Origin: an uncultured Bacteroidales bacterium
GTDB taxonomy: Bacteria > Bacteroidota > Bacteroidia > Bacteroidales > Bacteroidaceae
Assembly (NCBI GenBank): GCA_902798425.1
Contig: CADBWR010000012.1
Span: forward strand, 34,008 to 98,007
Direction of reading: 5' to 3'
DNA: 64,000 nt
The notes beneath the pieces are model-generated. The model worked only from the letters and a program-made list of their open reading frames with translations. It was not told where the DNA came from and made no database searches. A program made the position numbers and the translations under genes. Shown one piece after another: positions 1 through 64,000 of this stretch. Each line of letters starts with the position of its first letter. Within the stretch, counting starts at the first letter, position 1.

Positions 1-1
1 G

Positions 2-229
2 ACTGCTGCTGGTACTAAGCAGTTCACTTTCACTGCCATATTCGGAGGTGGCGACAATGCCTCGGCAAACTGGACGCTGAAGATTGCTGCCAACAATCCT
101 TCAGGCATCAGCACACTCACACGCTCCCAGAATGCATCCTCCCCCGTCTACGACCTCAGCGGTCGCAAGGTTGCACAACCTACCAAGGGTCTGTATATCA
201 TAAACGGACGCAAAGTAATTGTCAAATAA
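2..229 (+). CDS. C-terminal fragment of a secreted protein with a Prevotella-type tail
   Basis: Only the last 75 codons are inside the window; the frame is open from base 2 to TAA at 227-229. The end reads VYDLSGRKVAQPTKGLYIIN followed by GRKVIVK, nearly the same as the end of the next gene (KGLYIINGKKVVVK). Such a short tail (YDLxGRxV, then KGLYIxNGxKVxxK) ends many secreted or surface proteins of Prevotella and resembles a type IX secretion C-terminal signal, although it is shorter. The function of the missing N-terminal part cannot be told. The next gene begins 25 bases downstream without an obvious promoter, so the two are probably cotranscribed. Confidence 0.75.
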   Translation, partial: TAAGTKQFTFTAIFGGGDNASANWTLKIAANNPSGISTLTRSQNASSPVYDLSGRKVAQPTKGLYIINGRKVIVK

Positions 230-254
230 GAAATAAGTAAAATACGAATAAGCA

Positions 255-1544
255 ATGAAAAAACTAACATTTCTGTTAAGCGTCGTCGCATGGCTCATGG
301 CTATGCCTGTGATGGCAGCAGTAGATGATGTGTTCACGTATGGCAATCTGAAGTTCAAGGTTATTACGGATGACGAAACAAAAAAGGAAGTACAGGTTAT
401 CCGTCCTGATGCTGAGCTCTCTGGTGATGTGGTTATTCCCGACCATGTGACAAATTATGCCGTGGAATATTCTGTCGCATATATCAAAGGTGGTGAAATT
501 GATGAAGGTTGCGCCTTCCGCGAGATGAATGGTATAACCAGCGTCACCATTCCCTATACGGTATATTCCATGGAGTATAGTGCTTTCTATCACTGTGAGG
601 GGTTGAAAGCTGTCTACAACAACGGAAACATGGACAAGATTGACGGTTGGACATTTTATGGTTGCACAAATTTGGAATATTGTGTGGTTCCTGCCACCAT
701 CACCAAAATTGGACAAAGTGCTTTCGAAGGTTGTAGTGCGCTGAAGGACCTTACCATCTTGGGCTCTGTCGAGCTTGATCAGCATGCCCTAAAAGACTGC
801 TCAGCACTAAAGAGCATCTACTATTGTGGTAGCACGCTGTCATTGAAGCCAACTTCTAATGAATGGCAGATATTTCAGAATACAGACAATCCTGTTATTT
901 ACACAAAGTCTTTGGCACTTTCAACGATTAAAGATGCTCTGAATGGGAAGGCTGACTGGATTAAAAATTTGGCAACTGATGTGATTCCCTACACTCCTGC
1001 TAAGGAATATACTACCTTCTGCCGCGACTTCGATGTGGACTTCTCTGCTGCTACAGGACTGAAGGCTGGTGTGGCTACCACTGACCTGAATGGTACGATG
1101 CTGAAACTCATCGTAAAGACATCAATACCTGCAGGAACAGGCGTTGTACTGAAGAAATTGAATGAAGGCGAGTACAAACTAAAGATTGCCGAAGAGAGTC
1201 CCGAGGCTATTGTTGGCAACAAGCTGGTGGGCGTAGTCGCTCCCACAGCAATACCTCAGACAGATGGCGACAACACCAACTTCGTGCTTAAAGATGGTGT
1301 TTTCAAGAAGGTTAGCGCCGATAACAATACGCTTCCTGCCGGCAAAGCCTACTTGCAACTGACGACGTCTTCAACTACTCGCAGCCTTTCCTTCAGCTTT
1401 GAAGATGATGTCACAGGCATTGACACTACAACTATTCAGACACAGACAGAGGACGGTCATTGCTATAATCTCGCAGGTCTGCATGTGGGAAATTCTACAA
1501 AAGGGCTGTATATTATTAACGGTAAAAAAGTTGTCGTAAAATGA
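255..1544 (+). CDS. BspA-like leucine-rich-repeat secreted protein
   Basis: 429 residues. A signal peptide is visible (residues 1-22, MKK, hydrophobic core, ending VMAA). Residues about 60-190 hold imperfect LRR_5/BspA-type repeats with the pattern IPxxVxxIxxxAFxxCxxLxxV (for example AFEGCSALKDLTI and TFYGCTNLEYCVVP). A second, non-repeat domain spans about 240-385, and the protein ends with the same KGLYIINGKKVVVK tail as the preceding gene. BspA-like proteins are surface or secreted adhesion proteins in oral and gut Bacteroidales; here the repeat block is short, so ligand binding is only inferred. The tail suggests a shared secretion route with the upstream protein. The stop TGA (1542-1544) overlaps the ATG of the next small gene (ATGA), suggesting translational coupling. 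Confidence 0.85.
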   Translation: MKKLTFLLSVVAWLMAMPVMAAVDDVFTYGNLKFKVITDDETKKEVQVIRPDAELSGDVVIPDHVTNYAVEYSVAYIKGGEIDEGCAFREMNGITSVTIPYTVYSMEYSAFYHCEGLKAVYNNGNMDKIDGWTFYGCTNLEYCVVPATITKIGQSAFEGCSALKDLTILGSVELDQHALKDCSALKSIYYCGSTLSLKPTSNEWQIFQNTDNPVIYTKSLALSTIKDALNGKADWIKNLATDVIPYTPAKEYTTFCRDFDVDFSAATGLKAGVATTDLNGTMLKLIVKTSIPAGTGVVLKKLNEGEYKLKIAEESPEAIVGNKLVGVVAPTAIPQTDGDNTNFVLKDGVFKKVSADNNTLPAGKAYLQLTTSSTTRSLSFSFEDDVTGIDTTTIQTQTEDGHCYNLAGLHVGNSTKGLYIINGKKVVVK

Positions 1545-1717
1545 AAAAGAAAGCATACGTCATGCCACAAATGGCAGTCATAGGACTTAAAATGTCTCAT
1601 GGTCTATTGGCAGGTTCTAGCATTAATATGGATGTTAGTCAAGAGTTTGAATTGGAGGTTGATGAAGATTTTGAAGATCCAGACTATGATTATTATGATG
1701 CTGAAGAAGCCGATTAA
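1541..1717 (+). CDS. 58-residue acidic peptide with leader-like N-terminus
   Basis: Translation gives MKKKAYVMPQMAVIGLKMSH, then GLLAGSSINMDVSQ and a very acidic end (about 14 Asp/Glu in the last 27 residues, several Tyr). The ATG overlaps the previous stop as ATGA, and a hairpin follows 54 bases after the stop, so it is the last gene of the unit. The layout (KKxYxxPxxxxxxLxxxxxLLAGS followed by a variable tail) is that of a numerous, poorly characterised class of short Prevotella/Bacteroides proteins. The LLAGS break between the basic-hydrophobic and acidic parts recalls a peptide leader/core junction, but no modification enzyme is adjacent. No function can be assigned; that it is translated is likely from the coupling and codon use. 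Confidence 0.65.
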   Translation: MKKKAYVMPQMAVIGLKMSHGLLAGSSINMDVSQEFELEVDEDFEDPDYDYYDAEEAD

Positions 1718-1770
1718 CGAAAGAATTCAGTGTAAAAAGATTGTTAGTAAATTGTAGTAGCTTTGTAGCA

Positions 1771-1808
1771 AGAGAGGGTGTACTTCACAATTTGAGTACA
1801 TCCTCTCT
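1771..1808 (+). terminator. Hairpin closing the surface-protein unit
   Basis: Arms AGAGAGGGTGTACT (1771-1784) and AGTACATCCTCTCT (1795-1808) pair over 14 bases with one G-T wobble around a 10-base loop. It lies between the 58-residue gene (plus) and the glycosyltransferase (minus), whose 3' ends face each other. There is no strong T tract, so termination is inferred from position and stem strength; it could serve both strands. Confidence 0.6.
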
Positions 1809-1922
1809 TCACAAATCAAGGGAACAGGTATTCGCAGAGCTGTTGGATGGTCATCTAGCCCAGCGTATTGAGGTTGTTGTTGCAGTCTGACAGAATCCGC
1901 TTGACTATAGTGAGTTTCTCGC

Positions 1923-2930
1923 TCATTTATAGAAGTTCTTTTCGAAAGCCGTAAACTCGTCCTGTTTCAATACACAGCGCTTCCACCACGACTCTATAAA
2001 TCCGAAGCCATAGCCCATCAGTTGGGTGAAGGCGGCAGGAATACTGAGCAGCCCCACCCAGAGGCTCTTGTTCTGCATCGAAGAGTCGACAAGGATAAGC
2101 AGGCAATACAGCAGAAGTGGCAAAAGTGTCAGACCATAGCAGAATGGTGCCAACAGCAGACAGCCTATAACGCCAAGGGTGAAAAACATTGGTAGCAGAT
2201 GAACCAGTTTCATGGTGCCTGGGTGACGCTTCTCCAGATTGATGCGGGCAATGCCGCTGTTATATACCTGACGAAAGAACTTACGGAAGTCGGTACGGCG
2301 CTTATGCCACACCCACGCATCTGGAAACAGCTGCGGCTGATAACCAGCCTCAACGATGCGGTAGGAAAAGTCGATATCTTCTCCAAAGCGCATCTTGGAA
2401 AATCCGCCCAACAGCAAGTAGACATCGCGACGGATGCCCATATTGAAGGAGCGGGGAAAGAACTTGTCGAGTTTTTTCTTGCCACCACGGATACCACCTG
2501 TGGTGAAGAATGACGTCATAGAGTAGCTGATAGCCTTCTGAACAGGCGTAAAGGAAGGATGCGCAGCGTCAGGACCACCCCATGCCGCTATTGGCTTTTG
2601 AATATTGGCAGTCAACTCTTTCTCTGTTGCCTCCATATAGCCGTCTGGCAGCACGACGTCAGAGTCGAGAATGATAACGTAGTCGCCATGAGCACGCTCG
2701 ACACCATAGTTACGACTCTGTCCCGGGCCGCTATTCTCCTTCAAGTAATAATGCAAATCAAGGATGCTTGCGTACTTGTCGCAAACATCCTTGCAAGGTT
2801 TCTGTGAACCGTCCTCTACTATAATGACCTCAAAGTTCTTAAGTGTTTGGGAGCAAAGGCTCTCAAGCAACTCGTCGACCTCGTCAGGGCGATTGTAGAC
2901 AGGAACAATAATCGAATACTTCATGGCCAA
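1923..2930 (-). CDS. Family 2 glycosyltransferase with C-terminal membrane segments
   Basis: 335 residues. The N-terminal GT-A domain shows SIIVPVYNRP (about 6-15), VEDGS (about 38-42), the NSGPGQSRNYG loop, the metal-binding DSD of IILDSDVVLP and a later GEDIDFSYR motif with WHKRR after it, all typical of GT2 enzymes that move a sugar from a nucleotide donor. Two to three hydrophobic segments (about 240-310) anchor the C-terminus. Substrate and product are unknown; a cell-surface glycan is likely. Start could be ATG at 2930 or the second ATG at 2924. It follows efp by 30 bases on the same strand and may be cotranscribed. The spacer is made of AGCTAATAGC-type repeat. Confidence 0.85.
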   Translation of the reverse strand: MAMKYSIIVPVYNRPDEVDELLESLCSQTLKNFEVIIVEDGSQKPCKDVCDKYASILDLHYYLKENSGPGQSRNYGVERAHGDYVIILDSDVVLPDGYMEATEKELTANIQKPIAAWGGPDAAHPSFTPVQKAISYSMTSFFTTGGIRGGKKKLDKFFPRSFNMGIRRDVYLLLGGFSKMRFGEDIDFSYRIVEAGYQPQLFPDAWVWHKRRTDFRKFFRQVYNSGIARINLEKRHPGTMKLVHLLPMFFTLGVIGCLLLAPFCYGLTLLPLLLYCLLILVDSSMQNKSLWVGLLSIPAAFTQLMGYGFGFIESWWKRCVLKQDEFTAFEKNFYK

Positions 2931-2957
2931 TAGCCAACAGCTAATAGCTAAAAGCCA
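2928..2957. repeat. AGCTAACAGCC-type intergenic repeat
   Basis: The spacer between efp and the glycosyltransferase reads GGCCAATAGCCAACAGCTAA and continues TAGCTAAAAGCC. It belongs to the degenerate (A/G)GCTA(A/T)(C/T)(A/T)GCC family seen at several other gene borders and inside two coding regions of this window. Confidence 0.6.
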
Positions 2958-2960
2958 AGA

Positions 2961-3527
2961 TTACTCCTTAGCGCGAGCCAGATAAGAACCATCGCGGGTG
3001 TCAACCTGGATAAGGTCACCCTCGTTGATGAACAGGGGAACGCGAACCTCGACACCAGTCTCCAGCGTAGCGGGCTTCAAGGTGTTGGTTGCAGTGTCAC
3101 CCTTGATGCCAGGCTCAGAGTGAGTCACGCGGAGAATGGTCTTCACGGGCATCTCAGCATAGAGGATGGTACCATCGGTGGTGTCAGAAACAACAGACAC
3201 TACGTCACCCTCCTTCATGTACTCGTGACCGATAACGAGGTCGTTAGCAATGGGAATCTGCTCGAAAGTCTCCTGGTTCATGAAGATACGACCTTCCTGG
3301 TCCTCATAGAGGTACTGATAGTCGCGATGCTCGATGACAACGTCCTCCAGTTTTTCACCGATGTTGTAGCGACGCTCCAACACGCGGCCGTCAGTGACGT
3401 TCTTCATCTTAATGTTCATGATAGTGTTTCCCTTACCGGGCTTACGATGCTGGAAATCGATGCAAACCCAGATAGCACCGTCCATGCGAATGGCGGTTCC
3501 TTTCTTGATGTCTTGTGAGTTAATCAT
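2961..3527 (-). CDS. efp: Translation elongation factor P
   Basis: 188 residues, the standard length. EF-P binds ribosomes stalled at polyproline and restores peptide bond formation. The N-terminal KOW-like domain contains HRKPGKGNT, where the Lys at about position 32 sits at the tip that is modified or contacts the P-site tRNA in other bacteria; the two OB domains follow (GHEYMKEGDVVSVV; then the C-terminal block with VEVRVPLFINEGDLIQVDTR and DGSYLARAKE). No dedicated modification gene is next to it. A Bacteroidota -7 element lies about 45 bases upstream of the ATG. The glycosyltransferase gene follows directly. Confidence 0.97.
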   Translation of the reverse strand: MINSQDIKKGTAIRMDGAIWVCIDFQHRKPGKGNTIMNIKMKNVTDGRVLERRYNIGEKLEDVVIEHRDYQYLYEDQEGRIFMNQETFEQIPIANDLVIGHEYMKEGDVVSVVSDTTDGTILYAEMPVKTILRVTHSEPGIKGDTATNTLKPATLETGVEVRVPLFINEGDLIQVDTRDGSYLARAKE

Positions 3528-3570
3528 AAAAATATGCTATTATAATATGTAAAATGTCATTTTGCGGGTG

Positions 3571-3578
3571 CAAAGGTA
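3571..3578 (-). promoter_or_regulatory. Promoter -7 element for efp
   Basis: The minus strand reads TACCTTTG followed by C, an exact TAnnTTTG match, 44 bases before the efp start. No convincing TTG lies 19-20 bases further upstream. Confidence 0.6.
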
Positions 3579-3629
3579 CGAAGAAAAATTAAAAATGGAA
3601 CATTAAACATTAAAAATTTCACTCAAAAC

Positions 3630-3660
3630 TTGCACAATTAGAAATAATTATGTAATTTTG
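3630..3660 (+). promoter_or_regulatory. Promoter for rpmH
   Basis: TTG at 3630-3632, a 20-base spacer and TAATTTTG at 3653-3660 fit the Bacteroidota sigma-ABfr consensus (TTTG, N19-20, TAnnTTTG). The rpmH start codon is 81 bases downstream, leaving an untranslated leader of about 70 bases. Confidence 0.75.
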
Positions 3661-3837
3661 CAGCCCGAAACTGTGATTAGGTAGCTTTCCAAGCACCGAT
3701 TTCACCGATTAAAAGATTAATAATTTAAATAAGATATCACAATGAAAAGAACATTTCAGCCGCACAATCGTCGCCGCGTGAACAAGCATGGTTTCCGTGA
3801 GCGCATGGCAACAAAGAATGGTCGTCGCGTACTGGCT

Positions 3838-3882
3838 TTAGCTATTGGCTATGGCTATTGGCCAAAAGCCAGATGCAATAAG
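3838..3882. repeat. AGCTATTGGC-type repeat replacing the rpmH 3' end
   Basis: TTAGCTATTGGCTATGGCTA, then TTGGCCAAAAGCCAGATGC: GGCTAT/GGCCA units of the same family as at 2928-2957. It begins exactly where L34 similarity stops and ends at the terminator stem. Confidence 0.65.
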
Positions 3883-3921
3883 AATTGGGTATGTTTTTTA
3901 GAAATATACCCAATTTTTTTT
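3883..3921 (+). terminator. Intrinsic terminator after rpmH
   Basis: Arms AATTGGGTAT (3883-3892) and ATACCCAATT (3906-3915) form a perfect 10-base stem followed by six T. It separates rpmH from the next promoter, whose TTG element overlaps the T tract. Confidence 0.85.
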
Positions 3922-3950
3922 GCGTTTATCAATAATTCTTTGTACTTTTG
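3920..3950 (+). promoter_or_regulatory. Promoter for the PASTA-rluD-ddl run
   Basis: TTG at 3920-3922, 20 bases, then TACTTTTG at 3943-3950, 27 bases before the ATG at 3978. The element lies on top of an upstream alternative start, which supports the ATG at 3978. Confidence 0.75.
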
Positions 3951-3977
3951 CGAAATCATTGCAGAAGAGAGAAAAGC

Positions 3978-4631
3978 ATGAATATAAAAGAATCATTGCG
4001 TAAGGTGTTTGACCGCTTTGTGGTGATCAACTTGTCAGCCATGCTGGCGGTAGTCATTTTGCTGTGCATCGGCGTGGCCTTCGGTCTAGACCTCTACACG
4101 CATCATGGCGAAAACATTGCCGTGCCCAATCTGAAAGGCGTGGATGTTGACAAAGCCGAGCGTCAGCTGTATCTGCTGGGGCTGGACATGGTGGTCAATG
4201 ACTCAGGTTATAACAAGCAGATGGCAGCAGACTGCATTCTGCTGCAAACCCCAGGACCAGGCCAGAGAGTAAAGAAAGGACACATTATCTATGTTACCGT
4301 GAACTCTCCCTCGTCGCCTTCCTTCGCCATACCCGACATCATAGACAACTGTAGTGTTCGCGAGGCAGAAGCCCGACTGACTGCCATGGGGTTCCGGCTG
4401 AATCCGCACAAGATGGTGGACGGTGAGAAAGACTGGGTCTACGGCATCCTGTGTCATGGTCGCCACGTTTCTAATGGCGACCGCATATCTACCGACAATG
4501 CACTGACACTGATGGTAGGCCAGGGCACCATTGAGGACCTGGATGACATCAATATGGTTGGTAGCGAAGACGCGGAAGAAGCCATGAGCGGTGAAACCGA
4601 CGACTTCGAGGAAGTGAAAGAACCATATTAA
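3978..4631 (+). CDS. Membrane-anchored PASTA domain protein
   Basis: 217 residues from ATG 3978 (MNIKESLRK). One transmembrane helix (about 16-38) is followed by two PASTA domains (about 45-112, with [20 protein letters not shown], and about 114-183, with [20 protein letters not shown]) and an acidic tail ([18 protein letters not shown]). PASTA domains bind peptidoglycan stem peptides or muropeptides in PBPs and Ser/Thr kinases; this protein has no kinase or transpeptidase domain, so a wall-sensing or scaffolding role is inferred. It precedes a pseudouridine synthase by 12 bases and D-Ala-D-Ala ligase is two genes on, an arrangement common in Bacteroidota. Confidence 0.85.
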
Positions 4632-4643
4632 AAAGTGGGGAAG

Positions 4644-5702
4644 ATGACGGAAGAACTGGACGACATAGAACTGATAGAGGGCGAGGGCGACGACCAACTC
4701 TATGAGCACATGCGCATGGAGGTAGACCGCGGGCAAGAGCCTGTGCGCATAGACAAATACATGTCAGAACACGTGCAGCATTCTTCACGCAACCGCATCC
4801 AGAAGGCTGCCGACGCAGGATTCATACAGGTTAACGGTTCGCCTGTCAAGAGCAACTACAAGGTACGTCCAGGCGACATCATCACCTTGATGCTGGACCG
4901 TCCGCACTATGATACGACAATAGAACCAGAGGACATCCCACTGGACGTGGTCTACGAGGATGACCAACTGATGGTCATCAACAAACCTGCTGGACTGGTG
5001 GTACACCCAGGAGTGGGCAACTTCCACGGCACACTGGTCAACGCCATAGCCTGGCATCTGAGAAATTTGCCATCGTACGACCCTAATGACCCGAGTGTAG
5101 GACTGGTGCACCGCATAGACAAAGATACCAGCGGACTGCTGGTGATAGCCAAGACCCCTGATGCCAAAACAGAGTTGGGGGCCCAATTCTTCAATCACGA
5201 CACACATCGTTCGTATCAGGCACTGGTGTGGGGTAACTTCACTGAAGACACTGGACGCATAGAAGGCAATATAGGGCGCGACCCCAAGGACCGCCAGCGT
5301 ATGGCTGTTTTTCCACCAGGTTCAGACATTGGCAAGAGTGCCGTGACGCACTACAAGGTACTAGAGCGCTATGGCTACACAACCTTGGTCGAGTGCCGGT
5401 TGGAGACAGGCCGAACACACCAGATTCGCGCACACATGAAGCACATCGGGCACCCGCTGTTTGCCGATGAGCGCTATGGCGGAACAGAGATTCTGCGCGG
5501 TGAGCGTACAGCCAGCTACAAAGCATACATACAGAACTGCTTTAAGCTCTGCGGTCGTCAAGCACTACACGCTAAAACACTGGGGTTTGTACATCCTACG
5601 ACAAAGGAGCAGATGGACTTCACCAGCGAGTTGGCTGACGACATGCAGGCACTGATAGAGAAATGGCGCAACTACACCCGAAATACAGACATCACGAAAT
5701 AA
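4644..5702 (+). CDS. rluD: RluD-like 23S rRNA pseudouridine synthase
   Basis: 352 residues from ATG 4644 (an in-frame GTG lies at 4635). An acidic N-terminal extension (about 1-30) precedes an S4 RNA-binding domain (about 38-95, RIDKYMSEHVQHSSRNRIQK) and the pseudouridine synthase domain with the catalytic Asp in GLVHRIDKDTSGLLVIAK and the later GRTHQIRAHMKHIGHP motif. Family members isomerise uridines in 23S rRNA helix 69 (positions 1911/1915/1917 in E. coli). The exact target is inferred from family assignment. It sits between the PASTA gene and ddl, 21 bases before ddl, probably one operon. Confidence 0.9.
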   Translation: MTEELDDIELIEGEGDDQLYEHMRMEVDRGQEPVRIDKYMSEHVQHSSRNRIQKAADAGFIQVNGSPVKSNYKVRPGDIITLMLDRPHYDTTIEPEDIPLDVVYEDDQLMVINKPAGLVVHPGVGNFHGTLVNAIAWHLRNLPSYDPNDPSVGLVHRIDKDTSGLLVIAKTPDAKTELGAQFFNHDTHRSYQALVWGNFTEDTGRIEGNIGRDPKDRQRMAVFPPGSDIGKSAVTHYKVLERYGYTTLVECRLETGRTHQIRAHMKHIGHPLFADERYGGTEILRGERTASYKAYIQNCFKLCGRQALHAKTLGFVHPTTKEQMDFTSELADDMQALIEKWRNYTRNTDITK

Positions 5703-5723
5703 CGATAAACATTAATAATATAA

Positions 5724-6716
5724 ATGAAGCACTTGAAACGTAACATCGCCATTGTATGTGGCGGAGACTCCTCAGAACACGACGTTTCCCTGCGCTCAGC
5801 ACAGGGACTGTACTCTTTCTTCGACAAGGAACGCTACAACGTCTATATAGTCGACATCAAAGGACAGGACTGGCACGTAGAACTGCCTGGCGGCATCACA
5901 GCACGCATAGACCGCAACGACTTCTCGTTTGTAGAAGATGGCAAGGCCAAACTTTTCGATTATGCCTATATCACCATTCATGGCACACCTGGCGAGAATG
6001 GCATTCTGCAGGGTTACTTCGACCTGATAGACCTGCCCTACTCCACCAGCGGTGTACTCGTCGAGGCTATGACCTTTGACAAGTTTGTACTGAATCAGTA
6101 TCTGCGCGGCTATGGTGTCAGCGTGGCCGACTCACTGCTGATTCGTCAAGGCTACGAGCAACTGGTCAGCGACGACGAGATAGAGCAGCGCCTCGGCATG
6201 CCCTGCTTCGTGAAGCCTGCTGCTGATGGTTCGTCATTTGGCGTCAGCAAGGTCAAGAATAAGGACCAGTTAGCTCCTGCCATCCGTAAGGCCATGTTGG
6301 AGAGCTCAGAGATTATGGTGGAGCAGTTCCTAGAGGGTACCGAGATTTCTATCGGTATCTACAAGACGCGCGAAAAATCTGTCGTCTTTCCCGCTACGGA
6401 GGTGGTGACCCAAAACGAGTTCTTCGACTATGACGCCAAGTACAATGGCCAGGTGCAGGAGATAACCCCTGCCCGTCTGAGCGAGGACGTCACCCGTCGA
6501 GTACGCGAGATAACAAGTCACATCTACGACATCTTGCACTGCAACGGCATCATCCGCATAGACTACATCATCTCCAAGGAGGGTAAGATATCAATGCTGG
6601 AGGTGAACACCACACCGGGTATGACACCCACCAGCTTCATTCCGCAGCAGGTAAAGGCCGCCGGACTGGAGATGAAGGATGTGTTGACCGACATCGTAGA
6701 GAATCAGTTTGATTAA
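5724..6716 (+). CDS. ddl: D-alanine--D-alanine ligase
   Basis: 330 residues, usual length. Joins two D-Ala with ATP for the peptidoglycan precursor pathway in the cytoplasm. ATP-grasp signatures are clear: GGDSSEHDVSLRSA (N-terminal D-Ala site), HGTPGENGILQGYFDL, CFVKPAADGSSFGVSKV, VEQFLEGTEISIGIY, and the metal and substrate site RIDYI ... EVNTTPGMTPTSFIPQQ near the C-terminus. The substrate would be used by MurF, which is not in the window's dcw cluster. Cotranscribed with the pseudouridine synthase and probably the following acyltransferase. Confidence 0.97.
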   Translation: MKHLKRNIAIVCGGDSSEHDVSLRSAQGLYSFFDKERYNVYIVDIKGQDWHVELPGGITARIDRNDFSFVEDGKAKLFDYAYITIHGTPGENGILQGYFDLIDLPYSTSGVLVEAMTFDKFVLNQYLRGYGVSVADSLLIRQGYEQLVSDDEIEQRLGMPCFVKPAADGSSFGVSKVKNKDQLAPAIRKAMLESSEIMVEQFLEGTEISIGIYKTREKSVVFPATEVVTQNEFFDYDAKYNGQVQEITPARLSEDVTRRVREITSHIYDILHCNGIIRIDYIISKEGKISMLEVNTTPGMTPTSFIPQQVKAAGLEMKDVLTDIVENQFD

Positions 6717-6738
6717 TGTTCCATGCGTAATGACCCAA

Positions 6739-6766
6739 AGCTAACTGCCAAATGCTAACAGCTATG
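6739..6766. repeat. AGCTAACTGCC-type repeat at an operon junction
   Basis: AGCTAACTGCCAAATGCTAA followed by CAGCTATG. The repeat supplies both an alternative ATG (6752) and the bases around the preferred ATG (6764) of the next gene. Confidence 0.55.
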
Positions 6767-7915
6767 GATATAAAGGAGTTTGACGAGATACGGCCTTATG
6801 AGGCTGGAGAGATGAAGCAAGCCTTCAACGACTTGCTGAACGACCGCCAGTTCTCTATGATACTGAAGGGCTTTGCCCCTTGGTTGCCGAAGACAGTTCG
6901 CAACGGTTTCTTGAAACTGATGTTTACAGGCATCAAGACACCACTCGACTTCCAGCAGCGCTTTATGAAGCCCGTCGTCAAGTGGATCATTCGCAAACAC
7001 ACTGACGGCTGCACGTTCGAAGATGCCCTGCTGCCAGCTGACAAGTCACTACGCTACACCTTCCTTAGCAACCATCGCGACATCGTACTGGACTCAGCCT
7101 TCCTGGATGTAAAACTCGTGGAAGCAGGCTATCCCACCACGGTAGAGATAGGCATTGGCGACAACCTGCTCATCTACCCTTGGATTAAGCGACTGGTAAG
7201 GATGAACAAAGCTTTCACCGTACGCCGTGGACTGACAGCTCACGAGATGATGCGCTCCAGTCAGCTGATGAGCCGCTACATACACTATGCCGTCGCCGAG
7301 AAGAAGGAGAACATCTGGATAGCTCAGCGTGAAGGCCGTGCCAAGGACTCCAGCGACCACACACAGGATGCCGTGCTGAAAATGCTGGCAATGGGTGGCG
7401 ACCTCAGCGAGTTGAATATCTGTCCACTAACCATCAGCTATGAGTATGACCCTTGTGACTACTTGAAGGCACAGGAGTTTCAACAGAAGCGCGACAACCC
7501 TGCATTCAAGAAGTCACGCCAGGACGATCTAGAAAATATGAAGACAGGCATCTTCGGTTACAAGGGTCGTGTACATTACCACTGTGGAACACCCATCAAC
7601 GAGTGGCTCTCTGAGTTGGACGGAATGCCTCGCAACGAGTTTTTCCAGCAGCTGAGTCTGCGTATAGACAAGGAAATACACCAAGGCTACCGGCTGTATC
7701 CCTGCAACTACATTGCCTTGGACCACCTGGAGGGTACCACGGTACATACTGACCAATATACACAAAAGGATGTGAAACGCTTCGACCAGTATCTGGCTGG
7801 CCAACTGGCCAAAATTGATATTGCCAATAAGGATGAAGCCTTCCTGACGGAGCGTATGTTGACGATGTATGCTAATCCGGTACGCAACTACTTTAAAGTG
7901 AAGGATAAAGAGTGA
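6764..7915 (+). CDS. PlsC-like acyltransferase (1-acyl-glycerol-3-phosphate acyltransferase family)
   Basis: 383 residues from ATG 6764; the in-frame ATG at 6752 lies in repeat sequence and adds only MLTA. The HxxxxD catalytic motif is seen in FLSNHRDIVLDSAFL (about 110), with the substrate block IAQREGRAKDSSDHTQ (about 190) and a later CPLTISYEYDPCD. Such proteins transfer acyl chains to lysophospholipids or related lipids at the inner membrane; several Bacteroidota paralogues are annotated only as glycerol acyltransferase. The length is larger than minimal PlsC because of N- and C-terminal extensions. Its TGA overlaps the GTG start of the next gene. Confidence 0.8.
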   Translation: MDIKEFDEIRPYEAGEMKQAFNDLLNDRQFSMILKGFAPWLPKTVRNGFLKLMFTGIKTPLDFQQRFMKPVVKWIIRKHTDGCTFEDALLPADKSLRYTFLSNHRDIVLDSAFLDVKLVEAGYPTTVEIGIGDNLLIYPWIKRLVRMNKAFTVRRGLTAHEMMRSSQLMSRYIHYAVAEKKENIWIAQREGRAKDSSDHTQDAVLKMLAMGGDLSELNICPLTISYEYDPCDYLKAQEFQQKRDNPAFKKSRQDDLENMKTGIFGYKGRVHYHCGTPINEWLSELDGMPRNEFFQQLSLRIDKEIHQGYRLYPCNYIALDHLEGTTVHTDQYTQKDVKRFDQYLAGQLAKIDIANKDEAFLTERMLTMYANPVRNYFKVKDKE

Positions 7916-8607
7916 AGAGCAAGAAGTCAACTACCGCATCTAAAGCGATGCTGTATGTAGCCATATTATTATGGCTACCTCTCTTGGTAGCGTGCGAAAC
8001 TGACAGCTACGAAAAGGGAGAAGGACGATACTCTTCATTACTGGCAGACTTTGCCTGTCTTACTGTCAACAGCGAGAAAGCTGGTGTGGCGTTTCTTACC
8101 GATGAAGGTGAGAACTACCAGATTAGCAATCCGCAGAAAGCGTCATGGATACAAACGGCCGATACCGTCTATCGCACATACCTATATTATAATAAGGTAG
8201 AGAATGGTAAGGCACGCGTGACATCCATGGGAAGCCTGCCCACCTTAAAGCCGCGTGACGCCAAAGAGTTTAAACGCCAGCCACAGGACCCACTAGGCCT
8301 GGAGAGTTCCTGGCTAACACGCGACGGCAAATATATCAACATGGGACTGCTGTTGAAGAACGGTCGTGATGACAATGGTAAAGAGGGGACCCATGCGTTG
8401 TCACTCATCTGTGACGAAGTACGCCAGAATGACGACCAGACACAGACAGCCTATTACCGTCTGTTGCACGATCAGGGTAACGTCCCCGAATACTACACCA
8501 ATCGCCGCTATGTGTGCATCCTGCTACCAACAAAAGAACGGCCAGACAGCGTTTGTCTAACCGTTAATACCTACGACGGTGTTGTCGTTAGGAAATTTAA
8601 ATTGTAG
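7912..8607 (+). CDS. NigD-like lipoprotein
   Basis: 231 residues from a GTG start that overlaps the previous stop (GTGA). The GTG start gives the positive n-region MKSKKSTTASKA before the hydrophobic LYVAILLWLPLLVAC lipobox; starting at the later ATG would remove these charges, so GTG is preferred. The mature part matches NigD-like proteins of Bacteroidota in layout (SLLADFACLTVNSEKAGVAF, DTVYRTYLYYN, then an Ig-like C-terminal half ending TVNTYDGVVVRKF). The family was named from a nigrescin bacteriocin locus but its function is not established. Probably in the outer membrane or periplasm. It converges on the rubredoxin gene with 3 bases between. Confidence 0.75.
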   Translation: MKSKKSTTASKAMLYVAILLWLPLLVACETDSYEKGEGRYSSLLADFACLTVNSEKAGVAFLTDEGENYQISNPQKASWIQTADTVYRTYLYYNKVENGKARVTSMGSLPTLKPRDAKEFKRQPQDPLGLESSWLTRDGKYINMGLLLKNGRDDNGKEGTHALSLICDEVRQNDDQTQTAYYRLLHDQGNVPEYYTNRRYVCILLPTKERPDSVCLTVNTYDGVVVRKFKL

Positions 8608-8610
8608 CTG

Positions 8611-8772
8611 TTACTCTTCAGGAGAGAATTCGTCCTTACCGACACCACAGATAGGGCATACCCAGTCATCTGGAATGTCTTCAAAGGCTGTTCCAGGAGC
8701 AATACCGCCATCGGGGTCTCCTACTGCAGGGTCATAAACATAGCCACAAGTGTCACAAACATACTTTTTCAT
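8611..8772 (-). CDS. Rubredoxin
   Basis: 53 residues, exactly family size. Two cysteine knuckles CDTCG (Cys6, Cys9) and CPICG (Cys39, Cys42) would hold one iron, with the conserved [19 protein letters not shown] between. A small cytoplasmic electron carrier, in anaerobes often delivering electrons to rubrerythrin or peroxide/oxygen-reducing enzymes; no partner is adjacent. It lies 42 bases after the GT9 gene on the same strand; no clear promoter was seen in that gap, so readthrough from the DUF4254-GT9 unit is possible. Confidence 0.97.
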
Positions 8773-8814
8773 AAGCTATTAAATTTAAAGGGTTAGTAAA
8801 TATTATATCATTCG

Positions 8815-9873
8815 CTATTCACTCTTCACTCCCAACACCTTCTCAACCTTGTCTACAATGGTCTCTGGTGGTATATTGCGCATGCAAGCATAGTCGCCAC
8901 GCAGACAGGGCTTCTGGCCATAGACGCTACATGGACGACAGTCAAGCGGTATCTGTACAGCAGACTCTTCCGTCTGCCCCCAACCCATAAAGCCTGCATA
9001 GGGATGAGTAGCCCCCCAAACACTGACTACCGGTGTACCAGTAAGAGAGGCCAGATGCATGTTCGAAGAGTCCATAGACAACATCACATCAAGATGGCTC
9101 ATCAAAATGAGTTCCTGATGCAAAGACTCCAACAATGCTCCCGTATGTACACAGGCAGAATGCTGCTGGCACCACTCTGTAAAATACTTTTCTTCCTGCA
9201 TGCCACGCCCAAAGAGGAAGATGCGGGCATGAGGATACTTGGCAAGAATCAGCTCTATAACCTGGTGCATCAGACGTGGCGGATAGGTCTTACCCTCATG
9301 AGCAGCAAAGGGAGCTATACCTACCCACTGCTCAAAAGACTTCTTGACGCACATACAAGCCGGCAGCATATTCAGGTTACCACCTTCCTCAGGGAAAATG
9401 CTCTTAAACTGCATCGTTACAGGATAGCCCAACTTGGCAAAGACATCCAGATAGTTTTGGAAGGAGGAAGGCTGCTGCACCAGTTCCTTGTTAGTCGATG
9501 ACGTAAGGCGACGGCGCCCCTTTCGATGCTTGTCGATGTGTGCCACACGATAGTGACCTAAGTTGAAGCGCATACGCAGATACTCGGAGCGCAACACACT
9601 ATGCAAGTCGGCAACTGCCGTAAACTGCTTAGCTGCCAATCGGCGATAGAGGGCATTGAGGCCTTTGATGCCTCTATACTCATTCTTCAAGTCAGCAGAC
9701 ATGAAACCTACATTAGGTGCCAAGTCCTCAAAGAAAGGACGTGCGAAGGCTCTGCTCAGCACAGTGATACGGATGTCAGGATACTGGTGAGCCAGTGAAT
9801 AGATAACGGGCACCATCATAGCGACATCGCCCATAGCTGAGAATCGAATAACAAGTATGTGCTCTTTTTTCAT
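8815..9873 (-). CDS. Glycosyltransferase family 9 (heptosyltransferase-like)
   Basis: 352 residues. The N-terminal ILVIRFSAMGDVAMMVPVIY and the C-terminal donor-binding block SMDSSNMHLASLTGTPVVSV plus WGATHP are hallmarks of ADP-heptose:LPS heptosyltransferases (GT-B fold). It likely adds a heptose or related sugar to the lipooligosaccharide core at the cytoplasmic face. The C-terminus has CRPCSVYGQKPCLRGDYACM, a Cys cluster common in these enzymes. The last residues VKSE and the stop derive from a GTGAAGAGTGAATAG repeat. The DUF4254 gene precedes it, an association common in Bacteroidota. Confidence 0.9.
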   Translation of the reverse strand: MKKEHILVIRFSAMGDVAMMVPVIYSLAHQYPDIRITVLSRAFARPFFEDLAPNVGFMSADLKNEYRGIKGLNALYRRLAAKQFTAVADLHSVLRSEYLRMRFNLGHYRVAHIDKHRKGRRRLTSSTNKELVQQPSSFQNYLDVFAKLGYPVTMQFKSIFPEEGGNLNMLPACMCVKKSFEQWVGIAPFAAHEGKTYPPRLMHQVIELILAKYPHARIFLFGRGMQEEKYFTEWCQQHSACVHTGALLESLHQELILMSHLDVMLSMDSSNMHLASLTGTPVVSVWGATHPYAGFMGWGQTEESAVQIPLDCRPCSVYGQKPCLRGDYACMRNIPPETIVDKVEKVLGVKSE

Positions 9874-9892
9874 GTTGGTTGTTTAGCAATTA

Positions 9893-9941
9893 GCAGTTCT
9901 CTGCAAGCAGGGTGTAGTGTTGCGAATTGCTGTTAGCTATT
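9893..9941. repeat. AGCTAACAGC-type repeat between DUF4254 and GT9
   Basis: Plus-strand TTAGCAATTAGCAGTTCTCT and, further on, AATTGCTGTTAGCTATTTC. On the minus strand the second part supplies the TAG stop (AAATAGCTAACAGC) of the DUF4254 gene. Confidence 0.5.
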
Positions 9942-10539
9942 TCTTATAAAGAACAGGATTGGTAGCGGGGTCATTGTACATCTTCATCTGGCGGTACACT
10001 TTCATGTACTTCCTGCCAGCCTCAATATCTTCGAGGAGCTGGTCAATAGCTGTCGACAGGTCCACCTGCTGCTCCAGCAGTACATCAAGCTTAGCCTTAC
10101 ACTTCTGGATATGTTCAGCATCAGCATCCTTGCGTTCGGTCTGCTCCTGCATGTGCCATATCTTTAGAGCCAAAATGCTCAGACGGTCAATAGCCCATGC
10201 GGGACTCTCCGTATTCAGACGGGCATCAACCTGCGGCTTTACATCGGCATAGACTTTACGGAAATAGGTGTCTATCTCTTCTACCAAGTCTGTGCGGTCC
10301 TGGTTGGAACGGTCAATGCGGCGCTTCAAGCCCAAAGCCTCAACGGGGTCAATGTGCGGATCGCGGATAATATCCTCCAGATGCCACTGTACGGTGTCTA
10401 TCCAGCACTTCAGATAGAGACTGTACTCTATTGTTTCACGCTCGTACGGATTGTTGATAGGAGTATCAACATCATCTTTCAAGTGATAGTCGCGAATGGC
10501 CTGGTTAAATATCTTATTCGCTTTTTCTATAAATGACAT
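9937..10539 (-). CDS. DUF4254 family protein
   Basis: 200 residues, almost all predicted helical and charged, no signal peptide or membrane segment. The start SFIEKANKIFNQAIRDYH and the motif WHLEDIIRDPHIDP are typical of DUF4254. The family has no known function; its regular place beside GT9 heptosyltransferases suggests a link to lipopolysaccharide core synthesis. It is the first gene of a unit with GT9 (63-base gap), driven by a -7 element 26 bases upstream. Confidence 0.85.
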   Translation of the reverse strand: MSFIEKANKIFNQAIRDYHLKDDVDTPINNPYERETIEYSLYLKCWIDTVQWHLEDIIRDPHIDPVEALGLKRRIDRSNQDRTDLVEEIDTYFRKVYADVKPQVDARLNTESPAWAIDRLSILALKIWHMQEQTERKDADAEHIQKCKAKLDVLLEQQVDLSTAIDQLLEDIEAGRKYMKVYRQMKMYNDPATNPVLYKK

Positions 10540-10565
10540 AGTGTTTGTTTTTATTGTTTATTTTG

Positions 10566-10573
10566 CAAAGATA
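10566..10573 (-). promoter_or_regulatory. Promoter -7 element for DUF4254-GT9
   Basis: Minus strand TATCTTTG followed by C, an exact TAnnTTTG match, 26 bases before the start codon. Confidence 0.6.
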
Positions 10574-10643
10574 ATACAAATATATGAGAACACCGCATTT
10601 TTGGAGAATATTTTTTATGACAGTCAAGTAATTTGAAGATGAT

Positions 10644-10674
10644 TTGGTCATGTTATCGGTTTTTTGTATCTTTG
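10644..10674 (+). promoter_or_regulatory. Promoter for the RluA-Dabb-helicase run
   Basis: TTG at 10644-10646, 20 bases, TATCTTTG at 10667-10674. It overlaps a longer reading frame start at 10664, so the ATG at 10688 is the likely start. Confidence 0.75.
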
Positions 10675-10687
10675 CACCACATTCCTT

Positions 10688-12022
10688 ATGAACATACATC
10701 CACTTCATAATACCAACAGTGAGCGACCGGAAAGATTCACCTATCCGTTTAACTACGAACCGCACCCCTTATGCCGGGAGGCTGCTGCAGAAGTGCAGCA
10801 GTACATAGCTACACATGAGGAGATACGCCAGGATGCAGACAATGGCAAAATGTTTGGTGTGCTAGTGGTTAGTCTGGGACCTTCCTCATCACACGAACAC
10901 GGAGACTTAGCCTTTCTTGCTGCCTACAGCGGTCTACTGGCAGGGCGCAACGACTGGCCGTATTTTGTGCCTCCCATCTACGATGCCCAGCAACCCGATG
11001 GCTATTTCAAGATGACTGAGCGGGAAATATCTGCCAGAGGTGGCGACAAGGAGATGTCACAAGGCCTGCAGACATGGCTGTTTCACCAATATCAACTGCT
11101 CAACGCCCATGGCGAGGTGAAAGACTTGGTAGATGTATGGCAGTCTTACTATAGTCGGGAGAAGCTGCGCAAGAAGTTCCCATTACCCCCAGGTGGGACA
11201 GGCGACTGCTGTGCACCCAAGCTACTACAGTATGCCTATCTGCAGGGACTGTACCCTGTCTGTATGGCAGAATTCTGGTGGGGTGCTCCCACGAGGACTG
11301 AACTGCGCCAGCACCTAAACTACTACCCCGCCTGTCGCGGAAAATGTAAGCCTATCCTGACGTGGATGCTGCAAGGTCTGGATGTTGACCCCAACCCAGA
11401 GACATTAGGTTTTGAGCACAAGAAGGTTCCCGTCGTCTACGAAGATGACGACCTGTTGGTTGTCGACAAACCCAGCGGTATGTTGTCTGTGCCTGGACGT
11501 ATTGAGGACTACAGCATAGAAACTCTGATGCAAGAACGCTATCCAAGCTGTTTCGTGGCCCATCGTTTGGACATGGGTACTAGTGGTCTGCTCATTGTTG
11601 CCAAGAACATCGAAGCATACCACCATTTACAACAGCAGTTCGTTCGCCATGAGGTCAGAAAGAAATATGTAGCGAAATTGGAGCATGCTGGACATGGTAC
11701 AGGTATTATTAGCTTGCCGCTCCGTCCAGATCCCATGAATCGCCCTCGTCAGATGGTAGATATGGAACACGGCAAGCGGTCCGTTACCCGCTATGAATTT
11801 ATCAGCGACCGTCTGGTGGCACTATGGCCAGAAACGGGACGCACCCACCAACTGCGTATTCATTGTGCTCACCCCGACGGACTGGGCAGACCTATCATAG
11901 GCGACGAGCTATATGGCACCAAGGCAGAACGGCTCTGTCTGCACGCTGCCGAGATATGGTTTACACATCCGTCAACTGACAGGGAGATGCACTTCACATC
12001 CCCTATTCCTTTTCAAATTTAA
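10688..12022 (+). CDS. RluA-family pseudouridine synthase with Cys-containing N-terminal domain
   Basis: 444 residues from ATG 10688. The C-terminal half (about 240-444) is a pseudouridine synthase with catalytic Asp in AHRLDMGTSGLLIVAKN and the RTHQLRIH motif. The N-terminal ~225 residues are not S4: they contain GDCCAPKLLQYAYLQGLYPV, AEFWWG and YYPACRGKCKPILTWML, with five cysteines that could bind metal or act in redox. This extended form occurs in Bacteroidota and some gammaproteobacteria. The substrate uridine, presumably in tRNA or rRNA, cannot be named. The Dabb and helicase genes follow on the same strand. Confidence 0.85.
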   Translation: MNIHPLHNTNSERPERFTYPFNYEPHPLCREAAAEVQQYIATHEEIRQDADNGKMFGVLVVSLGPSSSHEHGDLAFLAAYSGLLAGRNDWPYFVPPIYDAQQPDGYFKMTEREISARGGDKEMSQGLQTWLFHQYQLLNAHGEVKDLVDVWQSYYSREKLRKKFPLPPGGTGDCCAPKLLQYAYLQGLYPVCMAEFWWGAPTRTELRQHLNYYPACRGKCKPILTWMLQGLDVDPNPETLGFEHKKVPVVYEDDDLLVVDKPSGMLSVPGRIEDYSIETLMQERYPSCFVAHRLDMGTSGLLIVAKNIEAYHHLQQQFVRHEVRKKYVAKLEHAGHGTGIISLPLRPDPMNRPRQMVDMEHGKRSVTRYEFISDRLVALWPETGRTHQLRIHCAHPDGLGRPIIGDELYGTKAERLCLHAAEIWFTHPSTDREMHFTSPIPFQI

Positions 12023-12041
12023 TCATTCACACATAAGCATT

Positions 12042-12347
12042 ATGGTCAAACACATTATTCTCTGGACACTGAATCCAGATCTCTCAGAAGAAGAGAAAAA
12101 CACCGTCAAGGCTGGCATCAAGGAAGGACTGGAAGGACTGGTAGGCAAGGTTCCCGGCCTCATAGATGTCAAGGTACATATTGACGGCAGACTGGCATCG
12201 TCAAACGCAGACGTCATGCTCGACAGCACCCTGGAGAGCGAAGAGGCATTGAAAGGCTACGCAGTACATCCGGAACATGTAGCAGTAGCCAACGGCAAGG
12301 TACGTCCCTACACCGTACAACGTAGTTGTCTGGACTTCGAAGTATGA
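12042..12347 (+). CDS. Dabb family protein (stress-responsive A/B barrel)
   Basis: 101 residues from ATG 12042 (MVKHIILWTLNPD). The pattern VKHIILWTL..., KAGIKEGLEGL, VPGLIDVKVHIDG, SNADVMLDSTLESEEALKGYAVHPEHVAVA matches Dabb dimeric alpha-beta barrel proteins. The family is widespread and mostly of unknown function. Longer frames upstream overlap the preceding gene and lack similarity. Its TGA overlaps the ATG of the helicase gene as ATGA, so the two are translationally coupled. Confidence 0.85.
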   Translation: MVKHIILWTLNPDLSEEEKNTVKAGIKEGLEGLVGKVPGLIDVKVHIDGRLASSNADVMLDSTLESEEALKGYAVHPEHVAVANGKVRPYTVQRSCLDFEV

Positions 12348-14275
12348 CGGCATCACCCATACAGGCATTACAGCAGCAACGCTTGCTTCTGCAGTTGGAA
12401 TATGAGACTGAGAAGGAGGCTTTCCGCCAACAAGCCCAGCAGACGGGTATGGAGCGGAAGGTCAAACGTGGCGATGCCTGGTGGCCTGTCAAGTGCAGCA
12501 AGAGCTACTACAACTCGCTAAACCAGCTGGCAATAGAGGTGATACGCTCTACAGATACAGATATAGAACACAACTTTGAGTTTGGACGTCCAGTAGCCTT
12601 TTTCCGGATTGATACCAGGGAAGGGGCTATCCACCATTTCCGCTATACAGGCACTGTCAGCTATGTCGACGGCGACCGAATGGTAATTACCATTCCTGAC
12701 GGCACCAGCATCATTGACCTACAGAGTGCAGAGGGGCTAGGCGTGCAGCTGTCGTTCGACGAGACCAGCTATCGATTGATGATGGAGGCACTGGACCGTG
12801 CCATCAAGGGCAAGGGCCGGTTGGGCGAGCTACGTAATTTGTTCTACACGCCCTCAAAACCTTCTGCCTCCTCTCCCTCAGGGAGATCGGGCGGGGTGTC
12901 TACCTTCGTCTTTCCATCCATGCACTTCCCCTACCTGAACCAGACACAGGAAGATGCCGTCAACATGGTGCTACGTGCCAAGGATGTAGCCATCGTCCAT
13001 GGTCCTCCAGGAACTGGCAAGACCACCACACTGGTGGAGGCCATCCGTGAAACACTGATGCGGGAAAGCCAGGTACTGGTATGCGCACAGAGTAATATGG
13101 CTGTCGACTGGATTTCGGAAAAGCTCGTAGACCGTGGCATCAATGTGTTGCGCATAGGCAACCCCACGCGTGTCAATGACAAGATGCTGTCGTTCACCTA
13201 TGAGCGACGCTTCGAAGCACACCCTGACTATCCACACTTGTGGGCCATCCGTAAAGCTATTCGCGACTTGCGTAGTCACCGCAAGCGGGGTGACGAGAAA
13301 TTTCACCAGAAGTTGGAAAGTCTGAAAAGCCGTGCCACCGAATTGGAGATACGCATCAATAGCGACCTCTTTGGCGAGGCACGTGTCATCGCATCAACAC
13401 TGGTGGGTGCTGCCAACAGACTCTTAGACGGTCAAAAGTTTGGCACCTTGTTCATCGATGAGGCAGCACAGGCTTTAGAGGCTGCCTGCTGGATACCTAT
13501 GCGCCGTATCAGTCGGGTGGTGCTGGCTGGTGACCATTGCCAGTTGCCGCCAACGGTTAAAAGTATTGCCGCTCTGAAAGCTGGATTGGGCAAGACGCTC
13601 ATGGAACGCATCGTAGAGACACACCCCGAGGCTGTCACGCTGCTGAAGATACAGTACCGCATGAACGACGATATCATGCGCTTCTCCAGCGACTATTTCT
13701 ATGGCGGAGAGGTGGAGAGTGCACCAGAGGTGCGCTATCGTAGTATTCTCGACTTAGACACCCCGATGACATGGATAGACACCTCACAGTTTGAGCTACC
13801 TGCCGACAGTGAGCTGACCTTCAAGGAAGAGTTCGTTGGTGAGAACTTTGGGCGCATCAACAAGGCAGAAGCCGAGGTGACGCTGCTGGCCCTGCAACAC
13901 TACTTCAACCGGATTGGCAAGCAGCGCTTGTTGGATGAGCGTATCGATGTGGGCATCATTTCGCCTTACCGTGCCCAGGTGCAGTACCTGCGGCGCCTGC
14001 TAATGAAACGCGAGGTTTTTAAGCCCTTCCGCAGGCTCATCAGCGTCAACACTGTTGACGGCTTCCAAGGTCAAGAGCGCGACGTCATTGTTATCTCCAT
14101 GGTACGTTCCAATGATGAGGGCCAGATAGGCTTCTTGCGCGACCTACGCCGCATGAATGTCGCCATTACCCGGGCCCGCATGAAACTTATCATTCTTGGT
14201 GATGCTCCCACGTTGACACGTCATCCTTTCTATCGTCAACTGTGGCAGTACATTGAATCGCTACAAGAGAAATAA
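12344..14275 (+). CDS. Upf1/IGHMBP2-like superfamily 1B helicase
   Basis: 643 residues from ATG 12344. Helicase motifs in order: Walker A HGPPGTGKTTTL (about 222), LVCAQSNMAVD (Ia), FIDEAAQALE (Walker B, II), LAGDHCQLPPTVKS (III), QYRMNDDIM (IV), VDGFQGQERDVIVISMVRSN (V) and RRMNVAITRARMKLIILGD (VI). The N-terminal ~190 residues form the 1B/OB-like region of SMUBP-2-type enzymes. An ATP-driven DNA/RNA helicase; its cellular task in Bacteroidota is not known. At about residue 172-186 (PSKPSASSPSGRSGGVST) the coding sequence is a GGGAG-type palindromic repeat, probably an insertion in a tolerant linker. Confidence 0.9.
   Translation: MTASPIQALQQQRLLLQLEYETEKEAFRQQAQQTGMERKVKRGDAWWPVKCSKSYYNSLNQLAIEVIRSTDTDIEHNFEFGRPVAFFRIDTREGAIHHFRYTGTVSYVDGDRMVITIPDGTSIIDLQSAEGLGVQLSFDETSYRLMMEALDRAIKGKGRLGELRNLFYTPSKPSASSPSGRSGGVSTFVFPSMHFPYLNQTQEDAVNMVLRAKDVAIVHGPPGTGKTTTLVEAIRETLMRESQVLVCAQSNMAVDWISEKLVDRGINVLRIGNPTRVNDKMLSFTYERRFEAHPDYPHLWAIRKAIRDLRSHRKRGDEKFHQKLESLKSRATELEIRINSDLFGEARVIASTLVGAANRLLDGQKFGTLFIDEAAQALEAACWIPMRRISRVVLAGDHCQLPPTVKSIAALKAGLGKTLMERIVETHPEAVTLLKIQYRMNDDIMRFSSDYFYGGEVESAPEVRYRSILDLDTPMTWIDTSQFELPADSELTFKEEFVGENFGRINKAEAEVTLLALQHYFNRIGKQRLLDERIDVGIISPYRAQVQYLRRLLMKREVFKPFRRLISVNTVDGFQGQERDVIVISMVRSNDEGQIGFLRDLRRMNVAITRARMKLIILGDAPTLTRHPFYRQLWQYIESLQEK
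12867..12898 (+). repeat. In-frame palindromic repeat inside the helicase gene
   Basis: CCTCCTCTCCCTCAGGGAGA followed by TCGGGCGGGGTG. A CTCCCTnAGGGAG core with a G-rich tail, alike in order to the copies at 18591, 18711 and 35271. It encodes a low-complexity Ser/Pro/Gly stretch. Confidence 0.6.
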
Positions 14276-14310
14276 AGAGCTTTTTTTGTTGATAGTGGCA
14301 TTTTTTTTAC

Positions 14311-14338
14311 TTTTCACTTTTCACTTTTCACTTTATTT
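14311..14338. repeat. Tandem ACTTTTC heptamer-like repeat
   Basis: TTACTTTTCACTTTTCACTT and TTCACTTTATTTAG: four CACTTTT units directly before the -7 element of the acetyltransferase gene. Read on the minus strand it is AGTGAAAAGTGAA, similar to the AGTGAAGAG family elsewhere in the window. Confidence 0.6.
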
Positions 14339-14340
14339 AG

Positions 14341-14348
14341 TACCTTTG
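14341..14348 (+). promoter_or_regulatory. Promoter -7 element for the GNAT gene
   Basis: TACCTTTG, followed by CA, 23 bases before the ATG. The -33 region is the ACTTTTC tandem repeat. Confidence 0.6.
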
Positions 14349-14371
14349 CACAGTGAAAAGCAATATGCGCA

Positions 14372-15508
14372 ATGAGCAATATAGAAATTAGACCAGTGAC
14401 TACTCGCAGGGAACTGCAGCAGTTTGTGCAATTCTACTACGACCTCTATCGTGGCAACGACCATGCCGTACCCTACCTGTACAGTGAAGAAATGTCCGTA
14501 CTTCGCGAAGACCGCAACTCTTCTTTTGAGTGCTGCGAAGCCCAGTATTTCATGGCTTTCAAAGACGACAAAATGGTAGGCCGCGTGGCAGCTATCATCA
14601 ACAACCGGGCCAACAAGCGTTGGGACCGCAAGCAGGTCCGTTTCAGTTGGTTTGACTTTGTTGACGACCAAGAAGTCAGCGCAGCCCTCCTCAAGGCTGT
14701 CGAGGACTGGGGACGCTCCAAAGGTATGACAGAGATAACTGGTCCGATAGGTTTTATCGATACGGACCGTGAGGGTATGCTCGTCGATGGTTTCGACAGG
14801 CTCTCCACCATGTATATCAACTACAACTACCCCTACTACCCGCAACACATGGAACAGTTTGCTGGCTACGAGAAAGCCAACGACTGGATAGAGCTGCGCG
14901 TCAAGGTTCCAGAGGTGGTGCCCGACAAGTTTGCCAAGATTACCGAGATGGTACGCAAGCGCTATGGGCTGCGCGTCCATAAGTTCTCACGCAAGGAACT
15001 GATTGCTGATGGTTGGGGCAAGCGCATTTTCGACCTGCTCAACGAGACCTATAAAGACCTCTATGGCTTCAGCCAACTCTCCAACCGCCAGATAAAACAG
15101 TTGGTCAACGACTACATCAAAATTGCCGACCTTAACCTCGTAACTGGTGTGATGGATGGCGACAAACTGGTTGGTTTCGGCATTACCTTCCCTTCATTCT
15201 CCCGTGCATTGCAGAAGACACACGATGGCCGTTATCTACCCTTTGGCTGGTGGCACCTGCTGAAGATACTAAAATGGCACAAGACAGACACCGTAGACCT
15301 GCTGCTCATTGGTGTGCTACCAGAATATCGCAGCAAGGGTGCCAATGCGCTCATCTTCGACGATCTCATCCGTCAGTTCCAGCGCTATGGCTTCGACTGG
15401 GCAGAGACAGGTCCGCAAATGGAAAGCAACGAGGGCGTCTTGTCGCAGTGGCAATACTTAGAGTCCACCCCACACCGTCGCCATCGTTGCTATCGGAAAC
15501 TGCTTTAA
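14372..15508 (+). CDS. GNAT-like N-acetyltransferase
   Basis: 378 residues, soluble. The N-terminal half (IEIRPVTTRRELQQFVQFYY, KMVGRVAAIINNR, EITGPIGFIDTDREGMLVDGFD) and the C-terminal half (LVGFGITFPSFS, DLLLIGVLPEYRSKGANALIF) each look like a GNAT lobe, with the acetyl-CoA binding loop VLPEYRSKGAN in the second. This duplicated form is conserved in Bacteroidota with no assigned substrate. The strand-converging acyl-CoA ligase gene ends 18 bases away. Confidence 0.75.
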   Translation: MSNIEIRPVTTRRELQQFVQFYYDLYRGNDHAVPYLYSEEMSVLREDRNSSFECCEAQYFMAFKDDKMVGRVAAIINNRANKRWDRKQVRFSWFDFVDDQEVSAALLKAVEDWGRSKGMTEITGPIGFIDTDREGMLVDGFDRLSTMYINYNYPYYPQHMEQFAGYEKANDWIELRVKVPEVVPDKFAKITEMVRKRYGLRVHKFSRKELIADGWGKRIFDLLNETYKDLYGFSQLSNRQIKQLVNDYIKIADLNLVTGVMDGDKLVGFGITFPSFSRALQKTHDGRYLPFGWWHLLKILKWHKTDTVDLLLIGVLPEYRSKGANALIFDDLIRQFQRYGFDWAETGPQMESNEGVLSQWQYLESTPHRRHRCYRKLL

Positions 15509-15526
15509 TGTGAGAATAGCGTTAGA

Positions 15527-17248
15527 CTAAATCACTTCGATACCTTGTTCTTCGCAGAGTTTCAAACTCATTTCCTTGAGTTTGAACTTTTGAATCTTGC
15601 CAGAACCCGTCAGTGGGAACTGGTCAATGAAAAACACATACTTTGGTATCTTGTAACGGGCTATCTTGCCACGGCAGAACAGCTGTACATCCTCGGCCGT
15701 CATCTTGGCACCCTCTTCCAGGATGATAAAGGCACCAACAGCCTCACCATACTTCTTAGAAGGAACGGCAGCCACCTGTACGTCGCGAATGCCTGGCATG
15801 TGATAGAGGAATTCCTCAATCTCTCGTGGATAGATATTCTCACCACCACGGATAATCATATCTTTGATACGACCGGTAATCTTATAGAATCCCTGTTCGT
15901 CCTTCACGCCCAGGTCGCCCGAATGCAGATAGCCGTTCTTGTCGATGACTTCTGCAGTGGCCGTGGGGTTCTTATAATAGCCCTTCATCACATTGAAGCC
16001 CTTACAGCACATCTCGCCCTGTACACCTACGGGGCACTCCTCACCTGTCTCAGGGTCAAGCACCTTGACATCGACAAATGGGAAGTCGCGACCGACGGTC
16101 GTGCAGCGCTGTTCGAAGGTATCGTTCAGACAGGTCTGGGTCATACCAGGCGAACTCTCGGTAAGTCCATACACACTGGTAATGGTCATAAACATCTTCT
16201 CCGACACCTGTCTCATTAACTCCACAGGACAGAGCGAACCTGCCATGATACCAGTACGCAGACAGCTCAGGTCGAACATTGAGAACATAGGGTGGTTCAG
16301 CTCGGCGATAAACATCGTGGGCACACCATATACGGCGGTACACCGCTCTTTGTGGATGGATGCCAGCACAACCAGTGGGTCAAACTTCTCAACCATCACC
16401 TCCGTACAGCCGTGAGTCAGACAGTTCATCGTAGCCAGCACCACGCCAAAACAGTGGAACAAAGGTACACATACGCAGAGCTTGTCATCCTGGGTAAATC
16501 CCATATTCTCTCCCGTAAAGTATCCATCGTTCGAAATACCGTAGTGCGTCAGCATGACCCCCTTGGGGAATCCCGTGGTACCGCTGGTGTACTGCATGTT
16601 ACAGACATCGTAGCAGGTCACGTTCTTCTTCATCTCGTTCAGCGTGTCGTCCTCTATATTCTGTCCCAGCAAGAGCAGTTCGGCGGTATTATACATACCT
16701 CGATATTTCTCCATGCCAATATATACCACACTCTTCAAGAAGGGGAAACGCTCACTGTTCAGGTGACCACGCTCACAGGTTTTCAACTCAGGTAACATGG
16801 TGTAGGTCATGTCGACATAGTTACAGTCCCACGTACCATCGGTGATGCAGAGCACCTCCATGTCAGAGTCCTTACAGAGATATTCCAACTCGTTCTGCTT
16901 GTAGTTCGTGTTCACCGTCACCAACACTGCACCTATCTTAGCGGTGGCATAGAGGAAGGTGAGCCAGTCGGGCACATTAGTAGCCCAAATGCCGACATTC
17001 GAGCCTTTCTTCACACCAATGGAGATAAGGCCTTTAGCCAGATTGTCCACACGCTCGTTAAACTTGCTCCAGGTGAATCTCAGGTCACGGTCACTATATA
17101 CAATATACTCCTTGTCGGGAGTCTTCTCCGCCCAATATTCCAGCCACTGTCCGAGTGTCTTCTCGTGCAACTGGTACCCTTCTGAGCCAGTCTCAGCAGG
17201 GTATGTTCTGTCGGGCAACGGACGGCCCGCCATATCAAGTTTTGCCAT
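15527..17248 (-). CDS. Fatty acid--CoA ligase (AMP-binding)
   Basis: 573 residues. Adenylate-forming enzyme: P-loop [18 protein letters not shown] (about 220), [11 protein letters not shown] (about 335), [20 protein letters not shown] and [20 protein letters not shown] (hinge), and the C-terminal catalytic Lys in [12 protein letters not shown]. It activates a carboxylic acid, probably a medium- or long-chain fatty acid or branched acid, to its CoA ester via an acyl-AMP. Chain-length preference cannot be read. The XRE-cupin regulator lies 51 bases upstream on the same strand, a conserved pairing in Bacteroidota, and likely controls this gene. Confidence 0.9.
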
Positions 17249-17299
17249 TTTTTACTTTTTTCGTTTCTCGTTATTACGTTGTCACGTTACGACGACTAT

Positions 17300-17884
17300 T
17301 TAGAACGGAATATAAACCACTGCAAGAATCTTTGCACTCTTTCCAGGGGCACCATGCACATGATGCTTGACAATAGAGTCATAGTAGATAGTGTCACCCT
17401 CATACAGATGATAGGTTTCCTTGCCATACACTAGTTCTACCTCACCCTGCATGACGAAGATAAACTCTTCACCCTCGTGTGCGGAAAGTTGGAAGTTGGG
17501 CGATTCCTCAGGATTGATGTCAATAATGAACGGCTCCATGTGACGACCGGCTTTCTGCTGAGCCAACGGATGATATTCCATATGCTTGCGAGCATCAGTA
17601 GCTCCGTTAGAGAAGCTGATACTGCTATCGCGCTCACGGTCAGCGGCATGAGTCACAACAGGACCCAGCGCATCGTTGTCGTCCATAAATGTGCCCAGAC
17701 GCACTCCCAAGGCACGGGCTATCTTGATCAGCGGGCCCAGTGAAGGCATCGTCTGTCCATTCTCAATGGATGATATCTGGTCTACTGAGAGACCACTACT
17801 TTCTGCTATTTCCTCAACGGAGAGGTTCTTGGATTCCCTGATTCCTTTGATCTTGGATCCTACAAAACTATTGTTATCTGACAT
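17300..17884 (-). CDS. XRE-family regulator with C-terminal cupin domain
   Basis: 194 residues. An HTH_3 domain (about 8-65, KIKGIRESKNLSVEEIAESS, GLSVDQISSIENGQTMPSL) is joined to a cupin_2 domain (about 120-190, SPNFQLSAHEGEEFIFVMQG, DTIYYDSIVKHHVHGAPGKS). This HTH-cupin layout is that of small-molecule-sensing repressors such as PuuR-type proteins. Its ligand is unknown; the downstream acyl-CoA ligase suggests a fatty or carboxylic acid. It is first in the unit and has its own promoter, so autoregulation is plausible. Confidence 0.88.
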   Translation of the reverse strand: MSDNNSFVGSKIKGIRESKNLSVEEIAESSGLSVDQISSIENGQTMPSLGPLIKIARALGVRLGTFMDDNDALGPVVTHAADRERDSSISFSNGATDARKHMEYHPLAQQKAGRHMEPFIIDINPEESPNFQLSAHEGEEFIFVMQGEVELVYGKETYHLYEGDTIYYDSIVKHHVHGAPGKSAKILAVVYIPF

Positions 17885-17939
17885 ACCTTATTAATTATAA
17901 CACAGGAGAACAATCCCCACATGTCGTCAATATTGGGCG

Positions 17940-17970
17940 CAAAGTTACAAAAATTCTCTTATTCCGCCAA
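17940..17970 (-). promoter_or_regulatory. Promoter for the XRE-cupin/acyl-CoA ligase unit
   Basis: Minus strand: TTG (17970-17968), 20 bases, TAACTTTG (17947-17940). The start codon is 55 bases downstream. An ATTGG motif flanks both sides (CCAATATTG at 17932 and CCGCCAATATT at 17964), a possible regulator site. Confidence 0.75.
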
Positions 17971-18057
17971 TATTTTTTCATTTTTTCAGTAAAAAAACGG
18001 AAAATACGTCAAAACGGAAGAGTTAAGTGACCCTTCCTCATGCTCTTTCCCAAAAAA

Positions 18058-18705
18058 TCATCTGCCCTTTCTACTCTTCTGCTGAGACGGAGACGATACA
18101 TTCTGCTGTGACTTGCGCGGCTGCGACTCTTTCTTTTGCGACTTAGTGTGTTCTTTCTGCTGCTGTGCCTGCAATTGGTCTTCTTTCATATCCTTCCAGA
18201 ACGGGATGAGCGCAGGTGCAGACTCGGTGGTTTCCAGTTCCAAATCAGGAATTTCTATCTCGTCAGAAGGTAAGAAAGGCACAACAAAAGCATTGGCCTT
18301 CGTCACAAAAACAGTAGCAACGCCATGGCCAATGATGCCTAACTCCTTGGCAGCACGCCATGATAAATCGATGATTCTACCACGCACAAAAGGACCACGA
18401 TCTGTTACGCGAACGACGACACTACGTCCGTTGGCAGGGTTATAGACACGCAACATGGTACCAAAAGGGAAACTCCTGTGTGCACACGTCAGACTGTCAG
18501 GATGCAGACGCTCGCCACTGGCCGTTTTACGCCCCTTGAAATGCTTGGCATAAAACGAGGCCTTACCACGCTGGAAGTCTTGCGCAGCAGCCTCTCCACA
18601 CCTCCCTTCAAATAGAGGGAGTACAAACAAGAGTATGCCAATAACAAGCACACAATAAAAACATACTGCGTGTCTGCTATTGGCATATCTTTGATTCTTC
18701 TTCAT
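18058..18705 (-). CDS. rlpA: RlpA-like septal ring lytic transglycosylase
   Basis: 215 residues. A signal/anchor segment (about 12-35) leads to a double-psi beta-barrel domain (about 48-135) with [20 protein letters not shown], the [20 protein letters not shown] block and the catalytic-type [20 protein letters not shown]. RlpA cleaves naked glycan strands at the septum in the periplasm. There is no SPOR domain; the C-terminal ~60 residues are a Gln/Lys/Ser-rich tail. Residues about 28-38 ([12 protein letters not shown]) come from a palindromic repeat at 18591-18622, just after the signal hydrophobic core. It may be read through from gdhA, 38 bases upstream. Confidence 0.85.
18591..18622 (-). 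repeat. In-frame palindromic repeat inside rlpA
   Basis: Minus strand CTCCCTCTATTTGAAGGGAG followed by GTGTGGAGAGG. Same order of parts (CTCCCTCT, AGGGAG, G-rich tail) as at 12867 and 35271. It encodes [11 protein letters not shown]. Confidence 0.6.
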
Positions 18706-18710
18706 TATTC

Positions 18711-18743
18711 TCCATAGCCCACCTATGAAGGGGGTGGGGGGTA
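18711..18743. repeat. Palindromic G-rich repeat between gdhA and rlpA
   Basis: TCCATAGCCCACCTATGAAG followed by GGGGTGGGGGGTA: an intergenic member of the same G-rich family, filling nearly all of the 38-base spacer. CATAGnCCACCTATG gives a short hairpin. Confidence 0.45.
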
Positions 18744-20081
18744 TTATACAATGCCCTGCGCGAGCATGGCCTTAGCGACCTTCATGAAGCCTGCGACATT
18801 GGCGCCCTTGACGTAGTTAACGTAGTCGCCCTCCTTGCCATACTTCACGCACTGCTCATGGATGCCGGCCATAATCTGGTGCAGACGCTGGTCAACCTCT
18901 TCGGCACTCCATGCCATACGCATCGAGTTCTGCGTCATCTCCAAACCGCTGGTAGCCACACCACCAGCATTAACGGCCTTACCAGGAGCAAACAACTGGT
19001 TGGCAGCAACAAACTTGTTGACAGCATCTGCCGTACAGCCCATGTTCGACACCTCTGCCACACACAGCGGCTTATTGGCAAGTATCATGTCGGCATCAGC
19101 ACCATTCAACTCGTTCTGTGTAGCACACGGCAAGTAGATGTCGGCCTTCTGCTCCCAAGGTTTCTTGTCTGCAAAGAACTTCGAGCCAGGGAACTCCTCC
19201 TCGTAAGGCTGGCAAACATCATTACCACTGGCACGCAACTCCAACATATACTCTATCTTCTCATCGTCAAGACCTGCTGGGTCATAGATGTATCCGTCAG
19301 GACCAGAGATGGTAATAACCTTGGCACCCAGCTCGGTGGCTTTCTTCGCAGCACCCCACGCTACATTGCCAAATCCTGACAGAGCGATGGTCTTACCCTT
19401 GATGTCAAGCCCATGAGCTTTCATCATGTGGTTGACAAAATACAAGGCACCAAAACCTGTTGCCTCTGGACGCAGTATCGAGCCACCCCACTCGATGCCC
19501 TTACCTGTCAAGGTAGCACCATGGAACTGGCTGGTCAGCTTCTTATACATGCCAAAGAGGTAGCCTATCTCACGACCGCCCACACCAATATCGCCGGCAG
19601 GTACGTCGATATCAGGACCTATCACCTTATACAATTCGCACATGAAAGCCTGGCAAAAACGCATAATCTCCGCATCGCTCTTGCCACGAGGTGAGAAGTC
19701 GGAGCCACCCTTACCACCACCCATCGGCAGTGTGGTCAGCGCATTTTTGAAGGTCTGTTCGAAACCCAAGAACTTCAGGATACTCAGATTCACTGAAGCA
19801 TGGAATCTCAGTCCGCCCTTGTATGGGCCAATGGCACTGTTGAACTGCACACGGTAACCAATGTTCACCTGCACCTCGCCCTTGTCATCTACCCAAGGAA
19901 CACGGAAAGTAACAATACGCTCCGGCTCAACGATACGCTCCACAATCTTGGCTTTCTCAAACTCGGGATGCTGGTTGTAGACATCCTTGATGCTTTCCAA
20001 CACTTCACGTACTGCTTGTAAGAATTCTACTTCACCTGGATGTTTACGTTCCAGGTCTTGCATGATTTTTTCTACGTTCAT
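18744..20081 (-). CDS. gdhA: NADP-type glutamate dehydrogenase
   Basis: 445 residues, the usual size of hexameric GDH-I. Converts 2-oxoglutarate and ammonia to glutamate in the cytoplasm. The substrate domain has [20 protein letters not shown] and [20 protein letters not shown] with the catalytic Lys/Asp set; the nucleotide domain shows [20 protein letters not shown] and the C-terminal [20 protein letters not shown] well-formed promoter precedes it. In gut Bacteroidales this enzyme is the main ammonia-assimilating route and is nitrogen-regulated; two AGTTACATT copies (20109 and 20204) lie in the intergenic region, but no regulator can be named. Confidence 0.97.
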
Positions 20082-20134
20082 AGTATAAAGGATTTAAAGT
20101 TTGATTTAAGTTACATTCTGTCATTATGACAACG

Positions 20135-20164
20135 CAAATTTAGAAAATATCTTTGACATAGCAA
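20135..20164 (-). promoter_or_regulatory. Promoter for gdhA
   Basis: Minus strand: TTG (20164-20162), 19 bases, TAAATTTG (20142-20135). The ATG is about 53 bases downstream. Confidence 0.7.
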
Positions 20165-20258
20165 AGAAAAAGTACATTTATTTTTCGAAAATAGTTACAT
20201 TTTGTTAAATCTCACCCTTCCCGCATAACATCTGCCTTATAAAAAGTTGCCCTTTTAT

Positions 20259-20289
20259 TTGGATTAGTCACGGAAAACAGCTAACTTTG
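20259..20289 (+). promoter_or_regulatory. Promoter for the PEP/pyruvate-binding protein gene
   Basis: TTG at 20259-20261, 20 bases, TAACTTTG at 20282-20289; the ATG is at 20327. Confidence 0.75.
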
Positions 20290-20326
20290 TATCCTCAACT
20301 TAGAAACGATAGAATAATATATTACG

Positions 20327-23300
20327 ATGAGTGATACTACCAATAATATTCCCCAGGAGTTTAACAACTTCTTCTTAAAAGACGTTTCGTTCGTCAACTT
20401 GATGACACGCCGCATCTTCAACGTACTGATTGTAGCCAATCCCTACGACGCCTTCATGCTGGAGGACGACGGACGCGTCGACGAGAAAATCTTTGACGAG
20501 TATATGGAACTGGGTATGCGTTATCCACCCACGTTCACCCAGGTGTCTACGACAGAGGAGGCCAGCAACGTACTGCAGACAACAGACATCGACCTGGTCA
20601 TCTGTATGCCCGGTAACGCTGACAACGATGCCTTTGCCGTTGCCCGCAACGTCAAGCACATGGCACCTCACGTGCCATGTGTAGTCCTGACGCCTTTCTC
20701 GCATGGTATCACGAAACGTATAGAGAACGAGGACATGACCATCTTCGATTACGTGTTCTGCTGGTTGGGCAATACCAACCTCATCCTGTCTATCATCAAA
20801 CTGATAGAAGATCAGATGAACATCGAACACGATATCAAGGAAGCTGGTGTTCAGATGATTCTGCTGGTGGAGGACAACATCCGTTTCTACTCGTCGGTAT
20901 TACCGAATCTGTATAATTACATCCTCGCTCAGTCGAAGAACTTCTCCACGGAGGCTTTGAACCCCCATGCTGCCGCACAGCGCAAGCGCGGACGTCCGAA
21001 AGTTGTGCTGGCAACAACCTACGAGGAGGCCATCCACTGGTACGACATGTATCACGACAACGTGCTGGGTGTCATCAGCGACACACGTTTCCCGTTGGTT
21101 GGTGTCAATGGCCGTTTGGCACACGTAGAGGAAGGCGACCCCGAAGCGGGTCTGAAGCTGCTGCGCGAGATACGCCGTCGCGACGAGTATGTCCCCTTGA
21201 TTCTGGAGAGTTCGGAGATTGCCAACCGCGACAAGGCATGGGCTGAGGGTTTCGACTTCCTCGACAAGAACTCTAAGAAGTTCAATGTAGACCTGCGCCA
21301 CATGATTGAGGAGCACATGGGGTTTGGTGACTTTGTCTTCCGCGACCCCAAGACGCACGAGGAGGTGTTCCGCATCAAGTCGCTGAAGGAGTTGCAGGAC
21401 AACATCTTTAATATTCCGGCAGACTCCTTCCAGTACCATGTCTCGCGCAACCACATGAGTCGCTGGCTCTGTGCCCGTGCCATCTTCCCCGTCAGCCAGT
21501 TTCTGAAGACGGTGACATGGCACAAATTGCAAGACCTCAATGCCCACCGTCAGATCATCTTCGACGCCATCGTGCAGTATCGTCGCATGAAGAACATCGG
21601 CGTCGTGGCTGTCTTCGACCGTCTGAAGTTCGACCGCTTTGCCCACTTTGCCCGCATCGGCGATGGTTCATTAGGAGGTAAGGGCCGTGGCTTGGCATTC
21701 CTTGACAACATCATCAAGCGTCATCCTGAACTGAACCAGTTTGAGAATGCCACCGTACAGATACCCAAGACCGTCGTGCTCTGCACTGACTTCTTCGACC
21801 AGTTCATGGATGAGAACAACCTCTGGAGTATTGCCTTGAGCGATGCCCCTGACGATGAGATACTGCGACACTTCATGCGAGCACAGTTGCCCGATGCTCT
21901 GATAGCCGACTTCTTCACCTTCTTTGACGCCATCAACGCACCTATCGCCGTGCGTTCGTCGTCGTTATTGGAAGACTCGCACTACCAGCCTTTTGCAGGC
22001 ATCTACAGCACCTACATGGTCCCCTACCTGGAGGACAAATACGAGATGCTGCGCATGGTGGCCTGTGCCATTAAGGGTGTCTATGCCTCTGTCTACTACA
22101 AGGACTCAAAAGCCTATATGACGGCAACGTCGAACGTCATCGACCAGGAGAAGATGGCAGTCATCCTTCAGGAGGTGGTAGGCCAGAAGCATGACACACG
22201 ATTCTACCCAACATTCAGCGGTGTGCTGCGCTCGCTGAACTACTACCCCATCGGTGACGAACAGGCCGAAGAGGGTATTGCCTCGCTGGCCTTAGGACTG
22301 GGTAAATACATCGTAGATGGTGGTCAGACACTACGCGTTAGTCCCCACCACCCCAAACAGGTGCTGCAAACCTCAGAGATGGAGACTGCACTTCGCGAGA
22401 CACAGACTCGCTTCTATGCGCTGGACATGTCGCATGTGGGCGACGACTTTAAGGTAGATGATGGTTTCAACATCCTAAACCTGCGTGTCAAGGAGGCAGA
22501 CAAGGACGGTTCGCTGCAAGGTATCGCCTCAACCTACGACCCTGTCGACCAGATTATCCGTGATGGAATCTATGAAGGTGGTCGTAAAGTTATCTCGTTC
22601 AGTGGTGTACTGCAGCATGGCGTCTTCCCATTGCCGGAGATTCTGCAACTGGCACAGAAACTAGGTTCTGAAGAGATGCGCCGCCCTGTAGAGATTGAGT
22701 TTGCCTGCAACCTCCATAATCAGCAGCAAACAGCAAATAGTCAACAGCCAAAGGGTGAGTTTTACCTGCTCCAAATCCGACCCATCGTCGACTCCAAGCA
22801 GGTACTCGACGAAGACCTCGCGGCCATTTCTGACGAGCAGTGCCTGCTACGTTCTCACAACTCGCTGGGGCATGGTATCTCGGAGGATGTCGTCGACGTG
22901 GTTTATGTCAAGACCGACGATGACTTTACCGCTGTCAACAATCCACGCATTGCCGACGAGATAGAGCAGATAAACCGCAAGTTCCTGAACGAAGACAAGA
23001 ACTACATATTGATTGGCCCTGGCCGCTGGGGTTCCAGCGACTACTGGCTGGGCATCCCCGTCAAGTGGCCGCATATCTCTGCAGCCCGCGTCATTGTCGA
23101 GGCTGGTCTGAAGAACTACCATGTCGATCCTTCACAAGGTACCCACTTCTTCCAGAACCTGACATCGTTCGGCGTAGGCTACTTCACCATCAACACCTAT
23201 ACAGGCGATGGTGTACTGCAGAAAGAACTGCTCGACCAGATGCCTGCCGTCGAAGAGACTGAGTTTGTGCGCCACGTACGTTTTGACCGCCCACTGAAAA

Positions 23301-23359
23301 TCATGATGGACGGAAAGAAACAACAGGGTGTAGTGCTGCTGCCAACAACTAACAGCTAA
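20327..23359 (+). CDS. PEP/pyruvate-binding domain protein with receiver-like N-terminus
   Basis: 1010 residues. The C-terminal ~600 residues carry the ATP-grasp nucleotide domain of PEP synthase/pyruvate phosphate dikinase (GDGSLGGKGRGLAFLDNII; IAVRSSSLLEDSHYQPFAGI; FYLLQIRPI). No swivelling His domain or PEP-binding TIM barrel is visible, so it is not a complete PEP synthase. The N-terminus has two receiver-like segments: about 24-170 (VLIVANPYDAFMLEDDGRVD, DIDLVICMPG) and about 178-345 (ILLVEDNIRFYSSVL, then GVISDTRFPL and VPLILESSE). This Bacteroidota family is uncharacterised; a phosphotransfer or sensing role is inferred. Residues about 799-809 (QQQTANSQQPK) and the final PTTNS are repeat-derived. 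Confidence 0.8.
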   Translation: MSDTTNNIPQEFNNFFLKDVSFVNLMTRRIFNVLIVANPYDAFMLEDDGRVDEKIFDEYMELGMRYPPTFTQVSTTEEASNVLQTTDIDLVICMPGNADNDAFAVARNVKHMAPHVPCVVLTPFSHGITKRIENEDMTIFDYVFCWLGNTNLILSIIKLIEDQMNIEHDIKEAGVQMILLVEDNIRFYSSVLPNLYNYILAQSKNFSTEALNPHAAAQRKRGRPKVVLATTYEEAIHWYDMYHDNVLGVISDTRFPLVGVNGRLAHVEEGDPEAGLKLLREIRRRDEYVPLILESSEIANRDKAWAEGFDFLDKNSKKFNVDLRHMIEEHMGFGDFVFRDPKTHEEVFRIKSLKELQDNIFNIPADSFQYHVSRNHMSRWLCARAIFPVSQFLKTVTWHKLQDLNAHRQIIFDAIVQYRRMKNIGVVAVFDRLKFDRFAHFARIGDGSLGGKGRGLAFLDNIIKRHPELNQFENATVQIPKTVVLCTDFFDQFMDENNLWSIALSDAPDDEILRHFMRAQLPDALIADFFTFFDAINAPIAVRSSSLLEDSHYQPFAGIYSTYMVPYLEDKYEMLRMVACAIKGVYASVYYKDSKAYMTATSNVIDQEKMAVILQEVVGQKHDTRFYPTFSGVLRSLNYYPIGDEQAEEGIASLALGLGKYIVDGGQTLRVSPHHPKQVLQTSEMETALRETQTRFYALDMSHVGDDFKVDDGFNILNLRVKEADKDGSLQGIASTYDPVDQIIRDGIYEGGRKVISFSGVLQHGVFPLPEILQLAQKLGSEEMRRPVEIEFACNLHNQQQTANSQQPKGEFYLLQIRPIVDSKQVLDEDLAAISDEQCLLRSHNSLGHGISEDVVDVVYVKTDDDFTAVNNPRIADEIEQINRKFLNEDKNYILIGPGRWGSSDYWLGIPVKWPHISAARVIVEAGLKNYHVDPSQGTHFFQNLTSFGVGYFTINTYTGDGVLQKELLDQMPAVEETEFVRHVRFDRPLKIMMDGKKQQGVVLLPTTNS
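22721..22751 (+). repeat. In-frame AACAGC-type repeat in the PEP-binding protein gene
   Basis: CAGCAGCAAACAGCAAATAG followed by TCAACAGCCAA, encoding QQQTANSQQPK. The GH31 gene carries a related insert that also encodes TANSQQ. Confidence 0.65.
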
Positions 23360-23366
23360 TTGCAAA
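23343..23366. repeat. AACTAACAGCTAA repeat at the gene end
   Basis: CCAACAACTAACAGCTAATT: the repeat encodes the last residues (PTTNS) and the TAA stop of the PEP-binding protein gene. Confidence 0.5.
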
Positions 23367-23375
23367 CTACAAAAC

Positions 23376-23894
23376 ATGAATCGTCTGAAACATTGGCTCA
23401 TCTGGCTGAGTCGTATCCACTGCTGTAGGGGCTTTGGCATACAATCACCCACAGACTATGCGTTCGTCCGCTATGTGGTGAACGAGCACTGGCCCTACTA
23501 TGCCTACGGCGAGCTACACGACGATGACTGGCTCCACGAGAAGTTGGGACAACTATACTTCCGACTGGCCAACTGGCGACAACCTACAGCCATGCTACGT
23601 GACAACTACACAGCATGGTGGCAGGCCGGTTGTAGGAAGATGCGCATAACCAAACAGTTAGAGCAGGTAGAGTTGGCTCGGATAGATATAGAGGACATAG
23701 CGGACTTCTACGCCTTGCTGCCTCTCTGCAACCAACAGTCCGTGGTTGTCGTTGAGAACATCTGGCGCAACAAAGCGCGCTGGCAGCAGATAACCCGCGA
23801 TAACCGCACAGGCACCACCTTCGACCTCTACTATTGCGGCATCGTCTTTTTTGATACCAAACGTTATAAACATAACTATAAAATTAACTTTTAA
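23376..23894 (+). CDS. Conserved Bacteroidota protein of unknown function
   Basis: 172 residues. Conserved-looking features: RGFGIQSPTDYAFVRYVVNE near the N-terminus, WPYYAY, and the C-terminal DLYYCGIVFFDTKRYKHNYK. Proteins with these ends are common in Bacteroidota and are sometimes labelled methyltransferase-like, but no SAM-binding motif is visible here. VVVVENIWRNKARWQQI suggests a Rossmann-like strand-helix. It follows the PEP-binding gene by 16 bases and precedes the cobalamin adenosyltransferase by 6, so it is in that operon. Confidence 0.6.
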   Translation: MNRLKHWLIWLSRIHCCRGFGIQSPTDYAFVRYVVNEHWPYYAYGELHDDDWLHEKLGQLYFRLANWRQPTAMLRDNYTAWWQAGCRKMRITKQLEQVELARIDIEDIADFYALLPLCNQQSVVVVENIWRNKARWQQITRDNRTGTTFDLYYCGIVFFDTKRYKHNYKINF

Positions 23895-23900
23895 CCGACT

Positions 23901-24464
23901 ATGAAAATTACAAAGGTATACACCCGCAGGGGTGATCAGGGACAGACCTCGCTGGTAGGTGGTCAGCGCATATCGAAAGCCAGCGCCCGTCTGGAGGCTT
24001 ATGGCACCGTCGACGAACTCAACTCCCACCTGGGACTCCTTGCCGCCATGCTATCCGAGGGCCATGAGAAGTCGTTCGTAGAGCACATACAGAACAACCT
24101 CTTCAACGTCTGCACCAATCTGGCTACAGACCAGGACCATGACAAACTGATTCCTTCAGCCCATCTGCCAGAAGGTGCCGTCAAGGAAGTGGAACAGGAG
24201 GTCGACAGCATTACGCACGAACTGCCCGAGCGTCACGGATTCATCCTTCCTGGTGGCACACAGGCTGCAGCACAGGCACACGTCTGCCGCACCGTCTGCC
24301 GTCGTGCCGAACGCCGCATTGTAGCCCTTGCCGAAACGGCTACCGTTTCTCCTGAAGTACAGCAATACATTAATAGACTAAGCGATTATCTCTTTATTTT
24401 AGCCAAAAAGTTGAATTTTATTGCCGGTAATAGCGAAAAAATATGGGAGAATGCTTGCAAATAA
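23901..24464 (+). CDS. PduO-type ATP:cob(I)alamin adenosyltransferase
   Basis: 187 residues. Transfers the adenosyl group of ATP to reduced cobalamin to form coenzyme B12. The N-terminal TRRGDQGQTSLVGGQRISKA (ATP loop), AYGTVDELNSHLG, and the C-terminal FILPGGTQAAAQAHVCRTVC, RRAERRIVAL and NRLSDYLFILAK motifs are diagnostic. In this group adenosylcobalamin serves methylmalonyl-CoA mutase and other mutases, not present in the window. It ends the operon; a separate promoter follows. Confidence 0.95.
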   Translation: MKITKVYTRRGDQGQTSLVGGQRISKASARLEAYGTVDELNSHLGLLAAMLSEGHEKSFVEHIQNNLFNVCTNLATDQDHDKLIPSAHLPEGAVKEVEQEVDSITHELPERHGFILPGGTQAAAQAHVCRTVCRRAERRIVALAETATVSPEVQQYINRLSDYLFILAKKLNFIAGNSEKIWENACK

Positions 24465-24484
24465 GAAAAAATATATTACTTTTG
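24455..24484 (+). promoter_or_regulatory. Promoter for the DUF2795 gene
   Basis: TTG at 24455-24457, 19 bases, TACTTTTG at 24477-24484, inside and just after the end of the adenosyltransferase gene; ATG at 24549. Confidence 0.7.
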
Positions 24485-24548
24485 CGGGCAAATTAGAAAT
24501 AAGAACCGAGAAACAAGAATAGTTTATTATTAAATTGTAAATATTATT

Positions 24549-24770
24549 ATGTATTGGACACTAGAATTAGCTTCAAAACTAGAAGACGCTCCCTGGCCCG
24601 CTACCAAGGACGAACTAATAGATTATGCCATCCGCTCAGGTGCACCCCTCGAAGTCTTAGAGAACCTACAGGAAATAGAAGATGAGGGCGATGTTTATGA
24701 AAGCATCGAAGAGATATGGCCCGACTATCCTTCTAAGGAAGACTTCCTGTTCAACGAGGATGAGTATTGA
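24549..24770 (+). CDS. DUF2795 family small acidic protein
   Basis: 73 residues: MYWTLELASKLEDAPWPATK, then DELIDYAIRSGAPLEVLENL and an acidic end (EEIWPDYPSKEDFLFNEDEY). DUF2795 is a small helical family; in Bacteroidota the single-copy version is highly conserved and of unknown function. It has its own promoter and terminator, so it is a single-gene unit. The stop codon is part of the first TGATCATTTAATT motif of the following region. Confidence 0.85.
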   Translation: MYWTLELASKLEDAPWPATKDELIDYAIRSGAPLEVLENLQEIEDEGDVYESIEEIWPDYPSKEDFLFNEDEY

Positions 24771-24968
24771 TCATTTAATTCGGCTTAGAAAAGCGTAACT
24801 AATTGAAAATAAGCAGCATGGATAAATCACCAAGATTTTCCATGTTGCTTTTTTCGGCCATTTTAGGCCAAATAAAATGATCAAAAAATGAAATTTAGCC
24901 TCAAAATGAAAATAAAATGATCAATAATCTGTATTTTTGAAAGACTTTCCGTAGGTGATCATTTAATT
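24768..24968. repeat. Four copies of a 13-base TGATCATTTAATT motif
   Basis: TGATCATTTAATT occurs at 24768-24780 and 24956-24968; its inverse form AATAAAATGATCA (one base different) at 24871-24883 and 24911-24923. The order is forward, inverse, inverse, forward. The rest of the 480-base gene-poor stretch (24771-25250) holds a terminator, AT-rich sequence and the promoter of the next gene; I see no supported gene in it. Confidence 0.7.
24812..24854 (+). terminator. Intrinsic terminator after the DUF2795 gene
   Basis: Arms AGCAGCATGGA (24812-24822) and TCCATGTTGCT (24839-24849), 11 pairs with one G-T, followed by a T run. Confidence 0.8.
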
Positions 24969-25138
24969 TTCAAAACAAGTATAGACATATCATAAAGACT
25001 AGAATGAAAAGAGCTATGGTGGAATAGGCGAGACACGCACTACTCCATACATAGACTACTAATACTACAATGCTTTTCTGCCTGGAAAAGCTCCATAATC
25101 TTTCCATGCAAATCACAAATCTTATTAAAACTGTTGGC

Positions 25139-25175
25139 AAAGGAACTCCTTTTCCATTTATTATTCGTATCTTTG
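25139..25175 (+). promoter_or_regulatory. Promoter with palindrome for the nitroreductase unit
   Basis: TATCTTTG at 25168-25175 is a clear -7 element. The -33 region is occupied by the palindrome AAAGGAACTCCTTT (25139-25152) instead of a TTG, a possible regulator site. The leader to the ATG at 25251 is about 70 bases. Confidence 0.6.
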
Positions 25176-25250
25176 CAACTATCATTACAATACTTTTAGA
25201 GAATTATTGCACATCATTGTGAAAACTGCAAATCGAAATACTAAGTGGAT

Positions 25251-25748
25251 ATGAATTTGTTGGAATTAGTAAAAGCGAGATATAGCTGTAGGAGCTATCA
25301 GCCTACGAGTGTTGAACAAGAAAAGCTGGACTACATCATGGAGTGTGTCAGGTTTGCCCCCTCTGCGGTGAACAAGCAGCCCTGGAGGTTCCATATAGTC
25401 AGGAGCGAAGCCGATAAGGCGAAACTTCAGGAATGCTACAACCGCGAGTGGTTCCAAACGGCTCCAATGTACGTCATCTGCTCTATCCTCCATGACGAAG
25501 AGTGGGTACGCTCTGACGGAAAGCATCATGGCGATATTGATATAGCCATTGCAGTAGAGCATCTTTGTCTGGCAGCAACAGAACAGGGACTTGGCACTTG
25601 CTGGGTTTGCAACTTTGATGCTGAACTGTGCAAGAAGTCCTTTGGTCTAGGTGAGCATGAAGAGCCTGCCGTCCTGATTCCCATCGGCTATCCTGCTGAT
25701 GACTTGAAGGAAAAGAAGCGTAAAGCCATTGAAGAAATATGCAAATAA
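25251..25748 (+). CDS. Nitroreductase family protein
   Basis: 165 residues from ATG 25251 (a GTG 6 bases earlier is in frame). FMN-binding nitroreductase signatures: ARYSCRSYQP near the N-terminus, CVRFAPSAVNKQPWRFHIV, DIDIAIAVEHLCLAATEQGL, GTCWVCNFD and the C-terminal AVLIPIGYPADD. These dimeric flavoenzymes reduce nitro, quinone or other electron-poor compounds with NAD(P)H; the natural substrate is unknown. The RidA gene follows by 18 bases, likely cotranscribed with the thioredoxin-like gene. Confidence 0.9.
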   Translation: MNLLELVKARYSCRSYQPTSVEQEKLDYIMECVRFAPSAVNKQPWRFHIVRSEADKAKLQECYNREWFQTAPMYVICSILHDEEWVRSDGKHHGDIDIAIAVEHLCLAATEQGLGTCWVCNFDAELCKKSFGLGEHEEPAVLIPIGYPADDLKEKKRKAIEEICK

Positions 25749-25766
25749 ACAAAACACCATAAAAAG

Positions 25767-26144
25767 ATGAAAAAAGTAATCAGTACGACAAAGGCACCTG
25801 CGGCCATAGGTCCTTATAGTCAGGCAATACAAGTTGGCAATCTCCTTTATACCTCTGGTCAGATTCCCATCGACCCTGCTACCAGTGTGTTTGTAGAAGG
25901 CGGTATCAAGGAACAAACCCGCCAGTCATTGCTCAACGTGAAAGCTATTCTCGAAGAAGCCGGACTTACGATGAACGACGTCGTAAAAACAACAGTCTTC
26001 ATGGCTGACATGAACGACTTTGCAGAAATGAACGCTGTTTATGCAGAGTTTTTCACAGAGCCATACCCTGCAAGATCTGCCGTTGCTGTAAAGACGTTAC
26101 CCAAAGGAGCATTGGTTGAAATTGAAGTCGTTGCGGGAGTATGA
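25767..26144 (+). CDS. ridA: RidA family reactive intermediate deaminase
   Basis: 125 residues, family length. Hydrolyses reactive enamine/imine intermediates such as 2-aminoacrylate released by PLP enzymes. Signatures: [30 protein letters not shown], the catalytic Arg in [20 protein letters not shown] and the C-terminal VEIEVVAGV. Its TGA overlaps the ATG of the next gene. Confidence 0.95.
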
Positions 26145-26644
26145 GAAAGAAGTTTTTCTTGTCATTATTAGGTCTCTGCCTTGTGTTGATGCTAAACGCT
26201 CAGAACGGCCTAAAGAAGGTCTATAACGAGGACATTAACCCCATCGAGCAGATAGACCATGCTGTATTGAAAGCCAAGACTGAAGGGAAGTTCGTCATCT
26301 GTCAGGTGGGTGGCAACTGGTGCCCCTGGTGCTTGCGGTTTGCAGACTTCATCACGAAAGACGCCACAATAAGCAATGTCATTGACGAAAGCTTTGTTTA
26401 TATCCACGTGAACTACAATCCCCGGAAATCTGAGGGAGAGAAAAAGGTGCAGTTGGCAAAGGCTATGCTGAAACGCCTTAATAATCCTGCACGTTTCGGA
26501 TTCCCAGTGTTTGTGGTGCTCGATGAAGAAGGCAGGGTCATCCACATTCAAGATTCGAGCTTTTTGGAAGAGGGACAAGGCTACAGCCAGGAGAAAGTGC
26601 TGCGCTTCTTCAAGAACTGGACTCCAAAAGCAGTGAAGCAATGA
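26141..26644 (+). CDS. Secreted thioredoxin-like protein
   Basis: 167 residues. Signal peptide (about 1-20, [19 protein letters not shown]). The thioredoxin fold has a CPWC-type active site in [14 protein letters not shown] (about 61-64), and a cis-Pro region [15 protein letters not shown]. The W-C-x-W-C-x-x-F form is typical of DUF255/thioredoxin_7 periplasmic proteins, which reduce or oxidise exported proteins. The start ATG overlaps the RidA stop. It converges with the M13 peptidase gene. Confidence 0.85.
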
Positions 26645-26668
26645 TATAGAACTGTCCCCGTGATCTTT

Positions 26669-28552
26669 TTACCAAATATATGTCCTGCGCTTTGCAGGCA
26701 AGTATAGCAGGTGATTCTGATTGACGTTGTAGAGGTCGTACCATGAGTCAGTATTCATCACGACACCATTGACACGCAGACGGGCATGGGCGTGCACGTC
26801 GGTATATTTGAGGATTTCGAACGTGTTCTGCCCGTACTGGATGCACCAGAGGTGGGCATACGACTCATAGAATTTGCGAAGTTGCTCGTTGCGTGTCTCG
26901 CCAGTGAAGCCCTGTTGGTCCAGACGCTCCTGATAGGCGTCCAGTGCGGCGAGGAAGCCACCCTGGTCGGCGATATTCTCACCGAGTGTGCGCTTGCCGT
27001 CGCAGAAGAACAGCGGATCTCGCTCGGGGTCAAGCTCCAGCAAGTTGTAGGTGCTGACGAGGGTTTCGCTGCGCTCATTGAAGTTCATCCTGTCAGCCAC
27101 CGTCCACCAGTTCTTGCGTTGTCCATACTTGTCCCACTCGGCACCATTGTTGTCGAAGCCGTGGGTGAACTCGTGGCCAATGATGGTGAAGACGGCATAG
27201 GAGCAGGCCTCGCTGACATTGTCTGACGGCATGAGGGGCGGCAGGAGCATGGCGGGGTAAATGGTGATGGAGTTGTTGCTGGGCATATAGAGGGCATTGA
27301 CCAGTGTGAGGTCGGAGGGTATGGGGTCGCCGTTGGAGCTTTGCATAGAGCTCATCAGCATGTCGGTGAAGAGGTCGTCGGTACCCACGAGTTTAGCCGC
27401 CAGTAGGGCATTGGCAGTTTTCAGCCGGTGCAGCGCCTCTACCATCGTCTTGCAGTCGGTGATGGCGGGAAGGCACTCCTTATGCCACGTGTCGGGGTAG
27501 GCGACGTTCATACGGCAGTGGTTCAACTTGTCAATAGCATTGTTCTTGGTGGTCTCGCTCATCCAGTCGACGCGTGCAATACGCTTGCGCAAGGCTGCCT
27601 GGATTTCCTTGGTGATATTGACATACTTGTCCTTCATTTCCTGTGACAAGTATTTCTGCTGCAGATGGTATGAAATGACGTAGTTCAGCTCCAGTCGTGC
27701 ATCGTTGCGCAACGATTTCATCGTAGCCTGGTCCTCAGGCGACAGCCCCTTGTTGTATTCGGCCAGTCCTGCCTCGTCGGCATAGGCTTTATAAAGCAAT
27801 AAGGCGCTCTGCATCAGTTGATAGATATCGTCTATCGTGTAACTTTCCCAGAAAGTGGTCCACCGCAGGATTTCGATTTCTGACATATTCAACACGGCGG
27901 GGTCTATGCCCATTCCCTCGGCCACAAGTGCAATCGCCGTCTCCCCGCCTCCCGCTCTGTTTGCTGACAGGCTGCGGCGCTCCTGAGACTGCAGTTGCTC
28001 GATGTATTGCTGGGTGTTTCTCGAAGAACCAGGCAAAATGACGGCTTTTAGCTTGTCTTTGTCCCAGACAAGTGAGAGATTCACGACGTCGATGCCGTCC
28101 ATAAACATCTTACCGAGGGTGCGGTATGCCTCTTCCTTGGTGGTGGGTTTCTTATACTTCGCCATCTGTGCGATGATATAGTCGTTCGACTCCTTGGAGT
28201 AGTCGTGCATGTGGTCCATGAGTGTGTAGAAGCGGCTGATGTCGGGAACGCTCTTTGTCAGTTCCTGTACTCTTTCTTCCATTGCACCCTTGGTAGCATA
28301 AATTCCGCCGAGGTTCTTGGTAAAGTCGTCGGGAATAGGGTTTTTCTTCAGCCATGAGCCATTACAATAGTCATAAAAGCTGTCGCCAGGATTCACCGAG
28401 AGGTCCTTGTTGGCCGTGTATTCGTCAGGATATGGGTACGGGTCTGTCGCCGATGGTATCTCTGCGACATCATCCTTCGAACACGCGGTAAACAAACTCA
28501 AGCTACTGATAGCTAATAGGGTGACAACTCCAAAAACGTTATTTATCTTCAT
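26669..28552 (-). CDS. M13 family zinc metallopeptidase (lipoprotein)
   Basis: 627 residues from ATG 28552 (MKINNVFG); a longer frame upstream runs through the promoter and is rejected. Lipobox LSLFTACSKDD at about 14-24, so outer-membrane or periplasmic lipoprotein. The N-terminal M13 domain spans about 45-410; the catalytic part has the zinc motif IIGHEFTHGFDNNG (HExxH), GENIADQGGFLAALDAYQ (third ligand Glu and Asp) and the C-terminal NTDSWYDLYNVNQNH. Neprilysin-like enzymes cut short peptides; in gut Bacteroidales they are thought to feed amino acids and process peptides. Single-gene unit. Confidence 0.93.
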   Translation of the reverse strand: MKINNVFGVVTLLAISSLSLFTACSKDDVAEIPSATDPYPYPDEYTANKDLSVNPGDSFYDYCNGSWLKKNPIPDDFTKNLGGIYATKGAMEERVQELTKSVPDISRFYTLMDHMHDYSKESNDYIIAQMAKYKKPTTKEEAYRTLGKMFMDGIDVVNLSLVWDKDKLKAVILPGSSRNTQQYIEQLQSQERRSLSANRAGGGETAIALVAEGMGIDPAVLNMSEIEILRWTTFWESYTIDDIYQLMQSALLLYKAYADEAGLAEYNKGLSPEDQATMKSLRNDARLELNYVISYHLQQKYLSQEMKDKYVNITKEIQAALRKRIARVDWMSETTKNNAIDKLNHCRMNVAYPDTWHKECLPAITDCKTMVEALHRLKTANALLAAKLVGTDDLFTDMLMSSMQSSNGDPIPSDLTLVNALYMPSNNSITIYPAMLLPPLMPSDNVSEACSYAVFTIIGHEFTHGFDNNGAEWDKYGQRKNWWTVADRMNFNERSETLVSTYNLLELDPERDPLFFCDGKRTLGENIADQGGFLAALDAYQERLDQQGFTGETRNEQLRKFYESYAHLWCIQYGQNTFEILKYTDVHAHARLRVNGVVMNTDSWYDLYNVNQNHLLYLPAKRRTYIW

Positions 28553-28580
28553 TTTTATTCCTCTTTTGTCATATTTGTTG

Positions 28581-28588
28581 CAAAGATA
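28581..28588 (-). promoter_or_regulatory. Promoter -7 element for the M13 peptidase gene
   Basis: Minus strand TATCTTTG followed by C, 28 bases before the ATG. The -33 region falls at the end of msrA. Confidence 0.6.
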
Positions 28589-28607
28589 CTTCTGAGATAC
28601 CAAATAA

Positions 28608-29153
28608 TCACTTCTTCTCTTTTGCCTTCTTTGCAAACTCGAATAAAGCGAGAGGCAGATGGCAGTAGCCATCTGGATTCTTGTCTAGATAGTCCTGATG
28701 GTATTCTTCAGCCGTGTAGAAGTTCTGCAGAGGCAGTTTTTCCACTACTAAAGGCTGTTCATAGTTCTTCTGCTCTTCGGCAAAGACCTTCTCGATGACA
28801 GGCAGATCTGCTGGATCTGTGTAATAAACACCAGTGCGATAGCGAGTGCCTTCATCGTGTCCCTGCTTGTTCAGACTCGTCGGATCGATGGCCTTGAAAA
28901 ACATCTGCAGCAAGAATTCAAGACTGACCACATCAGGATAGAACCTTACAAAAACCGTTTCGGCAAAACCTGTCTGGTCGGTATACACCTCCTTATAGGT
29001 CGGATTCTCCGTGTGTCCATTGGCAAAGCCCACTTCCGTCATGGCCACACCCTCCATCTGCTTGAAGTAATGTTCTGTTCCCCAAAAACAGCCACCAGCA
29101 AGATAGATATCCTTGGTGGGTTTCGTTTCCAACTTATCTTCTGTCGTTTTCAT
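28608..29153 (-). CDS. msrA: Peptide methionine-S-sulfoxide reductase
   Basis: 181 residues. Reduces methionine sulfoxide in proteins. The catalytic Cys is in AGGCFWGTEHYFKQMEGV (about 20-37), with GFANGHTENPTYKEVYTDQT and HDEGTRYRTGVYYT typical of MsrA; the C-terminal YHQDYLDKNPDGYCHLPLAL has the partner Cys region. No signal peptide, so cytoplasmic. It is divergent from the ZIP transporter; their promoters flank a shared palindrome. Confidence 0.95.
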   Translation of the reverse strand: MKTTEDKLETKPTKDIYLAGGCFWGTEHYFKQMEGVAMTEVGFANGHTENPTYKEVYTDQTGFAETVFVRFYPDVVSLEFLLQMFFKAIDPTSLNKQGHDEGTRYRTGVYYTDPADLPVIEKVFAEEQKNYEQPLVVEKLPLQNFYTAEEYHQDYLDKNPDGYCHLPLALFEFAKKAKEKK

Positions 29154-29181
29154 CGTTTTATTACTATGTTCTAAGCGACTG

Positions 29182-29239
29182 CAAAAATACTCATTTTCCG
29201 TCAGAAATGAGTATTTTTCCTTTTTTTTGTGTAATTTTG
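29182..29239. promoter_or_regulatory. Divergent msrA/ZIP promoters sharing a 14-base palindrome
   Basis: The msrA -7 (minus strand TATTTTTG, 29189-29182) and the ZIP -7 (TAATTTTG, 29232-29239) flank the perfect inverted repeat AAAAATACTCATTT (29183-29196) / AAATGAGTATTTTT (29205-29218) with an 8-base centre. The left arm covers the msrA -7; the right arm covers the -33 region of the ZIP promoter. An operator controlling both genes is the simplest reading. Confidence 0.7.
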
Positions 29240-29281
29240 TCCCAAAATTGACAATACCTTATAAAAAAAAGCATCCAGCGC

Positions 29282-30058
29282 ATGACTCTAATTATCGGTT
29301 TGCTCATCCCCCTCTTGGGAACCATGCTCGGTGCAGCATTCGTCTTCTTCATGAAAGACGACCTGTCGCCCCGAGTACAGAAGACACTGTTGGGCTTTGC
29401 CTCTGGCGTGATGGTGGCGGCATCAGTATGGTCGTTGCTGATACCCGCCATGGAGATGGTGGCAGACAGTGGCAAATGGAGCGTACTGCCAGCAGCCGCA
29501 GGATTTCTGTTGGGCATCTTCTTCCTGTTAGCACTCGACGAACTGACCCCACACCTTCATGTAGGTTCTGACGCACCAGAAGGTCCCCGATCACGACTGT
29601 CACGCACCGCTATGCTAGCACTGGCTGTCACTATTCATAACCTACCAGAAGGCATGGCCGTCGGCGTCGTGTTTGCAGGAGCTGAGCAGGGGGCCGCAGG
29701 ACTGTCCATTGCTTCGGCAGTAGCAGTATCGTTGGGTATCGCCATCCAGAACATTCCCGAAGGAGCCATCATCTCCATGCCCATGCGTGCAGAGGGCAAC
29801 TCTAAGTGGCGCTCATTCCTGATAGGCAGTCTGAGCGGTGCTGTTGAACCTGCAGGAGCTGTTGCCGTCTTGTTGCTGGCCTCGCTGTTGATGCCCGTCA
29901 TGCCCTATATGCTGGCCTTTGCTGCAGGAGCCATGTTCTACGTTGTCGTTGAAGAACTCATCCCCGAGGCCTCCAACGGTCAGCACTCCAACCTCAGCAC
30001 CATCGGCTTTGCCGTCGGTTTTGTGCTGATGATGGTACTCGACGTGGTGATGGGCTGA
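29282..30058 (+). CDS. ZIP family metal transporter
   Basis: 258 residues, eight hydrophobic segments. The metal-binding pair in TM4 and TM5 is visible: AVTIHNLPEGMAVGVVFAG and GIAIQNIPEGAIISMPMRA, as in ZupT-like proteins; the central loop holds DELTPHLHVGSD. Imports zinc and perhaps iron, manganese or other divalent metals across the inner membrane. Co-control with msrA through the palindrome would link metal supply to oxidative damage. It converges with the AraC gene. Confidence 0.93.
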   Translation: MTLIIGLLIPLLGTMLGAAFVFFMKDDLSPRVQKTLLGFASGVMVAASVWSLLIPAMEMVADSGKWSVLPAAAGFLLGIFFLLALDELTPHLHVGSDAPEGPRSRLSRTAMLALAVTIHNLPEGMAVGVVFAGAEQGAAGLSIASAVAVSLGIAIQNIPEGAIISMPMRAEGNSKWRSFLIGSLSGAVEPAGAVAVLLLASLLMPVMPYMLAFAAGAMFYVVVEELIPEASNGQHSNLSTIGFAVGFVLMMVLDVVMG

Positions 30059-30079
30059 TTCGAAACCTTCTTGGACAAG

Positions 30080-30982
30080 TTACAGACTCTGGCGATACTC
30101 TTTGGGAGTCATGCCCGTGAGTCGACGGAAGTACTTGGCGAAGAAGGCAGGATTGGAAAAATGGAAATCATAGGCTATCTGCGCTGCACTCTTATCGGTG
30201 TGGCGCAGTTCTATTTTGATGCGGGTGACTAGAGCCCTGTCTATCCAGTCCTTGGCAGTGGTGCCACTGGTCTGGCGCACAATAGTGCCCAGATAGCGCT
30301 GTGTGAGACACATACGGTCAGCGTAGTAAGCCAATTGGTGGTGCTCGTTGCAATGCTGGTTCACCAACTGTAGAAAGCGGTCGAAGATGGTCTGTTCGCG
30401 TGAACGAGTGGCCAATAGCTGGTCAGCCTGCTGGTGGTAGAGCTTGTTATAATGCTGCATCAAGGCGGCCACGAGGGCTGTGGCGGTAGGACGGTAATAG
30501 TCGGTTTGGTGGACAAGGTGCCAGAGGGCATCGAAGATATGACATGCCGTCAAGGCGTCACCCTCAGAGACTGGCAGTTGGAAGTCGCGCACCTGGCCCA
30601 TGAATGCCGACGGCATCTGTTCTTGGGCAAACGGCATGGGAAACTGTGAAAAGAGGGCCATGCCGTAAATCTCAAGGTCAGGAGAAAAGCGGATAGGATT
30701 GATAATAGTACCTGGACCGATATAGACGAGCGTGCCAGCGCTGACATGGCGATCCTGCAAATTGAAGTTCACGTCGCCCTCACCTCGGGTGATGATGCCA
30801 AAGCGGTGGTCATTGATGATAAAAGGTGTGGCCTGCTGGATTATCAGTTGGAACACACGAGAATCGCCATGAACCATTATCAGCTCGTTGCTGAAATATA
30901 TGCAGTCGCGAATTTCGTCATAGTGCGAGGAAAGGATTTCCTTCATCCTCCATAGGTCCATCAGTTTCGGTTTCTTGTCCAT
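30080..30982 (-). CDS. AraC family transcriptional regulator
   Basis: 300 residues from ATG 30982; the frame runs further upstream through the promoter and is rejected. The N-terminal ~180 residues form a cupin-like sensing domain (IYFSNELIMVHGDSRVFQL, FGIITRGEGDVNFN). The C-terminal HTH_18 domain has YYADRMCLTQRYLGTIVRQT and IAYDFHFSNPAFFAKYFRRL, then GMTPKEYR, standard for AraC. It is divergent from the tolC-type efflux operon with 167 bases between and is probably its activator; the inducer is unknown. Confidence 0.93.
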   Translation of the reverse strand: MDKKPKLMDLWRMKEILSSHYDEIRDCIYFSNELIMVHGDSRVFQLIIQQATPFIINDHRFGIITRGEGDVNFNLQDRHVSAGTLVYIGPGTIINPIRFSPDLEIYGMALFSQFPMPFAQEQMPSAFMGQVRDFQLPVSEGDALTACHIFDALWHLVHQTDYYRPTATALVAALMQHYNKLYHQQADQLLATRSREQTIFDRFLQLVNQHCNEHHQLAYYADRMCLTQRYLGTIVRQTSGTTAKDWIDRALVTRIKIELRHTDKSAAQIAYDFHFSNPAFFAKYFRRLTGMTPKEYRQSL

Positions 30983-31014
30983 CGTTTCTGTTCTTTTATG
31001 CCAAGATTTGGTGG

Positions 31015-31022
31015 CAAAGATA
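31015..31022 (-). promoter_or_regulatory. Promoter -7 element for the AraC regulator
   Basis: Minus strand TATCTTTG followed by C, 32 bases before the start codon. Confidence 0.55.
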
Positions 31023-31119
31023 ATAAATTCCAACGGATTAAAATACTTTTCATGCAGAAATCGTACAAAAAGAATATTTTTGTATGCTAATGGATAACGT
31101 GAGATGGAACAAAAGGGCG

Positions 31120-31127
31120 TACCTTTG
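31120..31127 (+). promoter_or_regulatory. Promoter -7 element for the efflux operon
   Basis: TACCTTTG followed by C, 22 bases before the ATG at 31150. No TTG at the expected -33 distance, which fits an activator-dependent promoter. Confidence 0.65.
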
Positions 31128-31149
31128 CACCACGAAATCAATAACAACT

Positions 31150-32430
31150 ATGAATAAGAGAAAGATTATGTTGAGCCTTGTGATGCTTCCAACAGCAATA
31201 ATGGCTCAGACATTGGAAGAGTGCCAGCAGGCTGCAGAACGTAACTACCCGTTAATCAAACAGTATGGCCTCATTGAGAAGACGACGCAACTGACGGTTG
31301 CCAACATCCAGAAAGGCTGGCTACCACAGGTGTCGGCATCGGCACAGGCTACGTATCAGAGTGATGTCATGTCGTGGCCTGACCAGATGAAGACGATGAT
31401 GACTGGTATGGGCACCGACATGAAGGGGCTGACTAAAGACCAGTATCGTGTGGGAATCGATGTCAACCAGACCCTCTTCGACGGTGGTGTCATCAGCAGT
31501 CAGAAGGCGATAGCCCGTCAGCAGGGGAAGGTGCAGGAAGCGCAGACAGAGGTTCAGTTATATAATGTTCGTAAGCGCGTGAACGAGATGTATTTCTCGT
31601 TGCTGATGCTCGACGAACAGATTGTGCTGAACCACGACATGCAGGAATTGCTGGCTGGCAACGAGCGAAAACTGCAAGCGATGGTGAAGAGCGGAACGGC
31701 TGCCGAGAGCGATTGGCAGAGCGTGAAGGCCGAACGTCTGAAAGTGATGCAGCAGGCCACCAGTCTGGAGTCGCAGAAACGGATGCTAACAATGATGCTA
31801 AGCACGTTCTGCGGGATTGAAACCAACATCATACAAAAACCGCTAGTGAAGGCAGAGAACGGAGAACTGATGTCTGAGAACCATCGTCCGGAACTGCGGG
31901 CATTGGATGCACAGATTGGACTGCTCAATGCGCAGGAAAAGGCACTGAACGCTGCGCTGATGCCTAAACTCGGTGTATTCGCTCAGGGCTACTACGGCTA
32001 TCCTGGACTGAACATGTTTGAGGACATGATGTCGCACAAGTGGAGTCTGAATGGCATCATTGGTGCTCGTCTTACCTGGAATATCGGTGCACTCTACACA
32101 CGCAAGAACGACAAGGCGAAGCTACAGCTGCAGCGCGACCTGACAGAGTCGAACCGCGAGGTATTTCTCTTCAACAACCGTATGGAACAGCTGCAGCAGA
32201 GCGAGGAAATCAGCCGCTATAAGCAACTGATGAATGACGACGCAGAGATTATCTACCTGCGCGCTGCAGTCCGCAAAGCCGCAGAGTCTAAACTCTCTCA
32301 TGGTATCATCGACGTGAACGACCTGCTTCGCGAAATCAATCAGGAGAATGCTGCCCGCGTACAGCAGTCGATTCACGAGATTGAGATGCTGAAAGAGATA
32401 TACGACAACAAAATTACCACGAACAATTAA
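31150..32430 (+). CDS. TolC-like outer membrane efflux protein
   Basis: 426 residues from ATG 31150; the longer frame crosses the -7 element. Signal peptide (about 1-20, ending AIMAQ). Two OEP repeats: LEECQQAAERNYPLIKQYGL (about 22-41) and the second half beginning near NHRPELRALDAQIGLLNAQE. Long helical regions between, as in the TolC tunnel. It forms the outer-membrane exit of a tripartite exporter with the downstream HlyD and ABC-2 genes. First gene of the operon. Confidence 0.93.
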   Translation: MNKRKIMLSLVMLPTAIMAQTLEECQQAAERNYPLIKQYGLIEKTTQLTVANIQKGWLPQVSASAQATYQSDVMSWPDQMKTMMTGMGTDMKGLTKDQYRVGIDVNQTLFDGGVISSQKAIARQQGKVQEAQTEVQLYNVRKRVNEMYFSLLMLDEQIVLNHDMQELLAGNERKLQAMVKSGTAAESDWQSVKAERLKVMQQATSLESQKRMLTMMLSTFCGIETNIIQKPLVKAENGELMSENHRPELRALDAQIGLLNAQEKALNAALMPKLGVFAQGYYGYPGLNMFEDMMSHKWSLNGIIGARLTWNIGALYTRKNDKAKLQLQRDLTESNREVFLFNNRMEQLQQSEEISRYKQLMNDDAEIIYLRAAVRKAAESKLSHGIIDVNDLLREINQENAARVQQSIHEIEMLKEIYDNKITTNN

Positions 32431-32442
32431 AACAAACAAAAT

Positions 32443-33333
32443 ATGAGAAAGATATTAGCACTGGCAAGCATAGTACTGATGATGGCCGCTTGCGGAAACA
32501 ACGAGAAAACATATGATGCTACAGGTACGTTTGAGGCTACGGAAACCACCGTATTTGCCGAGCAGAGCGGAGCACTCTTGATGTTTAATGTCAACGAGGG
32601 TGACTCTCTGCCTATGGGGTGCGAAGTAGGACTCATCGACACTACACAAACCTGGCTGAAGATTCAGCAGTTGGGTGCAACAAAGGAAGTATACCAGAGT
32701 CAGAAGCCCGATATGGAACGCCAGATTGCTGCCACACGCCAGCAGTTGGCGAAGGCGCAGCAGGACGAGCAGCGCTATCGTGAACTGGTGACCGACGGAG
32801 CCGCTCCCTCGAAGATGCTCGACGATGCCGCCAGTCAGGTGAAGGTGCTACAGCGACAGCTCGACGCACAGATCTCGTCGCTATCGACCAGCACAAAAGC
32901 ACTGGATAAGCAGACCGCTGCTGCCAACGTGCAGATAGACCAGTTGCGCGACATGCTGCGCAAGTGTCATGTGGTAACACCTGCCAAAGGCACCGTTCTC
33001 GAGAAATATGTGGAACGTGGCGAGTTCGTCAGCGTTGGCAAACCGCTGTTCAAGATGGCAGATACGCAGGATATGCACCTGCGTGCATACGTCACCTCGG
33101 CTCAACTACAGAACATCCAGTTGGGCCAGAAGATAAAGGTATTTGCCGACTATGGCGACAACCAGAGGAAGGAGTATGACGGCACCATCTCGTGGATTTC
33201 CTCGCGCTCGGAGTTTACGCCTAAGACCATCCTCACTGATGACGAACGTGCTGACCTGGTGTATGCCGTGAAGATTGCCATCAAGAACGACGGTTTCGTG
33301 AAGATGGGGATGTACGGTGAAGCCAAATTCTAA
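32443..33333 (+). CDS. HlyD/membrane-fusion protein of the efflux operon
   Basis: 296 residues. Lipoprotein-type N-terminus (LASIVLMMAACGNN). Barrel-sandwich hybrid lipoyl half GTFEATETTVFAEQSGALLM, VNEGDSLPMGCEVGLIDTT (about 25-65), alpha-helical hairpin (about 75-165, QQLAKAQQDEQRYRELVTDG), second lipoyl half VVTPAKGTVLEKYVERGEFV, and beta-barrel domain with LGQKIKVFADYGD. Bridges the inner-membrane ABC permeases and the TolC-like channel. Matches the YbhG-type adaptor of YbhFSR systems. Confidence 0.92.
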   Translation: MRKILALASIVLMMAACGNNEKTYDATGTFEATETTVFAEQSGALLMFNVNEGDSLPMGCEVGLIDTTQTWLKIQQLGATKEVYQSQKPDMERQIAATRQQLAKAQQDEQRYRELVTDGAAPSKMLDDAASQVKVLQRQLDAQISSLSTSTKALDKQTAAANVQIDQLRDMLRKCHVVTPAKGTVLEKYVERGEFVSVGKPLFKMADTQDMHLRAYVTSAQLQNIQLGQKIKVFADYGDNQRKEYDGTISWISSRSEFTPKTILTDDERADLVYAVKIAIKNDGFVKMGMYGEAKF

Positions 33334-33353
33334 TTGAAAATTGAGAATTGACT
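33333..33353. repeat. AATTGAGAATTG-type repeat between hlyD and the ATPase gene
   Basis: AATTGAAAATTGAGAATTGA lies between the stop of hlyD and the ATG at 33354. Confidence 0.5.
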
Positions 33354-34817
33354 ATGATGAATGCCATTGATGTAAAGAACGTCAGCAAGAGCTACGGCAA
33401 GGTGCAGGCACTCAGCGATGTGTCGTTTGCTGTCGCCAAGGGCGAGGTGTTCGGCCTCATCGGTCCTGACGGCGCCGGCAAGACATCGATGTTCCGCATT
33501 CTCTGCTCGCTGCTGTTGCCAGAGACGGGAATGGCAAGCGTTGACGGCTTCGATGTGGTAAAGCAGATGCGCGAGGTGCGTTGCCGGGTAGGCTATATGC
33601 CGGGCAAATTCTCGCTTTATCAAGATTTGACTATTGAGGAGAATCTGAACTTCTTCGCTACGCTGTTTGGCACCACCGTCGAGGAGGGCTACGACTCGAT
33701 AAAGGCCATCTACTCGCAGATAGAGCGCTTCAAAGACCGCAAGGCAGGAGCGCTATCGGGTGGTATGAAACAGAAACTAGCCCTGTCGTGTGCACTGGTA
33801 CACCAACCAAGCGTACTCTTCCTCGACGAACCGACTACGGGTGTTGACCCCGTAAGCCGCAAGGAGTTCTGGGAGATGCTCCTGATGTTGAAGGAGCGCG
33901 GCATCACCATCGTGGCCTCTACGCCCTATCTTGACGAGGTGCGCTGTTGTGAGCGGGTGGCATTTCTTGACCAAGGGAAGATAAGAGGCATTGACACTCC
34001 TGAGGTTATCCTCGACCGCTTTAAGGACGTCTTCAATCCTCCTGGCATTGAGCACGAGAAAACCACGGAGACAAAAGACGAGAATGTGATTGAGGTCTCG
34101 CACTTAGTAAAGGCCTTCGGTTCGTTCCATGCCGTTGATGATATCAGTTTCTCGGTGAAGCAAAGCGAGATATTCGGTTTCCTTGGTGCCAACGGTGCGG
34201 GCAAGACCACTGCCATGCACATGCTAACGGGTCTGAACCAGCCAACCAGCGGCACAGGCACCGTGGTGGGCTACGACATCCGCACGCAGCATGAAGAGAT
34301 CAAGAAGCATATCGGTTACATGTCGCAGAAGTTCTCGCTCTACGAAGACCTGACGGTAGCAGAGAATATCCGTCTCTTTGCTGGCATCTACGGCATGAAA
34401 AGTGAAGAGATAAGAGTGAAGAGTGAAGAATTGCTGCGCCGTCTCAAGTTCGAGGACCATCGAGACGACTTAGTAGGTTCTTTGCCATTGGGTTGGAAAC
34501 AGAAGCTGGCCTTCTCCGTGTCCATCTTCCACGAGCCCGGCGTGGTGTTCCTCGACGAACCCACGGGTGGTGTCGACCCTGCTACACGCCGCCAGTTCTG
34601 GGAACTCATCTACGACGCTGCCGCACGCGGCATTACCGTCTTCGTGACTACCCACTATATGGACGAGGCTGAATACTGCGACCGTATCTCCATTATGGTG
34701 GACGGTAAAATCAGTGCCCTCGGCACACCGGACGAACTAAAGGAGCGATTCCACCAGCCCGACATGGACCACGTCTTTACCTATCTGGCCCGACAGGCAA
34801 CAAGAAGCAGCGATTAA
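33354..34817 (+). CDS. Fused double ABC ATPase (YbhF-like)
   Basis: 487 residues from ATG 33354. Two nucleotide-binding domains in one chain. First: Walker A GPDGAGKTS (about 38), signature LSGGMKQKLALS, Walker B VLFLDEPTTGVDPVSR. Second: Walker A GANGAGKTT (about 282), degenerate signature VGSLPLGWKQKLAFS in place of LSGG, Walker B VVFLDEPTGGVDPATR. The organisation matches YbhF of drug/cation ABC-2 exporters. Between the second Walker A and signature, residues about 349-360 (MKSEEIRVKSEELL) arise from an AGTGAAGAG repeat. The first Walker A has Asp at position three (GPDGAGK). Confidence 0.92.
   Translation: MMNAIDVKNVSKSYGKVQALSDVSFAVAKGEVFGLIGPDGAGKTSMFRILCSLLLPETGMASVDGFDVVKQMREVRCRVGYMPGKFSLYQDLTIEENLNFFATLFGTTVEEGYDSIKAIYSQIERFKDRKAGALSGGMKQKLALSCALVHQPSVLFLDEPTTGVDPVSRKEFWEMLLMLKERGITIVASTPYLDEVRCCERVAFLDQGKIRGIDTPEVILDRFKDVFNPPGIEHEKTTETKDENVIEVSHLVKAFGSFHAVDDISFSVKQSEIFGFLGANGAGKTTAMHMLTGLNQPTSGTGTVVGYDIRTQHEEIKKHIGYMSQKFSLYEDLTVAENIRLFAGIYGMKSEEIRVKSEELLRRLKFEDHRDDLVGSLPLGWKQKLAFSVSIFHEPGVVFLDEPTGGVDPATRRQFWELIYDAAARGITVFVTTHYMDEAEYCDRISIMVDGKISALGTPDELKERFHQPDMDHVFTYLARQATRSSD
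34398..34430 (+). repeat. In-frame AGTGAAGAG repeat in the ABC ATPase gene
   Basis: AAAAGTGAAGAGATAAGAGT followed by GAAGAGTGAAGAA, encoding KSEEIRVKSEE. Same unit as at the end of the GT9 gene (GTGAAGAGTGAATAG) and at 7901-7925. Confidence 0.6.
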
Positions 34818-34829
34818 TTATGAAACGTT

Positions 34830-35930
34830 ATGAAACAGTTTATATCATTCGTCATCAAGGAAGCCAAACACATTATGCGCGACAAGCGCACGATGCTCAT
34901 CCTCTTCGGTATGCCGGTAGTGATGATGCTACTCTTCGGCTTTGCCATCACAACAGATGTGAAGAATGTACGCACAGTGGTTGTCACCTCGCAGATGAAC
35001 CATCTGACGCAGGCGGCTGTTGAGCGGTTGGCACAGTCGGAGTACTTCACCATCACACAAACCGTCAGCACGCCACAGGAGGCTGAACGGCTCATACGTA
35101 GTCAGAAGGCTGATATGAGCCTCAACCCTACCCTCTCTCCAAGGGGCGAGGGGAATAATAACCTTCAGTGGCAAATCATGGTGGACGGTAGCGACCCCAA
35201 CATGGCTCAGCAATGGACCACCTACGCTCAAAGCATACTGTCTCAGCCATTTGGTGGCAAGCACTATTCACTCTCCTCTTCAATCGGAGAGGGACTGGGG
35301 GTGAGGCTTCTCTACAATCCGCAGATGAAGTCAGCCTACAACTTCGTGCCTGCCATCATGGGTATGCTGATGATGCTGATCTGTGCTATGATGACCTCTA
35401 TCTCTATTGTCCGCGAGAAGGAAAGGAGCACAATGGAGGTGTTGCTCGTCTCGCCCATCCGGCCACTGATGGTAATTATTGCCAAGGCCGTGCCCTATCT
35501 GGTGCTCGCCTTCGGCATTCTCATCACCATTCTGCTGATGGCTCGCTTTGTGCTGGATGTGCCGTTGCTAGGCTCGCTGTTCTGGATTCTTGCCATTTCC
35601 ACCTTATATATATTATTAGCGCTCTCGCTGGGACTGCTCATCTCGAACGTGGCACAGACACAACTCGTTGCCCTGCTACTCTCGGCCATGGTGCTGCTGA
35701 TGCCTGTGCTGATGCTCTCCGGCATGATGTTTCCAATAGAGTCGATGCCCAACATTCTGCAATGGATATCCATCGTCATTCCACCGCGCTACTATATCGA
35801 GGCTATGCGCAAGCTGATGATAATGGGTGTGGGTGTCGGTGAGGTGATGAAGGAAATCGCCGTCCTTGCAGGCTTCACTACGTTCTTCCTCATACTTGCC
35901 CTCATGAAGTTTAACACGAGGCTGGAATAA
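34830..35930 (+). CDS. ABC-2 type permease 1 of the efflux operon
   Basis: 366 residues. One N-terminal TM (about 20-45, LILFGMPVVMMLLFGFAI), a periplasmic loop of about 125 residues, then five TM helices (about 175-360). The motif MTSISIVREKERSTMEVLLV, then PIRPLMVIIAK, is typical of ABC-2 permeases (YbhS/YbhR). Two palindromic repeats fall in the periplasmic loop: NPTLSPRGEGNNN (about 99-111) and SLSSSIGEGLGVRLL (about 147-161). Forms a heterodimer with the next gene product, driven by the fused ATPase. Confidence 0.92.
   Translation: MKQFISFVIKEAKHIMRDKRTMLILFGMPVVMMLLFGFAITTDVKNVRTVVVTSQMNHLTQAAVERLAQSEYFTITQTVSTPQEAERLIRSQKADMSLNPTLSPRGEGNNNLQWQIMVDGSDPNMAQQWTTYAQSILSQPFGGKHYSLSSSIGEGLGVRLLYNPQMKSAYNFVPAIMGMLMMLICAMMTSISIVREKERSTMEVLLVSPIRPLMVIIAKAVPYLVLAFGILITILLMARFVLDVPLLGSLFWILAISTLYILLALSLGLLISNVAQTQLVALLLSAMVLLMPVLMLSGMMFPIESMPNILQWISIVIPPRYYIEAMRKLMIMGVGVGEVMKEIAVLAGFTTFFLILALMKFNTRLE
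35126..35153 (+). repeat. In-frame palindromic repeat 1 in ABC permease 1
   Basis: CCCTACCCTCTCTCCAAGGG followed by GCGAGGGG: CCCTCTC and GNGAGGG pair around a short loop. Confidence 0.65.
35271..35307 (+). repeat. In-frame palindromic repeat 2 in ABC permease 1
   Basis: CTCTCCTCTTCAATCGGAGA followed by GGGACTGGGGGTGAGGC. CTCTCC pairs with GGAGAG; the G-rich tail GGGACTGGGGGTGAGG follows, as in the other copies. Confidence 0.7.
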
Positions 35931-35931
35931 T

Positions 35932-35956
35932 AATTATCAATTGTCAATTCTCAATT
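35932..35956. repeat. AATTGTCAATTCTC repeat between the permease genes
   Basis: TTATCAATTGTCAATTCTCA before the next ATG. The 14 bases AATTGTCAATTCTC recur exactly inside the next gene at 36349-36362. Confidence 0.65.
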
Positions 35957-36994
35957 ATGTTAAAGCATCTCATACAAAAGGAGTTCCTGCAGATTCGCCG
36001 TAATCCGTTTCTGCCCAAACTCATACTCTTATTTCCCATCGTGATTATGTGCATTATGCCATGGGTGATGCAGATGGAGGTGAAGAACATCGTGGTAGAT
36101 GTGGTTGACATAGACCACACCGTTGAGTCACAGCGATTGGTACAGCAGATTGCAGCTTCCAACTATTTCATCTTTGGTGGACAGAAGGCCTCCTACGCTG
36201 AAGCGATAAAGGACATCGAGAAAGGTAAGGCCGATGTTATCCTCGAGATTCGCGATGGCAAGTATCTCATTGCAGCCAATGCCGTCAACGGCACCAAGGG
36301 CTCAATGGGCAGCGCCTACCTGAGCCAGATAGTTTCCTCGCGTCAGCCAATTGTCAATTCTCCATTGTCTGTTCTCAATTTGTACAACAAGCATCAGAAC
36401 TACAAGCTCTTCATGATTCCTGCCCTGTTGGCTATCGTGATGATGCTGATGACGGGATTTCTGCCCACGCTCAACATCGTTGGCGAGAAGGAAACGGGCA
36501 CCATTGAGCAGATGAATGTCACACCCGTGTCGAAGTGGGCGTTCATCCTCTCCAAACTCATTCCTTATTGGCTCATCGCTTTCTTCGTCATCACCGTGTG
36601 CCTCCTGCTGGCTTGGCTTATCTATGGTCTTACACCAGCCGGTCCGTTGTGGCTTGTTTATGTGCTCGCCATGTTGCTGGCGCTATTCTTCTCATCGTTC
36701 GGACTCATCGTGTCCAACTATTCCGACACCATGCAACAGGCCGTCTTCGTCATGTGGTTCTTCGTGGTTACCATCATGCTGCTCAGTGGACTCTTCACCC
36801 CTACCCGTTCCATGCCAGAATGGGCGTACGTCACCACTTACGTCAACCCCATGCACTACTTCATCGATGCCATCCGCACCGTCTTCATCCGTGGCGGGGG
36901 CTTCCGCGAGGTGGCTTATCAGGTGTTCGCGCTTCTCAGCATTGGCATCGTCATGGGAGGCTGGGCTGTGCAGAGTTATAAGAAAAACCATTAA
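35957..36994 (+). CDS. ABC-2 type permease 2 of the efflux operon
   Basis: 345 residues. Same layout as permease 1: TM1 (about 20-42, PKLILLFPIVIMCIMPWVMQ), a periplasmic loop, then five TMs, with GEKETGTIEQMNVTPVSKWA as the coupling motif and the C-terminal FTPTRSMPEWAYVTTYVNPM block. Residues about 131-142 (QPIVNSPLSVLNL) are encoded by an AATTGTCAATTC-type repeat that also occurs just before this gene. Last gene of the operon; 43-base tandem repeats with palindromes follow. Confidence 0.92.
   Translation: MLKHLIQKEFLQIRRNPFLPKLILLFPIVIMCIMPWVMQMEVKNIVVDVVDIDHTVESQRLVQQIAASNYFIFGGQKASYAEAIKDIEKGKADVILEIRDGKYLIAANAVNGTKGSMGSAYLSQIVSSRQPIVNSPLSVLNLYNKHQNYKLFMIPALLAIVMMLMTGFLPTLNIVGEKETGTIEQMNVTPVSKWAFILSKLIPYWLIAFFVITVCLLLAWLIYGLTPAGPLWLVYVLAMLLALFFSSFGLIVSNYSDTMQQAVFVMWFFVVTIMLLSGLFTPTRSMPEWAYVTTYVNPMHYFIDAIRTVFIRGGGFREVAYQVFALLSIGIVMGGWAVQSYKKNH
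36346..36381 (+). repeat. In-frame AATTGTCAATTC repeat in ABC permease 2
   Basis: CCAATTGTCAATTCTCCATT followed by GTCTGTTCTCAATTT. Shares 14 identical bases with the intergenic copy 400 bases upstream (35939-35952). Confidence 0.7.
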
Positions 36995-37000
36995 TCCCTA

Positions 37001-37103
37001 AAATACAGCTGATAATGATAAAATTCTCTAGAGAATTTATGCCAAATACAGCTAATAATGATGAAATTCTCTAGAGAATTTTTGCTAAATACAGCTAATA
37101 CAG
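37001..37103. repeat. 43-base tandem repeat with 18-base perfect palindromes
   Basis: Units 37001-37043 and 37044-37086 differ at a few bases; a partial third unit is 37087-37103. Each full unit begins AAATACAGCTNATAATGAT and contains AAATTCTCTAGAGAATTT (37021-37038 and 37064-37081), a perfect palindrome. It fills the space between two convergent genes, so it may terminate transcription from both sides. Confidence 0.85.
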
Positions 37104-37113
37104 AAACGATACG

Positions 37114-39288
37114 TTATTTCTCCAGTTCAAAGACAGGAATGAAGGTCTTGTCAATCTGTGTGGTTACAGTCTGACCGCCCTCATAATATTTTCCACTATG
37201 GCGGTCGCGCCAGCGGCCACGAGTCTTGGGCAGGTAGGTCTTCCACTCTGTGACGTCAGGCTCCGTGACAGGACTGATGAGCAGCTTGGGGCCGAACATA
37301 TACTCGTACTTCTGAGCCAGCGCTTGCGGGTCGTCGGCAAAGTCGAAGACCAGAGGACGCATCAGCGTGTAACCCTCCTCGCTGACGCGACGGGCACACT
37401 CCTCGATATACGGACGCAGCGCCTCGCGCTCCTTGATGCAGTTGGCAATAACGGCCTGAGCCTCCTTGCCGTAGTTCCACGGCTCCGTATTGCTCATATA
37501 GCCATGAACACGCATCAGGGGAAGATAGACCGACAGCTCTATCCAGCGCAGCATGCGGTCGATGTAAGCCTGGTCCTGATACTGATTTTGCGGGCGGAAG
37601 AAGCCGCCAGCGTCGTAGGTCCACCAAGGCATGCCGGCAGCTTGTACTCCCAGTCCGGCAGTAATCTGTCGGCGCAGTGTTTCCCAGTCGTTGCCCACAT
37701 CGCCGCTCCATACCGCAGCACCATAGCGCTGAATACCAGGATAGGCACAACGGGTCAAGATGAAAGGTTCGTGCTGACCGCAAGCCTTCAGCCCTTCATA
37801 AACGGTCTTGTTGACCAGCAGAGGGAAGACGTTACGCACGGCATTGCCACGCCAGCGGCCTGCATTGACCATGCGCCCTGCCAGGTCGTCGTTCTCAGGC
37901 TCCGTAGCATCCTGCCACCAGGCGTCGATGCCCAGTGGCACCAGTCGCTCGGCAAAGTTTTTCCAGTAGGCAGCAGCGGCCTCACTGTTGAAGAAGTCTA
38001 TCCAGTCGGTATGAGGGATATAGTAGTTGTTGGCGAGCATCTGTTTGCCCACCTCTGAGTTCTTGTCTATCTTCGACCATACGCTGACCATGAAGCGGAT
38101 GCCCATGTGGTGCAGATAGTCCGTCAGCGCCTTGGGGTCGGGGTAGTTGTCTTCGTCAAAACGCATGGCATTCCATCCGTACTTGCCCCAGTACTGCCAG
38201 TCCTGTACCAGCATACCTACGGGAATGCGCTCCTTCTTAAAGCGGTTTGCCGTCTGCAGAATCTCGTCAGAAGAGTGGAAGCGCTCACGGCAGTGGATAT
38301 AGCCCAATGCCCACGATGGCATGGGTGCACAGGGGCCTGTCAGTTCGCGATAGGTTGCTATCACTTCGTCGGGGGAACCGACGAACACCGTGTAGTCCAC
38401 TTTGTCAGCTACGGGCGACTGGAACGTTGTCTCATTCTTCACCAGATGATAGAACAGTACGGGTTTGTCGCCACCAGTCAGCTCTGCGGAAACCTTATGG
38501 TTGCCAGCCTTCAGATGGACGATAACCGAACTCGTAGGCGGCAGCCATACGTTCTGCATGTCCATCACCTTCTTGCCGTCAATCTCTAGATGGTGGCGGC
38601 GTGCCATCTTCTGACCGACGTCCAGCAGCAGGGCATAGTCGCCCTCCTTGGCAATACGTAGCGTAGCCTCAAAGATGTTTTGTTGGCGCACCTCCCTCTT
38701 GTTACCCTCTGTCGTCGTCACGTCGACGGTCTGTTGGCTGTTAGCTGTTGGCTGTTGGTTCTTGACAAGCGTCACACTTTCGCTGCTGGGGTTATACTCC
38801 GCCATACCGTAGTTGTTCCACAGCATGCCATAGCCCTTGCTCGACAGCACCATAGGCAGCGAAATCTGTGTGTTGACCTGAGTCAGACGGCGCGAGAGTC
38901 CGCGTACATTGGTATAGCCGTCCTGAAACTGCCCCAGGCCATAGAGGTATTCATCCTTGGGCGACACAAAGGTCATCGTGGCCTGCTCACCCTCCATGTC
39001 GTGGCGCGTGGCGGTAAAGACAACACGTCCCTGTTTATCCTTGACCTGCAACAACTGGCGCTTCTTGTCTATCTTTACACTGATGTCGTGCTGTGCCACC
39101 TCATCCTGGCGCACATAGCTCCAGTCGGGCAGTTGCTCGGGCAGTTTGCCACCCTCGTCATACTGGATGCGTACGGCATTACGTGCCACATACTTTACCG
39201 TCAGTTGTCCCTGTCCAAAGGGCACTGTCTCAGCCCACAACGGCTGCATCGTCAACAAGAAGAAAGTTGATAATATCAGATTTCTCAT
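37114..39288 (-). CDS. GH31 alpha-glycosidase with PA14-like insert, short C-terminus
   Basis: 724 residues with a signal peptide (about 1-19). An N-terminal beta-sandwich carries a PA14-like insert (about 205-290, containing NIFEATLRIAKEGDYALLLD). The GH31 barrel has the nucleophile Asp in IDAWWQDATEPENDD and the acid/base Asp in VWSGDVGNDWETL, as in Bacteroides alpha-xylosidases and alpha-glucosidases. It acts in the periplasm on xyloglucan- or starch-type oligosaccharides; specificity is not readable. The usual C-terminal domain after KIPVFVRAGS is missing: the chain ends IDKTFIPVFELEK beside the 43-base repeats. Residues about 176-186 (NQQPTANSQQT) are repeat-derived. No SusCD pair is adjacent. 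Confidence 0.88.
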   Translation of the reverse strand: MRNLILSTFFLLTMQPLWAETVPFGQGQLTVKYVARNAVRIQYDEGGKLPEQLPDWSYVRQDEVAQHDISVKIDKKRQLLQVKDKQGRVVFTATRHDMEGEQATMTFVSPKDEYLYGLGQFQDGYTNVRGLSRRLTQVNTQISLPMVLSSKGYGMLWNNYGMAEYNPSSESVTLVKNQQPTANSQQTVDVTTTEGNKREVRQQNIFEATLRIAKEGDYALLLDVGQKMARRHHLEIDGKKVMDMQNVWLPPTSSVIVHLKAGNHKVSAELTGGDKPVLFYHLVKNETTFQSPVADKVDYTVFVGSPDEVIATYRELTGPCAPMPSWALGYIHCRERFHSSDEILQTANRFKKERIPVGMLVQDWQYWGKYGWNAMRFDEDNYPDPKALTDYLHHMGIRFMVSVWSKIDKNSEVGKQMLANNYYIPHTDWIDFFNSEAAAAYWKNFAERLVPLGIDAWWQDATEPENDDLAGRMVNAGRWRGNAVRNVFPLLVNKTVYEGLKACGQHEPFILTRCAYPGIQRYGAAVWSGDVGNDWETLRRQITAGLGVQAAGMPWWTYDAGGFFRPQNQYQDQAYIDRMLRWIELSVYLPLMRVHGYMSNTEPWNYGKEAQAVIANCIKEREALRPYIEECARRVSEEGYTLMRPLVFDFADDPQALAQKYEYMFGPKLLISPVTEPDVTEWKTYLPKTRGRWRDRHSGKYYEGGQTVTTQIDKTFIPVFELEK
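38730..38760 (-). repeat. In-frame AACAGCC-type repeat in the GH31 gene
   Basis: Minus strand AACCAACAGCCAACAGCTAA followed by CAGCCAACAGA, encoding NQQPTANSQQ. Almost the same as the intergenic copy at 2928-2957. Confidence 0.7.
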
Positions 39289-39321
39289 ACCTTATAATAA
39301 TAGTTAGTTAGCTTTCAGCTG

Positions 39322-39352
39322 CAAAAGTACACAAAACAACTGAGACAAACAA
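39322..39352 (-). promoter_or_regulatory. Promoter for the GH31 gene
   Basis: Minus strand: TTG (39352-39350), 20 bases, TACTTTTG (39329-39322); the ATG is 33 bases downstream. Confidence 0.72.
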
Positions 39353-39445
39353 ATATTCCTGGCTTTTTTCTCGCATAGCACGCAGTTCCTGCAGGGTGCC
39401 GCCGTGGAAGAGTTGGCTGGGACGGATTCTTTTTCCCCTCTGTGC

Positions 39446-39496
39446 AAAATAACATATTCCAAAATATGGTATTTTGAAGTTTTTTTGTTACTTTTG
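39446..39496 (+). promoter_or_regulatory. Promoter and palindrome upstream of the symporter gene
   Basis: TACTTTTG at 39489-39496 is the -7 element. Upstream lies an inverted repeat AAAATAACATATT (39446-39458) / AATATGGTATTTT (39463-39475), 13 bases with one mismatch and a 4-base centre, placed from about -14 to -43 relative to the -7, hence a good operator candidate. The ATG is at 39545. Confidence 0.6.
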
Positions 39497-39544
39497 CAAG
39501 CAGTTTTTCATGTGTGCATACATGGCACTATAACATTTTTCAGA

Positions 39545-40918
39545 ATGTACTATATTGACTCTTTCTTCGCCTGGCTAAGTGCTACACTATGGGGGTGGCC
39601 CATGATTATCTTGTTGTTAGGAACACATATCTTCCTAACTTTCCGCCTGCGTATTCCCCAGCGCAAACTCTTTACCGGCATCCGACTATCGGTCACTAAA
39701 GAGCCTGGTGCCAAGGGCGACGTCAGTCAGTTTGCCGCCTTGGCTACTGCCTTGGCAGGAACCATCGGCACGGGTAACATTGTCGGTGTGGCAACAGCCA
39801 TAGCCTTGGGAGGTCCAGGGGCTGTGCTCTGGTGCTGGCTCTCAGGTATCTTCGGCATCGCAACGAAATATGCAGAGGGTCTCTTAGCCGTGAAATACCG
39901 TGTCATGGAGTCCAATGGCAATCACTATGGCGGACCGATGTATGCCTTAGAGCGCGGACTGAACATGAAGTGGCTGGCCGTCTTATTTGCCATCTTCACC
40001 ACATTGGCATCTTTTGGTATCGGTGCGACAGTACAGGCCAACTCTATGGCGCTATTAGCGAACAAGACTTGGGGATTCCCCGATTGGGGTGTCGGCATCA
40101 TTGCCTGTTTCCTGACAGGACTGGTTATCATCGGCGGTGTCAAGTATATAGCTCGCGTATGCTCATATCTAGTACCCTTCATGGCCATCTTCTATATGTT
40201 AGGGTGCTTCGTCATCCTCTTCATCAACCAGGACTATGTTTGGCCCGCCATCAAACTGATAGTCGAGTCTGCCTTCCATCCAGCTGCTGCTGGGGGTGGC
40301 TTTGTAGGGACGACCATCATGATGGCTGCACGCTATGGTATCGCACGAGGGCTCTTTTCCAACGAGAGCGGCTTGGGTTCTTCTCCCATCGTAGCGGCAG
40401 CAGCACAGACGCGCAATCCTGTGCGTCAGGCGTTGGTGTCCAGCACTGGCACCTTCTGGGATACCGTTATTATCTGTGCCACAACGGGTATCGTGCTCGT
40501 TTCCAGCATCCTCGCACATCCCGACATCAGTTATAGCGACGGAGGGTCACTGACCAGGGTGGCATTTGCAAAGATACCCTATATTGGTGCACCTCTGCTC
40601 TGTTTCGGCATTCTGACCTTCGCCTTTACCACCATCCTCGGTTGGGCGTACTATGGTGAGAGTGCCCTTAACTACCTTCATGGAGGCAAATCAAAACGAC
40701 TCTACCAATTCTTCTACATCGCATCGGTCTTTGTCGGTAGCATTGTCAGTCTTGACATCATCTGGAACTTTGCTGACAGCATGAATGCCCTCATGGCAAT
40801 ACCCAACCTCATAGCTCTTCTCTTGCTCAGCAAAGTTGCTGCGCAGGAAACAAAGAAATACTTGTGGAGTAACCGTTTGGACGACTGGGAGGAAGATACG
40901 CCTATTCCAGTCGTATGA
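39545..40918 (+). CDS. Alanine/glycine:cation symporter (AGCS family)
   Basis: 457 residues from ATG 39545; the longer frame from 39404 crosses the promoter. About ten or eleven TM helices. AGCS signatures: TALAGTIGTGNIVGVATAIA, GGPGAVLWCWLSGIFGIATK, YAEGLLAVKYR, GGPMYALERGL and the ARYGIARGLFSNESGLGSSP segment. Takes up alanine or glycine with sodium or protons across the inner membrane. Its 3' end overlaps that of the convergent ABC exporter gene by 17 bases. Confidence 0.93.
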   Translation: MYYIDSFFAWLSATLWGWPMIILLLGTHIFLTFRLRIPQRKLFTGIRLSVTKEPGAKGDVSQFAALATALAGTIGTGNIVGVATAIALGGPGAVLWCWLSGIFGIATKYAEGLLAVKYRVMESNGNHYGGPMYALERGLNMKWLAVLFAIFTTLASFGIGATVQANSMALLANKTWGFPDWGVGIIACFLTGLVIIGGVKYIARVCSYLVPFMAIFYMLGCFVILFINQDYVWPAIKLIVESAFHPAAAGGGFVGTTIMMAARYGIARGLFSNESGLGSSPIVAAAAQTRNPVRQALVSSTGTFWDTVIICATTGIVLVSSILAHPDISYSDGGSLTRVAFAKIPYIGAPLLCFGILTFAFTTILGWAYYGESALNYLHGGKSKRLYQFFYIASVFVGSIVSLDIIWNFADSMNALMAIPNLIALLLLSKVAAQETKKYLWSNRLDDWEEDTPIPVV

Positions 40919-42527
40919 CGGCGTCGCATAGCTGACTGACGGCAGGGCGGTGGGTAATGAAAATCATCGTCTTGTCGTGACAGTAGTCAAAGAGGCGACG
41001 GAAGAGCTCGTGCTCGGTCTGCTCGTCAAGAGAAGAGCTGATTTCATCAAGCAATAGAATACTGCCGGGACGTAACAGCCCGCGTGCAATGGCGATACGC
41101 TGCGCCTGACCCTCACTGAGTCCGATGCCACGCTCACCCAACAAGGTGTCTATTCCTTTCGGCAGGCCATAGACGAAGTCGGCCATGGCGACATGGAGTA
41201 CTTGGCGCAACTCGTCGTCGGTAACCTCGGGACGAGCCAGCTGTAGGTTGTAGCGTACAGAGCCACTCATCAGTGTGTTGCCCTGAGGTACAAAGACAAA
41301 GTGCTGGCGGGTCTGTTCGTCAACGGTATGTTGTTGCTTATCGGCACCAAAAAGGGCGATTTCACCGCTATTGGGCTTGATGAAAGCAAGCATCAGACGG
41401 AACAAGGTAGTCTTGCCGATGCCTGTAGCGCCCATGATTGCCGTCTTGGTTCCTGGCAGGAAGTCGTGAGAGAAATGATGGAGCACCTCACGGTCGCCAG
41501 AGGCATAGGTGAAGCTGACGTCGTTGATACAGACACCCACATGACCGGTTATCTTCTCGTCAGTTAGAGCAGGCTCCTGCTGGGGACTACCTGTCAGTTC
41601 CTCCAGGCGGTCGATGCTGGCCATAGCATAGAAGAACTGCGGCATCATATTGAGCATGTTGAGGATAGGGTGCTGGATCTGTCCTACTAATTGCAAAAAC
41701 GATGTCATAACTCCAAAAGTAATGACGCCGGCACGCAGTTGCAAACCGCCCCAGATGAATGCCAATAGATAGCCAAGACTAAAGGTAAAGGCTAGTATGA
41801 GACGGGAGATGACGGTGAAACGGGTACGTCGCAAGACACGACCCATCAGCTGGTCTTGCATACTGCTCAGTCGCCCGGTCACCCACTGTTCGCTGCCTAA
41901 CGAGCGCAACACGGCATTGTGTTCCATGCCCTCCTGTACCTGCATCTGGATGGTGCTCTCTTGCTGGCGGATGTCGAGTGTCATATCGCGCAAACGGTGG
42001 GCAAAGAGTTTGCCGAAGGCGACAACAAAGGGAGTGACGAGCAGCAGTGCCAATGCCAGACGAGCATCCATAGAGTACATCAATATGAATGCACCCGTGA
42101 GTTGTACACCCGTAACGATAAACTGTGGAAGCAATGAGGTGGTAACATCAGCCACAGTATCAATATCCTTGGAGAGTCGTGAGGTGACATCGCCTGAATG
42201 TAACTGGTCTTCGTACATCTGACGACGGAACAGGCTGCTGAATACGCGCAGTCGGATGCTGTTAGACTGGTACGTGTTGGCCTTGGTGCTCATATAAAAA
42301 TAGAGCTGGCGGAGGAGGATGGCCGTCACAACCAGTGTAATGAGCAGTGCCACCATGTTGACGACATCCTCGTCGGTACCGGTGCGGATGGTAACGTCAA
42401 TAAACTGTTTGCTGAACCATATCATGACAAGTCCCAGCATCACTTGTGTGATGCCCACTACGATGCGTGTCAGGGTGTTCCACCTGATGCCCGCCATGTT
42501 ACGGAGAATCCAGAGGACGTAGGTCAT
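40902..42527 (-). CDS. ABC exporter (membrane domain fused to ATPase) of the PqqD-kinase operon
   Basis: 541 residues. A type-I exporter half: six TM helices (about 15-300) and an ATPase domain (about 320-541) with Walker A MGATGIGKTTLFRL, signature GIGLSEGQAQRIAIARG, Walker B ILLLDEISSSLDEQTEHELF. There is no C39 peptidase domain at the N-terminus. It is the last gene of the operon with the PqqD-like, S26-like and HprK-like genes, and is probably their product's exporter. It would work as a homodimer. A 17-base overlap joins its end to the symporter gene on the other strand. Confidence 0.9.
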   Translation of the reverse strand: MTYVLWILRNMAGIRWNTLTRIVVGITQVMLGLVMIWFSKQFIDVTIRTGTDEDVVNMVALLITLVVTAILLRQLYFYMSTKANTYQSNSIRLRVFSSLFRRQMYEDQLHSGDVTSRLSKDIDTVADVTTSLLPQFIVTGVQLTGAFILMYSMDARLALALLLVTPFVVAFGKLFAHRLRDMTLDIRQQESTIQMQVQEGMEHNAVLRSLGSEQWVTGRLSSMQDQLMGRVLRRTRFTVISRLILAFTFSLGYLLAFIWGGLQLRAGVITFGVMTSFLQLVGQIQHPILNMLNMMPQFFYAMASIDRLEELTGSPQQEPALTDEKITGHVGVCINDVSFTYASGDREVLHHFSHDFLPGTKTAIMGATGIGKTTLFRLMLAFIKPNSGEIALFGADKQQHTVDEQTRQHFVFVPQGNTLMSGSVRYNLQLARPEVTDDELRQVLHVAMADFVYGLPKGIDTLLGERGIGLSEGQAQRIAIARGLLRPGSILLLDEISSSLDEQTEHELFRRLFDYCHDKTMIFITHRPAVSQLCDAVIRLE

Positions 42528-42529
42528 GG

Positions 42530-42555
42530 AAGTGGCTGTCAGCTGTTGGCTATTA
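42530..42555. repeat. AGCTGTTGGC-type repeat before the exporter gene
   Basis: AAGTGGCTGTCAGCTGTTGG followed by CTATTATT. It fills the 25-base gap between the PqqD-like gene and the exporter gene. Confidence 0.5.
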
Positions 42556-42822
42556 TTCTACGATTCCTATCTCTTGCCACTGGCTGACCATCTTCGTCAC
42601 GTCATCGTGAGCCTGTTGGGCATCAACCTCATATTCCTCACAGAGGGCAGCAGCAAGGGTATCAATGGTAAAATCGCCCATTTCACCGGCTTTTCCCCAT
42701 AGCCAAGCAGCCGTCTCGTTGAGGCTGATGAGTTTGCCGAAGTCGATGGTTCCCAAGCCTTCGCCAACTATTACGTGCTCACCACATACGGTGCGCAACA
42801 CAAATCCTTCTTTCTGTTTCAT
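42553..42822 (-). CDS. PqqD-like protein (RiPP recognition element fold)
   Basis: 89 residues. KEGFVLRTVCGEHVIVGEGL, IDFGKLISLNETAAWLWGKA and the C-terminal YEVDAQQAHDDVTKMVSQWQ match the PqqD family, whose winged-helix fold binds leader peptides of ribosomally made, modified peptides. It starts directly at the end of the S26-like gene and precedes the exporter. A stand-alone RRE normally delivers a precursor to modifying enzymes; here the only enzyme candidates in the operon are the kinase-like and peptidase-like proteins. Confidence 0.85.
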   Translation of the reverse strand: MKQKEGFVLRTVCGEHVIVGEGLGTIDFGKLISLNETAAWLWGKAGEMGDFTIDTLAAALCEEYEVDAQQAHDDVTKMVSQWQEIGIVE

Positions 42823-43275
42823 CTAATATGCTATTTTTAATATGGTTCGTCGGTAAATAGCCAGAATCCATCGACGGATGGGCAGCAGACGCCACCACAG
42901 ACGGCTGGCCTTGATGCGCCAAAAAGAATAGAGTGGATGGTGGCTTCCCTTGGGGGTAACGACATCGGTAGCCAATGCTGCCACATCACTCAGCAGACAA
43001 TGCTCTACGCCAGTTATGTTGCCGTCGCCCATCAGTACCACCTGGTCGCCATGGATAGCAATAATGCGGTGTACTACATAGCGGCATCCCTCGACCCATG
43101 CCAGTACGACATGCCCCACTTGGAGGTTCTCGGGTTTTACAAGATCTACGCTCTCCTTGCTGCCAATGATAAAGGGTAGCATGCTATAGCCCTTGACGGG
43201 GAAGGTGACACGTAGTCCCTCATTCACCAGATTGATGGCACTTTGGATAATCTCGTTATCGGATGGTGTGCTCAT
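42823..43275 (-). CDS. S24/S26 peptidase-like protein
   Basis: 150 residues. The Ser nucleophile motif VKGYSMLPFI (about 27-36) and the second motif RYVVHRIIAIHGDQVVLMGD (about 65-84) have His where bacterial LepB has Lys, as in the S26B (SipW/eukaryotic signal peptidase) branch. There is no N-terminal TM; the C-terminal third is basic with a short hydrophobic part (RLLPIRRWILAIYRRTIL) that may lie on the membrane. A maturation protease for the operon's peptide product is inferred. It overlaps the kinase-like gene by 4 bases (ATGA). Confidence 0.82.
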   Translation of the reverse strand: MSTPSDNEIIQSAINLVNEGLRVTFPVKGYSMLPFIIGSKESVDLVKPENLQVGHVVLAWVEGCRYVVHRIIAIHGDQVVLMGDGNITGVEHCLLSDVAALATDVVTPKGSHHPLYSFWRIKASRLWWRLLPIRRWILAIYRRTILKIAY

Positions 43276-44135
43276 ACTTGACGGATTGTTTCAGAACAGA
43301 GACGGGCTGCAGCCTCGTCGGGCAGACACTCTAAATGCCATACGGCCACATCGCCAGCCATCAAGTCCTCCGTCTGGTGTAATCCCGCGGCAACTTGCTT
43401 GTCCCAGCGCTTGCCAGAGATAGAGGGTACGAGTGACGCATAGGCGGTCAGCGGACGTAGACGTTGTATCTTATCATAAGGTGCCTGACTCAGTTGAACC
43501 ACGCCACCTAAGGGATATCGCACATTGCGGTAACAAGGTGTCTTACCACTCCAAGGGGAGCCAAAAACATAGAATCCATCAGGCATTCGGCGTACCACTG
43601 GGTTGTCGTCGTTAACCAGCTCAGTGCCACTGATATGCTTCAGCCATAATCTGGAATGGGTGCTCTTGCCTGTTCCACTCTTGCCCAAGAACATATAGCC
43701 ATAGCCTGCACAGCTGACAACCGAGGAATGAAACAGGGCTGTTTGCAGATTGGCTGTTGACAGGGCATACATTACCATCAACGCATTGTTGATGCCAAAG
43801 AGGGGTTCGTCAACGAGAAGGACATCGGCATGCTGATAGCAATTGTCAGTCACCATGCGTGCTGCACAGCGTCCCCACAATTGGAACTCAAAATAGGGCT
43901 GTTCATGAAGTCGGCCAGCGAGAATCTGCGAACCATCATCGTCCTGGTGCATCTCAGTGGTGACGTTGTCGATGGCGGGGAAATGCTCCTTGTCCACTAC
44001 GCATAAAGAAAAGACAACCGACGAGGTCTCTTCCGTAGAAAATGGCTCATATTGGCCCATTTCATCGAGAACCGAGCAACCTTCGGGGAGGTCTACGGAG
44101 AAGACGTGATCGGCAACCTTATAGTAGTATTTCAT
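43272..44135 (-). CDS. HPr kinase-like ATP-binding protein
   Basis: 287 residues from ATG 44135 (MKYYYKVADHVFSVDLPEG); the longer frame overlaps glsB. P-loop GKSGTGKSTHSRLW (about 150-163), NDDNPVVRRMPDGFYVFGSP with WSGKT after it, and CYRNVRYPLGGVVQL correspond to the HprK/PEPCK-type nucleotide site. HprK-like proteins in lasso-peptide loci phosphorylate the peptide's C-terminal Ser. No PTS genes are near, so phosphorylation or activation of a peptide is a better guess than HPr. It begins one base after the glsB stop, so it is tightly cotranscribed. Confidence 0.82.
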   Translation of the reverse strand: MKYYYKVADHVFSVDLPEGCSVLDEMGQYEPFSTEETSSVVFSLCVVDKEHFPAIDNVTTEMHQDDDGSQILAGRLHEQPYFEFQLWGRCAARMVTDNCYQHADVLLVDEPLFGINNALMVMYALSTANLQTALFHSSVVSCAGYGYMFLGKSGTGKSTHSRLWLKHISGTELVNDDNPVVRRMPDGFYVFGSPWSGKTPCYRNVRYPLGGVVQLSQAPYDKIQRLRPLTAYASLVPSISGKRWDKQVAAGLHQTEDLMAGDVAVWHLECLPDEAAARLCSETIRQV

Positions 44136-44136
44136 C

Positions 44137-45135
44137 CTACTTCTGCTCTTTATTTTTATAAATGAGTTTATTGGCACCGGAAGTCAGCTCCAACTCGTCG
44201 CGGTGCTCCTGAATGAACGAGTCAATGTGGCGCTTGCGCTTGTTCTCGAAAATCTCGTCGACAGCAATAAGAATACCGGTCTCTTCTACATCGCCAAAGC
44301 CGTAGTTGATGGCGGTGCCAAAGAGTTTCATCGTGGGAGAAAGACCCATATAGGCGTTGACCAACGGGGGAATATTATAGCCCAACTTACGGATTTCGCC
44401 ATTGAGTATTTTATAATCTTCCTTGAAGTTTTTGCCACAGAAGAGTGCTTCCAGTTCGGCTGGATTTGTGTCTATTTCAAGTGGTTTCATCGGGATAATG
44501 AGGTTTTCCTTATCATCGAAATGCTTCTTCAAGAAATAGAGAATCATATCACGGCCTTTGCGGATGTAGCTGGGGTACATCGTCATCTTGCCAAAGTAAT
44601 ATTTGATGTCGGGGCGGATAACAGTCAGTGCACCCAGACCATCCCAAAGGTTGTCAAGCGCAAAGAGGCTCTTGGCACCCATGCGTGATGACTGATAAGG
44701 CAGTGAGACGAAAGAACGTCCGAGTTCGGCAGTGTAGTAGGCGTACTCCTTGAGGAACCTCTCGGAGAAATGGAACATGTGACTGGTTGCCAACTTAGGC
44801 TGTCCCTTATCGTCATACTCCCAATCAGCCCCCAACAGGTAACGATAGCCCCCTATGATTTCCTCTTCTTCGGGGTTCCAGACGATGAGTTGCTTGTAGC
44901 AGTTCGCGCAGGTATCAAATTCGTCAATGTCAACTTCCTTGCCTGTACCACCACCCGCTTCGCGAAATACAATCTCTCGTAGTCGACCAATCTCGCGCAT
45001 CACGTTAGGTGCATTGTGTGCCGTGATGACATATATCTCGTTGTTGCTCTTGTTGGTCATGCGCAACTGCTTGTCGGGAGTGAGCTCACTCTTCAACACT
45101 TCTTTGGCGATGGGCTGGATAATGGGTTGTTCCAT
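44137..45135 (-). CDS. glsB: GlsB-type N-acyltransferase (glycine lipid synthesis)
   Basis: 332 residues. The N-terminal GNAT/acyl-homoserine-lactone-synthase-like fold shows GRLREIVFREAGGGTGKEVD and DEFDTCANCYKQLIVWNPEE, then IIGGYRYLLG. In Bacteroides thetaiotaomicron the homologue GlsB N-acylates glycine with a 3-hydroxy fatty acid from ACP, the first step to glycine and serine-glycine lipids. It is encoded together with GlsA as there. The fusion order (separate proteins) is the gut Bacteroides form. Located at the cytoplasmic membrane. Confidence 0.88.
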   Translation of the reverse strand: MEQPIIQPIAKEVLKSELTPDKQLRMTNKSNNEIYVITAHNAPNVMREIGRLREIVFREAGGGTGKEVDIDEFDTCANCYKQLIVWNPEEEEIIGGYRYLLGADWEYDDKGQPKLATSHMFHFSERFLKEYAYYTAELGRSFVSLPYQSSRMGAKSLFALDNLWDGLGALTVIRPDIKYYFGKMTMYPSYIRKGRDMILYFLKKHFDDKENLIIPMKPLEIDTNPAELEALFCGKNFKEDYKILNGEIRKLGYNIPPLVNAYMGLSPTMKLFGTAINYGFGDVEETGILIAVDEIFENKRKRHIDSFIQEHRDELELTSGANKLIYKNKEQK

Positions 45136-45160
45136 AATTGAACTGTCGGGTTATTGTGTT

Positions 45161-45985
45161 TTATAGTTTATAGACGATATCTTGTACATAATTAGCCCAT
45201 TCCATCGGACTTTTGCTATTGTCAAAGGTCTGCCAGGGAATGGGTTTGCCAATGGCGACGCGGAAGGTCTTTCCTACATTCTTATACATCTCGTCGACCA
45301 GGAAGAGCATGGCAAGATTGAAGGGTAGGAAGCGGTCGGAAAAGTTTGCCAACCGATAGAAGAAACTGGAGTTCTGACCTCCAAAGTGGATGGGCACCAC
45401 GTCGCGCTGATATTCTACGCTCTTGGTAATAAAGGTCTTCTTCCATGCGATGTCGCGAATGACGCCGTTATGACGACGAGAGCAGAGACCCGCAGGGAAC
45501 ATGAGCATATGGTTTTCGCTCTGGAAACCTGCCTCTACCATGGCGGGGAAGTTTCGGCTGACCTTGCCGGTCTTGTTGATGGGGATGCACAGCGGTGCGA
45601 GTCCTGGCAGATACATCAGCAGGTCGTTAACCAGGTAGCGGAAGCGCGAGTCGTAGTGACGACCAATGAGTGCACCGAGCGCTACACCGTCCTCCCCACC
45701 CAACGGATGGTTGGAGACGAAAGTGTACAGGCGTCCGTCATTAGGATTGGGCAAGTTCTCCTTACCTTCGATTTTAAGTGTCATTTGCAAGTAGTCCACA
45801 CAGGCCTCCAGCCAGGGTGTCCCCACCTTGTCGCGCGACTCCCAAAGGAAAGCGTTGACCTGGTCTTGATGGGCAATGCGTTTAAGCCATGCCACTAACG
45901 GACGGGGAACCCATTTTGCCTTGGTCCCCATCTTGTTTTTTAGGATGCTTTCGATGTCAATCGTCTTCTCTGTTATCTGTCCCAT
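45161..45985 (-). CDS. glsA: GlsA-type O-acyltransferase (glycine lipid synthesis)
   Basis: 274 residues. PlsC-like: HxxxxD-type motif in FVSNHPLGGEDGVALGALIG (HPLGGED), and MFPAGLCSRRHNGVIRDIAW as the substrate block. O-acylates the hydroxyl of N-acyl-3-hydroxy-glycine to give the mature glycine lipid. First gene of a six-gene minus-strand unit (glsA, glsB, HprK-like, S26-like, PqqD-like, exporter). A palindrome covers the start of its transcript. Confidence 0.88.
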   Translation of the reverse strand: MGQITEKTIDIESILKNKMGTKAKWVPRPLVAWLKRIAHQDQVNAFLWESRDKVGTPWLEACVDYLQMTLKIEGKENLPNPNDGRLYTFVSNHPLGGEDGVALGALIGRHYDSRFRYLVNDLLMYLPGLAPLCIPINKTGKVSRNFPAMVEAGFQSENHMLMFPAGLCSRRHNGVIRDIAWKKTFITKSVEYQRDVVPIHFGGQNSSFFYRLANFSDRFLPFNLAMLFLVDEMYKNVGKTFRVAIGKPIPWQTFDNSKSPMEWANYVQDIVYKL

Positions 45986-45992
45986 TTCTCTC

Positions 45993-46019
45993 TGCCGTTA
46001 CTAACGGCATGCAAATATA
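45993..46019 (-). promoter_or_regulatory. Promoter and palindromic operator/hairpin before glsA
   Basis: Minus strand: TATATTTG (46019-46012) is the -7 element; TGCCGTTAGTAACGGCA (46009-45993) is a perfect palindrome with 8-base arms and a single central base, ending 7 bases before the ATG. It lies at or just after the expected transcript start, so it may be an operator or a hairpin hiding the ribosome start region. Confidence 0.7.
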
Positions 46020-46101
46020 CGGAAAAATGTTCGAAAAACTGCACTTTTAAAGAAAATTTGCGCAAATAAGCAATCTTTTGCATCTTTTCACTCAAAAAAA
46101 G

Positions 46102-46126
46102 TGGGGAAAAGTGGGGGATTGTGGAG
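46102..46126 (+). promoter_or_regulatory. MraZ operator
   Basis: Three boxes TGGGG (46102-46106), TGGGG (46112-46116) and TGGAG (46122-46126) at exact 10-base steps. MraZ is known to bind TGGGN repeats separated by 5 bases upstream of its own gene. The boxes end 9 bases before the -7 element, covering the -33 region, which fits repression. Confidence 0.85.
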
Positions 46127-46135
46127 GAAATTGTA

Positions 46136-46143
46136 TACCTTTG
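46136..46143 (+). promoter_or_regulatory. Promoter -7 element of the dcw cluster
   Basis: TACCTTTG followed by C; the mraZ ATG is 31 bases downstream. Confidence 0.75.
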
Positions 46144-46174
46144 CATGCGAAACTAGTTTTTTATATAAGTACGC

Positions 46175-46660
46175 ATGCGATTTTTAGGTAACATAGAAGC
46201 AAAGATGGACGCCAAAGGCCGTGCCTTCCTCCCGGCAGTATTCCGTAAGATACTGCAGGCTGACGGCAATGACACTGCTGATGTAGACAGTGGTCTACGC
46301 CTGGTGCTGCGCAAGGATGTCTTTCAGCCTTGCCTTGTGCTTTATCCTGAAAACATATGGAACGAGCAGATGGACGCTTTGCGCCAGCGTCTGAACCGTT
46401 GGAACAAACAACACCAACAGGTGTTCCGTCAGTTCGTTAGCGAGGTAGAAGTGCTGACACTCGATGGCAATGGCCGTTTTCTGATTCCCAAGCGTTATCT
46501 GCGCATGGCAGATATCGAACAAGACATTAAGTTTGTGGGTATGGGCGACACGATTGAGATTTGGAGTAATCAGCAAGCTGAAAAGAGCCAGATGAACCCA
46601 GCGGATTTCAGTCAGGCATTGGAGGAACTGATGGGTGAGGACACATTAGTTGACAGTTGA
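46175..46660 (+). CDS. mraZ: MraZ transcriptional regulator
   Basis: 161 residues. Two MraZ/AbrB-like units: MRFLGNIEAKMDAKGRAFLP (about 1-20) and LDGNGRFLIPKRYLRMADIE (about 90-109), each with the D-x-K/N-G-R turn of the DNA-binding double loop. MraZ assembles rings and represses the dcw operon by binding the TGGGN boxes found here. The last residues VDS and the stop are supplied by the GTTGACAGTTGATAATTG repeat that follows. First gene of the cluster. Confidence 0.95.
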   Translation: MRFLGNIEAKMDAKGRAFLPAVFRKILQADGNDTADVDSGLRLVLRKDVFQPCLVLYPENIWNEQMDALRQRLNRWNKQHQQVFRQFVSEVEVLTLDGNGRFLIPKRYLRMADIEQDIKFVGMGDTIEIWSNQQAEKSQMNPADFSQALEELMGEDTLVDS

Positions 46661-46680
46661 TAATTGACGATTGAGAGTTA
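46648..46680. repeat. GTTGATAATTGACG repeat between mraZ and rsmH
   Basis: GTTGACAGTTGATAATTGAC followed by GATTGAGAGTTA. It provides the mraZ stop and fills the gap up to the rsmH ATG. Confidence 0.5.
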
Positions 46681-47601
46681 ATGATAACCACAGTAGAGAC
46701 ATATCATGTACCTGTGCTTTTAAAGGAAAGCGTAGACGGACTGGACATTCAGCCTGACGGCATTTATGTGGATGTAACCTTCGGTGGTGGCGGTCACTCT
46801 AAGGAAATACTCTCCCGACTGGGTGCCAAGGGGCATCTGTATAGCTTCGATCAGGATGCTGATGCCGAGAAAAATATCGTCAACGATGATAGATTTACCT
46901 TTGTGCGCAGCAACTTTAGATATATAGAGAACTGGATGCAGTACTATGGGGTGGAGCATATTGACGGACTGCTGGCAGATCTGGGCGTTTCGAGTCACCA
47001 TTTCGACGATGAGACCAGAGGTTTCTCGTTCCGCTTCGATGCCCCCCTGGATATGCGCATGAACAACCGCGCAGGAAAGACGGCTGCTGACGTGTTGAAC
47101 GACTATAGCGAAGATCAACTGGCTGACGTATTCTACCTCTATGGTGAACTGAAAGATGCCCGCCGCATAGCGAAAAAACTTACTAAAACCCGTCAACAAG
47201 GACGTATTGAGACAACAGGCCAGCTGTTACAGATTCTGGGTATTGACACTGACAGTGTAAACAGTCAGTGGAAGAAAGATATGGCTAAAATTTACCAGGC
47301 ATTGCGTATCGAGGTAAACCATGAGATGGATGCCTTGCGCGAAATGCTGAAAGGCGCCACTCGGCTGCTGGGAAAAGGTGGTCGACTCAGTGTTATCACC
47401 TACCACTCGCTGGAAGACCGCATCGTGAAGAACGTGATGAAATCGGGTAATGCTGAGGGGAAGGTGAAACAGGATTTTTTCGGGCGTTTCCAGTCTCCTT
47501 TCAAACTCATAAGCAACAAGGTCATCGTACCCAGTGAAGAAGAACAGACGGAGAATCCACGCAGTCGTAGCGCCAAGCTCCGCATAGCAGAAAAAATATA
47601 A
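46681..47601 (+). CDS. rsmH: 16S rRNA m4C1402 methyltransferase
   Basis: 306 residues, standard length. SAM motif VDVTFGGGGHSKEILSRLG (about 31-49), LLADLGVSSHHFDD, GFSFRFDAPLDMRMN and the C-terminal LSVITYHSLEDRIVKN are diagnostic of MraW/RsmH, which N4-methylates C1402 in 16S rRNA with SAM. Second gene of the dcw cluster in nearly all bacteria. The ftsL gene begins 10 bases after its stop. Confidence 0.97.
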   Translation: MITTVETYHVPVLLKESVDGLDIQPDGIYVDVTFGGGGHSKEILSRLGAKGHLYSFDQDADAEKNIVNDDRFTFVRSNFRYIENWMQYYGVEHIDGLLADLGVSSHHFDDETRGFSFRFDAPLDMRMNNRAGKTAADVLNDYSEDQLADVFYLYGELKDARRIAKKLTKTRQQGRIETTGQLLQILGIDTDSVNSQWKKDMAKIYQALRIEVNHEMDALREMLKGATRLLGKGGRLSVITYHSLEDRIVKNVMKSGNAEGKVKQDFFGRFQSPFKLISNKVIVPSEEEQTENPRSRSAKLRIAEKI

Positions 47602-47611
47602 CACAGAAAAT

Positions 47612-48079
47612 ATGGCTGACGAACAGATAAAAATCGAACTTCTCCCAGAGGACAGTGCCCCTTCGACACCCGCTGAGGCCGGTCAGGAGGAACATGACCT
47701 CACGGAGACGTTGAAGAAAATCAAAGAGACGGTAAGTGAGGAAGACCCCAAACCTTCTTCACAGCTGAACTTGCGCACCATTCTTGGTGGCGACTTACTG
47801 ACTTCTGAGATGGTCCGTTCGCAGATCTGGCTGTTTGTATTGATAGTTGCTTTCTCTATCATATATGTAGCTTTCCGCTATCAGTGCCAGCAGGATATGC
47901 TGACCATTGACAAGTTGGAACAGCAGCTGAAGGATGCCAAGTTCAGGGCACTGAGCTCTTCGAGTCAACTGACGGAGAAATGTCGTGAGAGCAGGGTATT
48001 GGATATCTTGAAACAGAACAAGGACTCGCTGCTGCATCAGGCAGACCAGCCTCCCTATATTATAGAAGTACCGGAATGA
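47612..48079 (+). CDS. ftsL: FtsL-like division protein
   Basis: 155 residues. A long hydrophilic N-terminal cytoplasmic part (about 1-70), one TM helix (about 72-92, IWLFVLIVAFSIIYVAFRYQ) and a coiled-coil ectodomain (about 95-140). Sequence similarity to FtsL is weak, but gene place between rsmH and the PBP and the single-TM coiled-coil layout are diagnostic. FtsL pairs with FtsB/DivIC and links FtsQ and FtsWI at the septum. The stop overlaps the next ATG. Confidence 0.85.
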   Translation: MADEQIKIELLPEDSAPSTPAEAGQEEHDLTETLKKIKETVSEEDPKPSSQLNLRTILGGDLLTSEMVRSQIWLFVLIVAFSIIYVAFRYQCQQDMLTIDKLEQQLKDAKFRALSSSSQLTEKCRESRVLDILKQNKDSLLHQADQPPYIIEVPE

Positions 48080-50271
48080 GCAAGTTTGACAACAATAAAG
48101 TGATGCCTCGCTACATGGCGATAGCCTTGGTGCTGACGCTTGTAGGTATTGCCGTTATCGGTAAGGCCTTCTATATCATGACCGCCCAGAGACAGTATTG
48201 GACCGAGGTTGCTGGACGTCTGAAGAGAGACAGCGTTATCGTGAAGCCCAATCGCGGTAACATTCTGAGCAGTGACGGACAACTGATGGCAACCTCCATT
48301 CCCGAGTACAAAATCTACATGGATTTCCAGGCTTCAGGTTTTGAAGACGACTCCTTATGGCTGGACAAGCTGGACTCTGTCTGCGAGGGTTTACATCATA
48401 TTTTCCCCACGCGTACGGCGGAGGAGTTCAAAACCATTCTGGAGAAGGGTCGCCACAAGATGGTCTATGACAAGAAGACAGGACAGCAGAAGATGGGTTC
48501 CCGTTGGTGCAACATCTGGCCGAAACGCATAGACTACAACACCTATATGGCGGTGAAGCAGCTTCCTTTCTTCAACATGTCCAAGAACAAGAGCGGTTTT
48601 ACTGAAGAGGTCTTCAACTCGCGCAATCGTCCATTCGGTTCGTTGGCCAAGCGCACCGTTGGCGGACTGTTCGGTGCCAAGGACTCAGCCTACTATGGTC
48701 TTGAACTGTCATACGACTCCATACTGCGTGGTACACCCGGTATCACTGGCCGCCGCAAGATTCTAAACAAATATATGAACATCCCCGTCATGTTGCCTAT
48801 CGATGGTGCCGATATTGTCACTACCATTGATGTCAACATGCAGGATATTGCTGAACGTGCATTGATTGATGAGCTGAAACTGGTCAACGGCGAGATGGGT
48901 GTGGCCATTCTGATGGAAGTAAAGACCGGCGACGTCAAGGCCATTGTCAATATGATGCGCACGGGTGACAGTTCCGACAACTATCAATATGCAGAAGCTG
49001 TGAATAGTGCCATCAGCTATCGTTGTGAGCCTGGCTCCGTCTTCAAGGTGGCTTCGTTCCTGGTGGCGCTGGATGACGGTGTCGTCGATACCAGCTATGT
49101 CATCCATACTGGCAGTGGTGTAAGGGATATGCATGGTCGTCCGATGAAGGACCACAACTGGCGTCGCGGCGGTTATGGCGATATCAATGTGGCCCGTACG
49201 CTGGAGGTCAGCTCCAACATCGGTGTTAGCCATGTCATCGACACATATTATGGCAAGGAACCTGAGCGCTATGTTAAGGGGCTCTATCGTGTGGGTATCC
49301 ATGAAGACCTGAAGCTACCCTTGGTGGGCTATCTGCCTCCACGTATCCGCATGCCCCAAAAGAATAGACGCGGCCAGTATGAGAACTGGAGCAAGACAGC
49401 GTTGCCATGGATGTCAATCGGTTATGAGACACAGATAGCACCAATCAATACGGTGACTTTCTATAATGCCATTGCCAACAATGGAAAGATGATGCGCCCG
49501 CGCTTTGTCAAGAAGATTGTGAAAAATGGAGAGACCATTGCCGAATTCCAGCCAGAGGTCATCAAAGAACGTATCGCCAAGCCACAGGCTATCAAGACCA
49601 TGCAGACCATTCTGGAGCATGTCGTCAGTCAAGGTCTTGGCAGAAAGGCCGGCTCACCTCGGTTTAAGGTGGCAGGAAAGACAGGAACGGCACAGGTTGC
49701 CGACCAGCATGGTAGCTACCATTCAGGAACCACCCGCTACTGGCTCTCGTTCTCTGGCTTCTTCCCAGCAGACGACCCACTATACACATGTATTGTCTGC
49801 ATCAAAAAGACTGGTCTGCCAGCATCTGGTGGCGGTATGAGTGGTGTCGTCTTCCATCATATTGCCGAAGGTGTGATGGCTCGCCACTTGCGGTTGAACG
49901 CAGAGGATGCCCGCGATGAACATTCTGTTATCATCCCTGATGTGAAGAAAGGCAATATCGCTGCTGCCAGTCAGGTCCTTGCGAACTTAGGTATCAAAAC
50001 CAATAACCACTGGAGCGGTAGCTATGCAAACGGCAATCCCATCTGGGGAGATGCTGAACGTCGTCATGATGGCATAGCGCTGTCGAAGGTTAAGATTAGC
50101 GACACGACCATTCCCGATGTAACGGGTATGGGTGCGAAGGATGCTGTCTACCTGTTAGAAACCTACGGCTTGCGTGTCAAGCTGCAGGGACGTGGTAAGG
50201 TGAAGCACCAGAGTCTGTCAGCAGGAAGCAGTGTGGTGCCCAATAGTGAATGTGTATTGAAATTAGAATAA
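48076..50271 (+). CDS. ftsI: Septal penicillin-binding protein (class B) with PASTA domain
   Basis: 731 residues. TM anchor (about 13-35), dimerisation domain (about 50-240), transpeptidase domain with SxxK in CEPGSVFKVASF (about 320), SSN in EVSSNIGVSHV and KTG in VAGKTGTAQVADQHG; a single PASTA domain (about 675-731, IPDVTGMGAKDAVYLLETYG) closes the chain. This PBP3/SpoVD-like enzyme cross-links septal peptidoglycan with FtsW. The N-terminus overlaps ftsL by 4 bases. The presence of a terminal PASTA is common in Bacteroidota FtsI. Confidence 0.96.
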   Translation: MSKFDNNKVMPRYMAIALVLTLVGIAVIGKAFYIMTAQRQYWTEVAGRLKRDSVIVKPNRGNILSSDGQLMATSIPEYKIYMDFQASGFEDDSLWLDKLDSVCEGLHHIFPTRTAEEFKTILEKGRHKMVYDKKTGQQKMGSRWCNIWPKRIDYNTYMAVKQLPFFNMSKNKSGFTEEVFNSRNRPFGSLAKRTVGGLFGAKDSAYYGLELSYDSILRGTPGITGRRKILNKYMNIPVMLPIDGADIVTTIDVNMQDIAERALIDELKLVNGEMGVAILMEVKTGDVKAIVNMMRTGDSSDNYQYAEAVNSAISYRCEPGSVFKVASFLVALDDGVVDTSYVIHTGSGVRDMHGRPMKDHNWRRGGYGDINVARTLEVSSNIGVSHVIDTYYGKEPERYVKGLYRVGIHEDLKLPLVGYLPPRIRMPQKNRRGQYENWSKTALPWMSIGYETQIAPINTVTFYNAIANNGKMMRPRFVKKIVKNGETIAEFQPEVIKERIAKPQAIKTMQTILEHVVSQGLGRKAGSPRFKVAGKTGTAQVADQHGSYHSGTTRYWLSFSGFFPADDPLYTCIVCIKKTGLPASGGGMSGVVFHHIAEGVMARHLRLNAEDARDEHSVIIPDVKKGNIAAASQVLANLGIKTNNHWSGSYANGNPIWGDAERRHDGIALSKVKISDTTIPDVTGMGAKDAVYLLETYGLRVKLQGRGKVKHQSLSAGSSVVPNSECVLKLE

Positions 50272-50298
50272 AATTAGTATATAAATATAATAAGGTAT

Positions 50299-51759
50299 AT
50301 GAAATTAAGCGAACTGCTGAAGTACGTCAAGCCTATTACCATTGTCGGTAATGCCGAAGTCGACATTACGGGAGTGAACATTGACTCTCGTAAGATAGAG
50401 ATGGGCCACCTCTTTGTCGCTATCAAGGGTACACAAACAGATGGCCATCGTTTTATTCCCAAGGCTTTAGAGTTGGGTGCTGTGGCTGTGCTGTGCGAAG
50501 ACATGCCTGAGGAACCCGCTGTTGGAGTGACCTATGTACAGGTAACTTCTACGGAAGCCGCCGTAGGTCCTGTAGCTACCGTGTTCTATGGTGAGCCCTC
50601 CAAGCATTTGAAGTTGGTAGGCGTCACAGGCACCAATGGTAAGACCACCATCGCCACCTTATTATATAATATGTTCCGTAAGTTCGGTCACAAGTGTGGT
50701 CTGCTCTCTACGGTATGTAACTACATTGAGGATGAGGCTATTCCAGCCGACCATACGACCCCAGACCCCATTGAATTGAACAAACTGTTGCACCAAATGG
50801 TGGAGGCAGGCTGTGAATATGCCTTTATGGAGTGCTCCAGCCATGCCATTGCCCAGCAGCGTATTGGCGGACTGACATTTGCCGGCGGACTGTTTACCAA
50901 TCTGACGCGTGACCACCTAGACTATCATAAGACGTTTGAGAACTACCGGGACGCTAAGAAAGCATTCTTCGACGGACTATCAAAAGAGGCCTTTGCCATT
51001 ACCAATGCCGACGACAAGAACGGGAGCGTGATGGTGCAGAACTGCAAGGCACAGGTAAAGACCTACTCCGTGCAGCGCATGTCCGACTTCCGTGGCCGTA
51101 TCATCGAGTGCCACTTTGAAGGTATGTATTTGGAAATCAATGGTCAGGAGGTTGGCGTGCAGTTTATTGGCAAGTTCAACGTTTCAAACCTGTTAGCAGT
51201 CTATGGCGCTGCCATCATGCTGGGTAAGAAGCCAGAAGATATCCTTGTTGTCCTCAGTACGCTGAAGAGCGTAGCAGGACGATTGGAGCCTATCCGTTCA
51301 GAGGAGGGTGTCACCGCTATCGTTGACTATGCCCACACCCCCGATGCGCTGGAGAATGTGCTCAATGCCATTCATGAGGTCATGGAGGGTAAACAGGGAA
51401 AAATTATCACTGTCTGTGGTGCTGGCGGCAACCGTGACAAAGGCAAACGCCCGCTGATGGCTCAAGAGGCCGCCAAGCAAAGTGACCGTGTTATTATCAC
51501 TTCCGACAATCCGCGTTTTGAGGAGCCTCAGGACATCATCAATGATATGCTAGCAGGTCTTGACCAGAAACAGATGAAGAAAGTAGTCAGCATTGTAGAC
51601 CGTAAGGAGGCCATCCGTACCGCTTGTATGATGGCCGAGAAGGGTGATGTTATCCTTATTGCCGGCAAGGGTCACGAGGACTACCAGGAAATCAAGGGTG
51701 TCAAGCATCACTTCGATGACCGTGAGGTAGTTCGCGAGATTTTCTCATTGGGCAATTGA
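50299..51759 (+). CDS. murE: UDP-MurNAc-tripeptide synthetase (meso-DAP adding)
   Basis: 486 residues. Adds the third amino acid to UDP-MurNAc-L-Ala-D-Glu. The ATP loop is [17 protein letters not shown] (about 110); the specificity motif DNPRFEEP (about 396) is of the DNPR type linked to meso-diaminopimelate; a C-terminal AGKGHEDYQ is also typical. Third-step Mur ligase in the cytoplasm. Followed by 48 bases of AATAGTTAAATAATT-type repeat before mraY. Confidence 0.97.
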
Positions 51760-51760
51760 A

Positions 51761-51807
51761 TGCGAGAATAGTTAAATAATTAAATCGTCTAATAGTCAAA
51801 TAAAACC
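51761..51807. repeat. AATAGTNAAATAATT repeat before mraY
   Basis: GAATAGTTAAATAATTAAAT, CGTCTAATAGTCAAATAAAA. The same style of spacer (AATCGTCCAATAG, AAATAGTCCAATAG) recurs before ftsW. Confidence 0.5.
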
Positions 51808-53079
51808 GTGCTATATTACATTTTCAGATTCCTTGAACAGTTCAACATACCAGGTTCCCATATCTGGTCGTACATCTCGTTCCGCGCACTATTAGCCCTT
51901 ATCATGTCGCTCTTGATATCGGCATGGTTTGGCGAGTATTTCATCAAGTGGATGAAGCGCCGTAACATCTCAGAGACAGCCCGTGACCCGAGTATCGACC
52001 CCTTTGGCGTAGAGAAGAAGGGTGTACCCACCATGGGTGGCATCATCATCATCGTATCTATTCTGGTTCCCGTCATCCTGCTGGGCCGTATGCGTAATAT
52101 CTACCTGTTACTGATGATTGCCACAACAGTATGGCTGGGATTCTTGGGTTTCATGGACGACTACATCAAGATATTCCGTAAGAACAAGGATGGCCTGAAA
52201 GGTCGCTATAAGATTGTCGGTCAGTTGTCTATCGGTTTCATTGTCGGACTAACGCTGTGGTTAAGTCCCGATGCTGTTGTTCGCGAGAATGTTTCTGTTC
52301 CTCAACAGAACAAAGAGGTCGTTATTAAGCACCAGCCAGAGGCCGTCAAGTCGCTGAAGACCACTATCCCATTTCTCAAGAACCACAATCTGAACTACTC
52401 TGACGTGATGTCGTTCTGTGGCAAGTACAAGGTGGCTGCCGGTTGGGTGCTCTTCGTCTTTATGACCATCTTCGTGGTGACAGCAGTATCTAACGGTGCC
52501 AATCTGAACGACGGTATGGACGGTATGTGTGCTGGCAACTCAGCTATTGTCGGTGTAGCACTGGCTATCTTCGCCTATGTATCGTCGCATATTGTCTATG
52601 CGGCCTATTTCGACATCATGTACATCCCGCAGTCCCAGGAGCTGGTAGTATTCTTGGCAGCCTTCGTCGGTGCAATGGTTGGTTTTCTATGGTATAACGC
52701 CTATCCTGCACAGGTCTTCATGGGCGATACGGGTTCACTGGCCATTGGTGGTATCATCGGTGTCTGTGCCGTCATCATCCATAAGGAACTGATGCTTCCT
52801 ATCCTGTGCGGCATTTTCTTCATTGAGAGTCTGAGTGTTATCATCCAGACCCAGTGGTTTAAGATACAGAAGAAAAAGGGTAAGCGTGTGCGTGTGTTCC
52901 GTGCTACACCCATCCACGACACCTTCCGTCGTCTGGACTCACAGCTCGATGCCACCAGTACCTATATTCTGAAGGGCTGGCCACACCGTCCATTCCATGA
53001 GTCGAAAATTACTATCCGTTTTTGGATTATTAGTATTATATTAGCAGCATTAACGATTATAACACTGAAAGTAAGATGA
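51808..53079 (+). CDS. mraY: Phospho-MurNAc-pentapeptide transferase
   Basis: 423 residues from a GTG start (MLYYIFRFLEQFNIPGSH). Ten TM helices; catalytic motifs FMDDYIKIFRKN, NGANLNDGMDGMCAGN and FMGDTGSLAIGG are present. Transfers phospho-MurNAc-pentapeptide to undecaprenyl phosphate to form lipid I. The chain is longer than the 360-residue E. coli enzyme because of a soluble insert (about 165-200), as is usual in Bacteroidota. The stop overlaps the murD ATG. Confidence 0.97.
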   Translation: MLYYIFRFLEQFNIPGSHIWSYISFRALLALIMSLLISAWFGEYFIKWMKRRNISETARDPSIDPFGVEKKGVPTMGGIIIIVSILVPVILLGRMRNIYLLLMIATTVWLGFLGFMDDYIKIFRKNKDGLKGRYKIVGQLSIGFIVGLTLWLSPDAVVRENVSVPQQNKEVVIKHQPEAVKSLKTTIPFLKNHNLNYSDVMSFCGKYKVAAGWVLFVFMTIFVVTAVSNGANLNDGMDGMCAGNSAIVGVALAIFAYVSSHIVYAAYFDIMYIPQSQELVVFLAAFVGAMVGFLWYNAYPAQVFMGDTGSLAIGGIIGVCAVIIHKELMLPILCGIFFIESLSVIIQTQWFKIQKKKGKRVRVFRATPIHDTFRRLDSQLDATSTYILKGWPHRPFHESKITIRFWIISIILAALTIITLKVR

Positions 53080-54407
53080 GCAAGATAGTTGTATTAGGAG
53101 CTGGCGAGAGTGGCGCAGGAGCTGCTGTACTCGCAAAGAAAGAGGGTTTCGAGGTGTTTGTCAGTGACATGTCGAAGATTAGCGACAAGTATAAGAAAAT
53201 ACTCGATGACCACCAGATAGTCTGGGAGGAAGGACAGCACAGTGAAGAGAAAATTCTCGCTGCCGACGAAATCATCAAGAGTCCTGGTATTCCCGATACT
53301 GCTCCGATGATTGTAAAAATCAAGGAACGCGGCATTGGTATCATCAGTGAGATAGAGTTTGCCGGACGCTATACGGACTCAAAGATGATCTGTATTACCG
53401 GCTCTAACGGTAAGACGACGACGACATCTCTCATCTACCACATTTTCAAGAATGCCGGTTATGACGTCGGTTTGGCAGGCAACATCGGTAACTCCCTGGC
53501 ACTGCAGGTAGCTGAAGACCCTCATGCCTACTATGTCATTGAGTTGAGTTCTTTCCAGCTGGATAATATGTACGATTTCCGTGCCAACATCGCCATTCTG
53601 CTGAATATCACGCCCGATCATCTGGACCGCTACGATTTCAAGATGCAGAACTATGTAGACGCCAAGATGCGTATCATCCAGAACCAGACGTCACAAGATG
53701 CCTTCATCTACTGGAACGACGACCCCATCATCAAGAAAGAGTTGGAGAAGTACAACATTCAGGCTATCCAGTACCCCTTCTCAGAACTGAAGGAGAAAGG
53801 TTCTATCGGTTATATCGAGGCTGGTCAGTACACCATTGAACAGCCCGAGCCATTCAATATGGAGCAGGAGGCGCTGAGTCTGACCGGTAAGCACAACATC
53901 TATAACTCGCTGGCAGCAGGTATTGCTACCAATATTGCGGGTATCAAGAAGGACATCATCCGCCAGTCGCTTGGTGACTTCCCAGGTGTAGAGCATCGCC
54001 TGGAGAAGGTGTGCACCGTCCGTGGTGTGCAGTATATCAACGACTCCAAGGCCACCAATGTCGATGCTTGCTGGTATGCGCTGGAATCGATGAAGACCAA
54101 GACCATTCTCATCATCGGTGGCAAGGATAAGGGCAACGACTACGACCCCATCAAGCCATTGGTCAAGGAGAAATGTGCCGGACTAGTGTATCTCGGTGCT
54201 GACAATCAAAAGTTACACGACAACTTCGATGCGTTGGGCATCCCTGTGCGTGACACCCACTCCATGAAAGAGTGCATTCAGGCCTGCTATGAGATGGCAG
54301 AACCGGGCATGACGGTATTGCTGTCGCCCTGCTGTGCCAGTTTCGACCTCTTTAAGAATATGGAAGACCGCGGTGAACAGTTTAAAGAACTGGCCCGCGC
54401 TCTATAA
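53076..54407 (+). CDS. murD: UDP-MurNAc-L-Ala--D-Glu ligase
   Basis: 443 residues. Adds D-glutamate to UDP-MurNAc-L-Ala. N-terminal Rossmann domain (VVLGAGESGAGAAVLAKKEG), ATP loop ITGSNGKTTTTSLIYH (about 108), YVIELSSFQLDN and NDSKATN (about 325) are present. Note that murF, the next ligase in the pathway, is absent from this cluster, as in other Bacteroidota. Overlaps mraY by 4 bases. Confidence 0.97.
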   Translation: MSKIVVLGAGESGAGAAVLAKKEGFEVFVSDMSKISDKYKKILDDHQIVWEEGQHSEEKILAADEIIKSPGIPDTAPMIVKIKERGIGIISEIEFAGRYTDSKMICITGSNGKTTTTSLIYHIFKNAGYDVGLAGNIGNSLALQVAEDPHAYYVIELSSFQLDNMYDFRANIAILLNITPDHLDRYDFKMQNYVDAKMRIIQNQTSQDAFIYWNDDPIIKKELEKYNIQAIQYPFSELKEKGSIGYIEAGQYTIEQPEPFNMEQEALSLTGKHNIYNSLAAGIATNIAGIKKDIIRQSLGDFPGVEHRLEKVCTVRGVQYINDSKATNVDACWYALESMKTKTILIIGGKDKGNDYDPIKPLVKEKCAGLVYLGADNQKLHDNFDALGIPVRDTHSMKECIQACYEMAEPGMTVLLSPCCASFDLFKNMEDRGEQFKELARAL

Positions 54408-54446
54408 ATCGTCCAATAGAAAAATATTAAATAGTCCAATAGAACG
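54408..54446. repeat. AATAGTCCAATAG repeat before ftsW
   Basis: AATCGTCCAATAGAAAAATA, TTAAATAGTCCAATAGAACG: two TCCAATAGAA units, fills the gap between the murD stop and the ftsW GTG. Confidence 0.55.
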
Positions 54447-55691
54447 GTGAATAAGAAAATAGGAAATATCTTCAAGGGAGACAAGGTTGTCTGGATGATC
54501 TTCTTCTTCCTCTGTATGGTGAGCATCGTCGAGGTGTTCTCCGCATCCAGCGGACTCACCTATAAGAGCCAGAATTATATCGGTCCTATCGTCTATCATA
54601 CCGGAACCATTCTAGTCGGTGTGATAGTAGCCATTGTCACCTTGAATATTCCTTGTCGTTACTTCAAACTGATGACACCGTTCTTGATACTTCTGTCTGC
54701 CGTTACCCTCCTATGGGTACTGCTGGCTGGAACCAAGGTAGGTGATGCCGGACGCTGGATCAGTCTCTTCGGTTTTACCTTCCAGCCTTCCGAGATAGCC
54801 AAGGGAACTATTGTGCTGGCTGTAGCTCAGGTGCTGGCAGCCATGCAACGCGAGGATGGTGCCGACAAGAACACCTTTAAATGGATCATGCGCATCACGA
54901 TACCAGCTTGTTTTCTTATTGGTCTGGAGAACTTGTCAACCGCTGCCATGCTCTTTGCTGTGGTCTATCTGATGATGTTCATAGGTCTAGTGCCTATCCG
55001 TCAGTTAGCAAAGTTGGCAGGCGTCATCATCGTCTTCGTCGTCTTTGTACTCTCCATGGTTATGTTGGTCGGTCACGACAACAATGTCGAAGAGGCACAG
55101 CTGGCACAGACCGAGCAGGTTGTTGAGGAACAGCAGCCGAAGAAAAAGAATGCCATTGAGAAGATGTTCCACCGCGCTGACACGTGGAAAAGCCGTATCA
55201 TGAAATTTGGCAAGCCCAAGCCCTCCCCCCAAGAGTATGACCTTGACAAGGATGCACAAGTAGCTCATGCCAACATTGCCATCGTGTCGAGTGGTGTCAT
55301 CGGCAAGGGCCCTGGTCAGAGTACTGAGCGCGACTTCTTGTCGCAGGCTTTCTCTGACTTCATCTATGCCATCATTATTGAAGAGTTGGGCATTATCGGT
55401 GCCTTTGTCGTCATGAGTCTGTATATCTTCCTGCTCTATCGCTGTGCACGTATTGCCAGCAGGTGCGAGAATAACTTTCCGGCATTCCTGGCTATGGGCT
55501 TAGGGCTGCTGTTAGTCATCCAGGCTACTTTCAACATGATGGTTGCCGTTGGTCTGGCGCCTGTCACGGGCCAGCCGTTGCCGCTCATCTCCAAGGGTGG
55601 CACATCGACTATCATCAACTGTGCCTATATCGGTGCCATCCTGAGCGTCAGCCGTTCGGCAAAACAGAAATCAGAAAAAGAAGAAAAATAA
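54447..55691 (+). CDS. ftsW: Septal peptidoglycan polymerase
   Basis: 414 residues from a GTG start (MNKKIGNIFKGDKVVWMI). SEDS family with ten TM helices; GDAGRWISLFGFTFQPSEIA (about 95-114), the catalytic-loop Asp region and the C-terminal GQPLPLISKGGTSTIINC are conserved. A large charged cytoplasmic or periplasmic loop (about 215-265, VVEEQQPKKKNAIEKMFHRA) is typical of this phylum. Polymerises septal glycan with FtsI. Follows murD through an AT-rich repeat spacer. Confidence 0.95.
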   Translation: MNKKIGNIFKGDKVVWMIFFFLCMVSIVEVFSASSGLTYKSQNYIGPIVYHTGTILVGVIVAIVTLNIPCRYFKLMTPFLILLSAVTLLWVLLAGTKVGDAGRWISLFGFTFQPSEIAKGTIVLAVAQVLAAMQREDGADKNTFKWIMRITIPACFLIGLENLSTAAMLFAVVYLMMFIGLVPIRQLAKLAGVIIVFVVFVLSMVMLVGHDNNVEEAQLAQTEQVVEEQQPKKKNAIEKMFHRADTWKSRIMKFGKPKPSPQEYDLDKDAQVAHANIAIVSSGVIGKGPGQSTERDFLSQAFSDFIYAIIIEELGIIGAFVVMSLYIFLLYRCARIASRCENNFPAFLAMGLGLLLVIQATFNMMVAVGLAPVTGQPLPLISKGGTSTIINCAYIGAILSVSRSAKQKSEKEEK

Positions 55692-55697
55692 AGAGAT

Positions 55698-56810
55698 ATG
55701 AGTAACGAGTTAAGAGTCATTATCAGCGGAGGCGGTACAGGCGGACATATCTTCCCTGCCGTTTCTATCGCCAATGCCATTAAAGCCTTGCGCCCCGATG
55801 CAAAAATACTGTTTGTCGGTGCACAAGGACGTATGGAAATGCAACGTGTACCTGCAGCAGGTTACGATATCGAGGGACTGCCTATCCGTGGTTTCTTGCG
55901 TCCCTTGTGGAAACTGGGCAATATCGGTGTTGCCATAGACTATCTGCGCAGCAAACACATGGCCAAGAAACTGCTGCGCCAGTTCCAGCCACAAGTGGCA
56001 GTAGGCGTCGGCGGTTATGCCAGCAGTGCCGCGCTGGGTGCCGCCAATGCACTGGGTATTCCTACCTTGTTGCAGGAGCAGAATAGCTACGCAGGTTTGG
56101 CCAATAAGACGCTGGCCAAGCACGCCTCGAAGATTTGCGTGGCATATGAGGGCATGGAGCGCTTCTTCCCTGCCGAGAAAATCCTGCTGACCGGAAATCC
56201 CGTGCGCCAGCAGTTGCTTGACACCACCATGACGAGAGAAGAGGCCGTTAAGACCTTTAACCTTGACCCTGCGAAGAAAACTATATTGTTGGTAGGAGGG
56301 TCACTGGGTGCCCGCACCATAAATGAGAGTGTGCTGAAGCACCTCGACCTGATTCGACAGCATAGCAATATCCAGTTCATCTGGCAGACGGGTAAGTACT
56401 ACAGTGCAGAGATTGCAGAGCGTCTGAAGGACTGCCAACCCGACAATTTGGTAGTAACCGACTTTATCAGCGACATGGGTGCCGCCTATAAAGCTGCAGA
56501 CCTCGTCATTAGTCGTGCCGGAGCAGGTAGCATCAGCGAGTTTTGTCTGTTGGGCATACCTGTCATTTTGGTACCTTCGCCCAATGTTGCTGAAGACCAC
56601 CAGACCAAGAATGCCTTGGCACTGGTCAATAAGGAGGCAGCACTCTATGTCAAGGACCGCGAGGCAGAAAAACTGCTATTACCTATGGCTATTGATACCG
56701 TACAGGATGCCGCCAAGTTAAAGAGTCTGAGTGAGAATATCCTGAAGATGGCACTGCCCGACTCTGCAGACATCATTGCCAAGGAAGTCATTAAACTTGC
56801 AGAACAATAA
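55698..56810 (+). CDS. murG: Lipid II synthase (GlcNAc transferase)
   Basis: 370 residues. GT28 fold: GGGTGGHIFPAVSIANAI (about 10-27), GGYASSAALGAA, QEQNSYAGLANK, LLVGGSLGARTINES (about 197) and RAGAGSISEFCLLGIP (about 273). Adds GlcNAc from UDP-GlcNAc to lipid I on the cytoplasmic face. Begins 6 bases after ftsW and precedes murC. Confidence 0.97.
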   Translation: MSNELRVIISGGGTGGHIFPAVSIANAIKALRPDAKILFVGAQGRMEMQRVPAAGYDIEGLPIRGFLRPLWKLGNIGVAIDYLRSKHMAKKLLRQFQPQVAVGVGGYASSAALGAANALGIPTLLQEQNSYAGLANKTLAKHASKICVAYEGMERFFPAEKILLTGNPVRQQLLDTTMTREEAVKTFNLDPAKKTILLVGGSLGARTINESVLKHLDLIRQHSNIQFIWQTGKYYSAEIAERLKDCQPDNLVVTDFISDMGAAYKAADLVISRAGAGSISEFCLLGIPVILVPSPNVAEDHQTKNALALVNKEAALYVKDREAEKLLLPMAIDTVQDAAKLKSLSENILKMALPDSADIIAKEVIKLAEQ

Positions 56811-56825
56811 AAAACAACACAATCA

Positions 56826-58202
56826 ATGGAATTGAAAGATATAAAAGCTGTATATTTCGTAGGAGCTGGCGGCATTGGTATGAGCGCCATTGCCCGCTAT
56901 TTTATCAAACGTGGCCTGGTTGTTGCCGGCTACGACAAGACCCCAAGCACACTGACCCGTCAGCTGGAGAAGGAGGGTATGCTCATCCACTATGAAGAGA
57001 ATGTTAACGAGATTCCTCACACTTGTCGCAAGCCAGAAAACTGTCTGGTTATTTACACCCCTGCCATTCCTGCTGACCATAAGGAACTCATCTACTTCCG
57101 CGAGAATGGTTTCGAGATACAGAAGCGCGCACAGGTGTTAGGCACGCTGACCCGTCAGCACAAGGGACTGTGTGTGGCTGGCACGCATGGCAAGACAACG
57201 ACGTCAACAATGTGTGCCCATATCATGCACCAGAGTCATCTGGACTGTAACGCCTTCCTCGGTGGAATCTCGAAGAACTATGGCACCAACTACATCCTCT
57301 CGGACTCAGACTATGTGGTCATCGAAGCCGACGAGTTCGATCGTTCGTTCCACTGGTTAAGCCCTTATATGACGGTGATCACGTCAACAGACCCTGACCA
57401 TTTGGATATCTATGGTACGAAGGAGGCTTATCTGGAGAGTTTTCGTCATTATACGGAACTGATTCAGCCACAGGGAGCACTCATCATCCACCGTGGTCTG
57501 GAGATGAAGGAGAATCTGCCTGCTGGTGTGCGCCGCTACGACTATGCGCTGACAGAAGGTGACTTCCATGCAGAGAATATCCGCATTGAGAATGGCGAAA
57601 TCACCTTCGACTTCATCTCACCCATCGAATCGGTAAAGAATATCGAATTGGGACAGCCTGTACCCATCAATATCGAGAACGGTATAGCAGCAATGGCGAT
57701 GGCACAGCTGGCAGGATGTACTGCCGAAGAACTGCGTATAGGCATGATGACCTATAGTGGTGTGGAGCGTCGTTTCGACTTCAAGATCAAGACCGACAAG
57801 CTGGTGTTCCTGAGCGACTATGCCCACCATCCGAAGGAGATTCTGCAGAGTGTCCGTAGCATCCGTGAACTCTATAAGAATCGTAAGATTACGGCTATCT
57901 TCCAACCACATCTGTATACCCGTACGCGCGATTTCTACCACGATTTCGCTGATGCGCTGAGTCTGTTGGATGAAGTCATCCTGACAGAGATCTATCCCGC
58001 CCGTGAACAGCCCATAGAGGGTGTCACGTCGGCACTTATCTATGACAACCTGCGTCCAGGTATTGAGAAGCACATGGTTAATAAGGACGATGTGCTCTCC
58101 TATATCAAGCAGCACAACTTCGACGTACTCATCGTCCTCGGTGCTGGCGACCTTGACAATCAGGTGCCTGAGATGGCTCGTATCCTGAAAGAGAAACGCT
58201 AA
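56826..58202 (+). CDS. murC: UDP-MurNAc--L-Ala ligase
   Basis: 458 residues. Adds the first L-Ala to UDP-MurNAc. Signatures: YFVGAGGIGMSAIARYF (about 10-26), ATP loop VAGTHGKTTTSTMCAH (about 118), EADEFDRSFHWL, YAHHPKEI (about 337) and the C-terminal PAREQPIEGVTS. Order murG-murC-ftsQ matches other Bacteroidota dcw clusters. Confidence 0.97.
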   Translation: MELKDIKAVYFVGAGGIGMSAIARYFIKRGLVVAGYDKTPSTLTRQLEKEGMLIHYEENVNEIPHTCRKPENCLVIYTPAIPADHKELIYFRENGFEIQKRAQVLGTLTRQHKGLCVAGTHGKTTTSTMCAHIMHQSHLDCNAFLGGISKNYGTNYILSDSDYVVIEADEFDRSFHWLSPYMTVITSTDPDHLDIYGTKEAYLESFRHYTELIQPQGALIIHRGLEMKENLPAGVRRYDYALTEGDFHAENIRIENGEITFDFISPIESVKNIELGQPVPINIENGIAAMAMAQLAGCTAEELRIGMMTYSGVERRFDFKIKTDKLVFLSDYAHHPKEILQSVRSIRELYKNRKITAIFQPHLYTRTRDFYHDFADALSLLDEVILTEIYPAREQPIEGVTSALIYDNLRPGIEKHMVNKDDVLSYIKQHNFDVLIVLGAGDLDNQVPEMARILKEKR

Positions 58203-58222
58203 CCCTTATCATCGTTAGAACT

Positions 58223-58972
58223 GTGACTATTAACTGGAAAAAATCGGCAATCGTCCTGGCAGACCTCTTGTTGGCTGTTTACCTCCTACTGGCTGTCACG
58301 GCATTCAATAGCCCTGACGAGTCTATCAATGTGTGTCGCGAGGTGAATATCCATATTGAGGATGGTTCTGTCAAGGGTTTTCTGAACCAAGAGGAAATCA
58401 AAGTCCTGCTCCAGCGTGCGCGCTGCTATCCTGTCGGCGACCAGATGGACCATGTCGATGTGCGTGTCATCGAGGAGCAACTGAAGAAGAACCCCTTTGT
58501 CAAGGATGCCCAATGCTTCAAGACACAGACAGGACATGTCAATATAATCATTGACCAGCGCCTGCCCGTCATCCGTGTCAAGGCCGACAACGGCGACGAC
58601 TATTATGTCGACGAGCATGGCAGCATTATGCCTAACACACACTTTGCCAGTAACCTTGTAATAGCCACGGGAGCCATTCACCAGAAGTATGCTCAGAAGG
58701 TGTTGAGAGATATCGGTTGTTTCCTCCTCAATTCACCCCTTTGGGGCAATCAGGTGGAACAACTCAATGTGTTGCCAGACGGTTCCTTAGAGATGGTGCC
58801 TCGCGTGGGTGACCATATCGTCTACTTTGGTAGTCCGTCTAACCTTGAACGTAAACTGGAACGTCTGGAGAAGTTCTATAAATACGGACTCTCCAAGGCC
58901 GGTTGGAACAAGTACTCCTATATCAATGTCGAATTTGACAACCAGATTATATGTAAAAAGAGAAAAAACTAA
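58223..58972 (+). CDS. ftsQ: FtsQ division protein
   Basis: 249 residues from GTG 58223. One TM helix (about 8-27, SAIVLADLLLAVYLLLAVTA), then a periplasmic POTRA-like/FtsQ region (ending with RVGDHIVYFGSPSNLERKLE and the WNKYSYINVEFDNQIIC block). Primary identity to enterobacterial FtsQ is low; position between murC and ftsA and the DivIB-like DFDNQ end support it. Forms the FtsQLB complex at the septum. Confidence 0.9.
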   Translation: MTINWKKSAIVLADLLLAVYLLLAVTAFNSPDESINVCREVNIHIEDGSVKGFLNQEEIKVLLQRARCYPVGDQMDHVDVRVIEEQLKKNPFVKDAQCFKTQTGHVNIIIDQRLPVIRVKADNGDDYYVDEHGSIMPNTHFASNLVIATGAIHQKYAQKVLRDIGCFLLNSPLWGNQVEQLNVLPDGSLEMVPRVGDHIVYFGSPSNLERKLERLEKFYKYGLSKAGWNKYSYINVEFDNQIICKKRKN

Positions 58973-58985
58973 ATATATGTAAGAG

Positions 58986-60434
58986 ATGCCAAAGGATTTT
59001 ATCGTAGCTATCGAATTAGGGTCATCCAAGATGACCGGTATTGCGGGTAAGAAGAACCTCGACGGCAGCATCCAGGTGCTGGCCTGTGTCAAGGAGGACT
59101 CTTCATCGTTCATCCGCAAGGGTGTTGTTTACAACATCGACAAGACTGCTCAGAGTTTGACCAACATTGTCAATCGTCTGCAGAAGCAACTCAAGACGAC
59201 CATCACACAAGTTTATGTGGGTGTTGCAGGTCAGTCTATCCGCTCTATTCACAACGTCATCGCCAAGGATCTTCCTGCCGAGACCGTTGTTACACAAGAC
59301 ATGGTTATTGAGCTCATGGACTCCAACCGTAACGTCAATTACACCGATCAGGAGATTCTCGATGCTGCTGTTCAGGAGTATAAGGTTGATGCCCAATACC
59401 AACTCGACCCTGTCGGTATAGCCTGCGAGCATATTGAGGGTAACTTCCTAAATATCTTGCAGCGTAAGACGTTCTATAAGAACCTCAACAAGTGCTTCGA
59501 GAATGCCGACATCAACGTTGCCGAGATGTATTTGGCACCCCTTGCTCTTGCCGACAGTGTACTCACTGAGGCTGAGCGCCGTTCAGGCTGTGCACTGGTA
59601 GACCTGGGGGCCGACACGACCACCGTTAGTGTCTATTCCAAAAACATTCTGCGCCATCTCGCTGTCATTCCTCTCGGTTTCAGCAATATCGTCAAGGATA
59701 TTGCTTCACTTCAGATGGAAGAGCGTAACGCAGAGAACATGCTTCACAAGTATGGCAGCGCTTATACCGAAAACAATGAGATTGACAACAATCTCAAATA
59801 CTCTATCGACCAAGAACGTCAGGTGGAGATGCGTAAGTTTGTCGAGATTGTCGAAGGTCGTCTGGAGGAAATCATTGCAAATGTCTGGTGTCAGGTTCCT
59901 GAAGAGTACTGCGACAAGCTCCTCGGTGGTATCATCCTGACGGGTGGCGGCTCGAATATGAAAAATATCGAGAAGGCTTTCCAGAACTACACGCGCATTG
60001 ACAAAATCCGTATCGCCAAGTTTGTAACGCAGACCATTACCTCACAGATTCCTGAGGTAACAGCACGCGACGGACGCATGAATACCGTCCTCGGACTATT
60101 GGCTAAGGGCGACATCAACTGTGCCGGTGGCGACTACGATCCCAATGGTGATCTCTTTGCTCAGCAGAAACTGGCAAGTAATGACAACCCAGAACAGCGT
60201 CGTGCCCGCCAGGCTACAGAAACACCTGCTGGTGTAGTCCGCACGGCTGAAGAGATTCGTCGCGCCGAGGAAGAGGCTCGTCAGAAGAAGGAAGAAGAGG
60301 AACGCATTGCCCGTGAGGAGGCTGAAGCCAAGGCCCGTGAAGAGGCTGAGGAGCGCCGCCGCAATAGTCCGCTTAGCAAATTTGGTCGTTGGCTGAAGAG
60401 TGCAGCGACAAAGATTGTTGAAGACGAAGAGTAA
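58986..60434 (+). CDS. ftsA: FtsA, actin-like FtsZ anchor
   Basis: 482 residues. Actin/ASKHA fold: VAIELGSSKMTGIAGKKN (phosphate 1), the 1C insert region, GCALVDLGADTTTVSVYSKN (phosphate 2) and GGIILTGGGSNMKNIEKAF (adenosine). The C-terminal ~75 residues form a highly charged coiled coil (EEIRRAEEEARQKKEEEERI) ahead of a short amphipathic end (SPLSKFGRWLKSAATKIVED) that would dip into the membrane. Longer than the ~420 residues of E. coli because of that coiled coil. Confidence 0.96.
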   Translation: MPKDFIVAIELGSSKMTGIAGKKNLDGSIQVLACVKEDSSSFIRKGVVYNIDKTAQSLTNIVNRLQKQLKTTITQVYVGVAGQSIRSIHNVIAKDLPAETVVTQDMVIELMDSNRNVNYTDQEILDAAVQEYKVDAQYQLDPVGIACEHIEGNFLNILQRKTFYKNLNKCFENADINVAEMYLAPLALADSVLTEAERRSGCALVDLGADTTTVSVYSKNILRHLAVIPLGFSNIVKDIASLQMEERNAENMLHKYGSAYTENNEIDNNLKYSIDQERQVEMRKFVEIVEGRLEEIIANVWCQVPEEYCDKLLGGIILTGGGSNMKNIEKAFQNYTRIDKIRIAKFVTQTITSQIPEVTARDGRMNTVLGLLAKGDINCAGGDYDPNGDLFAQQKLASNDNPEQRRARQATETPAGVVRTAEEIRRAEEEARQKKEEEERIAREEAEAKAREEAEERRRNSPLSKFGRWLKSAATKIVEDEE

Positions 60435-60443
60435 TAACTGGGA

Positions 60444-60470
60444 ATAGATAATTGACAATTGATAATTTTA
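60444..60470. repeat. AATTGACAATTGATAATT repeat before ftsZ
   Basis: TAGATAATTGACAATTGATA, same family as at 46648 and 35932. Confidence 0.5.
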
Positions 60471-60475
60471 GAAAT

Positions 60476-61798
60476 ATGGACAACAATATATTGCTCGACT
60501 TCGGAGAACCCGAAAAGGAGAACAGCATCATCAAGGTGATTGGTGTTGGTGGCGGTGGCGGTAATGCCGTGAACCACATGTATCGCGAAGGTATTCACGA
60601 CGTCACCTTCGTACTCTGTAATACCGATAACCAGGCACTCAACGATTCGCCAGTGCCTGTCCATCTGCAACTTGGCAAAGAAGGTCTTGGTGCTGGTAAC
60701 CGCCCCGAAAAGGCCCGTGCTGCCGCAGAGGAGAGTCTGGAAGATATCAAAAAGGTACTCAGCGACGGCACACGCATGGCTTTCATCACCGCCGGTATGG
60801 GTGGTGGTACGGGTACAGGTGCTGCTCCTGTCATAGCCCGCATCTCTAAGGAGATGGGGATCCTTACCGTCGGTATTGTCACTATCCCCTTCCGTTTCGA
60901 GGGCGACCGTAAGATAGACCAGGCACTCGATGGTGTAGAGGAGATGCAGAAACATGTCGATGCCCTCTTGGTTATCAACAACGAACGTCTGCGAGAGATT
61001 TATCCTGAGTTGACTGTACTTGATGCTTTTGGTAAGGCTGACGATACACTGAGTGTAGCTGCCAAGTCTATTGCCGAAATCATCACTGTCCACGGACTCA
61101 TCAACCTTGACTTCAACGATGTCAAGACTGTGCTGAAGGATGGTGGCGTAGCCATTATGTCTACCGGTTATGGTGAAGGGGAAGGACGTGTTAGAAAAGC
61201 CATCGACGATGCTCTGAACTCACCCCTTCTCAACGAGAACGACGTCTTCAATTCCAAGAAGATTCTGTTGAGTATCTCCTTCTCGGGTGGCAAGGATGGC
61301 AAGGAGTCACTCATGATGGAGGAGATGAACGATGTCAACGACTTTATGGGTAAGTTTGGCAACGACTTCGAGATTAAGTGGGGATTGGCCACAGACCCCG
61401 AGTTAGGCAAGCGCGTCAAGGTTACTATCCTTGCTACAGGCTTTGGCATTGACAGTGTCGACGGCATGTCAAGCCATCGCCAGCGTCACAATACGCAGGA
61501 GGAGGCTACCCGCATTGCTGCCGAGCAGGAGAAGGAAGCCCAGTTGCAAGACCGTCGTAACCGTTTCTATGGCGGCGATGCCTCTAATAAGCGCTACAAG
61601 CGTCGTCCACATATCTTCCTGTTCCGCTCTGAAGACCTGGACAACGATGACGTTATCTCTGCTGTTGAGCAGACACCTACCTACAAGCGTACCCGTGAGA
61701 TACTGGATGGCATCTATCAGCAAGCCAGTGGTGAGGACGCCCAGCAGCGAACTGAGCCCCAGCAAGAGGTCTTTCAGGGCACTATCAAGTTCTCTTGA
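60476..61798 (+). CDS. ftsZ: FtsZ, tubulin-like division GTPase
   Basis: 440 residues from ATG 60476 (MDNNILLDFGEPEKENSI); an in-frame TTG upstream lies in repeat sequence. GTPase motifs: GVGGGGGNAVNHM, CNTDNQAL, the tubulin signature GMGGGTGTGAAPVIA and the T7 loop NLDFNDVKTVL. The variable linker (about 330-430) leads to the C-terminal peptide with FQGTIKF. Assembles the Z ring. Last dcw gene; its TGA overlaps the TTG of the following frame. Confidence 0.97.
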   Translation: MDNNILLDFGEPEKENSIIKVIGVGGGGGNAVNHMYREGIHDVTFVLCNTDNQALNDSPVPVHLQLGKEGLGAGNRPEKARAAAEESLEDIKKVLSDGTRMAFITAGMGGGTGTGAAPVIARISKEMGILTVGIVTIPFRFEGDRKIDQALDGVEEMQKHVDALLVINNERLREIYPELTVLDAFGKADDTLSVAAKSIAEIITVHGLINLDFNDVKTVLKDGGVAIMSTGYGEGEGRVRKAIDDALNSPLLNENDVFNSKKILLSISFSGGKDGKESLMMEEMNDVNDFMGKFGNDFEIKWGLATDPELGKRVKVTILATGFGIDSVDGMSSHRQRHNTQEEATRIAAEQEKEAQLQDRRNRFYGGDASNKRYKRRPHIFLFRSEDLDNDDVISAVEQTPTYKRTREILDGIYQQASGEDAQQRTEPQQEVFQGTIKFS

Positions 61799-61833
61799 TA
61801 GAGCAGAGTTTAAACACAAAAGACATTACCACC

Positions 61834-63855
61834 ATGGTTCCAAATTGGCTGAAGCGATTCTTTCGGAAGTCCTCCAATCCCTACCCAAAGTCCTTTGGCA
61901 AACGACTGACATGGCGTATCATGCTGGTCTTGTTTGTCGTGATGGGTATTCCTGCCGTCATCGTGTCTTACGCAGGATACGAAGTAACGTACTTCTTCTT
62001 TGGAGAAATACTCGATGATTGGACAGACAGCCGAGGGCTGAGCGTTCGTCGACTTACTTCTGACATCCAAGTAGCTACTGTCAATACCGTGCCGCAGTTA
62101 GAAGAAAACTTGGATAATCCTGACCAGATGCTGAAACTGATGGAGCGTATGGTCCAGCTAAATCCGGAAATCAGCAGTTGCGGCATCAGTTTCAAGGAGA
62201 ACTACTATCCCAAGAAGGGCCGTGCCTTCTGTCCCTATGCTGCACGCCGTGATAGTACAGTCGTTGTCGAGACATTGGGTGGTGATGATTATCCTTATCT
62301 GCATGCCAAATGGTTTACAGAAGCCTTGCAGGCAGATAGCGGCTATTGGTCGAAACCCTTCTTTAGCAATGACAAGGATAAGACGCCGACAGTAGCTTAT
62401 ATGGTTCCGATACGTGACAAGAATCGTCAGACGGTAGCCGTTTTGGGCGTTGATGTTTCTTTGAATGGTTTGTCTCAAGACCTGCTCAGAGATTCCCTTT
62501 CTATCACGACTATTCATGAGAAGGACTCTGCAGAGTGGAAATCACACTATGACGTTTACACCTTCCTGATTGATCAGCAAGGCAATTACCTGATGCATCC
62601 TGACAGCAAGCGTATTGTGAAAGGCAACATCCTGACGAAAGCCAAGGAGAGCAACGACAGCACCTATCAGCATTTAGCCCGCCAGATGGTTGCAGGGGAA
62701 ACGGAGGACTGGGAAGATTTGTATATGGAAACCATGATGATTGATGGCTGCGAAAGCGTTGTATTCTATAAAACCATTGATCAGTGCCATTGGACAATAG
62801 CAATAGTGATGCCGAGCATTGTCTTTAAAATCGTTGGATATATTTTTGGCGGTTTCCTCTTCTTCCTCATCTTCATTGCGCTCATTGTCGTATCTTTTGT
62901 TGGCTATCATCTAATCCGACAAGGTGTGATGCCTGTCCGAATGCTGGCATGGTCGGCTAAAGAGGTGGCTAAAGGTAACTTCAAGGCTCCGCTACCTATT
63001 CTGAAGAGCCGTGACGAGATACATCAGCTGCGCGATACTTTCGAGCAGATGCAGCTGTCGCTGGCACAATATACGGAGGAGCTGACACGAACAACAACCG
63101 AGAAGGCCACCATAGAGAGTGAGCTGAATGTAGCCCACACCATCCAAATGTCTATGCTGCCCAAGACTTTCCCACCTTATCCGCAGCGTAACGACATTGA
63201 TATCTTCGGCCAGGTGCAACCTGCCAAGGCAGTGGGTGGCGACCTTTTCGATTTCTTTATCCGCGACGAGAAACTCTTCTTCTGCATTGGTGATGTCAGC
63301 GGCAAGGGTGTGCCCGCCTCTATGTTCATGGCTGTGGCACGCTCGCTGTTCCGGAACGTTGCAAGTCATATTCCTTCTCCCAATATCATCGCCAAGGCTC
63401 TCAATGAGTCTATGAGCGAAGGCAACGATATGAACATGTTTGTCACCATGTTTGTGGGTGTTTTCGACCTACCAACAGGTGTTCTTACCTACTGCAATGC
63501 CGGCCATGATTCACCGTTGCTGATAGGACAGAGTGTCGAGGTGTTACCGTGCGATCCAAACCTGCCCATAGGTGTCTATTCTGACTGGGACTTTACCATC
63601 CAGCAAGTTACCATCGCACCGGAAACGACCCTCTTCTTGTACACCGATGGCTTGAACGAGGCCGAGAACATCTACCATCAGCAGTTTGGTGATGAGCGCC
63701 TCATAGAACTGGCCCAAGAGCAGCTAGCAGCAGGTAACGTCTCGCCAGAACCCCTCATTGAGCGCATGATGGCTGCTGTCCACTTCTTTGCCGGTGAGGC
63801 CGACCAAAGCGACGATCTTACCATGCTGGCCATACAGTACAAGAAAGAGTCCTGA
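61834..63855 (+). CDS. Membrane-bound SpoIIE/PP2C-type phosphatase with sensor domain
   Basis: 673 residues from ATG 61834; the open frame extends to a TTG at 61795 overlapping the ftsZ stop. TM1 (about 27-48), extracytoplasmic Cache-like domain (about 50-320, ALQADSGYWSKPFFSNDKDK, VPIRDKNRQTVAVLGVDVSL), TM2 (about 330-355), HAMP (about 360-410), coiled coil, then a SpoIIE/PP2C domain (about 455-670) with AKAVGGDLFDFFIRDEKLFF, DVSGKGVPASMFM and LYTDGLNEAEN holding the metal Asp residues. Such RsbU-like proteins dephosphorylate anti-anti-sigma or other partners in response to a ligand. No partner kinase or STAS protein is in the window. Confidence 0.88.
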   Translation: MVPNWLKRFFRKSSNPYPKSFGKRLTWRIMLVLFVVMGIPAVIVSYAGYEVTYFFFGEILDDWTDSRGLSVRRLTSDIQVATVNTVPQLEENLDNPDQMLKLMERMVQLNPEISSCGISFKENYYPKKGRAFCPYAARRDSTVVVETLGGDDYPYLHAKWFTEALQADSGYWSKPFFSNDKDKTPTVAYMVPIRDKNRQTVAVLGVDVSLNGLSQDLLRDSLSITTIHEKDSAEWKSHYDVYTFLIDQQGNYLMHPDSKRIVKGNILTKAKESNDSTYQHLARQMVAGETEDWEDLYMETMMIDGCESVVFYKTIDQCHWTIAIVMPSIVFKIVGYIFGGFLFFLIFIALIVVSFVGYHLIRQGVMPVRMLAWSAKEVAKGNFKAPLPILKSRDEIHQLRDTFEQMQLSLAQYTEELTRTTTEKATIESELNVAHTIQMSMLPKTFPPYPQRNDIDIFGQVQPAKAVGGDLFDFFIRDEKLFFCIGDVSGKGVPASMFMAVARSLFRNVASHIPSPNIIAKALNESMSEGNDMNMFVTMFVGVFDLPTGVLTYCNAGHDSPLLIGQSVEVLPCDPNLPIGVYSDWDFTIQQVTIAPETTLFLYTDGLNEAENIYHQQFGDERLIELAQEQLAAGNVSPEPLIERMMAAVHFFAGEADQSDDLTMLAIQYKKES

Positions 63856-63878
63856 TACAGACGCGAGGCAGCTGTATC
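63854..63878 (+). terminator. Weak hairpin after the phosphatase gene
   Basis: GATACAG (63854-63860) pairs with CTGTATC (63872-63878). The following T-rich stretch is short, so termination is uncertain. Confidence 0.35.
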
Positions 63879-63910
63879 TGCACTACTTTTCTTCATCATA
63901 AGACACATAT

Positions 63911-64000
63911 ATGAATGCAGTATCAATGAACAACCTTTGGACTTACCTCCAAGGTCTTTCGCTTACGGCCAGCAATCGTAAATGGTTGGCTGAAAGGCTT
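63911..64000 (+). CDS. Start of an unidentified small protein (runs off the window)
   Basis: Thirty codons are visible: MNAVSMNNLWTYLQGLSLTA, then SNRKWLAERL. A second ATG (63926) is an equally likely start. The WTYLQGLSLTASNRKWLAE pattern occurs in short Bacteroidales proteins of unknown function. The window ends before any domain can be recognised. Confidence 0.5.
   Translation, partial: MNAVSMNNLWTYLQGLSLTASNRKWLAERL

Follow-up and report, generated by a model that had tools for sequence, protein, structure and literature searches.

A predicted LPP-type peptide maturation machine in a Bacteroidales bacterium, with candidate precursors dispersed behind genes for secreted-type proteins

What peptide, if any, is handled by the kinase, peptidase, RRE, and exporter genes which directly follow the glycine-lipid synthesis genes in the window (the whole stretch of 64,000 nucleotides analyzed here), and does it have anything to do with these lipids? 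Six minus-strand ORFs were found where the preliminary description had placed them. The first gene in the shared operon encodes the lyso-glycine lipid O-acyltransferase GlsA (45161..45985), and it is separated by 25 bases from that encoding the glycine N-acyltransferase GlsB (44137..45135). These are followed by the genes encoding an HprK-like kinase (LppK-like, 43272..44135; called K below), a peptidase of the S26B (SipW/archaeal) type (LppS-like, 42823..43275; S), which is the predicted leader peptidase, a discrete RRE of the PqqD family (LppB-like, 42553..42822; B), and a type-I ABC exporter devoid of any peptidase domain (LppD-like, 40902..42527; D). The spacings previously reported downstream of GlsB hold: 1 base before K, an overlap of 4 bases between K and S, none between S and B, and 25 bases before D. 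The promoter pattern of the Bacteroidota type is TTTG-N-TANNTTTG; no exact match with this pattern was detected between 42.5 and 46.2 kb, including the region upstream of glsA, and since a promoter must be present in the latter region, the absence of the pattern says little.

We take it to be about 80% probable that the genes located between 44135 and 40902 encode an RiPP machine of the LPP (Linear Polyphosphorylated Peptide) type, and that its precursors, numbering approximately 20, are dispersed behind genes encoding secreted-type proteins. LPP RiPPs are called restricted to Bacillota by Popov et al. (2026; PMC13381572). The RiPP-type logic (RRE, kinase, peptidase, and exporter) recognized in the preliminary description, in an operon containing neither a cyclase nor a precursor, is supported by the features of the individual proteins. 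K scored below the cut-offs in both Pfam and NCBIfam, but HprK/PEPCK matches were obtained and a P-loop of the HprK/PEPCK type is present, and H136, the P-loop residues (S153, G154, G156, K157, and T159), D176, D177, and P194 are invariant in an alignment (A2) of 34 sequences hand-picked out of 60 loci. K is predicted to phosphorylate a peptide serine. In the case of S, the Pfam search at E 0.1 gave no match, a sub-threshold match was obtained with TIGR02228 (archaeal-type signal peptidase; E 1.6e-5, 25 vs. 52 bits), along with SEC11 and signal peptidase matches, and no N-terminal anchor was seen. The residues S31, H69, and D84 are invariant in all the 30 sequences aligned (A3, hand-picked out of the 54 found), and the predicted fold of S is of the LexA/SipA type (pLDDT 94). 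The expected active residues, whose lack of conservation had been named at the outset as a ground for refutation, are invariant in both sets of aligned sequences (34 kinases and 30 peptidases).

B matched PF05402 (PqqD) with a score of 60 bits, as compared with a Pfam cut-off of 23. A single-sequence search of the PDB with this protein gave no match, whereas the profile search yielded lasso B1 RREs (E 1e-7 to 3e-5) followed by LppB (9x8z, E 3e-4). The predicted fold is that of a lasso B1 RRE (pLDDT 90), and the top structural matches of the model are lasso B1 RREs solved with their leader peptide. D74 is invariant in 34/34 sequences and N35 is present in at least 90% of them (alignment A4, hand-picked out of 54 found); these residues align with D70 and N33 of LppB (9x8z), in which, according to PMC13381572, the Asp fixes the leader Tyr and the Asn fixes the Pro kink. 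B is therefore predicted to bind a YxxP leader. D carries PF00664 and PF00005, which assign it to the type-I exporters, and the MsbA-like exporter feature of the LPP systems is present in this ABC protein.

While gene content, conservation, active residues, the predicted folds of B and S, the linked loci, and the co-occurrence with the peptides are shown by the present data, the use of the peptides as substrates, all reactions and their order, the position of cleavage, and the nature of the product are inferred, as follows. B would bind the YxxP leader of short acidic precursors, K would phosphorylate a conserved serine located about 19 residues past the leader tyrosine, S would use its Ser/His/Asp residues to cut off the leader just ahead of that serine, and D would export the resulting linear phosphopeptide. 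The idea that the product might be phosphorylated had already been put forward, and peptide phosphorylation is the best reading of the present data.

No precursor was identified by means of YxxP patterns inside the window operon or adjoining it. About 20 candidate peptides unlinked to the module were found in the window's genome, one of which is encoded in the window itself at 1541..1717 on the plus strand and about 19 elsewhere. The former, a 58-residue acidic YxxP peptide, has a start ATG overlapping the upstream stop by 4 bases (ATGA). Its partner, encoded at 255..1544 on the same strand, is a secreted-type protein of 429 residues with BspA-type leucine-rich repeats (PF13306, 75 bits vs. 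a cut-off of 28) and the tail GLYIINGKKVVVK (alignment A6). In this genome, the gene immediately upstream of most of the peptides likewise encodes a large protein of the secreted type ending in a VNGKK-type tail. Of the 65 peptides collected, 45 come after a protein whose tail is of the GLYIVNGKKVVIK type, vs. 9 of 1576 control ORFs. Since the precursors mostly stand directly behind the genes for these tail proteins, one machine would serve many surface-protein/peptide pairs. A serine occurs at Tyr+17 to Tyr+21, with a peak at +19/+20, in 62 of 64 peptides (the one among the 65 which lacks YxxP being excluded), and the phospho-Ser3 of LppA corresponds to Tyr+18 (PMC13381572). Judging from these sequences, the likely precursors are these short, acidic peptides, in which a YxxP leader is followed 17–21 residues later by a serine. 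A hand-made YxxP score gave 13 matches in 1.0 Mb, vs. 4 in reversed DNA and 4, 6, and 8 in triplet-shuffled DNA; it was too weak, and profiles were therefore used in its place. None of the five peptides scanned with Pfam and none of the eight scanned with NCBIfam were recognized. The within-genome likeness of the C-terminal parts of the peptides was matched by 5 of 500 permutations, which lends modest support.

Whether these peptides are really the substrates of the module can be judged from the loci where the two are linked and from their distribution. YxxP peptides occur at most 5–6 kb from K in 19 of the 80 named loci. In some of these loci the genes form a single same-strand run: a tail protein and a peptide followed by N-K-S-B-D in L216 (where N is the NTP transferase LppN, PF14907), two tail protein-peptide pairs followed by K-S-B-D in L206, and a tail-like protein and two peptides followed by N-K-S-B-D in L218. 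Peptides were detected in 25 of 28 K-positive genomes vs. 5 of 20 K-negative ones (p 9e-6) in genera chosen because they contain both kinds of genome, and in an earlier set in 13/16 vs. 2/19 (p 3e-5); these two sets, which have 11 genomes in common besides the window's own, are not independent. An unlikely alternative is that the YxxP peptides may belong to a lasso or other RiPP pathway, or may be accessory or regulatory to the secreted-type proteins, the module itself handling another, unseen peptide. It would account for the two peptide-rich genomes in which neither K nor B is detectable (G286, with 21 peptides and 86% completeness, and G214, with 8 peptides and 94%), as well as for the lack of linkage in the window's genome, and YxxP is common to lasso leaders. 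The linked loci, the co-occurrence of the peptides with the module, and the conserved serine at the phospho-acceptor place argue against it, as does the fact that neither a lasso B2 peptidase nor a macrolactam cyclase was found in the window operon or the ten neighbor clusters scanned. In another genome (G191, 12 peptides, 87% complete), the RRE is present and K is not, and three K-positive genomes (G284, G227, and G338) gave no peptide at E 0.1. All these exceptions count against the LPP-type reading, as do the better fit of the RRE profile to lasso B1 RREs than to LppB and the features described below, namely the lack of D in many loci, the lack of N in the window operon, and the shorter match of the leader to the Bacillota consensus. 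In comparison with the phosphorylated lasso peptides of the paeninodin type (PMC13381572 and PMC7533575), the RRE B1, the HprK-like kinase, the NTP transferase, the ABC exporter, and the [Y/W]xxP leader are shared, whereas, in the window operon and the ten neighbor clusters scanned, an S26B peptidase is present instead of the B2 peptidase and cyclase.

GlsA and GlsB are, on the basis of their sequences, assigned as genuine by the NCBIfam equivalogs NF053697 (398 bits vs. a cut-off of 260) and NF053696 (530 vs. 300), respectively, and both enzymes correspond to those described for glycine-lipid synthesis in PMC11878027. From the shared transcript, the preliminary description had deduced that the peptide might be tied to envelope lipids, which was not borne out. 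GlsB adjoins the module in 1 of the 60 loci in one set (the window's own) and 4 of the 80 named loci (the four closest ones, L174–L177), and is not beside it in the other 59 and 76, some of the fetched stretches being cut by contig ends; the same counts of linkage apply to GlsA, which in most loci is likewise not next to the module. GlsB occurs in 195 of the 201 genomes of the family, K-less genomes included, and in seven other glsAB regions judged by eye, no module genes were seen downstream. Among the loci examined, glsAB and the module were joined locally, within a single lineage of the Prevotella type. The tight gene spacing and the fact that the join is retained in five genomes of this lineage (the window's own and L174–L177) speak for the module and GlsA/GlsB jointly making a lipidated or lipid-linked phosphopeptide, which is very improbable in view of these distributions; since GlsB is almost ubiquitous and rarely adjacent, the glycine-lipid linkage was rejected as the functional key. 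The recurrent partners of the module are the YxxP peptides and the proteins with VNGKK-type tails, and not GlsB.

K was found in 164 of the 201 genomes sampled from the window's family, one member of which (G222) matches a named Prevotella; the window's own genome contains one K and one RRE. A regular separation of the module genes, which had been named at the outset as a ground for refutation, was not observed: K, S, and B stand together in most of the loci examined, and all four genes do so in 57 of the 80 named loci. D, which is present in most but not all of these loci, is less constant than the other three, and many of the K-S-B loci linked to rpoD lack it. The joint recurrence of K, S, and B across the majority of the related loci goes beyond chance. 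That K and S might have a regulatory or housekeeping role as a pair (sensing of the HPr or PEPCK kind, and a signal peptidase) with B and D as chance neighbors, as the group of loci with K-S-B near rpoD and the scores of K below the curated cut-offs might suggest, is very improbable, since B and often D accompany the other two genes to genomic sites that are unrelated, S is of the LPP peptidase type with no N-terminal anchor visible, and the leader-binding residues are kept in the RRE.

The machinery thus resembles the known LPP core, and the new part is the dispersal of the precursors and their pairing with secreted-type proteins. With the LPP systems, as presented in PMC13381572, the present loci share K, S, B, and D, and N as well in relatives such as L216, along with the YxxP leader, a serine near Tyr+18, the RRE contact residues, and the Ser/His/Asp of the peptidase; a cyclase is lacking in both cases, and some loci are likewise located inside polysaccharide clusters. 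They differ in that the module occurs here in Bacteroidota and Fibrobacter bins, whereas that paper speaks of Bacillota only, in that the window operon contains neither N nor a cis precursor and about 20 dispersed precursors are present instead, mostly after VNGKK-tail proteins, and in that the HQxIxFET stretch, which belongs to the leader consensus in Bacillota, is missing from the leader. N is present in some of the relatives, and the deletion of lppN is reported in the same study to have caused no change in the Bacillota host. The occurrence of the same arrangement in Fibrobacter bins suggests that it may move between phyla. As regards the module or the peptides in Bacteroidota, the literature searches made here yielded the Bacillota LPP paper and general work on RiPPs and lasso peptides, and nothing was found when the text of PMC12710340 was searched. 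If the present reading is true, an LPP-related machine exists in most of the sampled genomes of the window's family, many of which encode from several to 20 precursors each, and the association of the precursors with proteins of the secreted type provides a concrete hint as to the purpose of LPP-like peptides. The discrete RREs without lasso enzymes, treated as possible false positives in the RRE-Finder paper (PMC7470986), might then also be explained in part.

A tentative extension, which we regard as possible and somewhat doubtful, is that this may be a genome-wide peptide display, in which one trans-acting machine for recognition, phosphorylation, cleavage, and export would mature about 20 different phosphopeptides, the gene for most of them directly following that for a surface or secreted protein of their own. 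The proteins on the outer surface of Prevotella-type bacteria would then be systematically paired with exported phosphopeptides acting as ligands, signals, or surface attachments. No T9SS sorting-domain match was obtained in the 11 tail proteins scanned. SprA, taken as the marker of a T9SS translocon, was found in one genome (G000) and not in another (G157), and in the latter genome, all of the 8 peptides fetched follow VNGKK-tail proteins.

The preliminary description had proposed a six-gene operon; its positions and intergenic gaps were confirmed, with all six genes on the minus strand: glsA (45161..45985) and glsB (44137..45135), the products of which are NCBIfam equivalogs, are followed on the same strand by genes for an HprK-like kinase (K, 43272..44135), a small S26B peptidase (S, 42823..43275), a PqqD-family RRE protein (B, 42553..42822), and a type-I ABC exporter (D, 40902..42527). 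The proposed join between this module and glycine-lipid synthesis turned out to be local rather than general. GlsB is matched in 195 of the 201 family genomes and K in 164 of them (and in 24 of 149 order genomes); GlsB lies near K in one of the 60 stretches fetched around K, that of the window's own genome, and beside K in four of the named loci, which are the best 80 of 587 confirmed K matches. These four (L174–L177), the most similar to the window among those best 80 (K identity 77–86%), come from uncultured Prevotellaceae, Prevotella, or Bacteroidales bins. Judging by eye, no module genes are present downstream of glsAB in seven other genomes. In the window and in four of seven relatives (L254–L257), glsAB and the mraZ/mraW cell-division cluster are divergently oriented neighbors, and in the window the ABC gene and a convergent symporter-like gene (39404–40918, named by eye) overlap by 17 bases at their ends (40902–40918).

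The K-S-B-D module itself is real, its conservation being borne out by the presence of all four genes in 57 of the 80 named loci (the best 80 of 587). In the 60 stretches, which include the window's own genome and some of which are shortened by contig ends, K was found in 60, S and B in 54 each, and an ABC match in 30, a few of the S, B, or ABC matches sitting some kb from K. In the tree of the 60 K proteins, the window K belongs to a 12-row clade, 11 of the rows being D-linked (support 100/98), and 10 genomes of the same genus carry a K of an rpoD-linked clade (support 100/100). A K-S-B trio, mostly without ABC, is located behind rpoD (15/60 loci) and the gene of a 159-aa protein without any Pfam match (19/60 loci), for instance in L054, L055, L058, L062, L070, L077, and L110. 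A clostripain-type peptidase gene is present within the stretch in 7/60 loci. In L057/L221 (G222, Prevotella aff. ruminicola Tc2-24), K-S-B-D immediately follows sprA, a T9SS translocon gene.

The amino acid sequences were aligned in diversity-chosen subsets (34 of 60 K, 30 of 54 S, and 34 of 54 B). The active residues of the kinase-like and peptidase-like proteins are invariant across these homologs: H136, S153, G154, G156, K157, T159, D176, and D177 in the 34 K sequences, and S31, H69, and D84 in the 30 S sequences; D74 is invariant in B. Among known structures, the predicted fold of B (pLDDT 90) is closest to lasso B1 RREs determined in complex with leader, and that of S (pLDDT 94) has a LexA/signal-peptidase fold, LexA chains ranking first.

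Short ORFs starting with a YxxP motif were found beside the modules, within 5–6 kb of K in 19 of the 80 named loci (the best 80 of 587). In L216 (Prevotella sp.), a protein of the secreted type with a VNGKK-type C-terminal tail (tail protein), the peptide, an NTP transferase (N), and K-S-B-D follow each other on one strand; L206 carries two tail protein-peptide pairs and then K-S-B-D, and L218 (a Fibrobacter succinogenes bin) a tail-like protein, two peptides, N, and K-S-B-D. N in these loci is PF14907. The module is carried by several Fibrobacter bins (L194, L195, L203, L205, L210, L218, and L225), often with an NTP transferase and YxxP peptides, their K being 44–54% identical to that of the window; this reflects either transfer or misbinning, and caution is required since bins can be contaminated. 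All 41 aligned peptides share the YxxP Tyr and Pro, partly through their selection, and one of the four L164 copies lacks the Pro. Setting aside the single peptide without YxxP, a Ser is present at Tyr+17 to +21 in 62/64 peptides (+19 in 32, +20 in 27), whereas at the other offsets from 5 to 39 it is present in 0 to 13. The peptide tails are mostly acidic, and there was no Pfam match for the five peptides scanned and no NCBIfam match for the eight scanned.

Across genomes, the occurrence of these short genes largely follows that of the module. A profile of 12 short YxxP ORFs (A1), run on 41 genomes grouped by presence of K, gave a match at E ≤ 5 in 22/22 genomes with K and 5/19 without; at E 0.01, leaving out the six seed-giving genomes, the counts were 13/16 vs. 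2/19 (Fisher p = 3e-5). With a profile of 41 peptides (A5), run on 49 genomes (the window's own and 48 from genera holding both kinds; 11 besides its own are shared with the A1 set), the counts at E 0.1 were 25/28 vs. 5/20, own genome uncounted (p = 9e-6), 2 of the 28 having supplied seeds. A K profile searched against the 19 A1 negatives gave either nothing or weak matches to ORFs of 487–571 aa, interpreted as PEP carboxykinase, plus a single distant match in G179; the other 11 A5 negatives behaved similarly. The correlation, though strong, has exceptions: neither K nor B was found in G286 (21 peptides, 86% complete) and G214 (8 peptides, 94% complete); in G191 (12 peptides), an RRE was found and K was not; RREs also occur in G333, G232, and G244, all counted as negatives (14 genomes tested for RRE); and G284, G227, and G338 have K and no peptide at E 0.1. 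In the window's own genome, A1 (E 5) and A5 (E 0.1) gave 20 and 21 matches, respectively, of which one, a 25-aa frame with a stop, is doubtful.

In the window, the ATG of the 58-aa peptide (1541..1717, plus strand) shares a four-base overlap with the stop of the upstream gene (255–1544), which encodes a 429-aa BspA-type LRR protein with the C-terminal end GLYIINGKKVVVK. In loci picked by peptides and not by tails, 45/65 peptides (16/20 in the own genome) begin close to where a tail-bearing ORF of this type ends, as compared with 9/1576 other short ATG ORFs there, under a rule devised after examples had been seen (peptide start between 8 bases upstream and 160 bases downstream of the tail-ORF end). 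Several of the other 20 peptides adjoin lipoprotein-like genes. A profile built out of peptide-linked tails has 77 matches (E ≤ 1) in the own genome vs. about 20 peptides, so that most tail proteins have no peptide. SprA was found in 6/8 genomes tested. A T9SS signal function of the tail is not established, since SprA was not found in G157, where 8/8 fetched peptides (of 17 matches) still follow tail proteins, and none of 11 tail proteins scanned matched a curated sorting domain.

According to Popov et al. (2026; PMC13381572), the Linear Polyphosphorylated Peptide (LPP) RiPP pathway, stated there to be restricted to Bacillota, comprises K, B, S, D, N, and a precursor with a YxxP leader; core Ser3 is phosphorylated, S performs the cleavage aided by B, and D70 and N33 of LppB hold the leader Tyr and Pro kink. 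D70/N33 align with D74/N35 of the window-type B (numbering matched by residue spacing), LppS S29, H68, and D93 correspond by motif alone to S31, H69, and D84, and the phospho-serine is at Tyr+18, as against mostly +19/+20 in the candidate peptides here. The window differs in having neither N nor a precursor in cis, and the module, which resembles the LPP pathway in gene content and residues, was treated as a variant of it. The parts are present and conserved, and the Bacillota work suggests that they function likewise: B would present YxxP precursors made in trans, K would phosphorylate their conserved serine, S would remove the leader, and D would export the linear phosphopeptide. The apparently new part is the pairing of scattered precursors with proteins of the secreted type; the literature searched yielded nothing on this pairing, nor on the module or peptides in Bacteroidota. 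In L164 (G325), four YxxP-type peptides occur in tandem, three of them behind a 1131–1134-aa protein (the one scanned being a BspA-type LRR protein), which is a recent amplification of the protein/peptide pair, and in L115 (G000:C4, about 7000–8600) a CRISPR-like repeat array adjoins one peptide gene.
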